From Rhodothermaceae bacterium Tc-Br11_B2g6_7 (GTDB lineage: Bacteria > Bacteroidota > Rhodothermia > Rhodothermales > Salinibacteraceae): a stretch of DNA of 64,000 bases. The first letter of the stretch is position 1. Every line of letters starts with the position of its first letter. Shown one piece after another: positions 1-64,000 of the stretch. The notes beneath the pieces were generated by a model. That model saw nothing but the letters and a program-made list of their open reading frames with translations, ran no database searches and was not told where the DNA came from. The position numbers were made by a program, and so were the translations under genes. The stretch is from NCBI GenBank assembly GCA_001564055.1, contig LKNB01000007.1, positions 19,668-83,667 of the forward strand. Direction: 5' to 3'.

Positions 1-417
1 AGTGGAACAGCCGTGTGCAACATGAGCGTGGCTACGAACGAGTCGTACAAAGACTCCGACGGCCAACTCGTCGAAAAGACGGAATGGCACCGGGTGGTCG
101 CCTGGGCCCGCCTTGCCGAGATCTGTGGGGAATACCTGCAGAAAGGCTCACAGGTGTACTTCGAAGGCTCGCTCCAAACCCGCTCCTGGGAGGACCGTGA
201 CGGTAATACAAAGTACACAACCGAGATCAAGGCGCGTGATATGATGATGCTCAGCGGGCGCGGTGGCCCAAATGGTGGCGATGGAGGCGGCTTTAGCCAA
301 GGCCGCGGGAGTGACAATATGGATCAGCGGCAGCCCAAACCACAGCCACAGCAATCTGGCGGACGCCCGCAACAGAATGGCGGTGAGTTTTCCCCGGATG
401 ACGACCTGCCGTTTTAG
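1..417 (+). CDS. ssb: Single-stranded DNA-binding protein (5' end outside window)
   Basis: Binds and protects single-stranded DNA during replication and repair and recruits partner proteins through its C-terminal tip. The reading frame is open from base 1, and the first visible residues already lie inside the OB fold (alignable to residues about 26 onward of E. coli SSB), so the true start is upstream. Visible: the OB-fold core [14 protein letters not shown] and [14 protein letters not shown], then a Gly/Gln/Pro-rich flexible linker, then the diagnostic acidic tip DDDLPF just before the stop. An internal GTG at 13 is open in frame but would delete the first OB strands. The next gene is a GldE-like protein, an arrangement known in Bacteroidota. 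A strong terminator follows. Confidence 0.96.
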
Positions 418-458
418 CAGCCCCAGCGCTTTGCAGCAGCGCTTTTGCCAACGACCAA

Positions 459-489
459 GCGGCACCCTCCACCGGGTGCCGCTTTTTTT
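459..489 (+). terminator. Rho-independent terminator after ssb
   Basis: Perfect 9-bp GC-rich stem GCGGCACCC/GGGTGCCGC (459-467 with 474-482), six-base loop, then seven T (483-489). It lies 42 bases after the ssb stop, so ssb and the gldE-like gene are probably separate transcripts despite their conserved neighbourhood. Confidence 0.93.
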
Positions 490-674
490 GCTTTTCACTC
501 GCCACAGTACGATGGAAACGCCCCTTTCAGGCAGTCGTTAAAAGCCATAACCCACCGGCAGAGCACAGCCTGGCAAGATTTTCGCAGCAACAGGTTGAGC
601 TGCCTGCCGCCGCGTATCTATCCGCATGCGGGATGCATCCTTTGAATAGGTGACGGCGACTCGCCGTTTTTAGA

Positions 675-2114
675 TTGGACCCTGCCCACGCGCTCGTTTC
701 ATTTCTTCTGCAATCGCCCCTGGGGGCGATGCCGGAGGCGCTGGGGCTCACCTTTGCCGCGCAAGGCCTTCTGCTCGTGGTGCTGTTGCTGCTCTCGGCC
801 ATATGCTCCGGATCCGAAGTGGCGCTGTTCTCCATCAAAGGGAGCCTTCGTGAGCACCTGTCTGAGGCTGACGATGCGGCGTCAGCGCGCATCTTGTCGT
901 TGCTGGAGACTCCTCGCCAGCTGCTCATCACCATTTTGCTGCTAAATACGGTGGTGAACGTCTCAGCCGCTATCCTGGCAGCCGTAATGACGGCGCAAGT
1001 CGCCCTGGCTTATGGCCTCAACTACACGGTGATCATCATTATTGAGGTTATCGTGCTGGCCTTTGTGCTGCTGGTGATTAGCGAGATCACGCCCAAACTC
1101 ATCGCCACCAAACATGCGGTGACCTACAGCCGCCGTATCTCTGGCGTGATGACCCTGCTTGTTGCCCTCTTCTCTCCCCTTACTCGACTCATTGCAGGTT
1201 TTACGCAGCGCCTGCAACAGCGATTTGCACGGGCCAACGGCGAGCGGCTTTCCCCCGAAGACCTCCGGACGATCGCGGAGATTGGCGAGGCCCAGGGCTC
1301 TATTGAGGAAGACGAGCGCAACCTGATCGACTCCATCGTTGAGTTTGGCGAAACGACCGTCCGCGAGGTCATGGTAAGCCGGCTGGACGTGGTCGCCCTG
1401 CCCGTGACGTCGACGCTGGAGGAAGCGCTCGCCACCATTCGGTCCAGCGGGCACTCCCGGCTCCCGCTCTACGTGGATCACCTCGACAATATTCTGGGCA
1501 TCGTTTACGCGAAAGACCTACTGCCCCACCTCGACGCCACCGAAAAAGGCCCTGCCACCGCATCAGCAGGGGCGGTTTCGGAGGAGACAGCACCGGCTAC
1601 TGCAATCGATTGGACGTCCATTGCCCGTGAGCCCATGTTCGTGCCGCTCGGCCGGACGCTTGACGACGTCCTTACCGATTTCCAGACCAAGAAGACCCAT
1701 ATGGCCGTGGTGGTCGATGAGTATGGCGGCACAGCCGGCCTGGTGACCCTTGAGAATGTGCTGGAGGAAATCGTCGGCGACATCCGGGACGAGCACGACG
1801 ATGAGGAGGACGAAACCCTCCTTACCCGGGTAGACCAGACCACCTACCAGGTCGACCCCCGCATCAACCTCGACACGCTCGGGGAGCACCTGGGCATGGA
1901 CCTGGATGAAAAGGATTTTGACTTTGAGACGCTGGGCGGCCTGGTGTATCATCTGGCCGGGGATATCCCACAAGTAGACGACGAGTACCAACATCGGCAA
2001 CTGCGGCTTCGGGTAGAGTCGGTAAATAACCGGCGCATTGGTGAAGTGCGCATTGATGTGCTCCCGGAGGAAGAAGTGGCGGCGGCATCAGCGGACGAAC
2101 CACAGGGTCGGTAA
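675..2114 (+). CDS. gldE: CNNM/CBS-domain membrane protein, GldE-like
   Basis: 479-residue integral membrane protein of the CNNM/HlyC-CorC family, linked to divalent-cation (Mg/Co) efflux; in gliding Bacteroidota the orthologue is called GldE. Order: hydrophobic DUF21/CNNM domain with about four membrane segments (residues ~25-190), two CBS motifs (~220-365, including TVREVMVSRLDVVALP and AVVVDEYGGTAGLVTLENVLEEIVG read as separate blocks), then a C-terminal CorC_HlyC domain (~385-465). The longest reading starts with TTG at 675; an ATG at 729 would remove 18 residues but keep the first membrane helix, and I cannot choose firmly. The position right after ssb matches the ssb-gldE order known in Bacteroidota, but no gldD follows, so a gliding role is uncertain. 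An Ala/Thr-rich insert sits between the CBS motifs. Confidence 0.88.
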   Translation: MDPAHALVSFLLQSPLGAMPEALGLTFAAQGLLLVVLLLLSAICSGSEVALFSIKGSLREHLSEADDAASARILSLLETPRQLLITILLLNTVVNVSAAILAAVMTAQVALAYGLNYTVIIIIEVIVLAFVLLVISEITPKLIATKHAVTYSRRISGVMTLLVALFSPLTRLIAGFTQRLQQRFARANGERLSPEDLRTIAEIGEAQGSIEEDERNLIDSIVEFGETTVREVMVSRLDVVALPVTSTLEEALATIRSSGHSRLPLYVDHLDNILGIVYAKDLLPHLDATEKGPATASAGAVSEETAPATAIDWTSIAREPMFVPLGRTLDDVLTDFQTKKTHMAVVVDEYGGTAGLVTLENVLEEIVGDIRDEHDDEEDETLLTRVDQTTYQVDPRINLDTLGEHLGMDLDEKDFDFETLGGLVYHLAGDIPQVDDEYQHRQLRLRVESVNNRRIGEVRIDVLPEEEVAAASADEPQGR

Positions 2115-2255
2115 AGGCCGGACGCCCATGAGCGCTTGGGACGCTTCACTGGGCCTTGACTTTCGTCAGATTCTGAAGGTTATTGCAGCGTCTGCGTACC
2201 GATCATGCGGATACGCGGCCCCTCTTTCCCTCGCTCTACCTCACCTCTCTCAACT

Positions 2256-3629
2256 ATGGCAACAGAAACCCTGCAACGCGGTCAGTGGGGCTCTCGCATT
2301 GGATTCATTCTCGCGGCTGCTGGCTCGGCCATCGGGCTGGGCAACATCTGGCGATTCCCCTACCTGGCGGGAGAAGGTGGCGGCGGCGCCTTTGTGCTCA
2401 TCTATCTGGTGTGCGTGGTGGGCATCGGGATGCCGTACTTGTTTGCAGAGCTGGCCCTGGGCCGCAAAAGCCAGCGCAATCCGGTAGGCGCCATCATGTC
2501 GCTGGTGGGGCCCCGCTCGCTCTGGGTCATCGTTGGGGCCTTTTGCGTGCTTGCAGGCTTCGTGATTCTTAGCTACTACAGCGTGATCGCAGGCTGGGCG
2601 GTGGGCTACGCGGTGAAGGAGGTCATCGCTCCCGGCATGCCCTTTGGGGAGTTTGTGGCCTCCCCCACCATGGTGATCGGGCTACTGGCCGTCTTCTTGG
2701 CCCTCACCCTTCTCGTGGTCGTCGGCGGCATTGAGCAGGGCATTGAGCGCTGGGCGAAAATCCTGCTACCGATCCTGCTGGTGCTGATGATCCTCGTGAT
2801 CATACGCTCTGTTACCCTGCCCGGCGCCGGTGAAGGCATTGCTTTTTTCCTCATACCCGATTTCTCACAGGTTAGCCTGGACCTTGTGATCGTAGCCCTG
2901 GGCCAGGCGTTCTTTACCCTGAGCCTGGGCATGGGCGCTATGATTACTTACGGGTCGTACCTCGCCAAAACCGAGGATATTGCCATCTCAGGGGGCTACG
3001 TGGTGATCTTCAACACCGTAGTGGCCCTCATGGCCGGCTTCATGATTTTCCCGGCCCTGGCCGCTACGGGCGTGGATGCCGCCTCCGGTCCAGCCCTCGT
3101 CTTCCTGGCACTGCCTGAGGTCTTTGCCCAGATGCCCCTCGGCGGGCTGGTGAGTGTCACGTTCTTCGTGCTCCTATCCATTGCAGCCCTCACCTCCAGC
3201 ATCTCCCTGCTCGAGGTTGTGGTCTCCTACTTTGTCGATGAGACCGCATGGAGCCGCAAGAAGTCTGTCCTCATTATCGGCGGCTTCACCTTCCTCATGG
3301 CCATCCCCTCCGCCCTTTCGCAGGGCGCTGTCGCCAGCCTCAGTGATCTGAGCTATCTCCTGGGCGATGACGGGCTCTTTGGCGCCAACGACTTTCTCAG
3401 CTTGCTGGATGTGCTCGTGGGGAGCGTTGGCCTGGCCATCGGAGCCTTTTTCCTGAGTATCTTTATCGCGTGGGTCTGGGGTGCCTCTGAAGCGGCGAAA
3501 GAACTCGAGCAAGGCGGCAGCCTGTTGACGCCGGGCCTAATCAAGGTATGGGTGTTTATGATGAAGTACGTCTTGCCGCTAATCATTGCCGTTATCATCA
3601 TCGGAAATCTCGTCGGGATTGATGTATAG
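2256..3629 (+). CDS. Sodium-dependent transporter, NSS/SNF family
   Basis: Na+-coupled symporter of the neurotransmitter:sodium symporter family (LeuT/MhsT/Tyt1 type), probably importing an amino acid at the inner membrane. The family signature in TM1 is clear: WGSRIGFILAAAGSAIGLGN followed by IWRFPY and the GEGGGGAFVL stretch. About 11-12 hydrophobic helices; 457 residues is normal for bacterial members with 11 helices. I chose ATG 2256 because the protein then begins about ten residues before TM1 as is usual; an in-frame ATG at 2205 would add a Pro/Ser-rich leader. No ligand can be assigned from sequence alone. Adjacent genes give no pathway hint. Confidence 0.92.
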   Translation: MATETLQRGQWGSRIGFILAAAGSAIGLGNIWRFPYLAGEGGGGAFVLIYLVCVVGIGMPYLFAELALGRKSQRNPVGAIMSLVGPRSLWVIVGAFCVLAGFVILSYYSVIAGWAVGYAVKEVIAPGMPFGEFVASPTMVIGLLAVFLALTLLVVVGGIEQGIERWAKILLPILLVLMILVIIRSVTLPGAGEGIAFFLIPDFSQVSLDLVIVALGQAFFTLSLGMGAMITYGSYLAKTEDIAISGGYVVIFNTVVALMAGFMIFPALAATGVDAASGPALVFLALPEVFAQMPLGGLVSVTFFVLLSIAALTSSISLLEVVVSYFVDETAWSRKKSVLIIGGFTFLMAIPSALSQGAVASLSDLSYLLGDDGLFGANDFLSLLDVLVGSVGLAIGAFFLSIFIAWVWGASEAAKELEQGGSLLTPGLIKVWVFMMKYVLPLIIAVIIIGNLVGIDV

Positions 3630-3657
3630 CCCGTTACTGCAGTGCACGCACCATCCC

Positions 3658-4182
3658 ATGCGCTCTACGCCATCAGCCGGTGCGCTACCGTCATGCGGCG
3701 TGGTGTGCATCGTGCTTTTTCTGTTCATGACGGGTATTCCGTTAGCTGAGGCGGCCAGCGAAGATGACCGGCGTCTGCTGCTTCGCGCGGAGGTGCACAC
3801 GTCTAACGCGTCTGCGGATCAGGAAGCCTTCACCAGCGCGCAAACCTTGCGGGCAGCGCTGCTCTATGGAGCGCCCGAACGCACAGTCTCTGAAGGCCGC
3901 TCCCGAGTTCAGGAACGGGTGGACCCCTGGTTCTCCTTCGACAAAGTACAGCACCTCACCTTCAGCGCTCTTTTTACGGTGGGCTGGCAGTATGCGCTCG
4001 AGAACAAGCTCGACTGGACACGCAATGACGCCCTCCCCCTCTCTATTGGGGCGACGGCCGCCATTGGCCTTAGCAAAGAGCTGTACGACTGGCAGCTGGG
4101 ACCGCGACGCTTTTTTAGCTACCGGGATATGATAGCCAACGGGGTTGGGATCTTATTGGCTACCGGCTTTATTCTGCTCTGA
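3658..4182 (+). CDS. YfiM/DUF2279-like predicted envelope protein
   Basis: 174-residue protein with an N-terminal hydrophobic signal (residues ~15-32, VCIVLFLFMTGIPLAEA) followed by a hydrophilic linker and a C-terminal domain. That domain has the YfiM/DUF2279-type pattern FDKVQHLTFSAL, a helix, then GLSKELYDW and a final hydrophobic segment after RDMIANG. Function is unknown in the family; an envelope location is inferred from the signal. ATG 3658 was chosen because it directly precedes the signal; earlier in-frame ATGs at 3586 and 3622 overlap the transporter. Starts 28 bases after the transporter stop, so co-transcription is plausible. No cysteine lipobox was found. Confidence 0.65.
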   Translation: MRSTPSAGALPSCGVVCIVLFLFMTGIPLAEAASEDDRRLLLRAEVHTSNASADQEAFTSAQTLRAALLYGAPERTVSEGRSRVQERVDPWFSFDKVQHLTFSALFTVGWQYALENKLDWTRNDALPLSIGATAAIGLSKELYDWQLGPRRFFSYRDMIANGVGILLATGFILL

Positions 4183-4280
4183 ACAGGCGGCCACAAGCCA
4201 GCGAACGAACCCACCCCCCACACGTACGCCTACTCTGTCCTTCTCATCATGCTTAGCCCACAGCTGGCACCCCATCGCGC

Positions 4281-5801
4281 ATGAGCTCTGTCAAAGATCA
4301 TTGCGGTATCTTCGGAATCTTTAATGCCTCCGATGCCGCGCGTCGGGCCTACTACGGCTTGCACGCGCTGCAGCACCGCGGGCAGGAGTCGGCCGGCATC
4401 GTCACGTCCACCTTCGACGAGCAGCGTGGGCAACCCGTTATGCCCGTATACAAGGACTTCGGGCTTGTGCTGGATGTCTTCGACGACAATTCGCTGTTCG
4501 AGGAGCGCCTCATGGGCGACTCGGCGATTGGCCACACCCGCTACTCCACCAGCGGCTCGGCCGATAACCGCATGAACATCCAGCCGTTCGTGGTACACTA
4601 CCACGATGGCAACATCGCCCTGGCACATAACGGCAACCTGTCCAACGCCCGGGAAATCCGGAAGGCCTTTAGCGACCGAGGCACGCTCTTTCAGACCACC
4701 AGCGATAGCGAGCTGATCCTCCATCTCATCGCGCAGTCGCGGCGTGAGCAGCAGCTGGACCAGATCATCGACGCCCTCACGCAGATCGAAGGCGCATTCT
4801 CGCTTGTCCTCCTGACCGACGACCGGCTCATCGCGGTGCGCGACCCCAACGGCTTTCGTCCCCTCGCGCTTGGCCGCATCGATGATCCGCACCGCGAAGG
4901 CACCACCTATTGCGTCGCCAGCGAGACCTGTGCCTTTGACATACTGAACGCGGAGTACGTACGCGATGTAGCGCCTGGCGAAGTGCTTATCATCGACCGG
5001 GAAAGCGCCAAGACGGGTGACTTCACCAGCGTACAGCTCGCTCAGCGCCATGGGGTTAGCCAGTGCATCTTTGAGTACGTTTACTTTTCCCGCCCCGACT
5101 CCAAGATCTTCGGGGAGATGGTCGACAAGGTGCGACGGAAGATCGGCAAGCAGATGGCGCACGAGTCGCCTGTGCCTTCCGTCCCCGAAGGCGAGAAGAA
5201 GCCCATTGTAATCTCCGTGCCGGACTCGTCCAATACTGCAGCGCTCGGCTTCACCACGGAGTGCCAGAAGTTGGGCCACGAATGCCGCTACGAGATTGGC
5301 CTCATCCGTAATCACTATGTCGGTCGCACGTTCATCGCCCCCGGGCAAGACCGTCGCGAAATGAAGGTGCGCAGCAAGTATAACACCGTCGAAGGCGTGC
5401 TGCGCGACCGGACCGTCGTCGTCGTGGACGATTCCATCGTGCGGGGCACCACAGCACGGCAGCTTGTCCAGATGCTGCACGACGCCGGCGCGAAGGAAGT
5501 GCACCTGCGCATCGCATCGCCTGCGGTTATTTCTCCCTGCTTCTATGGGATGGACTTCCCCAGCACCGATGAGTTACTGGCCAATCAGTTTGACGACGTA
5601 GAGGAAATGACCAACTGGCTGGGCGTGGCATCGCTGGCGTATCTCTCCACTGACGGCCTAATGAAGGCGGTGCACGCCGCCAATGAGAGCGAGCGCGGAT
5701 ACTGCAATGCGTGCTTTACGGCCAACTATCCCGTTCCGGTGGAGATGGGCGTGAAGAAGGAAGAGAACGAATGGACGCAGTCCGCCAACGCGGGTCAGTA
5801 G
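4281..5801 (+). CDS. purF: Amidophosphoribosyltransferase
   Basis: Commits PRPP to purine synthesis: glutamine + PRPP gives phosphoribosylamine. N-terminal Ntn-type glutaminase with Cys8 after a short propeptide (MSSVKDHCGIFGI), so the mature enzyme should begin at that cysteine. C-terminal phosphoribosyltransferase domain with the PRPP loop VVVVDDSIVRGTT (residues ~378-391). Cys262, Cys420, Cys475 and Cys478 fall where the Bacillus-type enzyme holds its 4Fe-4S cluster (QCIFEY, SPCFYG, YCNAC), so this is the oxygen-sensitive iron-sulfur form. 506 residues is typical. The stop codon lies only two bases before the fluoride riboswitch, so readthrough from purF could feed the crcB genes. No other purine synthesis gene is adjacent. 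Confidence 0.97.
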   Translation: MSSVKDHCGIFGIFNASDAARRAYYGLHALQHRGQESAGIVTSTFDEQRGQPVMPVYKDFGLVLDVFDDNSLFEERLMGDSAIGHTRYSTSGSADNRMNIQPFVVHYHDGNIALAHNGNLSNAREIRKAFSDRGTLFQTTSDSELILHLIAQSRREQQLDQIIDALTQIEGAFSLVLLTDDRLIAVRDPNGFRPLALGRIDDPHREGTTYCVASETCAFDILNAEYVRDVAPGEVLIIDRESAKTGDFTSVQLAQRHGVSQCIFEYVYFSRPDSKIFGEMVDKVRRKIGKQMAHESPVPSVPEGEKKPIVISVPDSSNTAALGFTTECQKLGHECRYEIGLIRNHYVGRTFIAPGQDRREMKVRSKYNTVEGVLRDRTVVVVDDSIVRGTTARQLVQMLHDAGAKEVHLRIASPAVISPCFYGMDFPSTDELLANQFDDVEEMTNWLGVASLAYLSTDGLMKAVHAANESERGYCNACFTANYPVPVEMGVKKEENEWTQSANAGQ

Positions 5802-5803
5802 AC

Positions 5804-5888
5804 CGGGCGATGGAGTTCGCCTTCCCCACCGGGGATAAACCGCCACCATGGCTGATGACTCCTGTTCACAGACCTCAATGAACAGGAG
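5804..5888 (+). promoter_or_regulatory. Fluoride riboswitch (crcB motif) with RBS-masking hairpin
   Basis: The conserved crcB-motif blocks are all present in order: GGCGATGGAGTTCGCC (5806-5821), a CCCC/GGGG hairpin (5824-5834), AAACCGCC (5837-5844) and GGCTGATGACTCCT (5850-5863). Expected pairings can be drawn: GGCG/CGCC stem, GCC/GGC stem, and the fluoride-site pseudoknot GGAGT (5812-5816) with ACTCC (5858-5862). The same 3' strand can instead form a perfect 10-bp helix, CTCCTGTTCA (5859-5868) with TGAACAGGAG (5879-5888), which buries the AGGAG Shine-Dalgarno of the crcB gene at 5901. The two folds exclude each other, so fluoride binding should expose the ribosome site. Control is therefore predicted at translation; no terminator-like T run is present. 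Confidence 0.93.
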
Positions 5889-5900
5889 ACGTACGTACGC

Positions 5901-6272
5901 ATGGATTGGTTGTTGGTCATGCTGGGAAGCGCCCTTGGTGGCGTTGGGCGCTATGTGGTTTCTGCAGTAATGGTCCGGCTGTTCGGGCCCCAATTCCCGC
6001 TTGGCACCCTCCTCGTTAACCTATCGGGCGCTCTGGCTATTGGCGTGTATATGGGGACGCTGGCGCCAAATGCCGTCGCCGTCTTGCATCCGGCCCCACT
6101 GGTTGGCCTGACGTTCGGCGTACTGGGAGGCTACACAACCTTCTCCTCGTTCAGCCTCGAAACGCTCTACCTGATACGGGATGAGCGGTATCGCGCGGCG
6201 GCGGTGTATGTCGGGTTGTCGATACCCCTGTGCGTGGGTGCAGCGGGACTTGGGTGGTATGCTACCATCTGA
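5901..6272 (+). CDS. crcB: Fluoride ion channel subunit CrcB/Fluc (first copy)
   Basis: 123-residue, four-helix membrane protein of the Fluc/CrcB family, which exports toxic fluoride passively as a dual-topology dimer or a two-gene heterodimer. Family marks: GSALGGVGRYVVS near the N terminus, GTLLVNLSGALAIG (the conserved N in TM2), and GVLGGYTTFSSFSLE (the TTFSSF phenylalanine-box region). ATG 5901 follows an AGGAG at 5884-5888, one of the few Shine-Dalgarno sequences in this window, and that site is masked by the riboswitch hairpin. The second crcB starts 63 bases downstream, so the two probably make a heteromeric channel. Confidence 0.95.
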   Translation: MDWLLVMLGSALGGVGRYVVSAVMVRLFGPQFPLGTLLVNLSGALAIGVYMGTLAPNAVAVLHPAPLVGLTFGVLGGYTTFSSFSLETLYLIRDERYRAAAVYVGLSIPLCVGAAGLGWYATI

Positions 6273-6300
6273 TGCTTTTTACCACCTGATGCTTTTTACC
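6269..6300 (+). repeat. Two-copy 17-bp direct repeat between the crcB genes
   Basis: CTGATGCTTTTTACC occurs at 6269-6283 and again at 6286-6300, a 17-base period. The first copy contains the stop codon of the upstream crcB. Probably a small slippage duplication; no function can be assigned. Confidence 0.85.
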
Positions 6301-6335
6301 GCGTGGTTATCTACGATTTTTTGCAATAACAGATT

Positions 6336-6758
6336 ATGCTTGAGGGAAAAGCCCTGCTCTACGTCGCGCTCGGAAGCGCCGCCGGTGGTGGGTTGCGCTA
6401 TGCCGTAGCCCTCTCCACCGTCACAACCTGGGGCTCAGCCTATCCCGTCGCCACGCTCTTCGTGAATGTGGTGGGCTCACTTGTCATCGGGTGCATAGCG
6501 GGATGGCTCCGCAGCAGCACCCGGCGACTGCGCTGGACGTCCGTTCATTTGCTGGGCATGACGGGGCTGTGTGGCGGATTTACCACGTTCGCGTTCTTCA
6601 GCTGGGATACCTGGGCTATGCTGGCCAGCGGCGCCTACCTGGCGGCACTGGCCTACGTGGGCCTCTCCGTTGTGCTGAGCCTGGTAGCCGTCTGGGCCGG
6701 TTTTACTGGATCCGCACTGCACTTCTTGCGGCGACGCTCCCGGCTGGCGGCTTCGTGA
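6336..6758 (+). CDS. crcB: Fluoride ion channel subunit CrcB/Fluc (second copy)
   Basis: 140-residue paralogue of the preceding CrcB with the same four-helix plan: ALGSAAGGGLRYAVA, the TM2 asparagine in ATLFVNVVGSLVIG, and GMTGLCGGFTTFAFFSWD in place of TTFSSFS. It carries a short basic C-terminal tail (LRRRSRLAAS) absent from the first copy. Unequal charge distribution in such pairs usually fixes opposite topologies so that the two proteins form one channel. No ribosome-binding sequence is seen upstream. Its stop abuts the stop of the convergent ggt gene with no intergenic base. Confidence 0.94.
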   Translation: MLEGKALLYVALGSAAGGGLRYAVALSTVTTWGSAYPVATLFVNVVGSLVIGCIAGWLRSSTRRLRWTSVHLLGMTGLCGGFTTFAFFSWDTWAMLASGAYLAALAYVGLSVVLSLVAVWAGFTGSALHFLRRRSRLAAS

Positions 6759-8540
6759 CTACAACCCTTCCGCCGTGCCTTCGGACCGAGGGTCGGGTAC
6801 CCCCTCGTAGATGCAGCCCTCCCGAGCCAGTTCGGCAGCGCGCATACCGGCATCATCTGCCAGTACATCCGTGGCGTCGCACACCACCATGATGCCCTGC
6901 GCCCGTCCCCAGCGCGTGGTGCCACCCGACAGCGCCCAGCCCTTGGCCCGCAGCGCCGCCCGCACATCGGGCGCCAGACCCAACCGCTCATGCCGTAGCG
7001 CCTCTGGCTGCCACTGATGATGTACCCGCGGCGCCGCGATGGCCTCCGACAGCTCCATGCCGTGGTCGACCAGATTCAGGATGACCTGAAATACCGTCGT
7101 GATGATCGTGGACCCTCCCGGCGAGCCAATCAGCAAGAGGAGCTCGCCCTCCGGGTCCTCCACGATGGTGGGCGTCATGGATGAGAGCGGGCGCTTGCCC
7201 GGCGCAATCGCGTTCGCCTCCGAGCCAATCAGTCCAAACATATCGGGTTCACCGGGCTTGGCCGTGAAGTCCGCCATTTCGTTGTTCAGGAAGAATCCCG
7301 CGCCGTCAACGGCCACCTTGGAGCCGTAAAGCGCGTTAATCGTGGTGGTGAGACTCACGGCCATCCCGTCGCGGTCGACGGCGCCATAGTGGGTCGTCTC
7401 AGTCGACTCCCAGCCGGGCGGCACGCCGGCCTTCACCGAATCGCTGGGTGTGATGCGGTCCGGATCGAATGTCCGCATGCGGTCGCGGACGTACGCTGGA
7501 TCCATGAGACCATCTACCGGCATCTCCACAAAATCAGGATCACCGGGGTACGTGGCCCGGTCGGCGTAGGCGCGGCGCATGGCTTCGGCCATCAGGTGGA
7601 TGGTGGCGCTGCCTCCAAACCCGAGGGCCGCCAGGTCGAAGGCCTCCACCGCTGAAAGAAGTTGCCCCAGCGCGATCCCCCCAGAGGAGGGCGGCCCCAT
7701 ACTGATGATGCGATGGTCGCGGTAGCTCATCGTGACGGCCTCCCGCTCGACGGGGGCGTACGCCTGCAGGTCGTCATGCGAGATCAGCCCTTCACCCCGG
7801 GTCATCTCTTCCACTATCAGATCGGCGGTTTCGCCCCGGTAAAACCCGTCGGCCCCTTCGGCCTCAATGCGGCCAAGGACCTGCGCCAGATCCGCTTGCA
7901 CCAGCGTATCCCCAGCGACCCAAGCGTCATCCTTTGTAAAATAGCGCGCGCTTCCAGGAAAAGCGAGAAAGTCTGACCGGTACCGGTTGAGCCGGTCGGC
8001 CTCCCGCGCCGAGATGGGAAAGCCTTCCCCTGCCAGCCGGATCGCCGGTTGCAGCACCTCAGCCCTGGACAACGCACCGAAGCGCTCGTGCGCGTGGAGC
8101 AGCCCCGCGACGGTGCCCGGTACACCGGCAGCCAGATGACCCCGTTGGCGCCGCTCCGTGTCGATCTCACCATCATCGTCCAGATACAGATCCTCCGTCG
8201 CTCCCGACGGCGCCTCCTCCCGGTGGTCGATCGTGAGCGTCTCGCCGTCGGGCAGGCGAAGCACCATAAATCCACCTCCCCCCAGGTTACCAGCCATCGG
8301 GTGGGTTACGGCCAAGGTAAACCCTGTAGCGACGGCCGCATCCACCGCGTTGCCTCCAGCCGCGAGCATCTGCTGCCCGGCGGCCGTCGCATGCCGCTCA
8401 GCCGAAACGACCATGCCTTCCCCGGCCCGCACGGGCTCGGCCACGGCGCCAACCTGCGCCTGCGCATTGCTGAACGGAAAAATGAGCAGAAAAAGGAGAC
8501 CGAATACCTGAAGCGCAGGGTGCTGCCGTGATGATGTCAT
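6759..8540 (-). CDS. ggt: Gamma-glutamyltranspeptidase
   Basis: Ntn-type enzyme that cleaves or transfers the gamma-glutamyl group of glutathione and related peptides, exported to the periplasm. About 593 residues from the ATG at 8540, which directly precedes a signal peptide (hydrophobic core FGLLFLLIFPF, cleavage near NAQAQ); a GTG at 8579 would add 13 residues and seems less likely. The autoprocessing nucleophile is Thr383 in ESTETTHYGAVDRDG, separating the large subunit (with the NAVDAAVATGFTLAVTHP and GGGGFM blocks) from the small one. The small subunit has SSMTPTIV and the GSPGGSTIITTVFQ oxyanion region. Monocistronic by position; convergent with crcB. Confidence 0.95.
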   Translation of the reverse strand: MTSSRQHPALQVFGLLFLLIFPFSNAQAQVGAVAEPVRAGEGMVVSAERHATAAGQQMLAAGGNAVDAAVATGFTLAVTHPMAGNLGGGGFMVLRLPDGETLTIDHREEAPSGATEDLYLDDDGEIDTERRQRGHLAAGVPGTVAGLLHAHERFGALSRAEVLQPAIRLAGEGFPISAREADRLNRYRSDFLAFPGSARYFTKDDAWVAGDTLVQADLAQVLGRIEAEGADGFYRGETADLIVEEMTRGEGLISHDDLQAYAPVEREAVTMSYRDHRIISMGPPSSGGIALGQLLSAVEAFDLAALGFGGSATIHLMAEAMRRAYADRATYPGDPDFVEMPVDGLMDPAYVRDRMRTFDPDRITPSDSVKAGVPPGWESTETTHYGAVDRDGMAVSLTTTINALYGSKVAVDGAGFFLNNEMADFTAKPGEPDMFGLIGSEANAIAPGKRPLSSMTPTIVEDPEGELLLLIGSPGGSTIITTVFQVILNLVDHGMELSEAIAAPRVHHQWQPEALRHERLGLAPDVRAALRAKGWALSGGTTRWGRAQGIMVVCDATDVLADDAGMRAAELAREGCIYEGVPDPRSEGTAEGL

Positions 8541-8774
8541 GGGGAGCTCAGCATGATGGGTAGTTTCTACACCTGACACGGATCAATTAGGGGCATCTTT
8601 ACCTATAAAGCAAATAGTTACATTTAGCGCAGCACATGCGTGGTATTTGGTACCTCCAACGTTTAATTTCTGCGCGATTGTACCGATACCGTTTGTAGCA
8701 CCCTGTAGATCGCGGAGTCCTTTCACGGACTGCCGCTGCCGTAATCCCTACCATCCGTAAGCCCTCACGCTTCT

Positions 8775-8867
8775 ATGCGCTATCGAGTTGATCAAATGAT
8801 CAAGGCGATGACGGTTGGAGCGGGCGTCGTCTCTTTGGTCGTCCTCGCACTTTTCCAGTTCATGTAG
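8775..8867 (+). CDS. Putative 30-residue single-pass membrane micro-protein
   Basis: Small open frame beginning MRYRVDQMIKAMT and continuing as a hydrophobic helix GAGVVSLVVLALFQFM up to a TAG stop. Basic/polar N terminus followed by about 18 hydrophobic residues is the plan of a small inner-membrane protein. It lies alone in the 479-base space between ggt (start 8540) and the symporter (start 9020) and is followed 45 bases later by a strong terminator that no other gene needs, which supports a short independent transcript. The rest of this space (8541-8774) is AT-richer and holds nothing I recognise. No Shine-Dalgarno is visible, but that is normal here. A non-coding small RNA ending at the same terminator is the main alternative. 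Confidence 0.5.
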   Translation: MRYRVDQMIKAMTVGAGVVSLVVLALFQFM

Positions 8868-8911
8868 GCACTTTCGGGTGCCACTCCGCTCCGCATATCT
8901 GATGGGTTACG

Positions 8912-8945
8912 CAGCCGGCCTCTTTTGAGAGGCCGGCTGTTTTTT
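8912..8945 (+). terminator. Strong rho-independent terminator
   Basis: Perfect 11-bp stem CAGCCGGCCTC/GAGGCCGGCTG (8912-8922 with 8929-8939), loop TTTTGA, then six T (8940-8945). It ends a plus-strand transcript that starts between ggt and this point, probably that of the 30-codon frame at 8775. Confidence 0.93.
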
Positions 8946-9019
8946 GTACGGCTCAGATTTTCGTATGCTGTTCGGCGGCTATCGCCTCGCTACGCTCCTC
9001 GCCTGCTGCTACGCCTCTC

Positions 9020-10867
9020 ATGACCTTCACGCTCCTCGACTGGTTGCTGGTGGGCGCGTACCTGGCTGTGGCGGCCGGGCTGGCGCTGTACTTTACGCGG
9101 CGCGCCGGGCAAGACACCACGGAGTTCTTTTTGGCCGGACGGCAACTGCCCTGGTGGATCGCGGGGACGAGCATGGTGGCCACCACGTTTGCCGCTGATA
9201 CGCCGCTTGCGGTCACGGAGTTGGTGGCCGAGAGTGGCATCGCCGGGAATTGGCTCTGGTGGAATATGGCGCTGGGCGCCATGCTGACGGTCTTTTTCTT
9301 TGCTCGCCTTTGGCGCCGCACTGGTATTCTGACCGACGTGGAGTTTGTGGAGGTGCGCTACGCCGGTCCGGCTGCGGCCTGGCTGCGTGGCATCAAGGCC
9401 CTGTACTTTGGCCTGCTGCTAAACGTGGTCATTATCGGCTGGGTGTCGCTGGCCATGGAGACGGTCTTGCGCGTGCTGTTTCCGGACCTGACGGTGTGGG
9501 GACAGTCGGAGTTTACGGTACTCGGCACCACGGTGAGCGCCGCGCTGGTTGTGGTGGGCGGACTGGTGCTGCTGGTGGCGGCCTACTCCCTCCTCTCCGG
9601 TCTCTGGGGCGTGGCGGTAACCGATGTGCTGCAGTTCGTGATTGCCATGGTGGGGTCGGTGCTGCTGGCCTACTTCGTGCTCCGCGAGCCGGCGGTGGGG
9701 GGGCTCGCCGGCCTGCGCGCGCAGTTGCCGGACGAGACGTTCAACATGCTACCCACCGTGGGGGCCGCGGCCGAGGGGGTGGCCATGCTCGCCTTGTCTA
9801 CAGCCTCCTTTGTGGCGTACCTGGGCGTGCAGTGGTGGGCCAGCTGGTACCCGGGCAGCGAGCCAGGCGGCGGGGGCTATATCGCACAGCGCATGATGAG
9901 CGCGCGGGATGAGCAGCAGGCGGTGTTCTCTACGCTGTGGTTTACCATTGCCCATTACTGCGTGCGCCCCTGGCCGTGGATTCTGGTGGCGCTGGCCGCC
10001 CTTATCCTCTACCCTGACCTCACCGACACGCGCGAGGGCTTTGTGCTGGCCATGCGCGACGTGCTGCCGGCGGGTATGCTGGGCCTGCTCTTCACAGCGT
10101 TTCTGGCCGCCTTCATGAGTACCGTATCGACGCAGCTCAACTGGGGCGTCTCGTACCTGATGAACGACTTCTGGCGGCGGTTTGTGCAGCCGGAGGGCTC
10201 GGAGCGCTACTACGTCCGCGTCTCCCGTATCCTCACGTTTGTGGTGGCCGTCATAAGTCTGGGCGTAACGGCCCATCTCGATACCATCAGCGGCGCATGG
10301 GGGCTAATCCTGACGGCCTCCGCCGGGCTGGGGCTGGTATTGATCCTGCGATGGTATTGGTGGCGCATCAACGCATGGAGCGAGCTCGTCGCCACCGTTG
10401 CACCGATCGTGCTGGTGGCTGTAGCGCTGGTGCTGGGGCGGTTTGATGTCGCCGTGCCGGGCCTGCAGAGCCCTTTCCCTACCAACCTGTTTGCCGTGAC
10501 AGGCTTCACCACGGTGCTCTGGCTGGCGGCCACGTACCTGACGCGGCCCACGCCGCGCCCCACACTGGAGGCCTTCTACCGACGGGCCCGCCCGGGGGGC
10601 AGAGGATGGCGGGCGGTGGCGCAACGGCACCCGGACGTGGCGGCGGATACCGGACTGGGCCGCCTGGCCCTCGACTGGCTGGCTGGGGTGGCGGTGGTCT
10701 ACAGCGTGCTCTTCGGTATCGGCTACGGCCTTTTTGGCGACGCTCCGCGCCTGCTGCTCTGCCTCACGATCGCAGTTGTGGGCACGATCTTTCTGGTCTG
10801 GGACCTGCGCGATCCGGCGCGGGGCTTTCGTCGGCCGTCAAAAGCCCCATCCGAAACGTCTTCGTGA
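9020..10867 (+). CDS. Sodium:solute symporter, SSS family
   Basis: 615-residue polytopic membrane protein of the SSS (SLC5-like) family; uses the sodium gradient to import an unidentified solute. Begins with a TM helix (LLDWLLVGAYLAVAAGLALY), then the family block TTEFFLAGRQLPWW and GTSMVATTFAADTPLAVTEL, where the sodium-site residues reside. About 13-14 helices; the region around FLAAFMSTVSTQLNWGVSYL corresponds to the core TM8 serine/threonine sodium site. The long C-terminal part with an extra helix pair exceeds PutP length and resembles the larger family members. ATG 9020 lacks a Shine-Dalgarno. The upstream terminator at 8912 isolates it, and the GroES-like gene follows after 72 bases. 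Substrate cannot be inferred. Confidence 0.9.
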   Translation: MTFTLLDWLLVGAYLAVAAGLALYFTRRAGQDTTEFFLAGRQLPWWIAGTSMVATTFAADTPLAVTELVAESGIAGNWLWWNMALGAMLTVFFFARLWRRTGILTDVEFVEVRYAGPAAAWLRGIKALYFGLLLNVVIIGWVSLAMETVLRVLFPDLTVWGQSEFTVLGTTVSAALVVVGGLVLLVAAYSLLSGLWGVAVTDVLQFVIAMVGSVLLAYFVLREPAVGGLAGLRAQLPDETFNMLPTVGAAAEGVAMLALSTASFVAYLGVQWWASWYPGSEPGGGGYIAQRMMSARDEQQAVFSTLWFTIAHYCVRPWPWILVALAALILYPDLTDTREGFVLAMRDVLPAGMLGLLFTAFLAAFMSTVSTQLNWGVSYLMNDFWRRFVQPEGSERYYVRVSRILTFVVAVISLGVTAHLDTISGAWGLILTASAGLGLVLILRWYWWRINAWSELVATVAPIVLVAVALVLGRFDVAVPGLQSPFPTNLFAVTGFTTVLWLAATYLTRPTPRPTLEAFYRRARPGGRGWRAVAQRHPDVAADTGLGRLALDWLAGVAVVYSVLFGIGYGLFGDAPRLLLCLTIAVVGTIFLVWDLRDPARGFRRPSKAPSETSS

Positions 10868-10939
10868 GGCCTGGAACCCACCAGCCTCCCTGCGTTCCAC
10901 AACCCGCCGTTGATTTCCTGACACAAGCTACGCTTTGGT

Positions 10940-11341
10940 ATGAGCGACCTCATCATGGTAGGCGACCGCGTCCTGATTCGTCCAGAAACGGGCGACCAGG
11001 AAACGGAGTCCGGCCTGGTACTCCCCGCCTCGGTAACCGAGAAAGAGAAAGTGCGCAGCGGGCGGGTGATGCGGGTGGGCCCGGGCTACATCATGCCAAA
11101 CCCTGAATATTCGGAGGGTGAGCCGTGGTCGCAATCATCAGGAGAGGCCGTGCGCTATCTCCCGCTTCAGGCCAAGCCGGGCGACTTTGCGTTCTTCCTA
11201 CGGAAGGAGGCCATCGAACTCACCTTTGAGGGCGGCGTGTATCTGATTGTGCCGCACGGGGCCATCTTGTCGCTGGTCCGTCAGCATCCAGAGGACATGG
11301 TGGAAGGACTGGACGACCTGGACGACCTATTCGGAAACTGA
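10940..11341 (+). CDS. GroES-like co-chaperonin domain protein
   Basis: 133-residue protein with the GroES beta-barrel pattern: VGDRVLIRPETGDQETESGL (start), LPASVTEKEKVRSGRVMRVGPG, then KPGDFAFFLRKEAIELTFEG and YLIVPHGAILSLV. It is longer than GroES (about 97 residues) because of an insert around residues 52-72 and an acidic C-terminal tail (EGLDDLDDLFGN). No groEL is adjacent, so it is probably a second, diverged co-chaperonin seen in Bacteroidota-like genomes and not the main GroES. Whether it caps GroEL is unknown. Ends 19 bases before the convergent kinase gene. Confidence 0.82.
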   Translation: MSDLIMVGDRVLIRPETGDQETESGLVLPASVTEKEKVRSGRVMRVGPGYIMPNPEYSEGEPWSQSSGEAVRYLPLQAKPGDFAFFLRKEAIELTFEGGVYLIVPHGAILSLVRQHPEDMVEGLDDLDDLFGN

Positions 11342-11360
11342 GCCGGACGTACACAGGAGT

Positions 11361-13250
11361 TCAGGACGCACCATATTGCTCCCACCACGGGGCATCCGGA
11401 TCGTTGGCAGCTGAATCGGAAGCAGGGGCGGTCCCTTCTTTCTTGGCTTCCGCTTCCGTTTGCGCGTTATCGGTAGTAGGCGCCGTCGGCCGGGACGGGT
11501 GCCCACGCACGGACGGCGGGGGCGGCCCGAGGCGCAGCAGGTGCTTCACGAAGGCATACCAGGGATACGCGCCATGTGAGCGCAGGCGATCGGCGACCTC
11601 TGCCCGGGCCTCCTGCTGCACCGCGCGCTTATTCTGCAGCCGCTGCACCTCCTCCTCCAGGTGCGTGACCCGTTTTTGGATCATCCGATCAAACCGTCGT
11701 CGCTCAGCCGGGGAAAGCGCATCAGGGATGACCTCGGCATACTGCGCTTCGAGGCTGCGGCGCCAGAGCATCAGCCGCGCCGTACTCTCGTCCCCTACCT
11801 GGTGCAGGCCGCGCAGCCGGTCCTGCGATAGATCGTAGGCCGTGCGGATGCCGTCGGCTTTGAGGCGCACGATCACCTTATGGCTCAGGCCGTCGATCTG
11901 CCGTGCCTCATCGATAAAATGGTATTTGAGCTTGTCATAGAGCGCCTCGTGCTGCCGCTTCGCCAGTTCGTTTGCCCGGCGCTCCTCCACGCTGGCGAGG
12001 ACGTCTTGGCGTTGCTGCCGGAGCTGGGCAATCTCATCGCGGTAGGTGGCGAGCAGCCGGTCGAAGTAGGCCAGCTCCTGATGGAGGCGCCGGCGGCGCT
12101 TTTCGGACGGCAGCCGCCGAAACGCGTAAGCTACCCAGCCGCCCAGCCCCGCCAGTCCCACGGCCGCCAGCGCTGCGCCCGCCAGCGGGGCTGCGCCCCA
12201 CGCCAGCCCGACGGCCCCGGCCATTACCACAAGCACGACCGGCAGAAACCACGGCGCCGTGACGTTCCGCGCGGTGCGGGTCCGTGCCTCACGCTCCAGC
12301 GTGTCGGAAAGGGTACGCCGCGCACGACCGACCCCAGCCTGCAGGGCCGACCCCGTCTCCCCGGCCAGCACCTGCTCCAGCGGGGGCACGGCCTCGGGCT
12401 CCAGGTAACAGGCGGTGCGCAGCACGTCGGGCAATGCGCCCAGCGTCTGGAGGTCCTCCAGCTCATCAAGCAGGGCGGATCGCGACGGATCGTAGAAATC
12501 GCTGGCCCGAAACAACACGTTCTCACCGGTGGTGAAGCGTGGCCATAGCGACGGCCGCTCGGCGCACGCCAGCAGTGCGGTGTAGACGGCCAGGCCTGCG
12601 AAGTGGTCGAGGTACGGCCCGAAATCCTGCTCGCTGCGGTCGGGGTGCTGGTAGTTGCGGTGGCCCACCTCCGGGCTGGTTCGCCCCCGAAGCGCGGGTA
12701 CCCACATCGTGTCGTAATCAACAAGATGCAGTTGCGGCGCGTCGTCCTGGTGCGACACCAGCACGTTGCCGTGTTGGAGGTCTCCATGCGCGATGTCGGC
12801 GGCACGTAGCGCCTGAAGCATCGCGGCCCAACGACCGGCGAGCCTCCGCAGGACGTCGGGGTCGTCGCGGTGATTGTCCACAAACGCATAGAGCGAGGCG
12901 CCCGGGGCCCAGGCCATCTTTACCAGCGGAAGGGCCCGCCCCTCAACCCGGATGCCCTGGGGCTGGTAGTCAAAAGGGACCGTGTACGGAAGGTCGGCCT
13001 GATGCAGGTGCGTGGCAATGGCCTGGTAGCGCGTCCGCTGGTCTTCCACATCCGTGAGGAAGCACTTCACCGCCCACCGTTGGCCGTCTCGGTGCATCGG
13101 GAAGACCGCAGCAAATGCCCCGGTAATGGCGCGCGGCAGGCCAAGCGTATTTACCTCGGGCGTGGCCTGCTGCAGATCCGCATCCGTAAAGGCCACCTCA
13201 GGCACCTGCAGGGCTTCCTGATAGTCGCCGGGCGTGGGGTAGCGATCCAT
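11361..13250 (-). CDS. YegI-like protein kinase with membrane, coiled-coil and HhH regions
   Basis: 629-residue Ser/Thr-kinase-fold protein, third gene of a VWA-PP2C-kinase triad. Residues 40-230 hold kinase motifs: the Lys of AVKCF (K62), catalytic loop HGDLQHGN (155-162) and metal site VDYD (177-180) replacing DFG. The glycine-rich loop is degenerate (TGAFAAVFP). Two adjacent hydrophobic segments (~333-352 and ~354-376) should anchor it in the membrane, followed by a charged coiled coil (~381-440), a helix-hairpin-helix-like region (~450-500, GLSHKVIVRLKADGIRTAYD) and a second coiled coil, ending in a Pro/Ala-rich tail. This plan matches E. coli YegI. Starts three bases after the phosphatase stop, so translation is probably coupled. 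The target is unknown. Confidence 0.85.
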   Translation of the reverse strand: MDRYPTPGDYQEALQVPEVAFTDADLQQATPEVNTLGLPRAITGAFAAVFPMHRDGQRWAVKCFLTDVEDQRTRYQAIATHLHQADLPYTVPFDYQPQGIRVEGRALPLVKMAWAPGASLYAFVDNHRDDPDVLRRLAGRWAAMLQALRAADIAHGDLQHGNVLVSHQDDAPQLHLVDYDTMWVPALRGRTSPEVGHRNYQHPDRSEQDFGPYLDHFAGLAVYTALLACAERPSLWPRFTTGENVLFRASDFYDPSRSALLDELEDLQTLGALPDVLRTACYLEPEAVPPLEQVLAGETGSALQAGVGRARRTLSDTLEREARTRTARNVTAPWFLPVVLVVMAGAVGLAWGAAPLAGAALAAVGLAGLGGWVAYAFRRLPSEKRRRRLHQELAYFDRLLATYRDEIAQLRQQRQDVLASVEERRANELAKRQHEALYDKLKYHFIDEARQIDGLSHKVIVRLKADGIRTAYDLSQDRLRGLHQVGDESTARLMLWRRSLEAQYAEVIPDALSPAERRRFDRMIQKRVTHLEEEVQRLQNKRAVQQEARAEVADRLRSHGAYPWYAFVKHLLRLGPPPPSVRGHPSRPTAPTTDNAQTEAEAKKEGTAPASDSAANDPDAPWWEQYGAS

Positions 13251-13253
13251 AGG

Positions 13254-13967
13254 TTACGCGTCGGCTGAAAAAGAGAGGGTGAGGAGGGTGCTGTCATCGT
13301 TGCGCAGTTTCCCGTTCGCTTGTGCGGCGCGAAGGGTAGCTTTGCGTTTCGGGGGCGACATACGCGCAAGGTCGACCGCCCGATGCGGGTGGAGCAGGTA
13401 GGCTGCCACCGCATCTGTGGCCAGCCAGAGCTGGTCCCCCGCCCCCACCTCTCCGGTCACGACCTGGACGTCAGGCACGGCGGCATCGGGCCGGCTGGAA
13501 AGCAAGGCTGGGTGGTGGGTGAACGCGTCCGGATCGTCCATCGGCCATGCGCGATGCAGCACACCCTCTCGCAGATGAAGCAAGCAGCAGTCGCCCACCG
13601 CATGCGCCGTGTACGCGCCATCGGCCTGGAGGCTAACCCCAAGAAACGCCGCATGGGCACCCTCTTCGGCTTTGGCTGCGGCATACCATGGCAGAGGGGC
13701 ATCAGCCGACACCGTGTCCTCGGCCCATGTTACCCGACACGCGCTCAGCCATGCCTCCTGATCCGCCATCACGTCTGCATCGTTGACGTACGCCTCGGCA
13801 AGCGTGCGGGCCCATGGCCCGGAGAACGCCGACTCGGTGGCGCCATCGGTGACCGCCGCCCGTACGGGCCAGGCGTCTGTAGCGAGGGCGTAGGCGTCCT
13901 CGTACTCGGCCTCGGCGTGGCCGGCCTTGGGGAAGGCAATGATGTGTGTAGCGACCGTCACGGCCAT
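13254..13967 (-). CDS. PP2C-family protein phosphatase (YegK-like)
   Basis: 237-residue divergent metal-dependent Ser/Thr phosphatase. PP2C motifs in order: acidic pair ED (23-24), TDGATES (40-46, in place of DGxGG), AVGDCCLLHL (123-132), WLATDAVAAYL (181-191, in place of TDG), and RNDDSTLLTL (222-231, the final metal-binding DN/DD motif). All metal-binding aspartates appear present, so activity is likely. No membrane segment, hence cytoplasmic. Lies 17 bases after the VWA gene and 3 bases before the kinase, so it is the middle gene of a tight three-gene unit and probably reverses the action of its kinase partner. Homology to E. coli YegK is inferred from domain and context. Confidence 0.85.
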   Translation of the reverse strand: MAVTVATHIIAFPKAGHAEAEYEDAYALATDAWPVRAAVTDGATESAFSGPWARTLAEAYVNDADVMADQEAWLSACRVTWAEDTVSADAPLPWYAAAKAEEGAHAAFLGVSLQADGAYTAHAVGDCCLLHLREGVLHRAWPMDDPDAFTHHPALLSSRPDAAVPDVQVVTGEVGAGDQLWLATDAVAAYLLHPHRAVDLARMSPPKRKATLRAAQANGKLRNDDSTLLTLSFSADA

Positions 13968-13984
13968 CCGGACCTTGTAAGAAG

Positions 13985-14848
13985 CTATCGCAGCGTGCTC
14001 GGGCGGGTGCCGATCTCCAGGAAGCGCACGAGCGCCACCGGGTCAGCATTGAACACAAACCCGCGCGTATCGAGCGTTACGCGGTAGCCTTCCTGCTCGG
14101 CGGCGGCGCGCATGGAGAACGGGAGCGTGCTCGACATCTGATAGAGCTGCCGTGCGTACTCGTCATCGGGCAACTCGCCCATCGCGTCCGGCAGTTCAAC
14201 CGCAGGCTCTTCCGACTCCGAGAGGTGAATGTTGAAGAGGAGCACATCGCCGTCGTCGGTGGCAAAGGAGCGGACCTGCTGTGCGTACTGCAGCGGATCG
14301 CCGTCGGTGGCTTCCCCATCCGTCACGTTTAGCACAATAGGCGGGTAATTGTGTGGATGGAGGTCGATCCAGTCCCGCACGGTCTGCGCGGCCAGATCCA
14401 GCGCCTGGCACATTGGCGTGCCGTTTTTGGCCTGCGGATCGAACCAGATCGGGGTTTGGACGCGGCGCTTCGTCACGCCGCCGGACCCATCCGGCACTTC
14501 TTTGGTGCGCTGCTCCATGCGCAGCGGCTGCTCGGCCAGATGGCTGATGGGAATCAGCACGTCTGTGGCCCCCTGGTCCGGCGCTGGCCGTACGACGGGT
14601 TGCACGCGCTGTCCGTACCCGATCACGCCAACGTGAAAGTAGTCGCGTACGCCGTCCTCCTTTGCGCAGCGCAGGATAAGGTTCTGCAGCAGCTTGTTGA
14701 CCGTATCGGCCAGCACCCGCGCCTTGCTCGGGGCAGCGTCTCCCTTCTCTTTGGCGCCTCCGAAGGCATCCTGCATGGAAGCTGATTGGTCCAGCAGAAA
14801 AAGAAACGCGGTGGGGGCGGTGCGGCTGATTTCAGCGCTGTAAGCCAT
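13985..14848 (-). CDS. von Willebrand factor A domain protein (YegL/TerY-like)
   Basis: 287-residue cytoplasmic VWA protein with a complete MIDAS: DQSAS at 20-24, Thr144 in KNGTPM, and Asp177 in TDGEATDGD. VWA proteins of the YegL/TerY class bind partner proteins through a metal ion and accompany PP2C phosphatases and kinases in stress-linked triads. No signal peptide. It is the first gene of the triad and is preceded by a 177-base space containing no gene, so the promoter of the unit is probably there. Residues 110-135 form an insertion with a basic patch (TKRRVQTPIW). Substrate and trigger are unknown. Confidence 0.86.
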   Translation of the reverse strand: MAYSAEISRTAPTAFLFLLDQSASMQDAFGGAKEKGDAAPSKARVLADTVNKLLQNLILRCAKEDGVRDYFHVGVIGYGQRVQPVVRPAPDQGATDVLIPISHLAEQPLRMEQRTKEVPDGSGGVTKRRVQTPIWFDPQAKNGTPMCQALDLAAQTVRDWIDLHPHNYPPIVLNVTDGEATDGDPLQYAQQVRSFATDDGDVLLFNIHLSESEEPAVELPDAMGELPDDEYARQLYQMSSTLPFSMRAAAEQEGYRVTLDTRGFVFNADPVALVRFLEIGTRPSTLR

Positions 14849-15025
14849 GCGGCACGGACGTGGGATTGCTGAGAGGACGACGGACTATTTCGGGCGGCTA
14901 TACCGATGCCCCTGCCCGTGAGATTCCCCGACCGGCGCGCAGGCGGACGGCTCCACAGGATGTTTACGGTCTGCTGCACCCGACCATTACGTGACCACAG
15001 CCATCCGCAGGGGCGGTTTGGGATT

Positions 15026-15790
15026 TTACATCCGAATCAACAGCCGGTGCGCCCGCTCCTTGTAGATCACATCGGTAACATCCCCGAACGGCATGGCGAT
15101 GGCCTTGCGGTACTGCTCTTTTGCTTCTTCCGTGCGGCCTTTCTCTTGCAGCACGCGGCCCAGCTCGTACCGATGCACCACGCGGTCTTCCAGGGCGATC
15201 GCCTGTCGGTAATCGGCCTCGGCCTGTGCGAAGGATGCGTCTGGTAGGCCCCCATACACGAGGCGCACGATGGTGCGGGCCGCCCAGCCCAGGCTAGCGA
15301 TCTCGTAATGCCAGCGCCCACGAACGTGATACGCCAGATCGTTCGTCTCATCCAATGCGATGGCCCGGTCCGCATGGGTGCGCATGTCGCGGGACAGCTC
15401 CACTTGGCGGCGGGTGCCTTCGACCAGCGCCAACCGCCCCGCGCAAACGGACTTTGTGAGATGTGCATGGCTGCTTTCCGGAGCCAACGTGATCGCTGTA
15501 GCCGCCTCGTCAAACGCTTGCAGCAAGAGCGTCTGCTGCCGGTCGCTGTCCTCTACCCGTTCGGCCACATCGGTGCGTGTGCGGGCCATGCGCCAGAGGA
15601 TGCCAGCATGCGCTGGGTACTCGGCATGCAGCGCCTCCAGCTCCGTGAGAATCAGCTCAAAGTCGCCCGTGTCGCGCAGGGCTTCGAGGCGCTTGAGGTC
15701 TTCCTCGAGATCAGTCGCGCCCAGGCTGGAGCCTGCACCAAGCAGGGTAATCACTGCCACGATGAGGAGGTTTGTAAGCCGCTGTCGCAT
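15026..15790 (-). CDS. Secreted TPR protein resembling RMDN family (copy 1)
   Basis: 254-residue protein with a signal peptide (LLIVAVITLLGAGSSLG) and a helical repeat domain. The block HADRAIALDETNDLAYHVRGRWHYEIASLGW, written here as HADRAIALDETNDLAYHVRG then RWHYEIASLGW, followed by a basic stretch and YGGLPDASFAQAEADY, matches the plan of eukaryotic RMDN (regulator of microtubule dynamics) proteins. The same blocks occur in the upstream neighbour, which has the same length, so the pair arose by tandem duplication. Periplasmic location is inferred from the signal. Function unknown; probably a TPR scaffold. Lies 45 bases after its paralogue. Confidence 0.72.
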   Translation of the reverse strand: MRQRLTNLLIVAVITLLGAGSSLGATDLEEDLKRLEALRDTGDFELILTELEALHAEYPAHAGILWRMARTRTDVAERVEDSDRQQTLLLQAFDEAATAITLAPESSHAHLTKSVCAGRLALVEGTRRQVELSRDMRTHADRAIALDETNDLAYHVRGRWHYEIASLGWAARTIVRLVYGGLPDASFAQAEADYRQAIALEDRVVHRYELGRVLQEKGRTEEAKEQYRKAIAMPFGDVTDVIYKERAHRLLIRM

Positions 15791-15835
15791 GAAAAGCCGT
15801 GTAGGGCGATGAACACGAACCAGTGACCGTTGGCG

Positions 15836-16600
15836 CTACAGGCGCGTCAGTAGCTGATGTGCTTCCTGCTTGTAATTAAAGTCGTTCGGATCCTCCTCCG
15901 GCATCTGAATGGCGGCCCGGAACTGCTCGCGGGCTTCATCCTCCCGGCCAAGCTCCGTCAGCGTACGGCCGAGTTCAAGCCGGTGGATGATGCGCTCGCG
16001 CGTCTCCAGTGCTTTTCGCAGGTCAGCCTCTGCCGCCTCGAAGGAGGCATCGGGCAGTCCGCCATACACCGTGCGCACCACGGCGCGAGACACCCAGCCG
16101 AGGCTGGCGACTTCGTGGTTCCAGCGCCCGCGGACGTGATACGCGAGGTCGTTCTGATCGTCCAGTTCAATGGCCTTATCGGCGTGCTCCTTGACGCGGC
16201 GGGAGAGCTCGATCTGCTGGCGCGTACCCGACACCAGCCCGGCCTGCCCGGCCGCAATGGCGAGGCTCAGGTGCGCCCAGGAATTCTCGGGATCAGCCTC
16301 GATCGCGGCTTCGGCTACAGGTACTGCTTCGAGGTACAGTTCACGCTGCGCATCGGAGCCCTCCTCAAGCTCTCCGCCCGCATCCGTCATGATTCGTGCC
16401 AGGCGCCAGAGCACCTCTGCATTTTCGGGGTGCTGCTCCCGCAGGTCCTCTAAAAAGGCCCGGCCTTCCTCAAACGCCCCCTCCTGCCGCAACTCATCGG
16501 CACGGTCCAGTTGTTCATCGAGGTCTTGGGCGAAAGCTGGGGGCGCCGCAAAAAGGGCGACAACCAGGGCTGTAAGTAGCGATACACCGATGGCGCGCAT
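15836..16600 (-). CDS. Secreted TPR protein resembling RMDN family (copy 2)
   Basis: 254-residue paralogue of the next gene downstream. Clear signal peptide (GVSLLTALVVALFAAPPAFA, cleavage at AFAQ), an acidic N-terminal TPR (DEQLDRADELRQEGAFEEGR) and the shared RMDN-like core: KEHADKAIELDDQNDLAYHV, RGRWNHEVASLGWVSRAVVR, YGGLPDASFEAAEADLRKAL and a last TPR with RAAIQMPEEDP. It is more acidic than copy 1. It follows ricT by 122 bases on the same strand. Exported, function unknown; an envelope scaffold role is only inference. Confidence 0.72.
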   Translation of the reverse strand: MRAIGVSLLTALVVALFAAPPAFAQDLDEQLDRADELRQEGAFEEGRAFLEDLREQHPENAEVLWRLARIMTDAGGELEEGSDAQRELYLEAVPVAEAAIEADPENSWAHLSLAIAAGQAGLVSGTRQQIELSRRVKEHADKAIELDDQNDLAYHVRGRWNHEVASLGWVSRAVVRTVYGGLPDASFEAAEADLRKALETRERIIHRLELGRTLTELGREDEAREQFRAAIQMPEEDPNDFNYKQEAHQLLTRL

Positions 16601-16722
16601 AAGCAGATAGACGTAGAGTGGTTAGCGTGGGTGGTAGACTTGCACCTTGCGTTGTTAGGCCGGTTCCATGAGCGGCAGGTGCGCTGAGCCGCCGCGTGGT
16701 TTCGGCATCCTGTGGGTGGCCG

Positions 16723-17688
16723 TCAGGGCCGTTGCTGATTGAGGATCTGCTGAACCTCCGCCAGTGCCCGGTCTTCCCAGGTACCGTCCTGGTACTGGAT
16801 CCAAACACGCTCCTTGAAAATGTCGAGCTTCTGGACGGTCCCGCGCCCGGTATCTGTTTCGATTGGGGTGTCCACCTGTGGGAAGTCCTGCAACTCCTGC
16901 ATGTACTGCTCCAGCTCGTAGTTGAGGCAACACTTGAGGCGGCCGCATTGACCACTCAGGCGGGTCGGGTTCAGCGGTAGGTTTTGCAATTTGGCAGCCT
17001 GGGTGGAGACCGGCTGAAACTCCTGCAGCCAGGTGGAGCAACACAGCTCGCGCCCGCACGAGCCAATGCCGCCAATCCGTGCGGCTTCATCCCGGGCCCC
17101 AATCTGCCGCAGCTCCACCCGTGTTTTGAACGTACGGGCCAGCTTCCGCACCAGCGCGCGGAAGTCTACCCGATGGTCCGCGGTGAAGAAAAAGGTCACC
17201 TTCTTTCGGTCGAACTGCCACTCGGAGTCAACCAGCTTCATAGGGAGCTCCAGCGCATCGATCGCCTCGCGACAGATGTGAAAGCTCTCGGCCTCTTCTT
17301 CCTTCAGCTCCTCCCACTGTTCAATGTCAGCCAGCGTGGCGCGGCGGATAACATTCGGGAGGAGCGCGTCATTATCGACGCCGTCAGCTTTCATGCGGAG
17401 CCGCACCATCTCCCCGCGCATGTGGATGGTGCCAAAGTCGTGGCCCCGGTCGGCTTCCACGATGACGTAATCGCCCGTCTGCAGGTCGAGCTCCAGCGTG
17501 TTACGGAAGAATCCCTTGCGGCCGCCTTTAAAGGTCACCTCCACCGATTCATAGGCCACCTGCGGGTGGTCCTGCCCGATGGTGTTAAGCCAGTCCAGCG
17601 TACGTGGAATGGGACATCCGCCCCCCGTTCCGCATTGCCCGCTGCCACATCCGCCGGTGCCACAACTCCCGCCTGATCCACAACCCAT
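16723..17688 (-). CDS. ricT: PSP1-domain protein RicT (YaaT)
   Basis: 321-residue homologue of Bacillus YaaT/RicT, part of the RicA-RicF-RicT complex that binds iron-sulfur clusters and influences RNA maturation and development in Bacillus; its role in Bacteroidota is less clear. The PSP1 core is visible: VEVTFKGGRKGFFRN, AEDRG-like ADRGHDFG, and the cysteine motifs GIGSCGRELCCSTWL and SGQCGRLKCCLNYE. The first 26 residues are an unusual Gly/Cys-rich run (MGCGSGGSCGTGGCGS and on) with six cysteines. holB lies immediately upstream, the same order as in Bacillus (holB-yaaT). Confidence 0.93.
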   Translation of the reverse strand: MGCGSGGSCGTGGCGSGQCGTGGGCPIPRTLDWLNTIGQDHPQVAYESVEVTFKGGRKGFFRNTLELDLQTGDYVIVEADRGHDFGTIHMRGEMVRLRMKADGVDNDALLPNVIRRATLADIEQWEELKEEEAESFHICREAIDALELPMKLVDSEWQFDRKKVTFFFTADHRVDFRALVRKLARTFKTRVELRQIGARDEAARIGGIGSCGRELCCSTWLQEFQPVSTQAAKLQNLPLNPTRLSGQCGRLKCCLNYELEQYMQELQDFPQVDTPIETDTGRGTVQKLDIFKERVWIQYQDGTWEDRALAEVQQILNQQRP

Positions 17689-17804
17689 AGCTTGTTCGTA
17701 TGCCCGAATCTATATGAAAGCACCGCATGCGTTTGCACACCGGTGTTGATGCCGTCTTCACACGATCGCTTCGCTGGAAAGGTCCACCGTGGGCGTGCGA
17801 ACGC

Positions 17805-18980
17805 TCACGCCGCGAACGGTGCGACGGGATCAGCCAGGGGCACGTAGAGACGCCCGCTGTGGCTCCCGCGCATGGCCCGGCCGAGGGCAGCGGCCAGCGT
17901 CATCATCGTGAGGCCAATCTGCACGTTGCGCTGCACGAGGTCGAGCGCATCTTCCACCAAATCTACCATGGCTTCGAGGTCAGCGTTGGGCAGGTTTGAG
18001 CAGAAGCGCGCAATGGCTTTGGCCTGGTCCACATTCACGAGCGGCGCATCGGCGCCCATGGTGTGATACAGCACGAGGTCGCGGATCCAGCTCAGGAGCA
18101 GCCGGAGCAACCCCTTTACGCGCTCGCGCCCCAAGCGCTGGATTTCTTCCGCCAGATCGGCCAGCTTGTCGAGGTCGCGCACGTAAGCGTAGCGCATGTA
18201 GTCGATGACCATCGCCCGATGGGCCATGAGGTCTTCGTTTTCGAGCAGGTCGAGGGCACGGGTGTACGAGCCATCGGCCATGCGAGCGTACGTGGCGGCT
18301 TTGTCAGCGGGCACATCGTCGCGATCGCGAAGGGCAGCGGCCAGCCCGTCGGCTGAGAGCGGATCGAACCGGAGCCGCTGGCAGCGCGAGAGGATGGTGG
18401 GCAGGAGCCGGTCGGGGCGCTTGGTGGTGAGGACAAATACGGTACGGTCGCCGGGTTCTTCGAGCAGCTTCAGGAAGGCATTGGCGGCCTCCGGGCGCAT
18501 CAGGTCGGCATCCAGCAGCAGGACGAATTTGTAGCGGCCCTCCAGCGGCTTGTAGCTCATAGACCGCCGAAGGTCGTCGTTGACGCGATCGACGTGGTAC
18601 ATGACCTGCTTGTTGGACGACTTGGTGGGGTCGTCCAGCGAGGGGCGCCGCACAAAGTCCACTGCGGCGTAGGGATGCTTGGCCAGGCGTTGAATACGCT
18701 GGGCCACGTCCTCCGTGTCGGTGCCTCGCGGGTAGGGCATCATCACGTGGACGTCGGGATGGATGAGCCGCTCAACCTTGCGGCAGCCGCTGCAGGCGCC
18801 ACACGGCTCCGGACCGCCCTCCGCACACTGGAGCGCCTGGGCGAAGGCGAGCGCCGCGGCGCGCTTGCCGGATCCGTCTGGCCCATGAAACAGGTACGCA
18901 TGGGCCACGCGCTGGCTGCCGATGGCCCGCTGCAGCGTCTCAAGTACGCGGGGTTGATCAATAACCGAGGCCCAAGCCAT
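17805..18980 (-). CDS. holB: DNA polymerase III delta' subunit
   Basis: 391-residue AAA+ clamp-loader subunit. It helps open and load the sliding clamp at primed sites. Walker A GPDGSGKRAA follows the N-terminal helix, and the zinc module CGACSGC with a preceding cysteine is present. The Walker B-like region is VLLLDADLMRPEAANAFLKL and the sensor/SRC motif ILSRCQRLRF is intact. ATG 18980 gives the usual N terminus (DQPRVLETLQRAI). It is the first gene of the minus-strand run holB-ricT-TPR-TPR; the tRNA-Met gene diverges from it across a 206-base space. Confidence 0.92.
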   Translation of the reverse strand: MAWASVIDQPRVLETLQRAIGSQRVAHAYLFHGPDGSGKRAAALAFAQALQCAEGGPEPCGACSGCRKVERLIHPDVHVMMPYPRGTDTEDVAQRIQRLAKHPYAAVDFVRRPSLDDPTKSSNKQVMYHVDRVNDDLRRSMSYKPLEGRYKFVLLLDADLMRPEAANAFLKLLEEPGDRTVFVLTTKRPDRLLPTILSRCQRLRFDPLSADGLAAALRDRDDVPADKAATYARMADGSYTRALDLLENEDLMAHRAMVIDYMRYAYVRDLDKLADLAEEIQRLGRERVKGLLRLLLSWIRDLVLYHTMGADAPLVNVDQAKAIARFCSNLPNADLEAMVDLVEDALDLVQRNVQIGLTMMTLAAALGRAMRGSHSGRLYVPLADPVAPFAA

Positions 18981-19150
18981 GCGCTTTTCGGGTGCACGTG
19001 CATATAGTGAGCACGCAAAGTAGGGCGCACGGGTGGCGGACGCAAGGCAGCACGCTCAAACACGGGGGCTGCACTTGTTCTTCAAACCGCTGCGGAAACA
19101 AAAGACCGGACTTGAGCGATTTACGCCGACTACATGTAACGGCGGCAACC

Positions 19151-19178
19151 TTTACCGCTCTGTCTCCGTTTTTATTAA
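19151..19178 (+). promoter_or_regulatory. Predicted sigma-70-type promoter of tRNA-Met
   Basis: TTTACC at 19151-19156, 16-base spacer, TATTAA at 19173-19178. The -10 ends eight bases before the first tRNA base, a normal start distance. Resembles the initiator-tRNA promoter at 54001. Confidence 0.5.
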
Positions 19179-19186
19179 ACATCAAT

Positions 19187-19260
19187 GGCGCGGTAGCTCA
19201 GCTGGTAAGAGCGTCGGATTCATAACCCGGAGGCCGAGGGTTCAAGTCCCTCCCGCGCCA
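19187..19260 (+). tRNA. tRNA-Met (CAT), elongator
   Basis: Cloverleaf drawn by hand: acceptor GGCGCGG/CCGCGCC with discriminator A, D arm AGCTCAGCTGGTAAGAGC, anticodon loop TTCATAA (anticodon CAT), T arm GAGGGTTCAAGTCCCTC. The CCA tail is not encoded. The anticodon stem has an A-C apposition at its last pair. The body resembles Bacteroidota elongator tRNA-Met and lacks the three consecutive G-C pairs of an initiator. A lysidine-modified tRNA-Ile2 also has CAT, and I reject it only on overall resemblance. Confidence 0.9.
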
Positions 19261-19284
19261 CTCCCCACAGCATCACGGGTACCC

Positions 19285-19319
19285 TCCCGCCTGGCTCCGG
19301 TGCCAGCGCGGGATTTTTT
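19285..19319 (+). terminator. Rho-independent terminator after tRNA-Met
   Basis: Stem TCCCGC-CTGGC paired with GCCAG-C-GCGGGA (19285-19295 with 19302-19313, one bulged C), loop TCCGGT, then six T (19314-19319). Starts 24 bases after the tRNA. Confidence 0.9.
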
Positions 19320-19344
19320 GTGGGCTGCCCGGGTGGATCACGCA

Positions 19345-19378
19345 TCAACGCCTCGCCCATTCACGGACGAGGCGTTGA
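19345..19378. repeat. Perfect 11-bp inverted repeat downstream of EF-G2
   Basis: TCAACGCCTCG at 19345-19355 and CGAGGCGTTGA at 19368-19378 around a 12-base loop. It lies between the convergent tRNA and EF-G2 genes. No T run follows on either strand, so it may be an RNA 3'-end structure or a poor terminator for the minus-strand gene. Confidence 0.6.
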
Positions 19379-19446
19379 AGCGTAGCCCGCACGCGCTGAG
19401 CAGACGCCCGCGGGCTTTTACCGTTGTAAGGCGTGGCCTTGTGCCG

Positions 19447-21570
19447 TCAGGCCTCTTGCAGCGTTGCGCCAGCCTCCGCGATGAGCGCTTCTTGCACGTG
19501 CGGCGGCATGGCTTCGTATGCGCTGAAGCGCGCCACATGTAGCCCGCGGCCCTGCGTCTTAGAGCGCAGCGTGGTTGCATACTCGTGCAGTTCGGCTTCC
19601 GGCACCTGCGCCCTCACCGTTTGGAAGAGCCCCTCCGCCTCAATGCCTTGAACGCGGGCCCGGCGCGTGGAAAGGTCACTCAGCACCTCGCCCACATCAT
19701 CCGGACGGACGGTCACCTCCAGGTCCATGATCGGCTCCAGGATGGCCGGGCGGGCATGCATGAAAGCCTCCCGGAAGCAGTGGCGGGCAGCGGTTTTGAA
19801 GGCGTTCTCGTTGGAGTCGACGTCGTGCATCCCCCCGTCGTAAATCACCACCCGCACATCGCCAAGGGGGTAACCCAGCAGGGGGCCTTCGGTGGCGTTC
19901 TCCAGGATGCCCTTCTGAATAGCCCCGAAAAAGCGCCGCATATCGATCACGCCCCCCACGATGGCATCGACGAAGTGCATCGTCGCACCCCAGTCGGTGG
20001 TCACGGTCTCCTCGTTGCGCACGCGGATGTCGGCGGGCGGAGTGAAGGTTGGCGTCAGCGGCTCAACCAGCAGCGAGATGTCCGCGAACTGCCCGGCACC
20101 GCCCGTTTGCTTTTTGTGGCGATACGAGGCGCGGGCGCGGCCTTGCACCGTTTCGCGGTAGGCAACGCGGGGCTCGTCGAAGACGACCTCCACCCCAGCG
20201 CGGCGGCGCAGGCGGTCCTGTACCACGGCCAGGTGCATCTTGCCCTGCCCGCCCAGCACGATCTGGTTCAGGTGGGGGTCGTGCTGCACGGTGAGCGAGG
20301 GGTCTTCCGCCTGCACCTGATTGAGCCCGCGGGCGAGCTTGTCTTCGTCCCCGTTGGTGGCCACCCGGACGGCTTGCCGGTACCGCGTTTCAGGAAATTC
20401 GATGGGCTCAATGATGGCGTCGTGACCCCTGGCGCGGAGCGTGTGGTTGGTGCCCGTTGACCGCAGTTTCACTACCGCGCCAAGATCACCAGCCGTCAGC
20501 CGCGCCACCTTTCGCCGATCCTGCCCACGTGCGACGTGGAGCGGACCGAGGCGCTCCGTGGCTCCCGTCTGCGCGTTTTCGAGATCCTGTCCGGTTTCCA
20601 GCGTGCCTGCGTAGACCCGTAAAAACGACAGGTTGCCCACGTGCTCTTCTGCCATCGTGCGGTACACAAAGGCCACCGGGTCGGCTGAGGGATCGCAAGC
20701 GACAGGAGGGCCCGAGACGGTGGCCGCCGGAGGCATGGATACAGGCGAGGGGCAGATCTTCGTGAGGAAGCTCATGAGGCGCGCGACCCCGATGTTTTCG
20801 GCCGTACTGGCCACAAAGATGGGAAACAGCTCACGCCGGATCATCGCGTCGTGGAGGCCCTGTCGCATCTGCTCTTCGGTGAGGGTCCCCTGGTCGAAGA
20901 ACTGCTCCATGAGCGCCTCGTCGTTTTCGGCAATGTCTTCCACCAGCGCCTGATGCAGCGCCTGCGCTTCCTCCTGAAACGGCGCAGCAATGGGCTGCAC
21001 CTCCGGCGTGCCGTCTTTCGGGTAGTACACCTGTTCCATCCGCAGCACATCGATGATGGAGCGGCTACCGGTGCCGCCCGGTAGCTGCACCACCGTGGCG
21101 CCCCGACCGAAGCGCTCTTTCACCTCCTCCACAAGGCCCCGAAAGTTGGCCTCCTCACGGTCCAAATGGTTGATGATGAAAAGCGACGGCTTCTGCGTCA
21201 TCTCGCCGTACGACCACGCCAGCTCCGTCCCCACCTGCACGCCGTCGGCCGCGTTCATCATAAACGCAGCGGTGTCACATACCTTCATAGCCGCGACCAC
21301 CTCACCCACAAAGTCAGGGTAGCCGGGGGTGTCGATCACGTTCAGCTTGTGGCCTTTCCACTCCACGTTAATGAGCGCGCTGAAGATCGTCATCTCACGG
21401 GCTTGCTCGTCGGTATGGTAGTCGCTCACCGTGGAGCCATCGCTGATGGTGCCCATCCGCTCAATCGCGCCGCTTTCGTATAGCATGGCCTCAGCCAGTA
21501 CCGTCTTACCGGTGCCCTGATGGCCCACCAGTACCACGTTGCGTAGATGTGCTGCATCGTAGGTATTCAT
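19447..21570 (-). CDS. Elongation factor G-like GTPase EF-G2
   Basis: 707-residue translational GTPase of the diverged EF-G2 class. The G1 loop is GHQGTGKT (16-23) instead of the AHIDAGKT of canonical EF-G; G3 is DTPGYPDF; G4 is NHLD instead of NKxD; the effector region reads REMTIFSALINVEW, without the usual ERGITI. Domains II-V follow, with GGQGKMHLAVVQDRL and the domain IV loop KKQTGGAGQFADISLLVEPL. Start chosen at 21570 because GAGGAGGC lies eight bases upstream, a rare clear ribosome site here; an upstream start at 21603 lacks it. EF-G2 proteins often lack normal translocase activity; the exact role here is unknown. Monocistronic by position. Confidence 0.88.
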   Translation of the reverse strand: MNTYDAAHLRNVVLVGHQGTGKTVLAEAMLYESGAIERMGTISDGSTVSDYHTDEQAREMTIFSALINVEWKGHKLNVIDTPGYPDFVGEVVAAMKVCDTAAFMMNAADGVQVGTELAWSYGEMTQKPSLFIINHLDREEANFRGLVEEVKERFGRGATVVQLPGGTGSRSIIDVLRMEQVYYPKDGTPEVQPIAAPFQEEAQALHQALVEDIAENDEALMEQFFDQGTLTEEQMRQGLHDAMIRRELFPIFVASTAENIGVARLMSFLTKICPSPVSMPPAATVSGPPVACDPSADPVAFVYRTMAEEHVGNLSFLRVYAGTLETGQDLENAQTGATERLGPLHVARGQDRRKVARLTAGDLGAVVKLRSTGTNHTLRARGHDAIIEPIEFPETRYRQAVRVATNGDEDKLARGLNQVQAEDPSLTVQHDPHLNQIVLGGQGKMHLAVVQDRLRRRAGVEVVFDEPRVAYRETVQGRARASYRHKKQTGGAGQFADISLLVEPLTPTFTPPADIRVRNEETVTTDWGATMHFVDAIVGGVIDMRRFFGAIQKGILENATEGPLLGYPLGDVRVVIYDGGMHDVDSNENAFKTAARHCFREAFMHARPAILEPIMDLEVTVRPDDVGEVLSDLSTRRARVQGIEAEGLFQTVRAQVPEAELHEYATTLRSKTQGRGLHVARFSAYEAMPPHVQEALIAEAGATLQEA

Positions 21571-21803
21571 TCGTGCCTCCTCGCTATTGGGTCCATAGCT
21601 CACCGGAAACCGCCCACGCGTCGCCGAGCCCTGCCTTGAGCGGCATTTGCTATTTCTTCACACACCACCAAGATACGGATTGAGGGCTCAGAATCAAGCC
21701 ACCCGGTCAATTTCCCCGTCTTGGGCGGCCCCTTGCTTTACCGAACCCATCGACCGCCGGCTCGTAGGTGAGCCTTGCTTTTTCGCTTGCTTCGACTTCC
21801 TCC

Positions 21804-22508
21804 ATGGCGCATCATCTTCTGGCACTTGAGACAGCAACCGCCGTGTGCAGTGTGGCCGTCTTCAGCGAACAGCACTGCCGCGCGCTGCTGACGCTCGACC
21901 GGCCGCGGCAGCATGCCGAGCGCCTGGTGCCAATGGTGGAACAGGCGCTGGCCTACGCCGGCCTTTCGGTAGAAGCCATGGAGGCTGTGGCGGTATCGGC
22001 CGGACCTGGCTCGTACACGGGCCTCCGCATTGGCGTAAGCACGGCCAAGGGGCTGGCGCTGGCCACGGATGCGGCCCTGATCGGGGTCTCCTCGCTGGCC
22101 GCACTGGCTGAACATGCAACGCTCACGGCACCCGCGGGTACGGCGGTTGTGGCTGCCCGCAAGGCTCGGCGGTCGGAGCTTTATGCTGCGGCATACCGTG
22201 TCTCCCCGAATCGTGCGCTCGAAACGGTGGCGCCACCTGCAGCGCTCACGACGGATGGACTTGCCGCGTGGTGGGAAGCCACGGGGCTTGACGACACATG
22301 CTGGGCGGTAGGCGATGCCGCCGCCTCAATGCAAGATGCCTTGCCGGACGTCCCGTTTCACGTCCTGCCGTTCCCCCACATCGGTCCGGACGCACGGACC
22401 GTCGGGCGGCGAGCGCTCCACCGCCTCGCGCGCGGCGAAACGGACGATATGGCGATGTTTGAGCCCTACTACCTGAAGGCCTATCATGCCAAAAAGCACG
22501 AGGGGTGA
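21804..22508 (+). CDS. tsaB: tRNA threonylcarbamoyladenosine biosynthesis protein TsaB
   Basis: 234-residue ASKHA-fold scaffold that dimerises with TsaD for t6A37 synthesis on ANN-decoding tRNAs. Marks: N-terminal LLALETATAVCSVAVF, HAERLVPMVEQAL, and the SAGPGSYTGLRIGVSTAKGL block conserved in TsaB. ATG 21804 is chosen because homologues begin just before LALETA; an upstream ATG at 21768 would add 12 residues. A 233-base space with no recognisable gene separates it from the divergent EF-G2. accD follows after 115 bases. Confidence 0.93.
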   Translation: MAHHLLALETATAVCSVAVFSEQHCRALLTLDRPRQHAERLVPMVEQALAYAGLSVEAMEAVAVSAGPGSYTGLRIGVSTAKGLALATDAALIGVSSLAALAEHATLTAPAGTAVVAARKARRSELYAAAYRVSPNRALETVAPPAALTTDGLAAWWEATGLDDTCWAVGDAAASMQDALPDVPFHVLPFPHIGPDARTVGRRALHRLARGETDDMAMFEPYYLKAYHAKKHEG

Positions 22509-22623
22509 GGGGCCTGCGCGGTGCGAATGTACCGACGGGCATGGCGCTTCAGCTGATTTTTTTAGATGTTGAAGGACCGTACACGGCGCGCTTGCTTTAA
22601 CGACCTGACAGTTTCCCAACCCT

Positions 22624-23469
22624 ATGAGCTGGTTCAAACGAAAAAAGAAAGGCATTCTCACGGAGCTCAGTGAGCAAAATGATATGCCTGAGGGGCAATG
22701 GGTCAAGTGCCCCGGCTGTAGCGCCATCCTGAACCGGCGCGAGCTGGAAGAGAACTTCCTGGTGTGCCCTAAGTGTGGCCACCATTTCAACCTGTCCAGT
22801 CAGCGCTACTTCAACCTCCTCTTTGATGAGGAGGCGTACGAGCGGCACGACGAGCACCTCACCTCCCGCGACCCGCTCCACTTTGAAGACCGCAAGCCTT
22901 ACACGCAGCGGTTGGAGGCTGCGCGCAAAAAGACCAGTCGCAATGAGGCGGTCCAATCAGCCACCGGTACGATCAACGGCCTACCGCTTTCCGTGGCGGT
23001 GATGGACTTCTCCTTCATCGGCGGCTCGATGGGGTCGGTGGTGGGCGAGATTCTGGCGCGGTCTGTGAAGCGTGCGTACACCGAAGACCGGGCCCTGATG
23101 ATCATCTCGCAGAGTGGCGGGGCACGCATGATGGAGGGGGCCCTGAGCCTCATGCAGATGGCCAAAACAAGCGCGCACCTGACGCGCCTGGCCGATAAGG
23201 GCCTGCCGTACCTGTCGTACATGTGCAACCCCACCACCGGGGGCGTGACGGCTTCCTTTGCTATGCTGGGCGACATCAACATGGCAGAGCCCGATGCGCT
23301 GATCGGGTTTGCCGGGCCGCGGGTGATCCGCGAAACGATCGGGCAGGACCTCCCCGAGGGGTTCCAAAAGTCGGAGTTTTTGCTGGAGCACGGCTTTCTG
23401 GACCTGATTGTAGACCGCCGCAACCTGCAAGAGGAAGTGGGGCGGCTCCTCGGTCTGCTGATGGCATAG
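22624..23469 (+). CDS. accD: Acetyl-CoA carboxylase carboxyltransferase subunit beta
   Basis: 281 residues. With AccA transfers the carboxyl group from biotin to acetyl-CoA, the committed step of fatty-acid synthesis. N-terminal zinc ribbon with Cys29, Cys32, Cys48 and Cys51 (KCPGCS and LVCPKCGHHF), then the crotonase-like carboxyltransferase fold: DFSFIGGSMGSVVGEI, ISQSGGARMMEGALSLMQMA, NPTTGGVTASFA and GFAGPRVIRETIG. Length is normal. A HAD hydrolase follows after 98 bases on the same strand. Confidence 0.97.
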   Translation: MSWFKRKKKGILTELSEQNDMPEGQWVKCPGCSAILNRRELEENFLVCPKCGHHFNLSSQRYFNLLFDEEAYERHDEHLTSRDPLHFEDRKPYTQRLEAARKKTSRNEAVQSATGTINGLPLSVAVMDFSFIGGSMGSVVGEILARSVKRAYTEDRALMIISQSGGARMMEGALSLMQMAKTSAHLTRLADKGLPYLSYMCNPTTGGVTASFAMLGDINMAEPDALIGFAGPRVIRETIGQDLPEGFQKSEFLLEHGFLDLIVDRRNLQEEVGRLLGLLMA

Positions 23470-23567
23470 CGCGCCGGCATCTTCCGTGCCCCCGCATGAT
23501 GCATTGCTCTGCAGTACGTGCCCATCGTCCGGGCCTATTCGATTTGTTTGTGCCATCACGTGTACGT

Positions 23568-24251
23568 ATGCGACTCCTCCTGTTTGATATTGACGGCACC
23601 CTCCTTACGTCCAGCGGAGCGGCCGGACCTGCCATTCTGCGGGCCCTCAGTGACCTGGTCGGGCGGCCGGTTGGCCTCAACGGCATCAGCTTTTCTGGCA
23701 AGACGGACCCCCTCATCCTTCGGGAAATCCTCCAAGCCAACGAGGTGCCTGAGGAGCAAATAGAGGCCCTTTTGCCACACGCGCTGCAGGCCTACGCTAC
23801 GCTGGCTTCCTCCGCCATCACGGCCGATACCGTGCGTGCCCTACCTGGTGCTCAGGCCCTCTTGGAGGCCCTTGCTCCCCAGCATAACACGCAACTCGCT
23901 CTGCTGACCGGCAACATCAAGCGCACGGCCTACTTGAAACTGGACGCCGTGGGGCTGGGCGGCTATTTTGCCTTCGGCGCGTTTGGCAGCGACGATGGCG
24001 ACCGGAATGCGCTTCCTCCTGTCGCCCGTCGCCGTGCCGAAACCGTCCTCAACGAGCCCGTAGCGTTTCAGGATACCGTCATCATCGGCGATACGCCGCG
24101 CGACATTTCGTGCGGCCGGGCACACGGCTGCCGTACCGTAGCGGTGGCTACCGGCTCGTTCGACGTAGACGCGCTGGCTGCCCACACGCCAGATATCGTA
24201 CTGCCTGACCTTGAGGACATGGATGTAGCCCTTGCTGCGCTCTTGGACTGA
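23568..24251 (+). CDS. HAD-superfamily phosphatase, phosphoglycolate-phosphatase-like
   Basis: 227-residue HAD hydrolase. Motif I DIDGT with nucleophile Asp7 and acid Asp9 (LLLFDIDGTLLTSSG), motif II Thr in LALLTGN, motif III basic residue in RRAETVLNEP or nearby, and motif IV IIGDTPRDISCGRAHG. A cap domain between residues ~15 and ~90 fits the C1-type PGP/beta-phosphoglucomutase group. ATG 23568 places motif I at residue 3 onward; a much longer open frame starting inside accD is an artefact. The substrate cannot be told from sequence. Confidence 0.85.
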   Translation: MRLLLFDIDGTLLTSSGAAGPAILRALSDLVGRPVGLNGISFSGKTDPLILREILQANEVPEEQIEALLPHALQAYATLASSAITADTVRALPGAQALLEALAPQHNTQLALLTGNIKRTAYLKLDAVGLGGYFAFGAFGSDDGDRNALPPVARRRAETVLNEPVAFQDTVIIGDTPRDISCGRAHGCRTVAVATGSFDVDALAAHTPDIVLPDLEDMDVALAALLD

Positions 24252-24418
24252 TCTGCAGCACGGTAGCCACGGGCCGCCTGCTCTTTTTACGCGGTCCATG
24301 CGGACAAACCGAAAAGCTCGCTTCTGTGGCCCTGTATCACTATATTGCGGGACTCCCACACCGAATCCTGTGCTCCCCCCACCGACGCGCAGCATTCATT
24401 CCCATCGTTCAGATCGCT

Positions 24419-24991
24419 ATGACTTCTTCCCCTCCCACTCCGGGCGACGAGCCGTCGCCGGAATCTACAGATAGTGCCCAGGAATTGGCACCGGAGATTT
24501 ATGAAGAACTCCGGCGGATTGCCCATTTTCAGCTGCGCCGCGAGCGCAGTGGACACACGCTTAACACCACCGCTCTCGTGCACGAGGCGTACCTTCGCCT
24601 GGCTGACCAGTCGGATGTCAGCTGGGAAAACCGCACGCACTTCATGGCCCTCTCGGCGCGTATCATGCGCCACATCCTGATCGACTACGCCCGCAAACGC
24701 AACGCCCTCAAGCGCGGCGGCGACCAGGTACGGGTCACCTTCAACGACGAATTTCATGGCGGCGAAGCCCGCATGTCGCAACTCATCGCGCTGGACAATG
24801 CGCTGGAGCGGTTGTCCGAGCAGGACGAGCGACTGGCCCGCGTGGTGGAGCTGCGCTTCTTTGGCGGGCTGAAGGAGCAGGAGATCGGCGACGTGCTGGG
24901 CATCTCGGCCCGCACCGTACGCCGCGACTGGCGAAAGGCGCGTGCTTGGCTATCTCTTACGCTCAAAGAAGACGAGGAGGCCGCAAGCTAA
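24419..24991 (+). CDS. ECF-family RNA polymerase sigma factor
   Basis: 190-residue alternative sigma factor. Region 2 includes HTLNTTALVHEAYLRLAD and FMALSARIMRHILIDYARKR; region 4 is the helix-turn-helix ELRFFGGLKEQEIGDVLGIS followed by RTVRRDWRKARAWL. This pattern belongs to the ECF subgroup common in Planctomycetes and Rhodothermales-like genomes (TIGR02999 type), which are often paired with protein kinases instead of anti-sigma factors. No anti-sigma gene or kinase is adjacent here. ATG 24419 gives a short Pro/Ser/Glu-rich leader; an in-frame ATG at 24326 would lengthen it. Convergent with the fructosamine-kinase gene. Confidence 0.9.
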   Translation: MTSSPPTPGDEPSPESTDSAQELAPEIYEELRRIAHFQLRRERSGHTLNTTALVHEAYLRLADQSDVSWENRTHFMALSARIMRHILIDYARKRNALKRGGDQVRVTFNDEFHGGEARMSQLIALDNALERLSEQDERLARVVELRFFGGLKEQEIGDVLGISARTVRRDWRKARAWLSLTLKEDEEAAS

Positions 24992-25023
24992 GCTCGGTCC
25001 GCAGGCGTGAGGTGGCCTGGCTG

Positions 25024-25941
25024 CTATGCCAGGGGCTTCGCGGCGGCGCGGATCGCCTCGTCCACCGACTGCGCGTAGCCGGATCCAAAGATGTTCAAAT
25101 GGTTTAGCAGGTGGTACAGGTTGTACACCGGGCGTCGGGTAGCATACCCCTGCTCCAACGGCCAAGCGTCGTCGTAGGCCGCGTAGAACTGCGGGCTGAA
25201 CCGACCAAACAGCTCCGTCATGGCCAGGTCTACCTCGCGGTGGCCGTGATAGACGGCCGGGTCGATGAGCGCAGCGCCGCGAGCGCCGGTCATCAGCACG
25301 TTCCCGCCCCAGAGGTCGCCGTGTACGAGCGACGGCGGTGGCGTGGCCGGGAGCAATGTAGGCAGCCCCTCCAGTAGTTGCGTGAACGGCGCATCCCAGG
25401 CCGCACGCCACAGACCACGCTCGCGCGCCCACGCCGCCTGCGGCTCCAGGCGGCAGGCCCGGAAGAACGCCGGCCAGGTGTCATGCCAGGTGTTCTGCTG
25501 CGGCATTTCGCCGATAAAATTGTCGTCTGGGAAACCGTATCGCGGATCTCCATTCCGAATTTCACCCTGAACCTCTTCATCCGGTACGCGGTGCAGCATG
25601 GCCAGGCCCTGACCCAGCGTGCGCGCATGCGCTTCCGTGGGAGCTGTACTGTCGATCCACGGGGTAATGAGAAAGCCGGGGTCATCACCATCCGCGGGAG
25701 CCGCCGCCACAGGCGCAGGAATACGGAGCTCGTCGGCCCGGGCGGCCAGCGCGCGCAGCCCCTCAGCCTCCGGCATAAATGTTTGCGCGTTGGGTCCCGT
25801 TGCCCACTTGGCAAAAAAGGAGCCCGCGTCTGTATCCAGCCGTGCTGTAGCGCTACGCCCCCCACCAACGGACGCTGCGTTGGTCACAACAGCACCAACG
25901 GCCTTTTCCAAGGTTGAAGCGAGGACGGGGGGGATCTCCAT
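25024..25941 (-). CDS. Fructosamine/ketosamine 3-kinase family protein
   Basis: 305-residue kinase of the FN3K/APH fold, which phosphorylates sugar adducts on protein amino groups so that they detach (deglycation). Visible: the Lys of FFAKWAT, GLRALAARADELRIPAP, the catalytic loop LVHGDLWGGNVL and metal motif IDPAVYHGHREVDLAMTELF, a family hallmark, then the YNLYHLLNHLNIFG C-terminal block. Bacterial members often prefer ribulosamines or erythrulosamines. The upstream gene in the same orientation, 51 bases away, is a low-molecular-weight phosphatase, and the two probably form an operon. Confidence 0.92.
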   Translation of the reverse strand: MEIPPVLASTLEKAVGAVVTNAASVGGGRSATARLDTDAGSFFAKWATGPNAQTFMPEAEGLRALAARADELRIPAPVAAAPADGDDPGFLITPWIDSTAPTEAHARTLGQGLAMLHRVPDEEVQGEIRNGDPRYGFPDDNFIGEMPQQNTWHDTWPAFFRACRLEPQAAWARERGLWRAAWDAPFTQLLEGLPTLLPATPPPSLVHGDLWGGNVLMTGARGAALIDPAVYHGHREVDLAMTELFGRFSPQFYAAYDDAWPLEQGYATRRPVYNLYHLLNHLNIFGSGYAQSVDEAIRAAAKPLA

Positions 25942-25992
25942 AGGGCTGCGATCGATTCCGACGTATGAGCGCTATAAAGGTACGGTCAATGC

Positions 25993-26541
25993 TTACGCAT
26001 CAGCCGCGGGCGCGGTGGTCATCTCGTCTTCGAGGTCGTACTCTTCAACCAGCCGGTGGAGCAGCAGCCGGGCGGTCCGTTCCACAATCGCGTATACGTT
26101 CTCGAAGCCATCCGTCCCGCCGTAGTACGGGTCCGGCACCTGGTAATTCTCCGGCTCGGGGTCAAACTCACGAAAAAGGCGAACCTTGTGGGCGTAAGCG
26201 TCTTCGTCGTCCAGCGCGAGTACGTCTTTCAGGTTAGACTTGTCCATGGTGAAGATGTGATCGTACATGGCGAGGTCCTCCGCCTGAAACTGCTGCGCCC
26301 GGTGCTCTTCAAGCGAAAGGCCGTGCTCCTGTGCCGTCTGCCGCATCCGGGCATCAGCCTGCTCCCCGACATGCCACTGGCCCGTCCCAGAAGAGGCGAC
26401 CTCGAAGTATGCCTCCAGGCCTGCCTGTTCCACAAGCGAACGGAAGACGCCTTCCGCCAGCGGACTCCGGCAGATGTTGCCGAGGCATACGAAGTTTACA
26501 CGGATAGGAAAGTCTTGGTCGGTTGCCCGTTGCGTTGCCAT
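25993..26541 (-). CDS. Low-molecular-weight protein-tyrosine-phosphatase family enzyme
   Basis: 182-residue phosphatase with the signature loop CLGNICRSP (Cys19 nucleophile, Arg25) and the general-acid motif VPDPYYGG near residues 135-142. It is longer than the usual ~155 residues because of a nine-residue N-terminal extension and an acidic/Ala C-terminal tail (EDEMTTAPAADA). It is first in a two-gene unit with the ketosamine kinase, which suggests that it may act on sugar phosphates (free or protein-bound) in deglycation instead of on phosphotyrosine. Divergent from xseA with 56 bases between starts. Confidence 0.9.
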   Translation of the reverse strand: MATQRATDQDFPIRVNFVCLGNICRSPLAEGVFRSLVEQAGLEAYFEVASSGTGQWHVGEQADARMRQTAQEHGLSLEEHRAQQFQAEDLAMYDHIFTMDKSNLKDVLALDDEDAYAHKVRLFREFDPEPENYQVPDPYYGGTDGFENVYAIVERTARLLLHRLVEEYDLEDEMTTAPAADA

Positions 26542-26597
26542 GATAGGTTTGGGAGATTACCCGACAAATAATAATGTAGTTAACGAGACGCGAACAG

Positions 26598-27863
26598 ATG
26601 CCGCAAAGTTCAACCGCTGCCTCAAACGCGGCCACGCCATGTTACACCGTGGGTGAGCTGCTCCGTGGGCTACAGGCCACCCTCGACGCCCACCACAGCA
26701 ACGTTCGTGTGCAGGGGGAAATCACCAGCTGGACGCGTCACCGCTCCGGTCATTGCTACTACACGCTCGGCGACGGAGATGCCCAGATCGACTGCGTGAT
26801 GTGGCGCCATCAGGTCCGCTACGTCTTCTTTACCCCAAAGGAAGGAATGGAGGTGGAGGTCAAGGGCGACGCGTCGATCTACGAGCGGCTGGGGAAGCTG
26901 CAACTGGTGACGCGGTCGATGAAGATGGCTGGTGAAGGGGCGCTGCAGCAGGCGTTCGATAAACTCAAACAAAAGCTCACCGCAGAGGGATTGTTTGCGG
27001 ACGAGCACAAGCAACCGCTGCCCGCGATGCCGCGGGTTGTGGGCGTAATCACCGCGGGCGATAGCGCGGCGTTTCAGGATATCGTCTCCACGCTGGAGCG
27101 CCGCTTTCCGCTGGTCCACGTGCAGCTGGCATCCGTTACCGTGCAGGGCATGGATGCCGCACGGGAGATCGCAGGGGCCCTTCGGATGTTTGGCGCACGA
27201 GACCCGGAAGACCGCCCCGACGTGTTGATCGTGGGGCGCGGTGGGGGCGCGCAGGAGGACCTCTGGGCCTTCAACGAAGAAGCCGTCGCCCGGGCGCTCT
27301 TTGCGTGTCCGATTCCCACCATCAGTGCGGTAGGCCATGAGACGGATGTGTCCATTGCGGACCTCGTCGCGGACCGCCGCGCGGCGACGCCTACCATGGC
27401 AGCAGAGATCGCCGTGCCGGACCGCGTGGCGGTGGAGCAGCGCGTGGTGGCGCAGGCGCGCGCGCTTCGCACAGCAGTACAACAGCGGCTGCAGCAGGCA
27501 CGCGACCACGTGGTGGCCCTCACACAATCCCGAGCGTTTGCCCGTCCGCAGCAACTCATCGACGCGCACCGGACGCAGGTAAAGACCCTGCATGGCCGCC
27601 TCAGCCGTGCCACCCGCCACGTACACGCCCAAAACGCTGCCGCGGTGACTTCTCTTCAGCGGCAACTCGAACTGCTGGACCCTGAGCGGCCCCTGCGCCG
27701 AGGGTTTGCCCGCGTCGAGAAAGGCGAAGCGGCCATCATGCGGGCAGATGCGCTTCAGCCCGGCGACCGCGTCACGCTCCGGTTTGCCGATGGCGCGGTG
27801 CCGGCAGATGTGACCGCTCTTGAGGCAATGGATCCGGACGCACCCGGCACCAAAAACGCGTGA
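26598..27863 (+). CDS. xseA: Exodeoxyribonuclease VII large subunit
   Basis: 421 residues. With XseB degrades single-stranded DNA in both directions. N-terminal OB domain (YTVGELLRGLQATLDAHHSN, VRVQGEITSWTRHRSGHCYY), then the catalytic block GVITAGDSAAFQDIVSTLER, VLIVGRGGGAQEDLWAFN and ISAVGHETDVSIADLVADRR with the metal-binding acidic residues, and a C-terminal coiled coil. Length is slightly short of E. coli XseA (456) but complete. The xseB gene is about 1.1 kb downstream, separated by an SDR gene on the other strand. Confidence 0.96.
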   Translation: MPQSSTAASNAATPCYTVGELLRGLQATLDAHHSNVRVQGEITSWTRHRSGHCYYTLGDGDAQIDCVMWRHQVRYVFFTPKEGMEVEVKGDASIYERLGKLQLVTRSMKMAGEGALQQAFDKLKQKLTAEGLFADEHKQPLPAMPRVVGVITAGDSAAFQDIVSTLERRFPLVHVQLASVTVQGMDAAREIAGALRMFGARDPEDRPDVLIVGRGGGAQEDLWAFNEEAVARALFACPIPTISAVGHETDVSIADLVADRRAATPTMAAEIAVPDRVAVEQRVVAQARALRTAVQQRLQQARDHVVALTQSRAFARPQQLIDAHRTQVKTLHGRLSRATRHVHAQNAAAVTSLQRQLELLDPERPLRRGFARVEKGEAAIMRADALQPGDRVTLRFADGAVPADVTALEAMDPDAPGTKNA

Positions 27864-27881
27864 GGCTGGTGCGCCCCGTCG

Positions 27882-28658
27882 TCAGATCAGCGTGTGCGAC
27901 TGCCCCCCGTCCACGTTCAGGCAAGTGCCCGTCACCAGGCTGGCCCGGCTGGAGGCCAGGAAGGTCACCACGTCAGCCACCTCTTCTGCGCGCCCGAAAC
28001 GGCCGATGGGCAGGTTGTCGGCGATGAACTGCGCCATCTCCTCCGGCGCTTCCTTGACCCGGCGATCCCAGCTTCCACCGGGAAACCGAATGGACCCTGG
28101 CGCCACCGCGTTCGCCCGGATTCCTTCTTCTGCCAGCTCCAGCGCAATGATTTTGCTGAGGCTGTTGAGGGCCGCCTTGGTCGTGTTGTAGATGGAGAGG
28201 CCTGCGCCGCCGGCCTCCCGGCCAAAGATGGACGAGATAAAGATCACGCTCCCCTGCCCTGCTGCTCGCAGATGCGGAATGGCTGCCCGGGTGCAGCGCA
28301 CGTGCGACTTGAAGTTGAGATCGAGAATAGCGTCCCAGTCCGTATCCGTGGTTTCCTCAAACGGCTTCCGGCGGTTGCCGCCCACGTTGTTCACCACCAC
28401 ATCCAGCTGGCCGAAGCGCGAAACGACCGTATCGACCAGGCGGGCCGGCGCCTCCTGCTCCGTGAGGTCCAGCGGGACGGCGAGGACGTCTGTGCCGTGC
28501 GCCCGCAGCTCTTCCGCCGTTGCCGTCAGCGTCTCCTCGGTGCGGGCACAGATGGCCACGTGGCAGCCCTCGGCCGCAAGGCCTGCCGCAATCGCCTTTC
28601 CAATGCCGCGGCTGGCGCCTGTTACGAGGGCCACGTTTCCTGAGAGTCCAAGATCCAT
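27882..28658 (-). CDS. Short-chain dehydrogenase/reductase
   Basis: 258-residue classical SDR: cofactor motif TGASRGIGKA (TGxxxGxG), NNVGG (NNAG equivalent), catalytic Ser in FISSIFG, YNTTK (YxxxK), and PGSIRFPGG after it. CDVAICAR-like HVAICARTEET suggests NADP preference through the Arg. C-terminal LASSRASLVTGTCLNVDGGQ is typical for 3-oxoacyl-ACP reductase-like members, but FabG identity is not assured; substrate unknown. ATG 28658 is the family start; a longer open frame upstream runs through a simple repeat and is not credible. It sits between xseA and xseB on the opposite strand. Confidence 0.9.
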   Translation of the reverse strand: MDLGLSGNVALVTGASRGIGKAIAAGLAAEGCHVAICARTEETLTATAEELRAHGTDVLAVPLDLTEQEAPARLVDTVVSRFGQLDVVVNNVGGNRRKPFEETTDTDWDAILDLNFKSHVRCTRAAIPHLRAAGQGSVIFISSIFGREAGGAGLSIYNTTKAALNSLSKIIALELAEEGIRANAVAPGSIRFPGGSWDRRVKEAPEEMAQFIADNLPIGRFGRAEEVADVVTFLASSRASLVTGTCLNVDGGQSHTLI

Positions 28659-28703
28659 AGGTGTAGCGGGTTGATTAAGGATAATCGCGCAGCGGTGCGC
28701 TTT

Positions 28704-28738
28704 GTGATGCCGTGTGTGATGCCGTGTGTGATGCTGTG
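28704..28738. repeat. 12-bp tandem repeat, about three copies, in a 339-base gap
   Basis: GTGATGCCGTGT at 28704-28715 and 28716-28727, then GTGATGCTGTG at 28728-28738 with one change. It lies upstream of the SDR gene in the divergent space 28659-28997. I see no other gene, RNA or clear promoter in that space, which must hold the promoters of both the SDR gene and xseB. Confidence 0.85.
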
Positions 28739-28997
28739 CAAGGTACTGGTTGAGGCAGCCGTTCACAAGCGCACGTTCATCCCCTAAACACCGGTAGCAC
28801 GCATGCTCCCCTGGATTGCCTACCGCGAACGCACGCTTATTTCGCGCGTGAGGGGCACCGAGGCCCACAACTCAACAACGTGTAGCAGGCAAACCGAAAA
28901 CCTAATGAAGGTCCGTCAGTAAAGCATGTAGCACATACACTTCTGCTCCACCGTCGCCCCCTGGCTTGGAGCGTAACCTGATGTTTGTTCAATCGTT

Positions 28998-29204
28998 ATG
29001 GCTGAATCTACTCCCTCGTTTGATGCCGCCCTCCAGCGCCTGGAGGCCCGCGTAGCCATGCTTGAAGAGGGCAATGTGACGTTGGAAGAAGCCCTAACGG
29101 CGTATGAGGAGGGTATGGACGCCGCCAACGCGTGCCTTGCCCGGTTGCGGTCCGCCGAACTCCGCATCGACGCTATAGACCTTGACGCCTCGGCCTCGTC
29201 GTGA
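28998..29204 (+). CDS. xseB: Exodeoxyribonuclease VII small subunit
   Basis: 68-residue helical-hairpin protein that wraps the coiled coil of XseA. Typical pattern FDAALQRLEARVAMLEEGNV followed by TLEEALTAYEEGMDAANACL and a short acidic tail. The length is normal. Separated from xseA by the opposite-strand SDR gene, so it cannot share the xseA operon. Starts after a 339-base gap. Confidence 0.93.
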   Translation: MAESTPSFDAALQRLEARVAMLEEGNVTLEEALTAYEEGMDAANACLARLRSAELRIDAIDLDASASS

Positions 29205-29268
29205 GATAGCTGGACGCCTCCCTTGCTTTACCTCGCCTATCCCTTCACCTGATCCCCACACCCATACC

Positions 29269-29793
29269 ATGGCCACTAAAGACGCCCCACTGTTTCCGGA
29301 CATGCCGCCTCAGGCCCGATGCTGGATATATACAGCCACCGAGCCGATGAGCGCTGCGACGCAAAAATCTTTTTTGAAGCGAGCAGCTACCTTCTTCGAG
29401 GACTGGAGGTCCCACGGACGACCGGTACACGGCGATGCCGTCATTCGGGGCGATCGGTTCCTGATTGTAGCGGCCGAACTGAAGGGCGGTTATATTTCCG
29501 GCTGTGGGATCGACGCTTCCGTCGAGATGGTGGAGCAGACCGGCGAGGCGCTGAATGTATCGTGGCTCCCCGCGCTGATGGTCCTGTACCGCGACGCCGA
29601 CGGCACGGTGCAGCACGCCACCCGCTCGGAGTTTCGCGCGCTGGCCAAAGCCGGCGAAGTCACCTCGAAGACGCCGGTGTTCGACCCCACCGTGAATACC
29701 GTGGGCCAGCTACGCGCCGGTGCCTTTGAGCAGCCCGCCCATGCCTCCTGGCATGCCACCGCCTTCGGGCTTGCGAACCGACAGCCGGCGTAG
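29269..29793 (+). CDS. Conserved Bacteroidota protein of unknown function
   Basis: 174-residue soluble protein. It matches a family found across Bacteroidota (sometimes mislabelled ABC transporter ATPase) by the order ARCWIYTATEPMSAATQKSF, a helix ending FFEDWRSHG, RGDRFLIVAAEL and SGCGIDASVEMVEQ. No Walker motifs, so the ATPase label is not supported. The C-terminal half beyond residue ~100 is less conserved. ATG 29269 chosen because the upstream in-frame leader is Pro/His-rich and unlike the family. Lies between xseB and an L,D-transpeptidase, all on the plus strand. Confidence 0.75.
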   Translation: MATKDAPLFPDMPPQARCWIYTATEPMSAATQKSFLKRAATFFEDWRSHGRPVHGDAVIRGDRFLIVAAELKGGYISGCGIDASVEMVEQTGEALNVSWLPALMVLYRDADGTVQHATRSEFRALAKAGEVTSKTPVFDPTVNTVGQLRAGAFEQPAHASWHATAFGLANRQPA

Positions 29794-29857
29794 GCACGCT
29801 CCTTGCCTGCTTGGCACCTTGCACTAAACATCCCCGTCCATCTGCCAGATCTACCCG

Positions 29858-30817
29858 ATGAAGCCTCGTTTCCTGTCCCTCTTGGTGGCGCTCGCCGTGG
29901 TGCTCCTGGGGCCCCATGCGCTCCTGGCCCAGGGGTACATCAACCAGACGGAGATTGAGGAGGTGGTCAACTTTGAGAAGACCGACCTCGATCTCATTCC
30001 CGAAGTGTACTACGAGTATCACGTGCTGGCCAGCACACGCGGCAATAACGTCTTGGCCCGAGCCAATCTCTATCACCGGCTCGGCGACGGGGACGTTGAG
30101 AAAGGACGGAGGCGCGCGCGGGTGGTCGAACTCATCAACCGGCGCCTGGTGACTCAGCTTTCGATTGGGGATACGCTGGTCGTGCCCACGGAATTCGATG
30201 TCGACTTCCGTGCGTACGCACCCTTCCCCCGCTATTACCCGGGCGGCCGCTCGTTCGATAAGCTCTTTGTGCTCGATAAGACATCGCAGGCCTGGGCGGC
30301 GTACGAGTACGGCGAACTGGAACGCTGGGGCATTGTCAACACGGGCGATCCTACCCAATATCCGACGCCCAATGGGCGCTTCAATTTCAACTGGAAGACC
30401 GAGTACCGCGTCTCCTCGCTAAGCCCGCCCAACGAGCCATGGGAGATGTACTGGGTGTTCAACTTTCACGATGCGCGGGGCATCCATATTCACCAGTACC
30501 CCATGCCTACCGGCGGCCCCACCAGCCGCGGCTGTGTGCGGTTGGTTGATACCGATGCCGAGTGGATCTACAACTGGGCTGATCCGTGGCGCACCACTAC
30601 TGGCACCACGGGCGTGGGCAGTCGCCAGGGCCGCATCCTGGAGCAAGGTACGACGGTGCTGGTCATTGGGGATGACCCGGAGGGCGACCCGCAGCCGTTC
30701 TCGTTCCGCAACCGCTACCCCGTGCTGGAGCGGGTGCAACTCCCAGCGCATCCTTTCGATGTGGAGCCCGGCACGCCGCAGCAGGAGCACTTCGACCGGC
30801 TTCGAGCGTCACGTTAA
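29858..30817 (+). CDS. L,D-transpeptidase (YkuD domain)
   Basis: 319-residue exported enzyme that cross-links peptidoglycan stems or attaches proteins to them. Signal peptide (LLVALAVVLLGPHALLA, cleavage near AQG), an N-terminal region of ~100 residues without a clear LysM, then the YkuD catalytic domain with His210/His212 in GIHIHQYPMPTGG and nucleophile Cys226 in TSRGCVRLV. Aromatic-rich segment APFPRYYPGG precedes the catalytic fold. Convergent with lepB, with an inverted repeat between them. Confidence 0.9.
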   Translation: MKPRFLSLLVALAVVLLGPHALLAQGYINQTEIEEVVNFEKTDLDLIPEVYYEYHVLASTRGNNVLARANLYHRLGDGDVEKGRRRARVVELINRRLVTQLSIGDTLVVPTEFDVDFRAYAPFPRYYPGGRSFDKLFVLDKTSQAWAAYEYGELERWGIVNTGDPTQYPTPNGRFNFNWKTEYRVSSLSPPNEPWEMYWVFNFHDARGIHIHQYPMPTGGPTSRGCVRLVDTDAEWIYNWADPWRTTTGTTGVGSRQGRILEQGTTVLVIGDDPEGDPQPFSFRNRYPVLERVQLPAHPFDVEPGTPQQEHFDRLRASR

Positions 30818-30850
30818 GCGGCCGCTGCATCTCAGCACCCTCGCCACTAC

Positions 30851-30900
30851 AGCTGCGCTTGCTCCGCCTGTTTTAAAGGATTGGGCGGACAAGCGCAGCT
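30851..30900. terminator. Long inverted repeat between ldt and lepB, possible two-way terminator
   Basis: AGCTGCGCTTG-C-TCCGCC (30851-30868) pairs with GGCGGA-CAAGCGCAGCT (30884-30900): 17 bp with one bulge and a 15-base loop containing TTTTAAA. The right arm reaches the lepB stop codon. There is no T run directly after either arm, so termination is inferred from position between convergent genes only. Confidence 0.55.
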
Positions 30901-31990
30901 ATCGGATGCGGTGAAAGAGGCGGCTAAACCGCGGCATGGTGGCCTCGCCGTCCCAGGAGAAATACACCACGAGGGCCTTGCCAACGACGTGGTCCATGGG
31001 CACGAAGCCCCAGAAGCGGCTGTCCTCCGAGTTGTCGCGGTTGTCGCCCAGAACAAAGAAATAGTCCTGGGTAAAGGTGTATGAAGACACGTCCTCTCCG
31101 TCGATCTGGAAGGCCGCCCCATTACGCCCGGTGGCCCGGCCTTCAAAGCGACGAATCACCGGTTCATAGGCTCGCCAGTTCTCCTCCGTCAGGTCAACGG
31201 TCATCCCCGCAGCCGGGAGTACCAACGGACCGTAGTTGTCCGGGGTGAAGTCAGAGCCTTCCGGAAAGAGGCGCTGCCGATACTGCGGGTGCGGGCCACT
31301 GATATATGGCTGGACGTCGTTGACGTACGACCAACTCGCAATCTCGTCACTGGCCCGGCGCGTGGCGGTAACAGCGACCTCGTTTTCACTGGGGAGGGCA
31401 TGGGTGGTCGTTACCCCGATCTCGCGCAGGCGGGACCCAGGCAGGCGCGTGCGCTCGCTGTCCAGCGTCACACGCCAGAGGTGCTGCATCGTGTCCTTAA
31501 ACTCCAGCGGCGCCCCATCAATGAAGGGCACCTTGTCCTGAATAGCGATTTCCTCGCCAGGTAGCCCTATGACCCGTTTGATGTAGTGCATTTTACGATC
31601 CGTGGGGGCCTCCGGCTCAGGCCAGTTGAAGACGATGTTATCGTTGCGCTGCACCGACGAGAAGCCCGGGATCCGGGTGTAAGGTAGCCTGGGACTTGGC
31701 AAGTAGAGGTCGGTAAAGGGCACCCCCAGCGTCATAGGCAACCGGGGGCCGTAGTGCACCTTCGAGACGAAGAGGTAGTCGCCCACGAGCAGGCTCTTCT
31801 CCATGGACGGCGTCGGGATCCGGAAGAGATCGAAGAAGAGCGACCGGATAATGAGCACGATCACCACCGCAAAGATAATGGCTTCCAGCCATTCCCGGGT
31901 GGCGCTTTTTGTGGGGGCGTCCTCCCCCCGGCGGCGTGAACGGGCAGCGCCTGAGCGGCGGGACGATGGACGATCGGGCGCGTTGGCCAC
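30899..31990 (-). CDS. lepB: Signal peptidase I
   Basis: 363-residue membrane protease that removes signal peptides. N-terminal basic cytoplasmic tail, one membrane helix (AIIFAVVIVLIIRSLFFDLF, residues 37-56), catalytic Ser62 in IPTPSMEKSLLVGDYL and Lys138 in YIKRVIGLPGEE, then the C-terminal block VLGDNRDNSEDSRFWGFVP. An insertion of about 150 residues (~155-300) lies between the lysine and the GDNRDNS block, making it much longer than compact enzymes, as in many Bacteroidota. It is at the end of the run ileS-dksA-lspA-lepA-unknown-lepB. Confidence 0.95.
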   Translation of the reverse strand: MANAPDRPSSRRSGAARSRRRGEDAPTKSATREWLEAIIFAVVIVLIIRSLFFDLFRIPTPSMEKSLLVGDYLFVSKVHYGPRLPMTLGVPFTDLYLPSPRLPYTRIPGFSSVQRNDNIVFNWPEPEAPTDRKMHYIKRVIGLPGEEIAIQDKVPFIDGAPLEFKDTMQHLWRVTLDSERTRLPGSRLREIGVTTTHALPSENEVAVTATRRASDEIASWSYVNDVQPYISGPHPQYRQRLFPEGSDFTPDNYGPLVLPAAGMTVDLTEENWRAYEPVIRRFEGRATGRNGAAFQIDGEDVSSYTFTQDYFFVLGDNRDNSEDSRFWGFVPMDHVVGKALVVYFSWDGEATMPRFSRLFHRIR

Positions 31991-32115
31991 AGGCTTTCAG
32001 GATAAAGTGGAACAGGAAGGAGTGCGTGCAGTCAGGCCGGGGCAGGCGGTGCCTGGCAGGGCACGCCAGCGACATCAGGGCGGCGGGGCCGTCGTCCCGT
32101 GCGGCAATCCGTAGT

Positions 32116-32964
32116 TTATAGCTGGGGGCGGCCGCGGCGTAAGTTAGGCGGACGGATACGCTCAATGAAGTACGCCGATCCGTCGTATCCGGTATGCTGC
32201 CAGTGGTTAAACTCGCGGTCAAAGTAGTAATCCACATATGGGGCGGGTTCAACCTCCAGCAGAGGCTCCAGCAGCGCCTCCCGCAGTTCGGGTAAGCGAT
32301 CGCGCCAGCGGCTTTCCGCCATCAGAATGAGCCCCCGGTCTTCCGGACCGTTCACGTCCCTGATTTGCACAGCCATGCTGTCGTTCACCACGAGGGCGTA
32401 GACAAATTGAGGCGATGGCTCTCCGGACGCCCGCTGGCGCCCCAGTTCGGCCATGGTGACCGTGGGGTCGCCGAAGTGTGCCTGCAGCCGCGCCCGCAGG
32501 TGAGGGGTCTGGGTGGTGTCCAACTGGGCCAGGCCTTGGCTGCCCATATACCCAAGGTACGACCAGGAGCTATTGCCGTAGGCCTGTTCGAACCAGCCGA
32601 ATTCGAAGTGGCGTACGTGGCGCACCGCCTCCACGACCAGCGGCGCCGGGCCCTCCGCCTCCTCTTCGTACGTAACCCCCGGCGTGCGAGCCGCCAGCCA
32701 CGGGCCCAGGGTATCGGCTGCGGTGGGCAGCAAGCGCGCAGGGCGTCCGGGAAATCCGTCCTTCGTCTCCCTCAGAAACCGCCGCACGCGCTCTTGCGCA
32801 ATCGCTTGCTGATACTGCTCAATGAGGGCATGCGCACCACGGTCGCCCTCGGTCTGCGCTGTAGCCGAGGTGGGTATCATCCACAGCACCAGGCCTGCCA
32901 GCACCAGCCACAAGCAGCTATTCCTATCAGGTCCACCCTTCGTACGTTTGATGCTCCCGCGCAT
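32116..32964 (-). CDS. Secreted protein of unknown function
   Basis: 282-residue protein I do not recognise. Residues 17-36 form a signal peptide (CLWLVLAGLVLWMIPTSATA, cleavage before QTEG). The mature part is rich in Glu, Arg and aromatics, with FGWFEQAYGNSSWSYLGYMG near the middle, a stretch QFVYALVVNDSMAVQIRDVN that looks like beta strands, and a Tyr-rich end PYVDYYFDREFNHWQHTGYD. No catalytic motif, lipobox or membrane helix beyond the signal. It starts 15 bases after lepA and is 125 bases upstream of lepB on the same strand, so it is probably co-transcribed with both. Envelope location is inferred. Confidence 0.7.
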   Translation of the reverse strand: MRGSIKRTKGGPDRNSCLWLVLAGLVLWMIPTSATAQTEGDRGAHALIEQYQQAIAQERVRRFLRETKDGFPGRPARLLPTAADTLGPWLAARTPGVTYEEEAEGPAPLVVEAVRHVRHFEFGWFEQAYGNSSWSYLGYMGSQGLAQLDTTQTPHLRARLQAHFGDPTVTMAELGRQRASGEPSPQFVYALVVNDSMAVQIRDVNGPEDRGLILMAESRWRDRLPELREALLEPLLEVEPAPYVDYYFDREFNHWQHTGYDGSAYFIERIRPPNLRRGRPQL

Positions 32965-32979
32965 GATGGGGTGGTATGA

Positions 32980-34788
32980 TTACTCGTCCATTGAAAGCAC
33001 CGCCAGAAAAGCCTCCTGCGGCAGATCCACGCTGCCCACTTGCTTCATGCGCTTCTTCCCCTCCTTCTGCTTCTCGCGCAGCTTCCGCTTTCGGGAGATG
33101 TCACCGCCATAACACTTGGCGGTCACGTCTTTCCGCATCGCGCGGACGGTTTCCCGGGCGATAATGCGGGTGCCGATGGACGCCTGTAGCGCCACCTCGA
33201 AAAGCTGCTGCGGAATAAGCTCTTTCAGTCGCTGAATGAGCTTGCGCCCCACATGATACGCTTTGTCGCGGTGCACGATCGTGGAAAGCGCATCGACCGG
33301 GTCGCCATTGATGAGCACCTCCAGCTTTACCAGATTCGTCGAGCGGTACTCGATGAATTCGTAATCCAGCGAGGCAAAGCCGCGGCTGACGCTCTTAAGC
33401 TTGTCGTAGAAGTCGAACACGATGTCAGCCAGCGGCAGCTCGTACTGCAGGTTGACGCGCTCCGCATCCAGGTAGGTCTGATTTACATACACCCCCCGGC
33501 GCTCTTCACAGAGCTGCATCAGATTGCCGATATAGTCGCTGGGCGTGATAATCTCAGCCGTAACGAAGGGCTCCCGGATCTCCTCAATCTGCCCTGTGTC
33601 GGGCATTTCGTCGGGGTTTTGGATGAGCTGCCACGTGTCCGGGTTCTTTTGGGTACGCACCCGGTACGTCACGTTCGGCACGGTGGTGATGATGTCCAGC
33701 CCGAACTCGCGGTCCAGCCGCTCCTGGATGATCTCCATGTGGAGCAGGCCGAGGAAGCCCACGCGGAACCCAAAGCCAAGCGCGGCTGAGGTCTCCGGCT
33801 CGTACGTCAGCGAGGCGTCGTTCAGCTGCAGGCGATCAAGGGAGGCCCGCAGGTCTTCAAAGTCGTCGCTGTCGGTGGGATAGACGCCACTAAATACCAT
33901 GGGCTTGACTTCGCGAAACCCTGCGATCGGCTTCTCAGCGGGGTTGTGCGCGCTGGTGACGGTGTCGCCCACCTTTGTGTCCCGCACGTCCTTCACCGAT
34001 CCGATGACGTAACCCACCTCCCCGGCTCGGAGGCGGTCAACCGGCTTCATGTCGATCTGCAGGTAGCCGATCTCCTCCGCGTCGTACTGCTTTTTGTTGG
34101 CCATAAACTGGATCCGATCGCCCTTCTCCAGGGTGCCGGAGAATACGCGGGTATAGACGATGGAGCCACGGTACTGGTTAAAGACAGAGTCGAAGATAAG
34201 GGCCTGCAGCGGCTCCTCGTCATCGCCTCCAGGCGGCGGTACGCGGTCCACCAGCATCTGCAATAGCTCGGGGACCCCCTGGCCCGTCTTAGCGCTGATC
34301 GTGAGGATGTCTTCGGCTGGCTCGCCAATCAGGTTCTCGAGCGACATAGCCACCATATCCGGACGGGCGCTTGGGAGATCGGCTTTGTTGATCACGGGGA
34401 TGATCTCCAGATCCTGCTCCAGCGCAAGGTACACGTTCGAGACCGTCTGTGCTTCAATGCCTTGCGCTGCGTCTACCACGAGCAAGGCGCCTTCACAGGC
34501 CTTGAGCGCGCGCGAGACCTCGTAGGTGAAGTCCACGTGGCCGGGGGTATCGATAAGGTTGAGCGTGTACTCTTCCCCGTCGTCCGCCGTGTGCTGCATG
34601 CGGATGGCGTGGCTCTTGATCGTGATGCCACGTTCCCGCTCCAGGTCCATGTTGTCCAGCACCTGCTCTTTCATATCACGCCCCTCCAGCGTCCCGGTGT
34701 ACTCCAGCATGCGGTCCGCCAGCGTGCTCTTGCCGTGGTCAATGTGGGCAATGATGCTGAAGTTACGAATGTAATCCCGGTACGACAT
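32980..34788 (-). CDS. lepA: Elongation factor 4 (LepA)
   Basis: 602-residue ribosomal GTPase that rescues or back-translocates stalled ribosomes and helps 30S maturation. G motifs are intact: [37 protein letters not shown]. Then domain II, the EF-G-like domains and the LepA-specific C-terminal domain ending near [20 protein letters not shown]. Standard length. A TATAAA-containing AT-rich patch about 70 bases upstream (34857-34864, minus strand) could be its own -10, but no good -35 was seen. Confidence 0.97.
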
Positions 34789-34948
34789 GCAAGGCGGAAA
34801 TATGCGTAGAAAGCGGGTGGCAGGAGGCAGCGCGTGAAGCGCGGGAAGTGCGCGCTTATTTATACGCGCTCATCCGGAGGGTTCCTCTGCGTGGCCGGTG
34901 CGGAGCCCCGTAAGCCCGGCCGTAGGTGTGGGTTGATGCCGGGTAGGG

Positions 34949-35758
34949 CTACTCCTTCGCGGATGGGCGGGAGGCGTCTTCTGCATCGGCATCAGCAGTG
35001 ATGGGTGGAGTAGGCCCCATGGGCGCGGACGCCTCTGTATCCGAAGCATCATCGCCCTTCGGTTCGCCTTTGCCCGACGTGGTGTTTTGCTTGCCGTTAC
35101 CCTGTAAGGCCACATCATCGGCATCAGCGGGGTTGATCACAGCGTCATCAGGGGCCGTCTCGTTTGTGGCGAAGCGCGCTCCGCGTGGATCTGCCTGCTC
35201 TGGCGGCTCCGCTTCCGCGGCGGCCTCGGTGAGTTCCTCATGAAAGCGATTCTGAAACAACAAGATGCCTACCACCCCGGCCACGATGGCCATATCCGCC
35301 ACATTCCAGATGGGAAAAAGAGCCGTGTACGAACCGCCAATCAGGGGCAGCACCTCCGGCAGGTGACCGCGCCAGATGTCTACGTGGATGAAATCCACCA
35401 CGTGGCCCCGAAAGTAGCCGCTGTAGTCCAGCATCACCCCATAGAAGACCCGGTCGATGATGTTGCCCAGTGCCCCACCCAGAATGAAGGCGAGGCTCAG
35501 CCGGTACGGAAAGTAAGACGCACGAATCTGGTAGACATAGTAGACGATGAGCCCCGTAACGATCATTGCGAACACGGTGATCATGCCCGGTGGGCCCACC
35601 TCAATTCCAAACGCCATCCCAGGGTTTTCCGTGAAGGTAAAGCGCAGCCAGTCGCCTACCAAGGGAATGGACTGGCCGCGATACATCGTCTGCAGCACCG
35701 TCAGCTTCGTGGCCTGATCGACCAGAATGATGAGCGCTGCGACCCAGAGAACACGCAT
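34949..35758 (-). CDS. lspA: Lipoprotein signal peptidase with acidic C-terminal extension
   Basis: 269-residue aspartyl protease of the inner membrane that cleaves prolipoproteins at the lipobox cysteine. Four membrane helices in the first ~170 residues, with catalytic Asp102 in GNIIDRVFYG and Asp155 in NVADMAIVAG and the conserved FTENPGMAFG. About 100 extra residues follow the last helix, rich in Asp, Glu, Ala and Pro, which normal LspA (about 165 residues) lacks. ATG 35758 is chosen because it precedes TM1 directly. Next to the dksA-like and ileS genes, an order common in Bacteroidota. Confidence 0.93.
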   Translation of the reverse strand: MRVLWVAALIILVDQATKLTVLQTMYRGQSIPLVGDWLRFTFTENPGMAFGIEVGPPGMITVFAMIVTGLIVYYVYQIRASYFPYRLSLAFILGGALGNIIDRVFYGVMLDYSGYFRGHVVDFIHVDIWRGHLPEVLPLIGGSYTALFPIWNVADMAIVAGVVGILLFQNRFHEELTEAAAEAEPPEQADPRGARFATNETAPDDAVINPADADDVALQGNGKQNTTSGKGEPKGDDASDTEASAPMGPTPPITADADAEDASRPSAKE

Positions 35759-35830
35759 TGGCACGACGTAGGAGATACAACAAAGGGGGGTGCCCCGTAC
35801 CGTTTGCACGGGCGGGGCATCACCCAACCA

Positions 35831-36280
35831 TTAGGAGTTAGCCTGTTTCTGTTTCTTTTTCGCCGCGATTGAGATCTCGGTATGAGGTACCGCTTCAAGG
35901 CGTTCCTTCGCTATCGGCTCCCCAGTCACGCGACACACGCCGTACGTCTTGTTCTCGATACGCTCCAGTGCGCGGTCCAGATATCCGATGTACTTTTGCT
36001 GACGCGCGATCATCAGGTACACTTTTTCGCGCTCCATCGCGTCCGTGCCCGCGTCGGCCATGTGAAAGCTGTAGGCCGTGTTGTCTTCCGCCTGGTCGCG
36101 GGAGTCTCTCAACTGCGCGCGAAGACTTTCGATGTCTTCCACCGCGTCTTTCCGTCGAGAAATCAGCAGGTCTTTGAAGTACTGCAGTTCCTCTTCAGAG
36201 AACGGCGAGACGCGCTTATCGCCGCCCCGCTGCTTTGAGGCCTGTTGCGTATCGATATCATTCGACTGGTCTTTTGCCAT
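35831..36280 (-). CDS. TraR/DksA-family protein, zinc site mostly lost
   Basis: 149-residue protein of the DksA/TraR family, which enters the RNA-polymerase secondary channel. Coiled-coil region (SEEELQYFKDLLISRRKDAV through ALERIENKTYG) with the tip DAGTDAME in place of the DxxDxA-type tip. The zinc finger of DksA (CxxC...CxxC) is reduced to one cysteine, YGVCRVTGEPIAKERLEAVP, the form usual in Bacteroidota. It ends in a Lys/Gln-rich tail. ATG 36280 chosen; longer in-frame reading to 36364 lacks family similarity. Between ileS and lspA in the same direction. Confidence 0.88.
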   Translation of the reverse strand: MAKDQSNDIDTQQASKQRGGDKRVSPFSEEELQYFKDLLISRRKDAVEDIESLRAQLRDSRDQAEDNTAYSFHMADAGTDAMEREKVYLMIARQQKYIGYLDRALERIENKTYGVCRVTGEPIAKERLEAVPHTEISIAAKKKQKQANS

Positions 36281-36396
36281 ATCAGCACTGCGCGTAATGA
36301 AAAAGTAATGGGTGTGGGGCGCCTGCACACAGAAGCGCCAAGAGACGACCCCGTGCGGGGTCACCCTTAACTTCCGGACTTAAGACGCGGATGCGC

Positions 36397-39300
36397 TCAC
36401 GGCGCGAGGCGACGAACCCCGAGCGTCAGGTCGTGCTCTCCGATTTCGAAAGAGTCTACAACCTCCCCTTCCGGCGGGATAGCTTCGTACAACCTCAAGG
36501 CTAAGGTCTCGTTCCGTATCCAGTCGCTGTGGGTGGTGATCGCATCGGCGATTCTACCGCTGGCCTGGTACTGAATTTCGATACGGTCGGCCACGTCAAA
36601 GTCGGCTTTCTTCCGAAGGGCCTGGACGCGGTTTACCGACTCCCGAGCGAGGCCTTCAGCAATCAGCGCGTCAGTCAGTTCGGTGTCGAGGGCTACGGTG
36701 ACACCCTTCTCCTGCCCTACGAGCCACCCCTCCACCCCTTCGCTGGTGATCTCCAGGTCGTCCGGGCCGAGCACCACCTCTTCCCCGTCAACCTCCAGTA
36801 CGAGTTCGTCGTCTTCCAGGTACTGGCCAATCTGCTCGTCGGTGAGAGCGCGGACCTGCTGGTTGACGGGTTTCATGAGGGGCCCGAGCCGGCGGCCGAG
36901 CCGGGCAAAGTTGGGCTTAGCCGAGCGCTCCACCACGGTGCTGGAGCCTGATATATACTCGATCGCCTTGACGTTGACCTCGTCCATGATAATGTCACGC
37001 ACATGCTCCACGTCCGCCTGCCGCACGCGATCGCTGGTGACTACCAGGATGCGGGGCAGCGGCTGCCGGGTGTTGATGTGGGCTTCGTTGCGCAGCGACA
37101 GCGTGATGGACGCAATGGTGCGGGCCAGCCCCATGCGGCGCTCCAGATCCACGTCAATAGCCGCCTCATCCACCGCGGGAAAACGTGTGAGGTGCACCGA
37201 GTCAGCTGCGTCTTGGGCCGTCACACCGTTAACGCGGTTATAGAGCCACTCGCCGAAGAACGGTGCATTGGGCGCCATCAGCTTGCTTACCGTCAGGAGG
37301 CACTCGGCCACCGTCTGATAGGCCGCTTCCTTACTATGGTCCCCATCGCGATCCGCGGCACCGTTGCTTTTGGCGCTCCAGAAGCGGCGGCGGGAGCGGC
37401 GGAGGTACCAGTTGGAGAAGGCGTCGACGAAGGCTTCCGTGGCGCGGGCCGCTGCCGTCGGGTCGTACCCGTCCAACGCCTCATCCACGGCCCGTACCGT
37501 GCTGTTGAGACGGCTCAGGATCCAGCGGTCAAGCTCTTCCCGCTCGGCCACCGGAATACGGTCGTCGCTGTAGCGAAAATCGTCGATGTTGGCGTAGGTG
37601 GCGAAAAAGCTGTAGACGTTCTCCAGCGTGCCAAAGAACTTGCGCTTCGTGTCCATCAGCCCCCGTTCGGAGAACTTGATGTTCTCCCACGGCGGGGTGT
37701 TGCTCATCATGTACCAGCGGACGGGGTCGGCTCCGTAGGCGGTGATCGTCTCGAAGGGATCGAGCGCGTTGCCTTTTGATTTCGACATCTTGAGGCCGTC
37801 CTCATCCAGCACGAGGCCGTTGACGACCACATTTTTGTAGGCCACCTCGTCGCGTACCAGGGTGGCGATGGCGTGGAGCGTGTAAAACCAGCCGCGCGTC
37901 TGATCGACGCCCTCGGCAATAAAATCGCCGGGGAACGTGGCCTCAAAGGCGTCCTTGTTCTCGAAGGGGTAGTGCCACTGTGCGAACGGCATGGAGCCGG
38001 AATCGAACCAGACGTCGATGAGGTCGGGCACGCGGTGCATGGTGCCGCCGACGTCGTCTGGGGCGGGCCACGTCAACTCGTCCACGAAAGGCCGGTGCAG
38101 GTCGATGGCGTCATCGTCGTCCGGCAGCTGATCGCCGCACTTGGCGCGCAGTTCGGCGATGGAGCCAATGACCTCGACGTAAGAGGGGTCGGCGTCGGAC
38201 TGCCAGATGGGCAGTGGGGTGCCCCAGTAGCGCCGACGGCTCAGAGCCCAGTCGACGTTGTTTTCGAGCCACTCGCCAAAGCGTCCGGTGCCGATGGTTT
38301 CCGGCTGCCAGTTGATGGTGCGGTTGAGCTCCAACAGGCGCTCCTTCACCGCCGTGGTGCGGATGAACCAGCTCTCTACCGGGTAGCTCATCAGCGGGGT
38401 GCCCTTTCGCCAGTCGTGCGGGTAGTTGTGCAGGTACGTCTCCTGCCGGTAGAGCAGCCCGCGCTGCTTCAGATCCTGGATGATGGTGCGGTCGGCGTCT
38501 TTAAACCACGCCCCCTCCACCAGCGGGGCCGCTTCGGTAAACTGTCCCTCCTCATCGATGGGGTTGAAGAGCGGTAGGCCGGCCTCCTGCCCCACCGCAT
38601 AGTCGTCTGCGCCAAAGGCCGGCGCCATGTGCACGATACCCGTGCCGTCTTCGGTGGACACGAAGTCGGCCGACAGCACGCGCCAGGCCTCTTCCTTTTG
38701 CACTTCGTCGGTGAAGTATGAGAACACGGGCTGGTACGTCATGCCCAGCAGTTCCGCGCCGGTGTAGCGCTCCACGATCTCGTAGGCTTCGTCAATGACA
38801 TCAGCCAGCAGCTCTTCCGCCAGGATCAGATGCTCGGTGCCGTGGTGCGGGTCGTCGTGACGGATCTTCACGTACGATAGGTCCGTGCCCACCGCGAGGG
38901 CGGTGTTCGAGATGAGCGTCCAGGGCGTGGTGGTCCAGGCCAGGAAGAAGGTGTCTTCCTGCCCATCGACGGGGAAGCGCACGTACACGCTCGGGTCCTG
39001 CACTTCTTCATAGCCGAGGCTTACCTCGTGGGAGGAGAGCACGGTGCCCGAGCCCGGGCTGTACCATTGGATCTTGTACCCTTTGTACAGCAGCCCCTTG
39101 TCGTAAATCTGCTTCAGGAGCCACCAGACGGTTTCAATATAGTCCGTTTCGAAGGTGACGTACGGATCGTCGAGATCGACCCAGTAGCCCATCCGCTCGG
39201 TAATTTCGTCCCACTGCTCCTTATAGCGCAGGACGCTCTCGCGGCAGGCGGCGTTGTACTTCTCAATCCCATAGTCCAGGATGTCCTCCCGCGTCTCCAG

Positions 39301-39606
39301 TCCCAGCTCCTTCTCAATCTCGATTTCGACCGGCAGCCCGTGGGTGTCCCAGCCGGCCTTGCGGGCCACCTGATAGCCCTTCATGGTGCGGTAGCGGCAG
39401 AACGTATCCTTGATGGTCCGCGCCATCACGTGGTGAATGCCTGGTCGGCCGTTGGCCGTGGGCGGCCCTTCAAAGAAGCTAAACGGTGGCCCATCGGCGC
39501 GCTCCTCCACACTGCGCTCGAAGATGCGGTGCTCCTTCCACCAGTCGAGCACCTCCTCTTCCATGGTGGGATGGTCCAGGCGTTTTATTTCTTTAAAAGC
39601 GGTCAT
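36397..39606 (-). CDS. ileS: Isoleucyl-tRNA synthetase, eukaryal-type (IleS2)
   Basis: 1069-residue class I synthetase that charges tRNA-Ile and edits misactivated valine. N-terminal FFEGPPTANGRPGIHHV contains the HIGH-type motif (GIHH, residues 56-59) and KMSKS lies near residue 605 (LKMSKSKGNALDP). CP1 editing domain between ~190 and ~400. The FEGPPTANG form and large C-terminal domain place it in the IleS2 (eukaryote-like) class, which tends to resist mupirocin. No T-box leader is present upstream. Followed by the dksA-like gene after 116 bases. Confidence 0.96.
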   Translation of the reverse strand: MTAFKEIKRLDHPTMEEEVLDWWKEHRIFERSVEERADGPPFSFFEGPPTANGRPGIHHVMARTIKDTFCRYRTMKGYQVARKAGWDTHGLPVEIEIEKELGLETREDILDYGIEKYNAACRESVLRYKEQWDEITERMGYWVDLDDPYVTFETDYIETVWWLLKQIYDKGLLYKGYKIQWYSPGSGTVLSSHEVSLGYEEVQDPSVYVRFPVDGQEDTFFLAWTTTPWTLISNTALAVGTDLSYVKIRHDDPHHGTEHLILAEELLADVIDEAYEIVERYTGAELLGMTYQPVFSYFTDEVQKEEAWRVLSADFVSTEDGTGIVHMAPAFGADDYAVGQEAGLPLFNPIDEEGQFTEAAPLVEGAWFKDADRTIIQDLKQRGLLYRQETYLHNYPHDWRKGTPLMSYPVESWFIRTTAVKERLLELNRTINWQPETIGTGRFGEWLENNVDWALSRRRYWGTPLPIWQSDADPSYVEVIGSIAELRAKCGDQLPDDDDAIDLHRPFVDELTWPAPDDVGGTMHRVPDLIDVWFDSGSMPFAQWHYPFENKDAFEATFPGDFIAEGVDQTRGWFYTLHAIATLVRDEVAYKNVVVNGLVLDEDGLKMSKSKGNALDPFETITAYGADPVRWYMMSNTPPWENIKFSERGLMDTKRKFFGTLENVYSFFATYANIDDFRYSDDRIPVAEREELDRWILSRLNSTVRAVDEALDGYDPTAAARATEAFVDAFSNWYLRRSRRRFWSAKSNGAADRDGDHSKEAAYQTVAECLLTVSKLMAPNAPFFGEWLYNRVNGVTAQDAADSVHLTRFPAVDEAAIDVDLERRMGLARTIASITLSLRNEAHINTRQPLPRILVVTSDRVRQADVEHVRDIIMDEVNVKAIEYISGSSTVVERSAKPNFARLGRRLGPLMKPVNQQVRALTDEQIGQYLEDDELVLEVDGEEVVLGPDDLEITSEGVEGWLVGQEKGVTVALDTELTDALIAEGLARESVNRVQALRKKADFDVADRIEIQYQASGRIADAITTHSDWIRNETLALRLYEAIPPEGEVVDSFEIGEHDLTLGVRRLAP

Positions 39607-39705
39607 GAGAACGGGTGAAAACGGAAACGGTAAAACAGGGTGATGGACATGATCCGGCAGCGCCAGGCTTCTTTTTTAGCAGGCGGATTCCCATGGGGCG
39701 CCCCC

Positions 39706-40404
39706 TCAGTCGATGCCCAGATCGGCACGGGCCCGGAGGTCTTGCACGTAAGCGCCGAGGGTGTTGCGAAGTTCGTACAGCGGCTCGTAGAACCGGGTGT
39801 ACGCCACGCGCCACGCATCGCCTTTACGCTTGCGGCGGCGCAGCTGGTCCAGGCTCTCGTTGGCTGCGCGGAGGGCCCGGCGCACACAGGCGATGTTGCC
39901 CGGCATGCTGTCGCTGGCGTAGCCAATCTGGTGGCCCTGCGCGATGTACGCGGGGACCTGACTGACGCGGCTGCACCACGTGACCAGGTCCAGGTCTTTC
40001 TCGCGGACATCCAGTTGCTGCGCCCAGCCGAGCGCGTCGCTGGCCAGCCCCGCGGCTTCTGTATAGGCCGGAATAGCGGGCAGCAGGTGGGCGTCAGCGT
40101 CCGGAGTGTCAAACGGGAACGCTGCGGCTTCCGGCGCCCGGCCCTCGCCTTTGGTCCAGAGCAGCGGGAGCGGACTGAGCCCGGCATCCCAGCCGTGGCG
40201 CTCCAGAAAGCACCGGAGGCTTTCGCGCCAGGCGGCCAAGTCCTCTGGAGAGCCCCCCAGCGGCCGTGGGTATTTGGTAATGAAAAAGAACACAAGGTCG
40301 ACGTACCGGCTGGCTTCCCGGTCGTGGGCTGCCAGGTATGCCTCCCACTCCTCCTCGCTCCAGAAGGCGTCGGACCCGGGGCCATTTGGTGGGACATGAG
40401 GCAT
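39706..40404 (-). CDS. Protein of unknown function
   Basis: 232-residue soluble protein I do not recognise. It is mostly helical, with aromatic patches (FWSEEEWEAYLAAHDREASR, YVDLVFFFITKYPRP) in the N-terminal half, a Pro/Ala linker, and a basic C-terminal helix (RRALRAANESLDQLRRRKRK). No signal, membrane helix or known catalytic motif. ATG 40404 is chosen by position; the frame extends to 40461 with a Ser/His-rich leader. Lies 25 bases after the purine phosphorylase gene and 99 bases before ileS on the same strand, so probably in their transcript. Its role cannot be inferred. Confidence 0.6.
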   Translation of the reverse strand: MPHVPPNGPGSDAFWSEEEWEAYLAAHDREASRYVDLVFFFITKYPRPLGGSPEDLAAWRESLRCFLERHGWDAGLSPLPLLWTKGEGRAPEAAAFPFDTPDADAHLLPAIPAYTEAAGLASDALGWAQQLDVREKDLDLVTWCSRVSQVPAYIAQGHQIGYASDSMPGNIACVRRALRAANESLDQLRRRKRKGDAWRVAYTRFYEPLYELRNTLGAYVQDLRARADLGID

Positions 40405-40429
40405 GACAGAGCAGGGCAGTCGAGAGGAA

Positions 40430-41287
40430 CTATGCGACGACGCTGGCGCCGATGTCAGCAACCACAGCGCGGGTGAGCGCAGTCAGTTTGGGCTCGGCTT
40501 CGCCAGCAGCCGCCAGTACGTCATCCAGCGATACGGGCTTCAGGGCATCAGGAAAGCATTCGTCGGTGATGACCGACATCGCCATCACGCGCAGGCCCAT
40601 GTGCCGCGCCACGAGGACCTCGGGGATGGTGCTCATCCCGACCACATCTGCACCGATCCGGCGAAGAAACCGGTATTCAGCCTTGGTCTCCAGGTTAGGG
40701 CCAAGAACGGCAAGGTAGATCCCCTCCTGCAGCTTAATGCCCTGGTCGAGGGCATGCTGCTTGGCCAGCGCCCGAAGGGCTACGTCATACGGCTCGCTCA
40801 TATCTGGGAAGCGCGGCCCCCAGGCCTCCACATTGGGTCCTTCCAGGGGGTTGGCACCCTGGAAGTTCATGTGATCCGTGATGAGCATGAGGTCGCCCCG
40901 GCGGAAGTGCGGATTCATCCCGCCGGCGGCGTTGGAGATGAGTAGCGTGTCGATGCCCAGCACGGCCATCACCCGCACGGGAAACGTGATTTCGTGGGCC
41001 GTGTAACCTTCATAGAGATGAAACCGCCCCTGCATGGCCAGTACCGGTACACCGTCGAGGTGGCCGAGAAGCAGGCGCCCATCGTGCGACTCGACGGTAG
41101 ACGTAGGGAAATGCGGGATGTCACCGTAAGGGAGCGTCTCCTCCGCCTCAATGACGTCGGCCAGCTTGCCCAGGCCAGTGCCCAGGATGATGCCAATGGA
41201 GGGATGCGTCATGCCAGAAGGCAAGGCTTCGCGGATGTGTGCCGCGGCCTCGCTCACGTGGTGCTGGTACTGCTGAATATCGAGCAC
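40430..41287 (-). CDS. Purine nucleoside phosphorylase
   Basis: 285-residue trimeric-class PNP (inosine/guanosine type). It converts purine nucleosides and phosphate to base and ribose-1-phosphate for salvage. Marks: IGIILGTGLGKLADVI, HDGRLLLGHLDGVPVLAMQGRFHLYEGY (phosphate and ribose sites, given as two blocks), SNAAGGMN, ITDHMNF, GPNLETKAEYRFLR and VGMSTIPEVLVARHMGLRV with base-site residues. Starts at GTG 41287 (family start, VLDIQQYQ); no ATG fits. Between the DivIVA-like gene and an unknown gene. Confidence 0.93.
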   Translation of the reverse strand: MLDIQQYQHHVSEAAAHIREALPSGMTHPSIGIILGTGLGKLADVIEAEETLPYGDIPHFPTSTVESHDGRLLLGHLDGVPVLAMQGRFHLYEGYTAHEITFPVRVMAVLGIDTLLISNAAGGMNPHFRRGDLMLITDHMNFQGANPLEGPNVEAWGPRFPDMSEPYDVALRALAKQHALDQGIKLQEGIYLAVLGPNLETKAEYRFLRRIGADVVGMSTIPEVLVARHMGLRVMAMSVITDECFPDALKPVSLDDVLAAAGEAEPKLTALTRAVVADIGASVVA

Positions 41288-41342
41288 AGGAGGAGAAGAC
41301 AGGGATGGTATAGTGGACGGGCGGTAGAGCGGTTCGCAGGCG

Positions 41343-42884
41343 TTACCCAAGATCATCCAGAATGCGGCGGATGCGCTCGATCTCCTCGTCGCTGGCCGCT
41401 TTGGACTTCTCCTGCCGGGACGCAGGCTCCTCAGCCGAGGGAGCCGCAGCCCCCGGGGGCGTTTCCGGCGCAGGTGGATCGGATTCTGGTGCCTCAGGCG
41501 TGGGGGCTGTGGGCGGCGGACTGCTGGTGTAGCGGGCTTGCTCTCCTTCGCTCTCGGCCCTATCGCCAGTGGCCTCATCGCGGGTTTCACCAGCCGCTTC
41601 TTTGTCGCCATAAACCGGCCGAACAATCCAGCCCGGCCCTGAGCGTTCGCCGCCGCGCTTCGCTTGCTTCGGAGCACCCGGCTCGGCCGGCGGTGCCTCC
41701 GGCGCATCGGACGCAGGGGGTGCCGGCGGGGGCGGAGTAGGTGCGGGCGGGCGTTCCTCTGCTGCCGAAGCCGAGTCTGCCGGTGCCACAGGCGTCTCTG
41801 GGGCATCGTCCGGCGACTCTTCATCCAGCGAGAAGAAGGCAAAAGCGTCTTCCAGGGCTTCTTCGTCTTCGGTGGACAGTGTGCCTGCCGGTCGGGACTC
41901 ATCGGCCGGTGCCTCTGGCTCCGTGTGGCGCTCCCGGAACGCGTCTGCCGGCTCGGCTGGCGCGTCGGTGCTCCTTGGCTTCGGTGACGGGGGCGGCGGC
42001 ATGTCGTCTGGCACGGCCGAGGGCTCGGCGGAGGGTGGCGGAGCTGGTTCCTCAGCGGCCTCTGATACGGGCGGTGGCGGCGGTGGAGGTGGAGGCAGGA
42101 CGTCTTCCGTCATGCCCTCCTGCTCCTCATCGGCTGAGGCTACCGGGGCCACCAGCTCCTCGTCGGGCATCCACGCATCCTCGTCGGGCGTCCAGTCGTC
42201 GGTCTTGGGTGTGTCTTGCTCAGCAACATCGGGCTCAGCAACATCAGGCTCAGCAACATCAGGCTCAGCAACATCGGGCTCAGCAACATCGGGCTCAGCA
42301 ACATCGGGCTCAGCAACATCGGGCTCAGCAACATCAGATGCGGCCCCAGCGGGTGGCGCGTCCTCGTCCGGCGTCCACGTCGCCTCTTCTGGATGAGCCA
42401 GCAGTTTGGCCGGTTCGAAGGCCCCGATGGACACACCCTGGTCGAAATGCGAGAGCAGCTCGAGTTCGGAGGTCAGAAAGGCCCGCAGCCGCGCCACCAC
42501 CTCATCGCGCCGGTCCTGCAGGCGATCCACCTGAAGCTCCAACCGGTCGCGGTCCTGCTCTGCCTGATACACGATGCTCTGCGCTTCGGCATTGGCCTCG
42601 CGGATAATCAGCTCCGCCTGCTTCTCCGCCTGCTGCTCGGCCTTGCGGGTGGTCTCGCGGGCCGTTTGTAAGGCCTCTTGCAGCGCCTCCTCCACCTTCT
42701 CGTAGTGGTCCAGCTTGTTCTCGAGCTCCTTCACCTTGTCCTGCAGGCGGCGCTGATCGGCCTGCACCTGCTCCCACTGGTTGGCCATGGTATCCAGAAA
42801 GGCCTTTACCTCGTCCTTGTCGTAGCCTCCGAAGGAGCGGCCCGTGAAGTCTTGCTTTTTGATGTCGAGCGGCGTCAACTGCAT
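41343..42884 (-). CDS. DivIVA-domain protein with long acidic/Pro-rich tail
   Basis: 513-residue protein. The N-terminal ~60 residues are a DivIVA membrane-curvature/pole-targeting module: LTPLDIKKQDFTGRSFGGYD then KDEVKAFLDTMANQWEQV. A long coiled coil follows to ~residue 165. From there the protein is disordered: eight DVAEP-type repeats (DVAEP x7, then DVAEQ), a poly-proline run of nine, and Ala/Pro/Glu-rich sequence, ending in the charged helix DEEIERIRRILDDLG. ATG 42884 starts the module directly. DivIVA organises polar growth or division, and the neighbouring yggS is also part of division clusters in Gram-positive bacteria. The tail is far longer than in classical DivIVA. Confidence 0.85.
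   Translation of the reverse strand: MQLTPLDIKKQDFTGRSFGGYDKDEVKAFLDTMANQWEQVQADQRRLQDKVKELENKLDHYEKVEEALQEALQTARETTRKAEQQAEKQAELIIREANAEAQSIVYQAEQDRDRLELQVDRLQDRRDEVVARLRAFLTSELELLSHFDQGVSIGAFEPAKLLAHPEEATWTPDEDAPPAGAASDVAEPDVAEPDVAEPDVAEPDVAEPDVAEPDVAEPDVAEQDTPKTDDWTPDEDAWMPDEELVAPVASADEEQEGMTEDVLPPPPPPPPPVSEAAEEPAPPPSAEPSAVPDDMPPPPSPKPRSTDAPAEPADAFRERHTEPEAPADESRPAGTLSTEDEEALEDAFAFFSLDEESPDDAPETPVAPADSASAAEERPPAPTPPPPAPPASDAPEAPPAEPGAPKQAKRGGERSGPGWIVRPVYGDKEAAGETRDEATGDRAESEGEQARYTSSPPPTAPTPEAPESDPPAPETPPGAAAPSAEEPASRQEKSKAASDEEIERIRRILDDLG
42221..42335. repeat. 15-bp tandem repeat, eight copies, inside the DivIVA-like gene
   Basis: CAGCAACATC recurs every 15 bases from 42221 to 42326 (starts 42221, 42236, 42251, 42266, 42281, 42296, 42311, 42326). 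Minus-strand translation gives DVAEP repeats. Copies differ only at a few third positions (GGG versus AGG), so the array is recent. Copy number changes keep the frame. Confidence 0.95.
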
Positions 42885-43047
42885 GAGCGGTGGCGTCAGG
42901 TAAGCGGATACAACTGGTGTGGCGACAGAGCCGCAACATAGCAAGTGTCGGGCTGGAATCCAACAGCTACCGGTGGGTCTGCGCCCACAACATGCGTTAT
43001 ATGTCCGAATTCCGTACTTGCTTCATAGAACGTCGCGTCTGGGCGCC

Positions 43048-43788
43048 TTAGTAATCGCGCGGCCCAAAGATGGCGGTCCCCAGGCGCAGATGGGTAGCCC
43101 CCTCTTCGATGGCTACCTCAAAATCGTTCGACATCCCCATCGACAGGGCGTTCATCTTCACCACCGGGTTGTCGCTGTCATCATATGTGTCGCGCAGCTC
43201 GCGCAGCAGCTGAAACTGCGGGCGGACGTCCTCCGGGTCATCCACGAACGAAGCCAGCCCCATCAGCCCGATGACGTGGAGATGCGGGAAGTCCTTCAGG
43301 GTATCGAGATATTCGTGGGTCTCCTCTGGGTCAAGGCCATACTTGCTCTCTTCGCCCGAGATGTGAACTTGCACAAAGCAGGGCAGCACCCGCTCCTCGC
43401 GGCCGGCGCGCTTGTTTAGCTCTTTAGCCAGGCGCGGGCTGTCCAAGGCGTGAAACACGTCAGCGTGCTCCACGATGTCTTTAGCCTTGTTGCGCTGCAG
43501 GTGCCCTACCATATGCCAGCGGATCTCCCCGCCGAGGTATTCGCCGGGCCATGCCGTTGCTTTTTCTGAGAGTGGCCCCGCGCGGTTTTCGCCAAAGTCG
43601 GAGATCCCATGTTCGAAGGCCACGCGCGAGGCTTCCAGTGGAAAGGTTTTGGAGACGCCGACGAGGGTGATGTCCTCCGGCGAGCGGTTAGCCCGCGCAC
43701 AGGCCGCTTCGATGCGTTCACGCACCGTGCGCAGCCGATCGGCGAGGGCGGCGGCGTCGATGGAAGGTGAGGTCTTGGGTTGGGACAT
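43048..43788 (-). CDS. PLP homeostasis protein YggS/PLPBP
   Basis: 246-residue alanine-racemase-like (fold III) protein that carries pyridoxal phosphate and buffers PLP; usually without racemase activity. PLP Lys in LVGVSKTF, GENRAG and WHMVGHLQRNKAK motifs, then CFVQVHISGEESKYGLDPEE, LSMGMSNDFEVAIEEGATHL and LGTAIFGPRDY. ATG 43788 (MSQPKT) chosen over 43800. It precedes the DivIVA-like gene by 163 bases, in the same direction. Confidence 0.95.
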   Translation of the reverse strand: MSQPKTSPSIDAAALADRLRTVRERIEAACARANRSPEDITLVGVSKTFPLEASRVAFEHGISDFGENRAGPLSEKATAWPGEYLGGEIRWHMVGHLQRNKAKDIVEHADVFHALDSPRLAKELNKRAGREERVLPCFVQVHISGEESKYGLDPEETHEYLDTLKDFPHLHVIGLMGLASFVDDPEDVRPQFQLLRELRDTYDDSDNPVVKMNALSMGMSNDFEVAIEEGATHLRLGTAIFGPRDY

Positions 43789-43845
43789 GAGCGTAAGCAA
43801 ATGGCAATGGATGATGCAACAATGGATGATGCCGGGCCGGGTGAC

Positions 43846-44028
43846 CTACCGGTAGGTTGGCCGGGCACTGAACGATTGCAGCGCGTCGCCGGCTACTTCA
43901 TACTGCACCGTGATGGGCCGGCAGCAAACCTCGCAGTCTTCCACGTAGGTTTGCCCCTGCACGGAGGTGTCGAGCAGCATGGTGATCTGCTCCCAGCAAT
44001 ACGGACATTGAAATGCGTGTTCGAGCAT
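43846..44028 (-). CDS. CPXCG-motif cysteine-rich small protein
   Basis: 60-residue probable zinc-binding protein. Cys8 and Cys11 in FQCPYCWEQITMLLD, then Cys32, Cys35 and Cys36 in YVEDCEVCCRPITV. The CPYC...CxVC pattern matches the CPXCG family of unknown function. ATG 44028 is the family start. It is 57 bases upstream of yggS and 96 bases downstream of ybbP. Its neighbours give no functional clue. Confidence 0.9.
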   Translation of the reverse strand: MLEHAFQCPYCWEQITMLLDTSVQGQTYVEDCEVCCRPITVQYEVAGDALQSFSARPTYR

Positions 44029-44124
44029 GACGTAGCGGTACAGGCCGACCGCTCTCGATGAAAGAGTTGGCGAGGAGTTCCCCTCTCCGTTGATGCCCAC
44101 GAGCAGGCGGAGTGGGAGTTTCGC

Positions 44125-46641
44125 TCAGGTGGTGGCGGCGCGGAGTACCTCCAGCGGCGGGCGATTGTACAAACCACGGCTGTTGAGGAGCCCCACGCCC
44201 ACGGTAAGCCCCGTCACGACGACCAGCGTCAGTGCAAGTGCATCCGGGGCCCAAACGAAGGGCGCGTCAAACACGAAGAAGGCAAGGATGCCGGCCCCGG
44301 CCAGCGATAACACGATGCCGGTCAGGCTGGCCAATACGCCAAGGAAGAGGTACTCAATCAGCAAGATCTTGAAGACCTGCGCGCGAGAAGCCCCAAGCGT
44401 TTTGAGCAGGACGCTCTCTGCCACGCGCTGATAGCGGCTCACGGCTACCGCGCCGATGAGCACGATGAGCCCCGTCAAAATGCTAAACAGCGCCATAAAG
44501 CGGATGACGAGGGCTACGCGCTCGAACAGGTCCTCCGCCACGGCAAGAATCAGCGATAGGTCGATGGCGGAGACGTTCGGAAATTGCTCCACCACCGCAC
44601 TTTGTATCGCTGCGGAGGCTTCCTCCGTATCGGTGCGCGTCAGCAGCACACTAAACTGTGGGGCCGCCTCCAAGACGCCTTCGGGAAAGACGACAAAAAA
44701 GTTGGTCTGCACCCGCTGCCAGTCGACGGCACGGAGGCTGGTGATTGCGGTGGTCATGGAGCGCCCCTGCACGTCGAACGTAAGCTGATCGCCCAGCCCC
44801 ACGCGTAGCTCTTCCGCAATCCCTTCTTCCAGTGAAATAGGAATGGGCTCCGAGCCATCGGTATGGCGCGCGGTAAACGAGCCAGCGGTGATCTCTTCTG
44901 AATCAATCAGGTGGTCGCGGTAGGTGGAGCGGTATTCGCGGCGGTGGGCCCAGGTGGTCCGCGCGTCCGGGTCCTCGCGCAGCTCCTCTACCGTGCGCCC
45001 CCCCACCGCCTGCAGACGCATCGACACCACGGGCACCTCATCCAGCACCGGTAGCCCTTGCTCGCGGACGAGCGTGCTGACCTCCTCCACCTGCTGCGGC
45101 TGAATATCGAAGAGCACGAGGTTGGGCTGCCCCTCCCCACTGCTGACTTCGATTTGCGTAAGCAGCATGCGCTGGACCAGCACAAGCGTCAGGATCAGGA
45201 ACGTGCCCAGGCCCAGAGCCAGCATCAGGATGGAGGTCTGGTTGTTGGGGCGATGCAGGTTGGCCAGCCCCTGTCGCCACGGATACGACCACGAGGTCGG
45301 GGCAAACCGCTGCGCCGCCCACATCAGCCCCTTAGCTACAAGGGCCAGCAGGCCAAACACCACTGCCACCCCCGCGGCGTAGCCCGCGCCGAGCCACCAC
45401 GTGGGGGCCTGCAGCACCGCGAAGCCGAGTACGGCCACGCCAATGAGGCCCCACACGGCGATACGCAGCGGGTCGCGGTCGCCATCGCCGTCGTAGGCGG
45501 CGCGCAGCGCTCGGAGCGGCGACACATTCCGCACGCGCAGCAAGGGCAGCAGCGCAAACAGCACCGTCACGCCCACCCCAATCAGCATCCCTATGCCAAG
45601 GGCAGACCACGCCAGCGACACCTCTACCTCCACAGGGAGAAAATCAGCCAACACCAGCGGGAGCAGTTGCTGAATGCCTACGCCCAGGGCCCCGCCCAGC
45701 ACGCCTGCCGTCACGCCCATCGCGACGGCCTGCGCCAGGTAGATGCCGAACGTACGGCCCGACGAGGCGCCTACGCAGCGTAGCACGGCCACCGTGTCGA
45801 GGCGCTGCTTCACGAACACGTGCACCGCGCTGGCTACGCCCAGCCCGCCCAGCAGCAGCGCAATGAAGCCGACCAGGCTCAGGAAGCGGTACAGGTTTTC
45901 GAAGCCGGCGCCCCAGGTGCTCATCTCCTGCTCCGCCGTTCGAATGCGTACCGGTGCCTCCCCGAAGGCCTCTTGCAACTCCGACTTCACGGCGTCAGCG
46001 CTGGCCGTGTCGGGAAGCCGCAGGTAACGCTCGTAATCTACGCGGCTGCCAGCGCCCAGCAGCGTGGAGTCCACCTTAGCGAGCGGCACATAGATGCGCG
46101 GGCTGAAGGCCCGTTGGGCGGCGGATTCGCTGGACGTCCGCACCAAGCGCCCGGCAATGGCATACCGCGTGCGCCCTATTTGGATGGAATCGCCCGGCGT
46201 TAGATCGAGCTGGCGCATGAGGCCGCTGTCAACCAGTGCCGCCCCGTCAGCCTGGTAAGTCTCAGCGGCATCGGCCGGCTCGGTTTCAACGGTGCCGTAA
46301 AACGGATAGCCTCCTTCAATGGCCCGGATGGTGGCCAGGCGCGTATCGCCCGTCGCCGGGACGCGCGCCATGGAGGTAAACGTGATGCGACGGGATTGGT
46401 CGGCCTCCACCTCCTGCAGCACCGCATCCACGCGGGCCTCGTCGCCGCGCTCGTAGCGGAGTTCAAGGTCGGCCCCCAGTAGCGTCCGCGCCTCCCCGCT
46501 GACGGACTGCTCTAAGTTCTGGCCAAACGAGTTGATGGCTACCAGCGCGGCAATGCCCAGCACCATGGAGAATAGAAAGAGGAGGAGCCGCTTCCGGCTC
46601 CCGCGGCTGTCACGCCACGCCATCGTCAAGATCCAGCCCAT
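44125..46641 (-). CDS. ybbP: ABC transporter permease, YbbP/FtsX family
   Basis: 838-residue permease with two FtsX-type halves (LolC/MacB fold). N-terminal TM in RKRLLLFLFSMVLGIAALVA, a large periplasmic region (residues ~45-250), then a bundle of TM helices, a second periplasmic domain and three terminal helices ending in SPLRALRAAY-like and PPLEVLRAATT motifs. Works with the ATPase encoded just upstream. YbbP is the E. coli counterpart, sited beside ybbA and tesA, exactly as here. ATG 46641 chosen because it directly precedes TM1. Role: probably envelope-linked lipid or protein transport, not proven. Confidence 0.92.
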   Translation of the reverse strand: MGWILTMAWRDSRGSRKRLLLFLFSMVLGIAALVAINSFGQNLEQSVSGEARTLLGADLELRYERGDEARVDAVLQEVEADQSRRITFTSMARVPATGDTRLATIRAIEGGYPFYGTVETEPADAAETYQADGAALVDSGLMRQLDLTPGDSIQIGRTRYAIAGRLVRTSSESAAQRAFSPRIYVPLAKVDSTLLGAGSRVDYERYLRLPDTASADAVKSELQEAFGEAPVRIRTAEQEMSTWGAGFENLYRFLSLVGFIALLLGGLGVASAVHVFVKQRLDTVAVLRCVGASSGRTFGIYLAQAVAMGVTAGVLGGALGVGIQQLLPLVLADFLPVEVEVSLAWSALGIGMLIGVGVTVLFALLPLLRVRNVSPLRALRAAYDGDGDRDPLRIAVWGLIGVAVLGFAVLQAPTWWLGAGYAAGVAVVFGLLALVAKGLMWAAQRFAPTSWSYPWRQGLANLHRPNNQTSILMLALGLGTFLILTLVLVQRMLLTQIEVSSGEGQPNLVLFDIQPQQVEEVSTLVREQGLPVLDEVPVVSMRLQAVGGRTVEELREDPDARTTWAHRREYRSTYRDHLIDSEEITAGSFTARHTDGSEPIPISLEEGIAEELRVGLGDQLTFDVQGRSMTTAITSLRAVDWQRVQTNFFVVFPEGVLEAAPQFSVLLTRTDTEEASAAIQSAVVEQFPNVSAIDLSLILAVAEDLFERVALVIRFMALFSILTGLIVLIGAVAVSRYQRVAESVLLKTLGASRAQVFKILLIEYLFLGVLASLTGIVLSLAGAGILAFFVFDAPFVWAPDALALTLVVVTGLTVGVGLLNSRGLYNRPPLEVLRAATT

Positions 46642-46696
46642 GTCCTCTCCCCTTACGTCTAATCTCGTGTCGATGCTTTTGTACTGACCGGTGCCC

Positions 46697-47431
46697 TCAG
46701 CCCGTCGCGCGGAGCTGCGGCACCGCTGCCGCCTCATCGCTCGCGATACGCCCGGCCTTCAGTTGCACCACGCGGTCGGTCTGTCGCGCGAGGTCGAGGT
46801 CGTGGGTAACCAAGACGAGCGTGGTGCCCGCCTGCTCATTGAGATCGAAGAGCAGGTCCTCGATCACCGCGCCGGTCTCCGCATCCAGGTTACCCGTAGG
46901 CTCGTCCGCAAAAAGGATTTCGGGCTGGTTGATGAACGCGCGGGCCAGGGCCACCCGCTGCTGCTCACCACCCGAGAGCTGAACCGGGTAGTGCGTCAGG
47001 CGGTCGCCCAAGCCCACACTTTCCAACAGGTCCTTGGCTCGGGGGCGGACGCCTTTCTGCCCTCGCAGTTCGGCCGGCACCATCACGTTTTCAAGCGCGG
47101 TAAGCGTGGGGATCAGCTGAAACGTCTGAAAAACAAACCCGACATGCTGATTGCGCAGCGCCGCCCGCTCGTCTTCCGTGAGGGTCCCCAGTGACTGACC
47201 GCAGAGCTCCACGGTGCCTTCGGTCGGCACGTCAAGCCCGGCACAGAGGCCCAGCAGCGTCGTCTTCCCACTGCCTGATGGCCCCACGATTGCCATGGTG
47301 CTTCCAGCAGCCACCTGGAAGGAAACATCCTCCAGGACGGTTAACTGCCGCTCGCCGCTCTGAAACGACTTGGTGAGGTGGGTGGTCTGCAACATGGGGT
47401 CGCGCATCATAATACCCGTGGTGTCGTACAT
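46697..47431 (-). CDS. ybbA: ABC transporter ATP-binding protein, YbbA/LolD-like
   Basis: About 244 residues. Walker A GPSGSGKTT, Q-loop VFQTFQLIPTLTALENV, signature LSGGEQQRVALARAF, Walker B ILFADEPTG, and D/H-loop VLVTHD are all present. It partners the permease whose gene follows after 55 bases. Start is uncertain: ATGs at 47431, 47410, 47407 and 47395 are all in frame; the family core LQTTHLTKSF starts at about 47392, so shorter starts are as likely. The divergent TesA-like gene starts 68 bases away. Confidence 0.94.
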   Translation of the reverse strand: MYDTTGIMMRDPMLQTTHLTKSFQSGERQLTVLEDVSFQVAAGSTMAIVGPSGSGKTTLLGLCAGLDVPTEGTVELCGQSLGTLTEDERAALRNQHVGFVFQTFQLIPTLTALENVMVPAELRGQKGVRPRAKDLLESVGLGDRLTHYPVQLSGGEQQRVALARAFINQPEILFADEPTGNLDAETGAVIEDLLFDLNEQAGTTLVLVTHDLDLARQTDRVVQLKAGRIASDEAAAVPQLRATG

Positions 47432-47499
47432 CGAATCGCAACCGAGTGGTGGTCGCCACGCCGGGCCACTGTGCTGCTGTCATTAAGCTCTCAACGTGT

Positions 47500-48267
47500 A
47501 TGAAACCGCTATACCTGCCGCGCTTCCTGCGTGTTCTGCTCCTCGTCAGCATGTTTACAATTGCCGGCTGCGGATCTGCAGACGAGGCCGACCCGGATAC
47601 CGCGGTATCTCCAACCGAGGGACCTGCTGAAGCGCCTGCTACTGAGGTCCTTGATCCGGACGCTGACGTGGCTGACGATGCGGTGCATGTGCTGGTGTTG
47701 GGCAACAGCATTGCGGCCGGGCTGGGGCTGGAGGCCGACGCGGCCTTCCCTGCGCTCTTGCAGGCCCGCGCTGAGGCTCGGGGCTGGCCGGTGCAAGTTA
47801 CGAACGCCGGCGTCAGCGGCGACACCTCAGCCGGCGGGCTCAATCGCATCGATTGGCTGCTTGACAACCGCGTCGATATCCTCATCATTGAGCTTGGCGG
47901 CAACGACGGCCTGCGCGGGCTCGACCCCAACGTGACGCAGGAAAACCTCGGGCAAATCATCGAAACGGCGCGCGACAAACAGCCTGGCATCGAAATCATC
48001 CTGGGCAGCATGCAAGTCCCCCCGAACATGGGGCAGGACTACACGGAGCAATTTCGCGGGATCTATCGGGAGGTGGCCGATGCGTACGATGTACCGCTGG
48101 TACCCATCGTACCGGACGACCTGGCCAGCGTGTCGGACTACATACAGGATGATGGCATCCATCCCACGGCCGAGGGGCAAGAAATCATCGCGGAAAATGT
48201 GTGGGAGACACTTGGTCCGATGCTGGAAGCGGCTGTGGAGGAGCACACCGCTGCTGTGGCCGAGTGA
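47500..48267 (+). CDS. tesA: TesA-like SGNH esterase, predicted lipoprotein
   Basis: 255-residue arylesterase/lysophospholipase of the SGNH family. Lipoprotein signal ending TIAGC with Cys24, so it should be anchored to the envelope, unlike the soluble periplasmic TesA of E. coli. Acidic linker (residues 27-60), then block I VLGNSIAAGLGLEAD with Ser70, block III ELGGNDGLRG and block V DDGIHPTAEGQ. Located beside divergent ybbA-ybbP, the same trio that neighbours tesA in E. coli. ATG 47500 begins the signal. Confidence 0.9.
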   Translation: MKPLYLPRFLRVLLLVSMFTIAGCGSADEADPDTAVSPTEGPAEAPATEVLDPDADVADDAVHVLVLGNSIAAGLGLEADAAFPALLQARAEARGWPVQVTNAGVSGDTSAGGLNRIDWLLDNRVDILIIELGGNDGLRGLDPNVTQENLGQIIETARDKQPGIEIILGSMQVPPNMGQDYTEQFRGIYREVADAYDVPLVPIVPDDLASVSDYIQDDGIHPTAEGQEIIAENVWETLGPMLEAAVEEHTAAVAE

Positions 48268-48274
48268 ATTGGCG

Positions 48275-49765
48275 CTACCCGAGCGCCTTCACCTCGGTCG
48301 TGAGTTCGCCTACCGATTCCTTCGCATCGCCGAAGAGCATGCGCGTGTTGTCGTTATAGAACAGGTCATTCTCTACGCCGGAGTACCCCGGGCGGAGGCT
48401 GCGCTTGAGCACCACGACGGTGTCTGAGGCATCGGCATCAAGGATGGGCATGCCGTAGATCGGGCTTCCTTTCTTCGTGCGTGCGGCGGGGTTGACGACG
48501 TCGTTGGCGCCAATGACGAGCGAGACGTCGGTGTTGGGGAATTCAGGGTTGATCTCGTCCATCTCGTAGAGCTGGTCGTAGGACACGTTGGCCTCAGCCA
48601 AAAGCACGTTCATGTGCCCTGGCATGCGCCCCGCCACGGGATGGATACCGTACTTGACCGTCACGCCGCGCGCTTCCAGCACCTCCGCCAGCTCGTGCAC
48701 CTGATGCTGCGCTTGCGCCACAGCCATCCCATAGCCCGGGATGATAACGACCTGCTCGGCGTAGGTAAGCAAGATGGCCGTATCGGCTGGCGACGTTTCC
48801 CGGACCGTGCCTCCGGTCGTCCCTTCGACATCAGGCCCGTCGTCGTCGTCCGCGCCCCCAAATCCGCCCAACAGCACATTCCAGAGCGAGCGGTTCATGG
48901 CGTCACACATGATGCGGGTGAGCATCAGCCCGGAAACGCCGACGAGGGTGCCGCTGATAATGAGCACGATATTGTCGAGCACGAACCCGGTAGCCGCGGC
49001 GGCAAGGCCGGAATACGAATTGAGCAAGGCCACCACCACCGGCATATCGGCCCCGCCGATTGGAATCACCAGGAAAATACCGAGGATCAGTGCCAGCCCG
49101 CCCAGCCCCAGCAGCCCGCCCATCAGGAAGGCCGAATCTTCAGCAAACACGTAGGCGCCGTACAGAATGAGGCCGATCGCGGCCGCCACCCCCAACAGCA
49201 GCAGCACCGTGAGCGCGCGCATCCCCAGAAACTGCGCCGGCTGTCCGGAAACCAGTCCTTTCAGCTTGGCAAAAGCCACAAAGCTACCTGAGAAGGTGAC
49301 CGTCCCGATCAGCACACTGGCTGCTACCGTCACGGCGAGGGTAAGGGTAAGCGGAGCAAGCGGGGGAGCGCCCCCTGTTACGGCCTCAGCAGCAGCCGGC
49401 GTCTCGGAGAAATAGCGGGCAACTTCCGCCGAGGCTACCAGCGCGGAGGCCAGGCCCCCGAAGCCGTTAAACACGGCCACCAACTCCGGCATGCTGGTCA
49501 TTTCCACCCGCCGCGCCAGCACGGCCCCAATCCCCCCGCCAACGACCGTCGCAGCGATCATCTCCACAGGCGTCAGGATTTCGTAGAGGAAGAGCGTAGC
49601 GATAACCGCCACCAGCATCCCGAGGGCGGCCATCTGATTGCCCCGTCGTGCAGTGACGGGGGATTGCAACCGCTTTAGCCCCAAAATAAAGAGGCAGGCG
49701 GAAACGAGGTAGGCTAAAGCAATAACGGTGTACACAGGGTGGGGGCTTTGGAGAAGCAGGAGCAT
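48275..49765 (-). CDS. pntB: NAD(P) transhydrogenase subunit beta
   Basis: 496 residues. Uses the proton gradient to move hydride from NADH to NADP+, supplying NADPH. Nine or so membrane helices in the first ~270 residues, then the soluble NADP domain beginning VVIIPGYGMAVAQAQHQVHE and containing YGIHPVAGRMPGHMNVLLAE, NDVVNPAA and YSGVENDLFY. An acidic loop (DDDDGPDVEGTTGG) joins the two parts. The pntA1-pntA2-pntB order is intact. Ends eight bases from the convergent tesA stop. Confidence 0.97.
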   Translation of the reverse strand: MLLLLQSPHPVYTVIALAYLVSACLFILGLKRLQSPVTARRGNQMAALGMLVAVIATLFLYEILTPVEMIAATVVGGGIGAVLARRVEMTSMPELVAVFNGFGGLASALVASAEVARYFSETPAAAEAVTGGAPPLAPLTLTLAVTVAASVLIGTVTFSGSFVAFAKLKGLVSGQPAQFLGMRALTVLLLLGVAAAIGLILYGAYVFAEDSAFLMGGLLGLGGLALILGIFLVIPIGGADMPVVVALLNSYSGLAAAATGFVLDNIVLIISGTLVGVSGLMLTRIMCDAMNRSLWNVLLGGFGGADDDDGPDVEGTTGGTVRETSPADTAILLTYAEQVVIIPGYGMAVAQAQHQVHELAEVLEARGVTVKYGIHPVAGRMPGHMNVLLAEANVSYDQLYEMDEINPEFPNTDVSLVIGANDVVNPAARTKKGSPIYGMPILDADASDTVVVLKRSLRPGYSGVENDLFYNDNTRMLFGDAKESVGELTTEVKALG

Positions 49766-49786
49766 CGAGCATGCGAAGGCGCGGGA

Positions 49787-50074
49787 TCAGTCGTCCCGAG
49801 GCGGCCTCGGCTTGCGGGTAAACATCTTCAACATGCGATCCGTCACCAGAAAACCACCCACCACGTTGATGGTAGCCACCATGAGCGCCAATGCGCCCAA
49901 CCACTTGGCTACAGGCGTCCCTACCATCCCGGCAGTCACGAGCGCCCCCACCATAGTGATGCCACTAATGGCGTTGGCCCCAGACATCAGCGGCGTGTGC
50001 AGCGTCTGCGGGACCTTGGTGAGGATCTCGACGCCGATGAAGGCCGCCAGCACGAAAATAATTAAGTTTTCCAT
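49787..50074 (-). CDS. pntA2: NAD(P) transhydrogenase alpha subunit, membrane part
   Basis: 95-residue three-helix protein that corresponds to the membrane portion of E. coli PntA, split off as a separate gene. Sequence LIIFVLAAFIGVEILTKVPQ, HTPLMSGANAISGITMVGAL and NVVGGFLVTDRMLKMF are family blocks. Its ATG overlaps the pntA1 stop by one base, so the two are translationally coupled. Confidence 0.95.
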   Translation of the reverse strand: MENLIIFVLAAFIGVEILTKVPQTLHTPLMSGANAISGITMVGALVTAGMVGTPVAKWLGALALMVATINVVGGFLVTDRMLKMFTRKPRPPRDD

Positions 50075-51234
50075 CAGTCGGTGGAGGCTCGGTGAGCGTC
50101 AGAAGAAAGAAGGGACTGTACGCGGTCGTTGACGACGGCGCCCTCACGCGTCAGGGCCATCTGCTGGATGATCTCGTCTTCCCAGTCGGGCGCAAAGGCC
50201 GCATCGTCCGTGATCGATAGCGAAAGGAAAGCGGCAAGCGTGCGGGCGTAGAGCTGGCTGGCATGGCCGGGCACGAGCGCCGGGAGGTTGCGGGGGCCGA
50301 GGATGGTGGTGGTGTGTGCGGTGATGGTTTCACCGGGGCTGGTAAGGGCACAGTTGCCACCGTGGGAGGCGGCGGCGTCTACGATGACGCTGCCGTCGGG
50401 CATCGCTTCAACAGCCGCTTCGGTGATCACGAGCGGGGCGGGGCGCCCCGGGATCAGGGCTGTGCTGATGACGACATCGGCCTTGGCCAGATGCGGCACC
50501 AGCAGTTCGGTCTGCTGCCGCGCCTTCTCCTGTGCCAAGGCGCGCCCATAGCCCGCTGCGTCTTGGCTCTCCTCAATCTCGACGTCCAGCTCAATAAACG
50601 ATGCGCCGAGGCTTTCTACCTCCTCCCGGGCAGCCTCGCGAATGTCATACCCTTTCACCTTGGCTCCCAGCCGTCGCGCGGTGGCAATGGCCTGCAACCC
50701 GGCGACTCCGGCCCCAATGACCACCACCTGCGCTGGCCGAATGCTACCCGCCGCGGTGGATAAAAGGGGGAAAAAGCGGGGCAGCGCGTTAGCTCCCAGG
50801 AGGGCCGCCTTGTAGCCGCTTACCGCGCCCATAGCAGAAAGCGCATCCAGCCGCTGCGCACGTGAGATGCGTGGCACCAGCTCCATGGCAAAGGCCGTCA
50901 CCTTAGCATCGGCCAGTGCGGAGGCAATTCCTGGCGCGTCAAGCGGGTGCAGCATCCCCACAAGGGTGGCGCCCGGGGCCATCTCCCCGATCGTCTCCTC
51001 GTCAGGCGGCTCCACGCCCCACACGACGTCCGCTTGCGCTGCGCCTTCACGGTCCGTGATGGTGGCGCCAGCCTCCTCAAAGGCAGCATCCGGCGCGAGC
51101 GCTTCCGCCCCAGCTCCTGTCTCCACGCGCACCGTCCACCCCTTTTCTACCCACTCACCCGCAATCTTCGGCGTGCAAGGCACGCGTGTTTCGTCGGCGG
51201 TGGTGGCACGTAAGATTCCAAGGGTAGCAGGCAT
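50074..51234 (-). CDS. pntA1: NAD(P) transhydrogenase alpha subunit, NAD-binding part
   Basis: 386-residue soluble subunit related to alanine dehydrogenase. N-terminal RVPCTPKIAGEWVEKGWTVR, then the NAD-binding Rossmann motif VVVIGAGVAGLQAIATARRL and the mobile loop region KGYDIREAAREEVESLGASF, ending in TSPGETITAHTTTILGPRNL. Split alpha chain as in Rhodospirillum-type transhydrogenases. First of the three pnt genes; serC lies 45 bases upstream in the same direction. Confidence 0.95.
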   Translation of the reverse strand: MPATLGILRATTADETRVPCTPKIAGEWVEKGWTVRVETGAGAEALAPDAAFEEAGATITDREGAAQADVVWGVEPPDEETIGEMAPGATLVGMLHPLDAPGIASALADAKVTAFAMELVPRISRAQRLDALSAMGAVSGYKAALLGANALPRFFPLLSTAAGSIRPAQVVVIGAGVAGLQAIATARRLGAKVKGYDIREAAREEVESLGASFIELDVEIEESQDAAGYGRALAQEKARQQTELLVPHLAKADVVISTALIPGRPAPLVITEAAVEAMPDGSVIVDAAASHGGNCALTSPGETITAHTTTILGPRNLPALVPGHASQLYARTLAAFLSLSITDDAAFAPDWEDEIIQQMALTREGAVVNDRVQSLLSSDAHRASTD

Positions 51235-51279
51235 ATAGCGTGGCGGGGTAGATGGGGGACGGCGGCAGGCGTGGGCAAG

Positions 51280-52419
51280 TCAGCCCTTCACCGCCTCGAA
51301 GTGATCCATGAACTGTACCAGGGCCTCTACAGCTTCTGGCGGACAGGCGTTGTAGATGGACGCCCGGATACCGCCAACGGACCGATGGCCCTTGAGCGCA
51401 AGCAGGCCGGCGTCTTCGGCCTCACGACAGAACTGCGCATCCAGCGTCTCTGATGGCGTGCTGAAGGTAGCGTTCATCAGGGAGCGATCGGCGATGCGGG
51501 TGGTGCCGGTGTAGAAGTCCGTGCGGTCGATGCGGTTGTACAGGCGCGCCGCTTTCTGTTCGTTGCGCCGCGCCACGGCCTCTACCCCACCCTGTGCCTC
51601 CAGCCAGCGCATCACCTTTTCAACCAGATAAATAGCAAACACCGGCGGGGTGTTGAAGCGCTTGCGGGCGTGGGTCCCGTAATCCAGCATGGTGGGAAGC
51701 GGCTGATTCCGCTGGGCCAGAAAACGGTCGTTTACCAGCACAATAACAACCCCGGCCGGGCCCACGTTTTTCTGTGCGCCAGCGTAGATCAAGCCGTAGC
51801 GATCAACGTCGATGGGACGGCTGAGGAAGTCGCTGGAGGCGTCGGCTACGAGCGGGGCGTCGGTCGGGGGCTCAGTTCGGTACTGGGTGCCGTAGATGGT
51901 GTTGTTGGAGGTAAAGTGAACGTACGCGGCGTCTGGATCGAGGACATCGGCCGTCACGTCTGGGATGTAGGTGTGCTTTTTATCCGCACTGCTGGTTGCT
52001 GCCCGGGCCGTACCCAGGAGTTGCGCTTCCTCCAGCGCGTTCTCGGACCAGCGCCCGGTGAGCAGGTAGTCCGCAGAGCCGTCGGGGGGCAACATGTTCA
52101 GCGGCACCTGATGAAACTGCATCGAGGCCCCACCTTGAAGGAAAAGCACATGCCAGGTGTCGTCCAACCCCAACAGGCGCTTGATGCGGTGCCGGGCCGA
52201 TTCCTCTACGGCATCGTAGGCATCCGAGCGATGGCTAATCTCGAGCATCGACGCGCCTTCGCGGTGGTAGACCGGGAGCTCTTCCTGCAGCTCCTCGAGC
52301 ACGGGCAAGGGTAGCGCGGCGGGGCCGGCGCAGAAGTTGTACAGGCGCTGATCGGCCGAGCGGGCGCGAAGGGCAGTCAGCGGATCGGCAACATCCATGG
52401 GGGGCATGTGGCTGGTCAA
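51280..52419 (-). CDS. serC: Phosphoserine aminotransferase
   Basis: 379-residue PLP enzyme of serine synthesis (3-phosphohydroxypyruvate to phosphoserine), also usable in pyridoxine synthesis. Marks: YNFCAGPAALPLPVLEEL, HRSDAYDAVEESARHRIKRL, VLFLQGGASMQFHQVPLN, the PLP-Lys in YAGAQKNVGPAGV and HRSVGGIRASIYNACP near the end. Three ATGs lie within the first eight codons (52419, 52407, 52398), so the exact start is uncertain. Followed closely by the pnt genes. Confidence 0.96.
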   Translation of the reverse strand: MTSHMPPMDVADPLTALRARSADQRLYNFCAGPAALPLPVLEELQEELPVYHREGASMLEISHRSDAYDAVEESARHRIKRLLGLDDTWHVLFLQGGASMQFHQVPLNMLPPDGSADYLLTGRWSENALEEAQLLGTARAATSSADKKHTYIPDVTADVLDPDAAYVHFTSNNTIYGTQYRTEPPTDAPLVADASSDFLSRPIDVDRYGLIYAGAQKNVGPAGVVIVLVNDRFLAQRNQPLPTMLDYGTHARKRFNTPPVFAIYLVEKVMRWLEAQGGVEAVARRNEQKAARLYNRIDRTDFYTGTTRIADRSLMNATFSTPSETLDAQFCREAEDAGLLALKGHRSVGGIRASIYNACPPEAVEALVQFMDHFEAVKG

Positions 52420-52555
52420 CGAGGCGCGAGGCGGTAAGATACAGCACGCCCAAACGACACGACCCCAGCCATGCTCCCGATCTATGCCGTGCTGCGGACG
52501 CGAGGTGCTATCGTGTTACGATTTTCACCTATCGCCTGCTGCTTCCGGCGCGGGG

Positions 52556-53788
52556 CTATGCTTCATCGAACAGATGAACGAGCAACCCGCTGCTGAGCTT
52601 GGGCTCAAACCAGGTGGATTTAGGCGGCATGAGCAGGCCGGCGTCTGACACGGCCAGCAGTTCATCAACCGACGTGGGATACATAGCAAAGGCAGCCCGT
52701 GCGGCCCCGCGGTCCACCCGGTGGGCCAGCTCCGTGGGCGCATGGCTCCCGCCCACAAAGGTAATGCGGTCGTCGCGCCGCAGGTCTTCGATGCCGAGCA
52801 GGGGCTCCAATACATGCTCGCTCAGGCGTGCCACATCAAGGGTGTCGGCTACGGTGTCGCGCTGGGTGGCGGGAAGCGTGAGCGCATGCCACTGGCCGTC
52901 CAGGTAGAGGTGCACCTCGCCGGGGGCACTGGGGCCCGTCGGCGTAGCCTCTTCCCCCAGCACCTCAACGGTCAGCACCTCGTCGCAGGCTGCAAGGAAT
53001 TCAGCCGGTGTGCCTGGCAGCGTGGTGACAAGGCGGTGGTAGGGCAAGATCTGCAGATCCCCGATCGGAAAGATGGCGGCTGGGAAATGCTGCACATTGG
53101 CAGCCACTTCCGCATTGGGCTCATCCAGCGCATCTGCGACGCGGCTGGCGGCTTTGCAGCGATGGTGTCCATCTGCGATGTAGAGGGGCGCAATCGGTCC
53201 AAAAGCCGCCATCAACGGGTGCGGGGCCGCCACCCGCCAGATCCGATGCTGCACGCCGTTTGCAGTCGTCAGGTCGTATAGCGGATCGGCCTGTGTCTCT
53301 TTTTCGATCAAAGCGGCCACCTGCGCATCGTCACGGAAGCATAGCATTACCGGCTCGGCATGCGCGCGCTGCGCCAGCATGTGCCGCGTGCGGTCAGCCT
53401 CTTTTGCCGGGCGCGTCTTCTCGTGCCGCAGGATCCCGCCTGTTTTATACTCCTCCACCGATACGCACCCAAACACCCCGGTCTGTGTGTGGTCGTCCAG
53501 CTTGAGTTGATAGAGGTACAGTTGTGGAGCCTCATCGCGCACACTAACCGCACTCTCACTGTACTGCTGCAAATTCTTTGCGCCGTGGAGGTAGACCGCC
53601 TCGTCGTACTCATCGACATGGGGTGGCAGATCCAGCTCCGGGCGGATGACGCGCAAGAAGCTATGCGGTTTGCCCTGCGCCAGCACCCGCGCTTCGGCGA
53701 CGTCAATGACGTCATACGGCACAGAGGCAACGGCCGCTGCATGGGAAGGCAGGGGGCGGAGGGCACGAAACGGACGCAAGATGGCCAT
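52556..53788 (-). CDS. DUF1015 family protein
   Basis: 410-residue cytoplasmic protein of the DUF1015 family, function unknown, often near serine-synthesis genes in Bacteroidota. Visible family blocks: PFRALRPLPSHAAAVASVPY and DVIDVAEARVLAQGKPHSFL near the N terminus, YLYQLKLDDHTQTGVFGCVS, ILRHEKTRP, APLYIADGHHRCKAASRVAD and a C-terminal LLPPKST-like LLMPPKSTWFEPK. ATG 53788 (MAILRPFRALRP) is the family start. Upstream of serC by 136 bases; no serA is seen beside them. Confidence 0.92.
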   Translation of the reverse strand: MAILRPFRALRPLPSHAAAVASVPYDVIDVAEARVLAQGKPHSFLRVIRPELDLPPHVDEYDEAVYLHGAKNLQQYSESAVSVRDEAPQLYLYQLKLDDHTQTGVFGCVSVEEYKTGGILRHEKTRPAKEADRTRHMLAQRAHAEPVMLCFRDDAQVAALIEKETQADPLYDLTTANGVQHRIWRVAAPHPLMAAFGPIAPLYIADGHHRCKAASRVADALDEPNAEVAANVQHFPAAIFPIGDLQILPYHRLVTTLPGTPAEFLAACDEVLTVEVLGEEATPTGPSAPGEVHLYLDGQWHALTLPATQRDTVADTLDVARLSEHVLEPLLGIEDLRRDDRITFVGGSHAPTELAHRVDRGAARAAFAMYPTSVDELLAVSDAGLLMPPKSTWFEPKLSSGLLVHLFDEA

Positions 53789-54000
53789 GAAGCACAGCGT
53801 ATAGGCAGCAAAGAAAGACGGGGGTGCCCTGCGTGTGAACATCTGCCAAACATGAACAGGTGAAGCCGTCAGATCGGAAACCCATCGGCCGGTCCACACG
53901 TCGGAACGACTCGAAATAACAACCGCGACAGGTCAATATCTACCACCGACCGCGATTCGCGCAGGCTTCACGCGCAGGTAGTATCGCACGGTTTCTTCAC

Positions 54001-54029
54001 TTGACTTCGGTAGCGGAACGCAGTACATT
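54001..54029 (+). promoter_or_regulatory. Predicted sigma-70 promoter of tRNA-fMet
   Basis: TTGACT at 54001-54006, a 17-base spacer, and TACATT at 54024-54029, with the tRNA starting at 54041. Spacing is ideal. Confidence 0.65.
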
Positions 54030-54040
54030 TTGAATTCTAT

Positions 54041-54113
54041 TGCGGGGTGGAGCAGCTGGTAGCTCATCGGGCTCATAACCCGAAGGTCGCAGGTTCGAAT
54101 CCTGCCCCCGCTA
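54041..54113 (+). tRNA. tRNA-fMet (CAT), initiator
   Basis: Acceptor 5' TGCGGGG with 3' CCCCGCT and discriminator A. The first pair is T-T, so no Watson-Crick pair at 1-72, the trait that lets formylase and IF2 use initiators. The anticodon stem has the three consecutive G-C pairs (CGGGCTCATAACCCG). D arm AGCAGCTGGTAGCT, T arm GCAGGTTCGAATCCTGC. CCA is not encoded. Confidence 0.95.
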
Positions 54114-54118
54114 CTATC

Positions 54119-54153
54119 ACGCTCCCTGAGTCTTGGCTCAGGGAGCGTTTTTT
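54119..54153 (+). terminator. Rho-independent terminator after tRNA-fMet
   Basis: 12-bp stem ACGCTCCCTGAG/CTCAGGGAGCGT (54119-54130 with 54137-54148), loop TCTTGG, then six T (54148-54153). With the promoter at 54001 this defines a single-gene tRNA transcript. Confidence 0.95.
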
Positions 54154-54223
54154 ATTGTACGCCCTTTCCGTGATGTAGACCGTCGCGCCAGCCGGGGCAT
54201 GCTGAGGGCTACAGACCGATGCG

Positions 54224-54931
54224 CTACAAGCCGATGCGAACGTGGACGGGTGGGAGCGCCAGAGTGCGTGGCGCTGCCGGTGCTTCGTGCCATACGGATG
54301 GGGTGAGTGCGGCACGCATCCAGTGCACCGTGAGCCCAATGCCCACGCCCAGTGCTGCGCCCAGCAACACATCCGAGGGGTAGTGCACGCCCTGCCATAT
54401 CCGGCTAACGCTTACCCCTGTGGCCCATACTACCCCGGGTCCAATGACGTACCACCGCGGGTGCGACAGACTCCACGACGTCACCTGGGCAGCGGATAGC
54501 GCCGCATGGCCAGAGGGCATAGCGTACGAGTCTGAGACTGGCCGCCCTTCATGAAACTCGGGCGAGCGCGAGGTGATAGCCCCATACATATAAAATGGAC
54601 GCGGCCGGCGTGTCAGCCGCTTGATGGCGATCGTCGCGCCCACGGCACCGGCTGAAGCCAGCGTAAGGCGGTAGGCCGGCGCGGGCGGCGTGCCAGTAAG
54701 CAGTGCCCCCGTTGCCGCAGCAACAGGACCACCGTAAAACACAGGGTACGCTGTGCGATCCGCCACGCGCAGCGCGCCCGTGCCAAGCGGGCTGTCCCAT
54801 GCGTACACCGTGTGGAGCACCCGCACGTCCGGCGGTGCCGTGTCTGTCACTTGTCCGGTGGTGGGCACCGGCGCCAGGCCCCAGAGCACCAGCAGCAGCG
54901 TAATGACCGGCCAGGCAAACCTCAGAGCCAT
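54224..54931 (-). CDS. PAP2-family membrane phosphatase
   Basis: 235-residue acid-phosphatase-like membrane protein of the PAP2 superfamily, acting on lipid phosphates such as undecaprenyl pyrophosphate or phosphatidate. The three motifs are present: KRLTRRPRP, YAMPSGHAA and SRIWQGVHYPSDVLLG. N-terminal signal/TM (WPVITLLLVLWGLAP) and further hydrophobic helices. Its start is one base from the recA stop, so it is probably co-transcribed with recA, an unusual partner. Confidence 0.92.
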   Translation of the reverse strand: MALRFAWPVITLLLVLWGLAPVPTTGQVTDTAPPDVRVLHTVYAWDSPLGTGALRVADRTAYPVFYGGPVAAATGALLTGTPPAPAYRLTLASAGAVGATIAIKRLTRRPRPFYMYGAITSRSPEFHEGRPVSDSYAMPSGHAALSAAQVTSWSLSHPRWYVIGPGVVWATGVSVSRIWQGVHYPSDVLLGAALGVGIGLTVHWMRAALTPSVWHEAPAAPRTLALPPVHVRIGL

Positions 54932-54932
54932 G

Positions 54933-55985
54933 TCACGCAGTCTCCTCGGCCGCCTCCTCTTCTGCCTCTTCGTCCTCTTCCTTAGGCACCAAGCCCATAT
55001 CCACCTTGATCTGATGCTTGATGGTCTCCCGTTCCTCCTCGTGCTCTTTGAGCCATTCCTTTGTAGCTTCCCGTCCCTGCGCCAGCGTGTCGTCGTTGTA
55101 GGAGTACCACGAGCCGCTTTTGGTAATCACGTCGGCATCGACCCCAAGGTCGATCAGTTCGCCCAGGGATGAGATGCCCTCCCCGTAAATGATATCGAAC
55201 TCGGCCTCCCGAAACGGCGGAGCCACCTTGTTTTTCTTGACACGCACACGGGTGCGATTCCCGATGACGTCCGTCCCGTCCTTGATGGCGCCAATGCGGC
55301 GAATGTCCATCCGGATGGACGCGTAAAACTTCAGCGCTCGTCCTCCGGAGGTCGTCTCCGGGCTACCGAACATCACGCCAATCTTCATCCGAATCTGATT
55401 GATGAAAATGAGCACCGTCTTCGTCCGGCTGATGATACCCGCGAGCTTGCGCAGGGCCTGGCTCATAAGGCGCGCCTGCAAGCCCACGTGGCTATCGCCC
55501 ATTTCACCCTCGATTTCAGCCTGTGGCACAAGCGCGGCTACGGAGTCAATAACGATGACGTCCAGCGCCCCACTGCGTACGAGCGTCTCGGTGATGTTCA
55601 GGGCCTGCTCGCCCGTATCGGGCTGAGACACGAGCAGGTCGTCCACGTCGACCCCCAGCTTGCGGGCGTAGTTAGGATCCAGCGCGTGCTCCGCGTCGAT
55701 GAACGCGCACGTCCCGCCCTCCTTCTGTGCTTCGGCGATGATGTGGGTGGCCAGGGTCGTCTTCCCCGAAGACTCCGGACCGTAGATCTCCACGATCCGC
55801 CCGCGGGGCACGCCCCCGATCCCCAGCGCATGGTCCAGCGTCAGCGATCCGGTGGAGATAGAGTCGATATTTAGCGGCGGGGTGTCGCCCATCCGCATGA
55901 TGGACCCCTTGCCGAACTGCTTGTCGATTTGTTTTAGGGCGAGATCAAGCGCCTTCTTTTTCGGTTCGTTGTTCTTGGAAGCCAT
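54933..55985 (-). CDS. recA: Recombinase RecA
   Basis: 350-residue strand-exchange ATPase and SOS co-protease. Walker [10 protein letters not shown], Walker [11 protein letters not shown], and the L1/L2 loops [20 protein letters not shown] and [16 protein letters not shown] intact. Acidic C-terminal tail ([15 protein letters not shown]). ATG 55985 chosen because homologues begin a few residues before KKKALDLAL; the frame extends further upstream without similarity. cinA lies upstream in the same direction, a common arrangement. I see no LexA box in the 191-base space between them. Confidence 0.97.
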
Positions 55986-56176
55986 AGGGCCTTGAAATCT
56001 GTCAGGTAAAAAGAGCGGAGGCGCGTTGCTGCGCCGTACACGAGCGATCGCGGCTCGTGGCGTAGACACCTCCGACGCCTTCGGGATGTCTGCATGGCGC
56101 ACGATAACAATGTACGGCGCGCGAGTGACAACAGCCTGTCACCCCCACAGCATCCAGCCCGCTGTCGCGCACGCGA

Positions 56177-57481
56177 TCATTCGGGGGCGTCTGTCTGCAC
56201 CGCCAACGGTGGACCTTCGATGGCGTCAACGGCTGACGTGTGGGCCAACCGTAGTATGTTAAGCGCTTCGGTGCACGTGCGGTCCTTGTTGAAGAGGCGA
56301 TCGGACGTAAAAACGAAGTGATGTGCTGCGGTGGCCTCCGGCGTGGCCACACCAATCCACACCGTACCGACCGGTTTTTCCGGCGTGCCTCCCTTGGGCC
56401 CAGCAATGCCTGTTGTCGATATCCCGATGTCCGTATCCAATTGCTCCCGCACCCCCACGGCCATCTGCCGAGCTACAGGACCGCTCACCGCGCCGTATTC
56501 TTCCAGCATCGTCGCCGGTACGTCAAGTAGCGCCTGCTTCACGGCATTACTGTATGCTACGATGCCCCCACGCAGGTAGTCGGAGGCGCCCACAACATTG
56601 GTCAGCCGATCGGCCAAGAGCCCCCCCGTACAGCTCTCCGCTACCCCCAAGGTGAGGCTATTTGCTCGCAGCAAGTCGCCCACAATAGCCTCCAGCGACT
56701 CCGCGCCCGTTCCGTATATGTGCACCCCGGCCCGGGCCCGGATGTGGTCCTCAAACTGTGCCAGGCGCGTTCGGGCTTCCTGCCGTGTAGCGCCCTGCGC
56801 GGTGATGCGCAGGCGCACGCCTTTGCTGCTGGGCAGATAGGCCAGCGAGAAGTGATCCTGTGCGAGGAAGGACGACGCTTCAATGGCGTCCTGCAGGGCT
56901 GATTCGCGAATGCCAGCGGTAAGCAAGGTGCGCTGCGCGCTGGGGGCCACAGTGACCTCGTCCTTGAGCCGCGGGATGACGTGGTCCTGCACGATAGCCT
57001 TCAGCTCGTTCGGGACGCCGGGCAGAGCCACAACGAGGACACTGCGGTCCGCTACCGGGGCCATGTGCAAGAGGCCGGGCGCCGTTCCGATGGGGTTGGG
57101 CAGCACCTCGAAGCCCTCTGGAACCTGTGCCAAGCGCCGGTTGCTTTCCGGCGGGGTCTGGCCGCGGGCTGCGTAGCGCTCCTCGATGCGCTGAAAGACG
57201 GACGCGTCAAAGCAAAGCTCGGAAGTAAAGTAATCGGCCAGCGCCTGCCGTGTTACGTCGTCGTGGGTAGGCCCAATGCCGCCGCTTACGATCACGGCGT
57301 CAGCGACGCTCAGGCTGCGGCTGAGCTCCGCCTGAATCGCATCCGCGTCATCTGCCATGGTCACGACGCGCCCAATCCGCGCGCCCGCCGTCGTGAGCTG
57401 CTCCCCCAACCACGTCGCATTTGTGTTGACCACCTGGCCAATCAGCAGTTCATCTCCTACGGTAAGAATATCAACGCGCAT
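56177..57481 (-). CDS. cinA: CinA family protein (nicotinamide mononucleotide deamidase)
   Basis: 434 residues. N-terminal MoCF-like domain (MRVDILTVGDELLIGQVVNT, GGIGPTHDD) and C-terminal NMN amidohydrolase domain (VAESCTGGLLADRLTNV, GGIVAYSNAVKQALLDV, STTGIAGPKGGTPEKPVGTV). The C-terminal domain recycles NMN to NaMN; the N-terminal one hydrolyses ADP-ribose-like compounds. ATG 57481 begins the family motif. Upstream of recA, and downstream of pyrE by 25 bases, all on the minus strand. Confidence 0.95.
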   Translation of the reverse strand: MRVDILTVGDELLIGQVVNTNATWLGEQLTTAGARIGRVVTMADDADAIQAELSRSLSVADAVIVSGGIGPTHDDVTRQALADYFTSELCFDASVFQRIEERYAARGQTPPESNRRLAQVPEGFEVLPNPIGTAPGLLHMAPVADRSVLVVALPGVPNELKAIVQDHVIPRLKDEVTVAPSAQRTLLTAGIRESALQDAIEASSFLAQDHFSLAYLPSSKGVRLRITAQGATRQEARTRLAQFEDHIRARAGVHIYGTGAESLEAIVGDLLRANSLTLGVAESCTGGLLADRLTNVVGASDYLRGGIVAYSNAVKQALLDVPATMLEEYGAVSGPVARQMAVGVREQLDTDIGISTTGIAGPKGGTPEKPVGTVWIGVATPEATAAHHFVFTSDRLFNKDRTCTEALNILRLAHTSAVDAIEGPPLAVQTDAPE

Positions 57482-57506
57482 GAAGCACACGGGGTGGGTG
57501 GAAAGC

Positions 57507-58160
57507 TTACGAGCGAGCGGCAGACCAGGCCTTCGGATCCTGCTGCCAGTCAGCCAAGACGGACGCGGCAGCGGGTGAGAGCAATCCTTCTTGAAGGGCT
57601 ACGGCTTGCAGCGCCTCAACGTCTGTCAGAACGCTCAGGTCAACCTGTGCATCTGCAAAACGTTGCGCGGTTTCTTGAAAGCTGTACGTAAAGATAGCAA
57701 CAACAGCGACGACCTCCGCGCCTGCTGCCTGTAGCGCATCGACCGCCTGCAGGGCCGACCCACCCGTAGAGATTAGGTCTTCGACTACTACGACCATATC
57801 GCCCGGATGCACTACGCCTTCAATCTGGTTTTCCTTCCCGTGGCCTTTGGGGGCTGAGCGCACATAGGCCATCGGTTTGCGTACCATATCGGCCAGCCAT
57901 GCCGCGTGTGGAATCCCCGCGGTTGCCGTCCCGGCGATCACATCTACCGGCCAGTTGTGGTCCGCGATGCGCGCGGCAAACGCGGCAGCAATCCGCCGAC
58001 GCAGCGCCGGATAACCGAGCGTCTGGCGGTTATCACAATAAATGGGCGACTGCAGCCCCGAAGCCCAGGTGAAGGGCGCATCGGGCGAGAGCGTCACGGC
58101 CTCAATCTCCAACAGCGCTCGGGCAAGGTCACGGTCCGTCAAAACGGCGGTATCATCCAT
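57507..58160 (-). CDS. pyrE: Orotate phosphoribosyltransferase
   Basis: 217-residue enzyme of pyrimidine synthesis: orotate + PRPP to OMP. Blocks: TWASGLQSPIYCDNRQTLGY, GTATAGIPHAAWLADMVRKP, VRSAPKGHGKENQIEG and the PRPP loop VVVVEDLISTGGSALQAVDA. ATG 58160 is inside the end of pgsA (8-base overlap), so translation is coupled. Next gene in the run is cinA. Confidence 0.96.
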   Translation of the reverse strand: MDDTAVLTDRDLARALLEIEAVTLSPDAPFTWASGLQSPIYCDNRQTLGYPALRRRIAAAFAARIADHNWPVDVIAGTATAGIPHAAWLADMVRKPMAYVRSAPKGHGKENQIEGVVHPGDMVVVVEDLISTGGSALQAVDALQAAGAEVVAVVAIFTYSFQETAQRFADAQVDLSVLTDVEALQAVALQEGLLSPAAASVLADWQQDPKAWSAARS

Positions 58161-58755
58161 GAGGGTTGGCAGAAGCAGCAGGTTCTTGATTGAAGGCGTA
58201 TAGCACGCCCGTATACACGGTAATGGCGACCACAACCATCAGCAGCCAGAACAAAATGGTGGTGTCGTAGAGCAGCCATGTGGCCAAGGCACCCGCGCTG
58301 CCCGGTCGCTCTGCAAGGGCCAGCGTCGCCAACATTACAATTAGAAAGGCCAGCTGGCCCGCTGTCTTGGCCTTGGCGATGTACAGCGTCTGAAGCGTCC
58401 ATCCGCGGGCCTCGGCCCAGGAGCGCAGCGCCGTTACCCCCACATCCCGCAGTGCGATGAGGGCCACCGCCCACCAGGGCACGATGGCCGGCTCCAGCCA
58501 GGCGAGGGCGATGAACGTGCCAAGCACCAAGACCTTATCCGCCAGCGGGTCGAGAAACTGGCCAAACCGCGAGCTTACCTCCAGTTGCCGCGCCAGCTTT
58601 CCGTCCACCCAGTCCGATACCGCAGCCAGCACAAACAGCAGAAGTGCACTTGTAATGCCCCAGAAGGTGCCGCTAAACAGCAGTACCAACACGACCGGCG
58701 TGAGGATGATGCGGATGATTGTAATCGAATTGGGAACGTGGCGTGCGTACACCAT
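58153..58755 (-). CDS. pgsA: CDP-diacylglycerol--glycerol-3-phosphate 3-phosphatidyltransferase
   Basis: About 200 residues; makes phosphatidylglycerophosphate for anionic phospholipids. The CDP-alcohol phosphotransferase motif is complete: SDWVDGKLARQLEVSSRFGQ followed by FLDPLADK (DxxDGxxAR...GxxxDxxxD). Several TM helices. I chose ATG 58755 (VYARHVPNSITIIRI) since the family begins just before PN(L/I)xTxxR; ATG 58797 is a longer alternative. Divergent from dnaK; 288 bases lie between them. Confidence 0.94.
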   Translation of the reverse strand: MVYARHVPNSITIIRIILTPVVLVLLFSGTFWGITSALLLFVLAAVSDWVDGKLARQLEVSSRFGQFLDPLADKVLVLGTFIALAWLEPAIVPWWAVALIALRDVGVTALRSWAEARGWTLQTLYIAKAKTAGQLAFLIVMLATLALAERPGSAGALATWLLYDTTILFWLLMVVVAITVYTGVLYAFNQEPAASANPHG

Positions 58756-58875
58756 ACCGCTGCGGGATGAGGAACCGGAGAACTGCGTGCGAGGCATCCG
58801 AAGGGAATCAGGATAACAGGTTGCGTAGGAATAGGCATACAACGGCGCATCGCCGGTGCCGTTCTGCAGAGGTGA

Positions 58876-60972
<2,097 letters not shown>

Positions 60973-61001
60973 TTCGCGCGTCCTGACCCGTAGCATTTTC
61001 G

Positions 61002-61039
61002 AAAGACCCCGGTGGCTGGTTGGCTGCCGGGGTCTTTTT
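61002..61039 (+). terminator. Rho-independent terminator after dnaK
   Basis: Perfect 11-bp stem AAAGACCCCGG/CCGGGGTCTTT (61002-61012 with 61027-61037) with a T run 61035-61039; begins 30 bases after the dnaK stop. The A-rich foot may also serve the convergent tatD gene. Confidence 0.92.
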
Positions 61040-61100
61040 ATTGCGATCCTGCTCGCTGCTTGCACGCCACTCGCGGCGACACGCGTGCGCTTGACACGGG

Positions 61101-61904
61101 TCAACCAAGCAGTGTGGGAGCGGCGGGATCGATGCCAAAGAGGGCATGCGCCGTGGCGGTGGTCGTACCCGCCAAGTCGCTAAGCGGCACCCCTTTGACC
61201 TCTGCCAGATACGTTGCCACGTGCCGCACAAAAGCGGGCTCATTGCGAGAGCCGCGGTGAGGCTCTGGCGCCAGATACGGCGCGTCCGTCTCTACCACCA
61301 GGCGATCCAGCGGTAAATCAACCACTGCTTCGTCCACGGCGCTGTTCTTAAACGTCAGGATCCCGCCCAGCCCCAGGTGAAAGCCCAGGTCAAGAATAGC
61401 TTCCCCCTCGGCCTGTGAGCCGACGAAGCAGTGGAAGATGCCCCGCAGGCGATCTCGGGCGTCCAGCGCGTCCCGTTCCTCGCCCACAATCTGCACGAGA
61501 TCGGCAGTAGCTTCCCGGTTGTGAAGAATGAGGGGCAGGTCTTTTTCTACGGCCAGTTGGATGTGCGCGCGCAGAAACTGCTGCTGACGATCGTCAAATG
61601 ACCGGTCCCAGTAGTAATCGAGACCACTCTCGCCCACAGCCACCACTGCATCCTCATCACACAAATCGGCCACCTCCTGCAACTCGCGCTCCGTCGCCTC
61701 TTTGGTCTCCGACGGATGCAGTGCCGCCATCGCGTACAGCCCGTCGTGCTTTGCACAGAGCGCCAGGGCCGCATGAATCGAGGGCACATCGATGGCGGGC
61801 AGGACGATGGCCTCCACCCCAGCCTCGCGGGCGCGGTTCAGCACCGCTTCACGGTCGTCATCGAAGGCGTCGAGGTAGAGGTGCGCGTGGGTATCAATGA
61901 GCAT
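61101..61904 (-). CDS. tatD: TatD-family metal-dependent hydrolase
   Basis: 267-residue TIM-barrel metalloenzyme; family members are 3'-5' exonucleases or D-aminoacyl-tRNA deacylases. Metal ligands: DTHAHL (two His), GESGLDYYWD (Glu), LILHNREA (His), FHCFVGSQ (His) and VVETDAPYLAPEPHRG (Asp). ATG 61904 begins MLIDTHAHL, the family start. Convergent with dnaK, divergent from the SpoIID-like gene across 195 bases. Confidence 0.95.
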   Translation of the reverse strand: MLIDTHAHLYLDAFDDDREAVLNRAREAGVEAIVLPAIDVPSIHAALALCAKHDGLYAMAALHPSETKEATERELQEVADLCDEDAVVAVGESGLDYYWDRSFDDRQQQFLRAHIQLAVEKDLPLILHNREATADLVQIVGEERDALDARDRLRGIFHCFVGSQAEGEAILDLGFHLGLGGILTFKNSAVDEAVVDLPLDRLVVETDAPYLAPEPHRGSRNEPAFVRHVATYLAEVKGVPLSDLAGTTTATAHALFGIDPAAPTLLG

Positions 61905-62099
61905 ACAGGCGAAAGCGTCGTTCGGGGAGTGAGGTAAGAAAAGAGCGCGCGTGTCACAACGAAGCAGCCCATGATGCGTGCCCGGACCACCGGCGCAACA
62001 TCCTTCCAACCTGAAACGTTCAGGCGCGTGAAGTTGTCGTCCTCATGTGATACTTTAGGTACGACAGGTGTCCTCCTCTCTCCAGCCCCCCCACGACTT

Positions 62100-63401
62100 A
62101 TGGGTTTTCGTTATACAGCGAGCGCTACCCTGTTACTCCTGCTGAGCGTGGCGTTTCTGCTGGACGCTGCGGCCCAGTCGTCCGATATTCGCGTGCGCAT
62201 CCTTGATCAACAACTGGTGGACGACGTCCGCATCACGGCGGAGGCTCCCGTGAGCGTGTACGCGGGCGCTGTGGACAACGTGTTGCTGACCGTCTCGCCT
62301 GACACGCCCCTGCACATCAATCGGCGCGGCGATGAACTACAAGCCGAGGCGGACGGCGCTTCTATTTTTGCCCTGGAGCTCGGCATCGTGGCCGACGAGC
62401 AAGCGCCGCTCATCGTCAACACCAGCCGGCTGGACGGCGAACGAGCCTACACGGGGCGTCTCAAGATTCAGCCTGAGCGCGAGTCGTTATCGTCGCTGCA
62501 ACTGGTCAATCACGTGCCGCTGGAGGATTACGTCGCCAGCGTGGTGGCCAGCGAGTATGGCTTCGAGGACCTGGAGGGATCGAAGGCCATGGCGGTGCTG
62601 GTGCGCACCTACGCCCTGCGCAACAAGTTCGGGGAGGCCTACGACCACGTCGACCATGTGATGTCCCAGCACTACGACGGAGCAAACGCCATCACGCCGA
62701 CCTCGCTGGAAGCCACCCGGAGCACCCAGGGGCAAGTGCTTGTGCATGCTGATAGCCTTATCGAGGCGGTCTACTTTTCAGCCAGTGGAGGGCATACCGC
62801 CAACAACGAAGACGTGTGGGATGCACGGCCGCTGCCCTACCTGCGGGGACGCCCCGACCCCACGGGCACGTCGTCACCCCATCAGGCGTGGGAGGCTACC
62901 CTCAATCGGGATGCCCTCCTCCAGGCGCTCAGCCGCCACACCGGGACGAACGTGCGCGGATTTGTGATCGGTGAGCGGTCCAGCGAGGGCCGGGTGCGCA
63001 CGATCGACTTGCTTACCGGTGCAAACCGCCGCCCGATGCAGGCCAATGCCTTTCGCCTGCTCGCAAACCGGCACGCCTCCGGGCACGGCATCAAAAGCAC
63101 CTGGTTTGACGCCCGGCGCGATGGCAACCGCTACGTCTTCACCGGTCGCGGCTTTGGGCACGGGGTAGGGCTGAGCCAGTATGGCGCCCGCGGGTTATCG
63201 GCGCAGGGCTACGCGTACGGAGACATTCTCGAGTACTACTTCACCGACGTCCAGCTAACCTCCATCGATGAGCTTTCGCTGCCCGCTGTGCCATGGCAGC
63301 CGCCTACCCTGGCGGAAGCCCCTGTGCAAGCCGAGAGAGCCGATGAGGAGCCGGTAGATGATCAGCCCCGGCAGCAGCGAAGCCGACGTATTGGCTGGTA
63401 G
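62100..63401 (+). CDS. SpoIID/LytB-domain secreted protein
   Basis: 433-residue exported protein. Signal peptide (SATLLLLLSVAFLLDAAA, cleavage near AAAQ), an N-terminal ~120-residue beta-rich region, then the SpoIID/LytB domain: HVPLEDYVASVVASEYGFED, EGSKAMAVLVRTYALRN, the YFSASGGHTANNEDVWD block and GFGHGVGLSQYGARGLSA. SpoIID enzymes are lytic transglycosylases or amidase enhancers that act on peptidoglycan; the conserved catalytic Glu would be in ASEYG. An acidic, Gln-rich tail follows. ATG 62100 directly precedes the signal. Confidence 0.93.
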   Translation: MGFRYTASATLLLLLSVAFLLDAAAQSSDIRVRILDQQLVDDVRITAEAPVSVYAGAVDNVLLTVSPDTPLHINRRGDELQAEADGASIFALELGIVADEQAPLIVNTSRLDGERAYTGRLKIQPERESLSSLQLVNHVPLEDYVASVVASEYGFEDLEGSKAMAVLVRTYALRNKFGEAYDHVDHVMSQHYDGANAITPTSLEATRSTQGQVLVHADSLIEAVYFSASGGHTANNEDVWDARPLPYLRGRPDPTGTSSPHQAWEATLNRDALLQALSRHTGTNVRGFVIGERSSEGRVRTIDLLTGANRRPMQANAFRLLANRHASGHGIKSTWFDARRDGNRYVFTGRGFGHGVGLSQYGARGLSAQGYAYGDILEYYFTDVQLTSIDELSLPAVPWQPPTLAEAPVQAERADEEPVDDQPRQQRSRRIGW

Positions 63402-63497
63402 GCCTCACCCGTGACGCATGGGTTACGGCCGAACCGCACCCGCGGCTACGGATGTAAGAGGCATACGATTTCACCTCTCCTGCCTTTCGTTTCCCGT

Positions 63498-64000
63498 ATG
63501 CCTGTTCGGACCCTGCTCATCAGCGCTGTTTTACTGCTCCTTATTGCCTCACCGGCCAACGCCCAAACGCCCGCCGACACCGTCGCGGCCGAGCTTCCCG
63601 AAGTGTCCGTGGAAGCAGCGCGCGGGCTGGAGACGTCCGCCACCGCACCGTTCGCCGTATCGGTGGTGCAACGCAGTCGCATCGCCCAGCAGGTGGAGGC
63701 GCCGGTGTATGTGAAAGACATCGTCCGGGACGTCCCCGGGGTGTGGATGAACGATCGCGGCCACTTTGCGCTGGGCGAGCGCCTGATCGTCCGCGGGATG
63801 GGCTGGCGTTCACCATTTGGCGTGCGGGGCGTCCAGGTGCTCCTTGACGGCATTCCCCTGACGATGCCTGACGGGCAAGCTTTCCTCGACATTGTGGATC
63901 CGCTCTTCCTCCGCAGCGCCGAAGCCATCCGTGGGCCCTCGTCTCTCTTCTGGGGGAATGGCAGCGGCGGCACCCTTTTCCTCGACTCCCGCCCTGCCGG
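63498..64000 (+). CDS. TonB-dependent outer-membrane receptor (3' end outside window)
   Basis: First 167 residues of an outer-membrane receptor. Signal peptide (LLISAVLLLLIASPANAQ), a short linker, a TonB-box-like start (ELPEVSVEAAR), then the plug domain: VKDIVRDVPGVWMNDRGHFA, ERLIVRGMGWRSPFGVRGVQ, VLLDGIPLTMPDGQAFLDIV, EAIRGPSSLFWGNGSGGTLF. The barrel is beyond the window, so the ligand cannot be predicted. Confidence 0.92.
   Translation, partial: MPVRTLLISAVLLLLIASPANAQTPADTVAAELPEVSVEAARGLETSATAPFAVSVVQRSRIAQQVEAPVYVKDIVRDVPGVWMNDRGHFALGERLIVRGMGWRSPFGVRGVQVLLDGIPLTMPDGQAFLDIVDPLFLRSAEAIRGPSSLFWGNGSGGTLFLDSRPA

Follow-up and report, generated by a model that had tools for sequence, protein, structure and literature searches.

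The crcB gene that starts at position 5901 of the window, the 64,000-nucleotide stretch of a Rhodothermaceae genome analyzed here, is probably controlled by a translational ON switch that occludes the initiation region independently of a Shine–Dalgarno (SD) site. A fluoride riboswitch lies between purF and crcB, and its 3′ pseudoknot strand overlaps one arm of a hairpin just upstream of the crcB start codon (Table 1). Across Bacteroidota, the opposite arm of such hairpins follows the sequence of the aptamer strand. SD masking is the usual explanation for translational riboswitches, and a translational fluoride switch in a phylum whose ribosomes largely ignore SD sites raises the question of how such switches operate there.

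Table 1 Features of the purF–crcB region, in window coordinates.
Feature	Position	Strand	Basis and remarks
purF (amidophosphoribosyltransferase), upstream gene	4281..5801	+	TIGR01134, 462 bits (cut-off 350); stop TAG 5799–5801
Fluoride riboswitch aptamer, RF01734	5797..5871	+	55.0 bits (gathering 34), E 1.6e-12
Aptamer stem 5806–5809/5818–5821, loop with 5′ pseudoknot strand GGAGT 5812–5816	5806..5821	+	Rfam alignment, sequence
Insert relative to Rfam consensus, CCCC...GGGG, possible small extra stem	5823..5835	+	Rfam alignments, fold
3′ pseudoknot strand ACTCC	5858..5862	+	Sequence; ACUCC conserved in consensus
Hairpin 5′ arm CTCCTGTTCA	5859..5868	+	Overlaps pseudoknot at 5859–5862; helix test; −13.8 kcal/mol for 5859–5888
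Hairpin 3′ arm TGAACAGGAG	5879..5888	+	Sequence, helix test; AGGAG 5884–5888
12-nt spacer ACGTACGTACGC, arm to start codon	5889..5900	+	Without U-tract; without terminator-like site at the hairpin
crcB, first copy (predicted fluoride exporter)	5901..6272	+	TIGR00494, 81.8 bits (cut-off 80.45); PF02537, 82.7 bits
crcB, second copy	6336..6758	+	PF02537, 78 bits; TIGR00494, 67.2 bits (below cut-off 80.45)

A fluoride riboswitch lies directly behind purF

A search with Rfam model RF01734, proposed in a first-pass annotation that had recognized the blocks of a crcB motif, returned a match above the gathering threshold. This score supports the assignment of the element to the fluoride riboswitch class. 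By sequence, GGAGT and ACTCC can form the long-range pseudoknot of the family, and a fluoride-related gene, encoding CrcB, lies downstream. The aptamer of locus L004, from the same genus, has an insert positioned like that of the window.

The riboswitch begins at 5804, two bases past the purF stop codon, as the annotation had stated, and a scan of 5400–6000 for sigma-70-type promoters found none between purF and the hairpin. Transcription of purF likely reads into crcB, which may be internal to a purF operon. The ATG of the first crcB agrees with the N termini of its homologues. The second crcB has no SD 4-mer (AGGA, GGAG or GAGG) within 30 nt upstream of its start, and a 17-nt tandem repeat, TACCAYCTGATGCTTTT, spans the end of the first copy at 6263–6296, upstream of the second.

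A riboswitch is also found directly behind purF in L004. In another genome of the genus (G001), this place holds a decayed fluoride riboswitch (L241, about 1455–1520; 17.1 bits) that keeps its 5′ part and stops before the 3′ pseudoknot strand, with the hairpin and the usual crcB start missing; the adjoining crcB is 77% identical to that of the window.

The hairpin lies 57 nt past the purF stop with no promoter-like site in between, a position that would suit a structure belonging mainly to the 3′ end of the purF mRNA, acting as a stabilizer or processing site and not as a switch. We regard this explanation as very improbable, because four other loci (L002, L003, L005 and L006) keep the same arrangement before crcB without purF upstream, and because arm sequences throughout the phylum change in step with the aptamer strand, as described below.

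The pseudoknot strand is shared with a perfect hairpin that lacks a U-tract

CTCCTGTTCA and TGAACAGGAG are fully complementary and enclose a 10-nt loop (5869–5878). The 5′ arm has four of the five pseudoknot bases in common with ACTCC; by sequence, the hairpin and the pseudoknot are mutually exclusive pairings. The annotation had described this perfect 10-bp helix and its four shared bases correctly, in letters and coordinates alike. The full 10-nt complement appeared in none of 20,000 mononucleotide shuffles of 5869–5900, the helix reached p = 0.003 against 300 dinucleotide shuffles (the minimum of that test), and the fold of 121 nt gave z = −3.9. A chance origin of the hairpin was excluded on these grounds.

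No U-tract follows the hairpin, where ACGTACGTACGC stands, and a terminator scan of 5400–6000 reported no site at the hairpin, its two hits being weak and located elsewhere, so that an intrinsic terminator at this place was ruled out. A hairpin without a U-tract makes translational control likelier than termination. To this extent the translational switch proposed in the annotation stands; the part that does not is AGGAG as an ordinary SD site, to which we return below.

Transcriptional control could still operate if the hairpin halted RNA polymerase as an unusual U-tract-free terminator, or if Rho acted after blocked translation, and terminator-type fluoride riboswitches have the same overlap (PMC13273304 and PMC11077080, in excerpts). 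TTTT within 9 nt also accompanies 6 of the 41 significant arms of our Bacteroidota survey (below), including that of the family member L005. However, the spacer that follows the arm and the terminator scan at the hairpin speak against such control in the window, and 35 of the 41 arms, including those of five of the six family members, lack a U-tract. Transcriptional control is hence quite unlikely in our assessment.

The consequences of the shared strand were explored with ViennaRNA, a fold model in which pseudoknot, Mg2+ and fluoride are not scorable. The hairpin alone was given −13.8 kcal/mol and the 5-bp pseudoknot duplex alone −5.4 kcal/mol, both without ligand, Mg2+ or tertiary contacts. 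Folding of both states, as the annotation had proposed, released AGGAG in the model once the pseudoknot strands were withheld: its probability of being unpaired rose from 0.00 to about 0.80 and its opening energy fell from 11.3 to 1.6 kcal/mol. When the aptamer stems were imposed as well, withholding these strands left GGAG unpaired with a probability of 0.81 and raised the value for the AUG from 0.34 to 0.49; the opening energy of the region −20 to +15 fell from 20.6 to 10.9 kcal/mol, and that of −12 to +15 barely moved (8.4 to 7.8 kcal/mol). These numbers predict release mostly of the landing region upstream of the AUG and less of the AUG itself, an outcome compatible with SD masking as well as with occlusion of the landing region.

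SD sites are scarce at the starts of the window genome

The hairpin covers an SD-like sequence, AGGAG, within its 3′ arm. Under classical SD masking, the hairpin would hide AGGAG and fluoride would free it for pairing with 16S rRNA, and the modeled release of AGGAG agrees with such a switch. We surveyed starts with our own gene caller, which is blind to SD motifs, counting SD 4-mers at −16 to −4. In the window genome, they occurred at 57 of 926 starts (1.33 Mb), while the two control windows gave 32 and 63; starts are placed roughly by this caller (crcB was set at 5970, not 5901). The same caller found SD 4-mers at 34 of 76 starts of E. coli K-12 (controls 1 and 6), at 5 of 216 in the relative G014 (controls 6 and 15) and at 17 of 148 in G108 (controls 10 and 7). 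The low count in the window genome is consistent with the start-site logos of Salinibacter and Rhodothermus, which show no SD in the excerpted text of PMC3155529. Moreover, AGGAG ends 12 nt before the AUG and its AGGA begins at −17, whereas the SD 4-mers of the genome peak at −12 and −11.

Several observations favor masking. SD 4-mers precede 17 of the 65 operon-internal starts of the window genome (4 and 8 of 65 in the control windows) and 40 of the 861 other starts, a difference that may reflect restriction of SD sites to operons. The 16S tail reads ...CACCUCC in 6 of 22 related genomes, namely those in which the pattern matched; the 16S 3′ end of the window genome was not found, the match there being a 22-bit fragment only. 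We also scanned all bacteria in GTDB for fluoride aptamers with CTCCT...AGGAG and found at least 121 places in at least 118 stretches, counts that are distinct from prevalence as the pattern demands AGGAG. Among the matches listed, 56 had a U-tract and 65 did not; 46 of these 65 had an open reading frame (ORF) behind them, which in 27 of the 46 lay 4–10 nt from AGGAG. As a separate observation, rpsU in three relatives (L273 of G000, L272 of G002 and L270 of G014) carries a strong SD-like GGAGGGAT about 7 nt before a TTG start.

RF01734 exceeded its cut-off in 6 of the 100 near relatives searched, in 17 of 244 genomes at the level of the class and in 48 of 392 at that of the phylum, with overlap between these sets. 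All six riboswitch-carrying family members have an SD core in the arm, yet the arm ends 16–27 nt before the start in four of them. For comparison, we examined 14 crcB leaders from the family that have no riboswitch, comprising 12 from genomes without an RF01734 match and two second copies, and leaving out the crcB of G001 and both copies in G004 and in G011, whose starts were unplaced. None of the 14 had AGGAG, GGAGG or AAGGA within 30 nt, and an SD 4-mer occurred in one. The rarity of SD 4-mers, the distance to the AUG, the family spacing and these leaders, together with the SD-free arms described next, speak against the annotation's designation of AGGAG as the ribosome site of crcB. We consider SD masking unlikely, while treating it as the main rival to occlusion of the initiation region.

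The downstream arm follows the aptamer strand across Bacteroidota

Our survey of Bacteroidota took in 62 places above the RF01734 cut-off plus L018, the sole match included from below it. A start could be placed in 58 of these 63, and L010, L088, L097, L103 and L118 were dropped for want of a placeable start. Starts were chosen by hand from translations and are uncertain in L087, L094, L098 and L099. Pairing between the aptamer strand and a downstream arm exceeded that of dinucleotide shuffles at 41 of the 58 loci (p ≤ 0.05; about 3 expected), related loci not being independent; no significant arm was detected in the other 17. This count comes from a helix test with two shared pseudoknot bases, a setting picked after a first run with three shared bases had given 31 of 58, in the same direction, and had missed arms that share the last two. 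The significant arms were spread over 13 of the 18 family labels (the below-cut-off locus of f16 accounts for one label), and the 35 arms without a U-tract spanned 10 family labels.

In these 35 loci, distances between arm and start codon spanned −10 to +22, apart from a single locus at 50. In L074 and L111, both before CrcB, the arm itself contains the start codon, and in L101, L104, L105 and L106 it is flush with it. The arm of the Balneolales-like families f16 and f20 precedes the start by 1–6 nt, which is close to SD spacing. The genes tested behind these riboswitches encode CrcB (L074, L111 and L079) or ClC (L089, L101 and L105). Elsewhere, a fluoride aptamer in L022 (1383–1456) lies upstream of a Na/H exchanger gene (PF00999), and those of L094, L098 and L099 carry an arm of 11 bp and are followed by a 184-aa ORF; the one copy tested, in L094, had no Pfam match.

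The sequence of the arm depends on that of the aptamer. Where the aptamer strand is ACUCC, 14 of the 16 arms without a U-tract contain AGGAG, GGAGG or AAGGA, and the remaining two contain AGGA; where it is another sequence (ACGCC in 10, GCGCC in 7, GCGTC in 1 and ATGCC in 1), none of the 19 arms contains an SD 4-mer. The SD core is thus not kept across the phylum, and 19 of the 35 arms lack one. Since the SD core tracks the ACUCC strand, AGGAG is best read as the complement of that strand, and in the window it is probably this rather than an SD site. With the usual strand, ACUCC(U), an arm would read AGGAG regardless of any need for an SD site.

Within the aptamers, the two pseudoknot strands change together. 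GGAGT or GGGGT goes with ACTCC in 33 of the 58 loci, GGTGT with ACGCC or GCGCC in 20 and GGCAT with ATGCC in one; the rest are GGAAT/ACTCC (1), GGAGT/ACGCC (1) and two that were not read. Beyond the pseudoknot strand, arms formed on average 5.23 contiguous pairs with their own aptamer versus 2.35 with those of other families (1046 swaps). In a permutation test that leaves relatedness in, the observed sum was never reached in 5000 trials (p = 0.0002), and permutation within ACUCC types gave a mean of 38.3 and a maximum of 58 against 63 observed. In L013 and L015, the arms are some 80–90 nt apart and still paired over 10 and 9 pairs, their hairpin loops being enlarged by similar inserts with GTGTCACCCTGAAC...TTCAGCATGACAC-like inverted ends.

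The simplest account of these sequences is that the arm has been selected to pair with the 3′ strand of the aptamer near the start codon. On this account, we hold a switch that occludes the initiation region to be the most likely explanation for the window, ahead of SD masking and of transcriptional control.

A proposed model for SD-independent control of crcB

In the proposed switch, the 3′ pseudoknot strand would double as the base of the hairpin, which is predicted to cover the ribosome landing region just upstream of the crcB start codon. When fluoride is absent, the hairpin should outcompete the bare pseudoknot, as their predicted energies suggest, and initiation would be blocked. With fluoride and Mg2+, the pseudoknot would capture 5858–5862 at the cost of the outer four hairpin pairs (CUCC/GGAG), and initiation at crcB would rise, probably together with that at the second crcB through coupling or co-transcription. 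We infer both fluoride binding and the direction of the response from the sequence. In the SD-poor Flavobacterium johnsoniae, structure at −20 to +20 is described as tuning initiation (PMC6847099, in excerpts).

Counting against an SD-independent switch are the operon-internal SD 4-mers, GGAGGGAT at rpsU, the 17 survey loci without a significant arm, the arm spacing in f16 and f20 and the fold model, which frees mainly GGAG, as would suit SD masking. For the phylum as a whole, the balance is even on a broader proposal: Bacteroidota fluoride riboswitches would be start-site occluders whose pseudoknot strand does the blocking and whose arm changes with the aptamer instead of the ribosome; AGGAG in the window would be a by-product of this pairing, and some helices would hold the start codon itself. 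The natural series of ACUCC with AGGAG, ACGCC with ..CAGG, and helices that contain the start codon offers variants in which SD masking and occlusion of the initiation region can be told apart. The series calls for caution, too, as a platform that pairs with the invariant CUCCU of a fluoride aptamer resembles an SD site whether or not it is one.

Comparison with known systems

The annotation had presented the layout as unusual, on the ground that most studied examples use termination. This was overstated. Terminators overlapping the crcB motif were noted by Weinberg in 2010 (PMC2864571, in excerpts). In the excerpted text of Hertz 2026, 323 of 1901 fluoride riboswitches assayed in vitro were functional by termination, and the covariation model has a hairpin that overlaps the pseudoknot, with the pseudoknot and the platform stem as alternatives (PMC13273304). 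Some fluoride riboswitches are described as presumably translational (PMC8814607, in excerpts). As both the overlap and translational fluoride riboswitches are already published, the layout itself is not new. A Bacteroidota arm that follows the aptamer and not an SD site was not found in print in the open full-text literature, the scope of the search, with subscription papers outside it.

The element resembles the crcB motif of RF01734 in sequence, structure and downstream crcB (55 bits) and differs from it by the insert and its possible extra stem. In the terminator type of Bacillus cereus and Thermotoga petrophila, the 3′ pseudoknot strand forms the base of the platform hairpin, as here (excerpts of PMC11077080 and PMC13273304); the window element differs in having neither a U-tract nor a terminator-like site. 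Another parallel is the autoregulation of rpsU in Bacteroidota by SD-free ribosomes, where a regulated gene of an SD-poor lineage likewise carries an SD-like site, and the rpsU genes of G000, G002 and G014, with GGAGGGAT before TTG, resemble those described in the excerpts of PMC9976891. That system differs in that it has no aptamer and SD–16S pairing is itself the signal (same excerpts). In the window, the preferred reading gives that pairing no role.

Pseudomonas syringae and Burkholderia pseudomallei are hosts that use SD sites, and Baker 2012 is reportedly the original paper on their translational fluoride riboswitches. These riboswitches are non-terminating and translational, like the element in the window, to which they are likened by control mode alone, and they served as translational controls in Hertz 2026 (PMC13273304, in excerpts). 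The window differs from them in that its genome is SD-scarce and its arm is matched to the aptamer strand instead of the anti-SD sequence.
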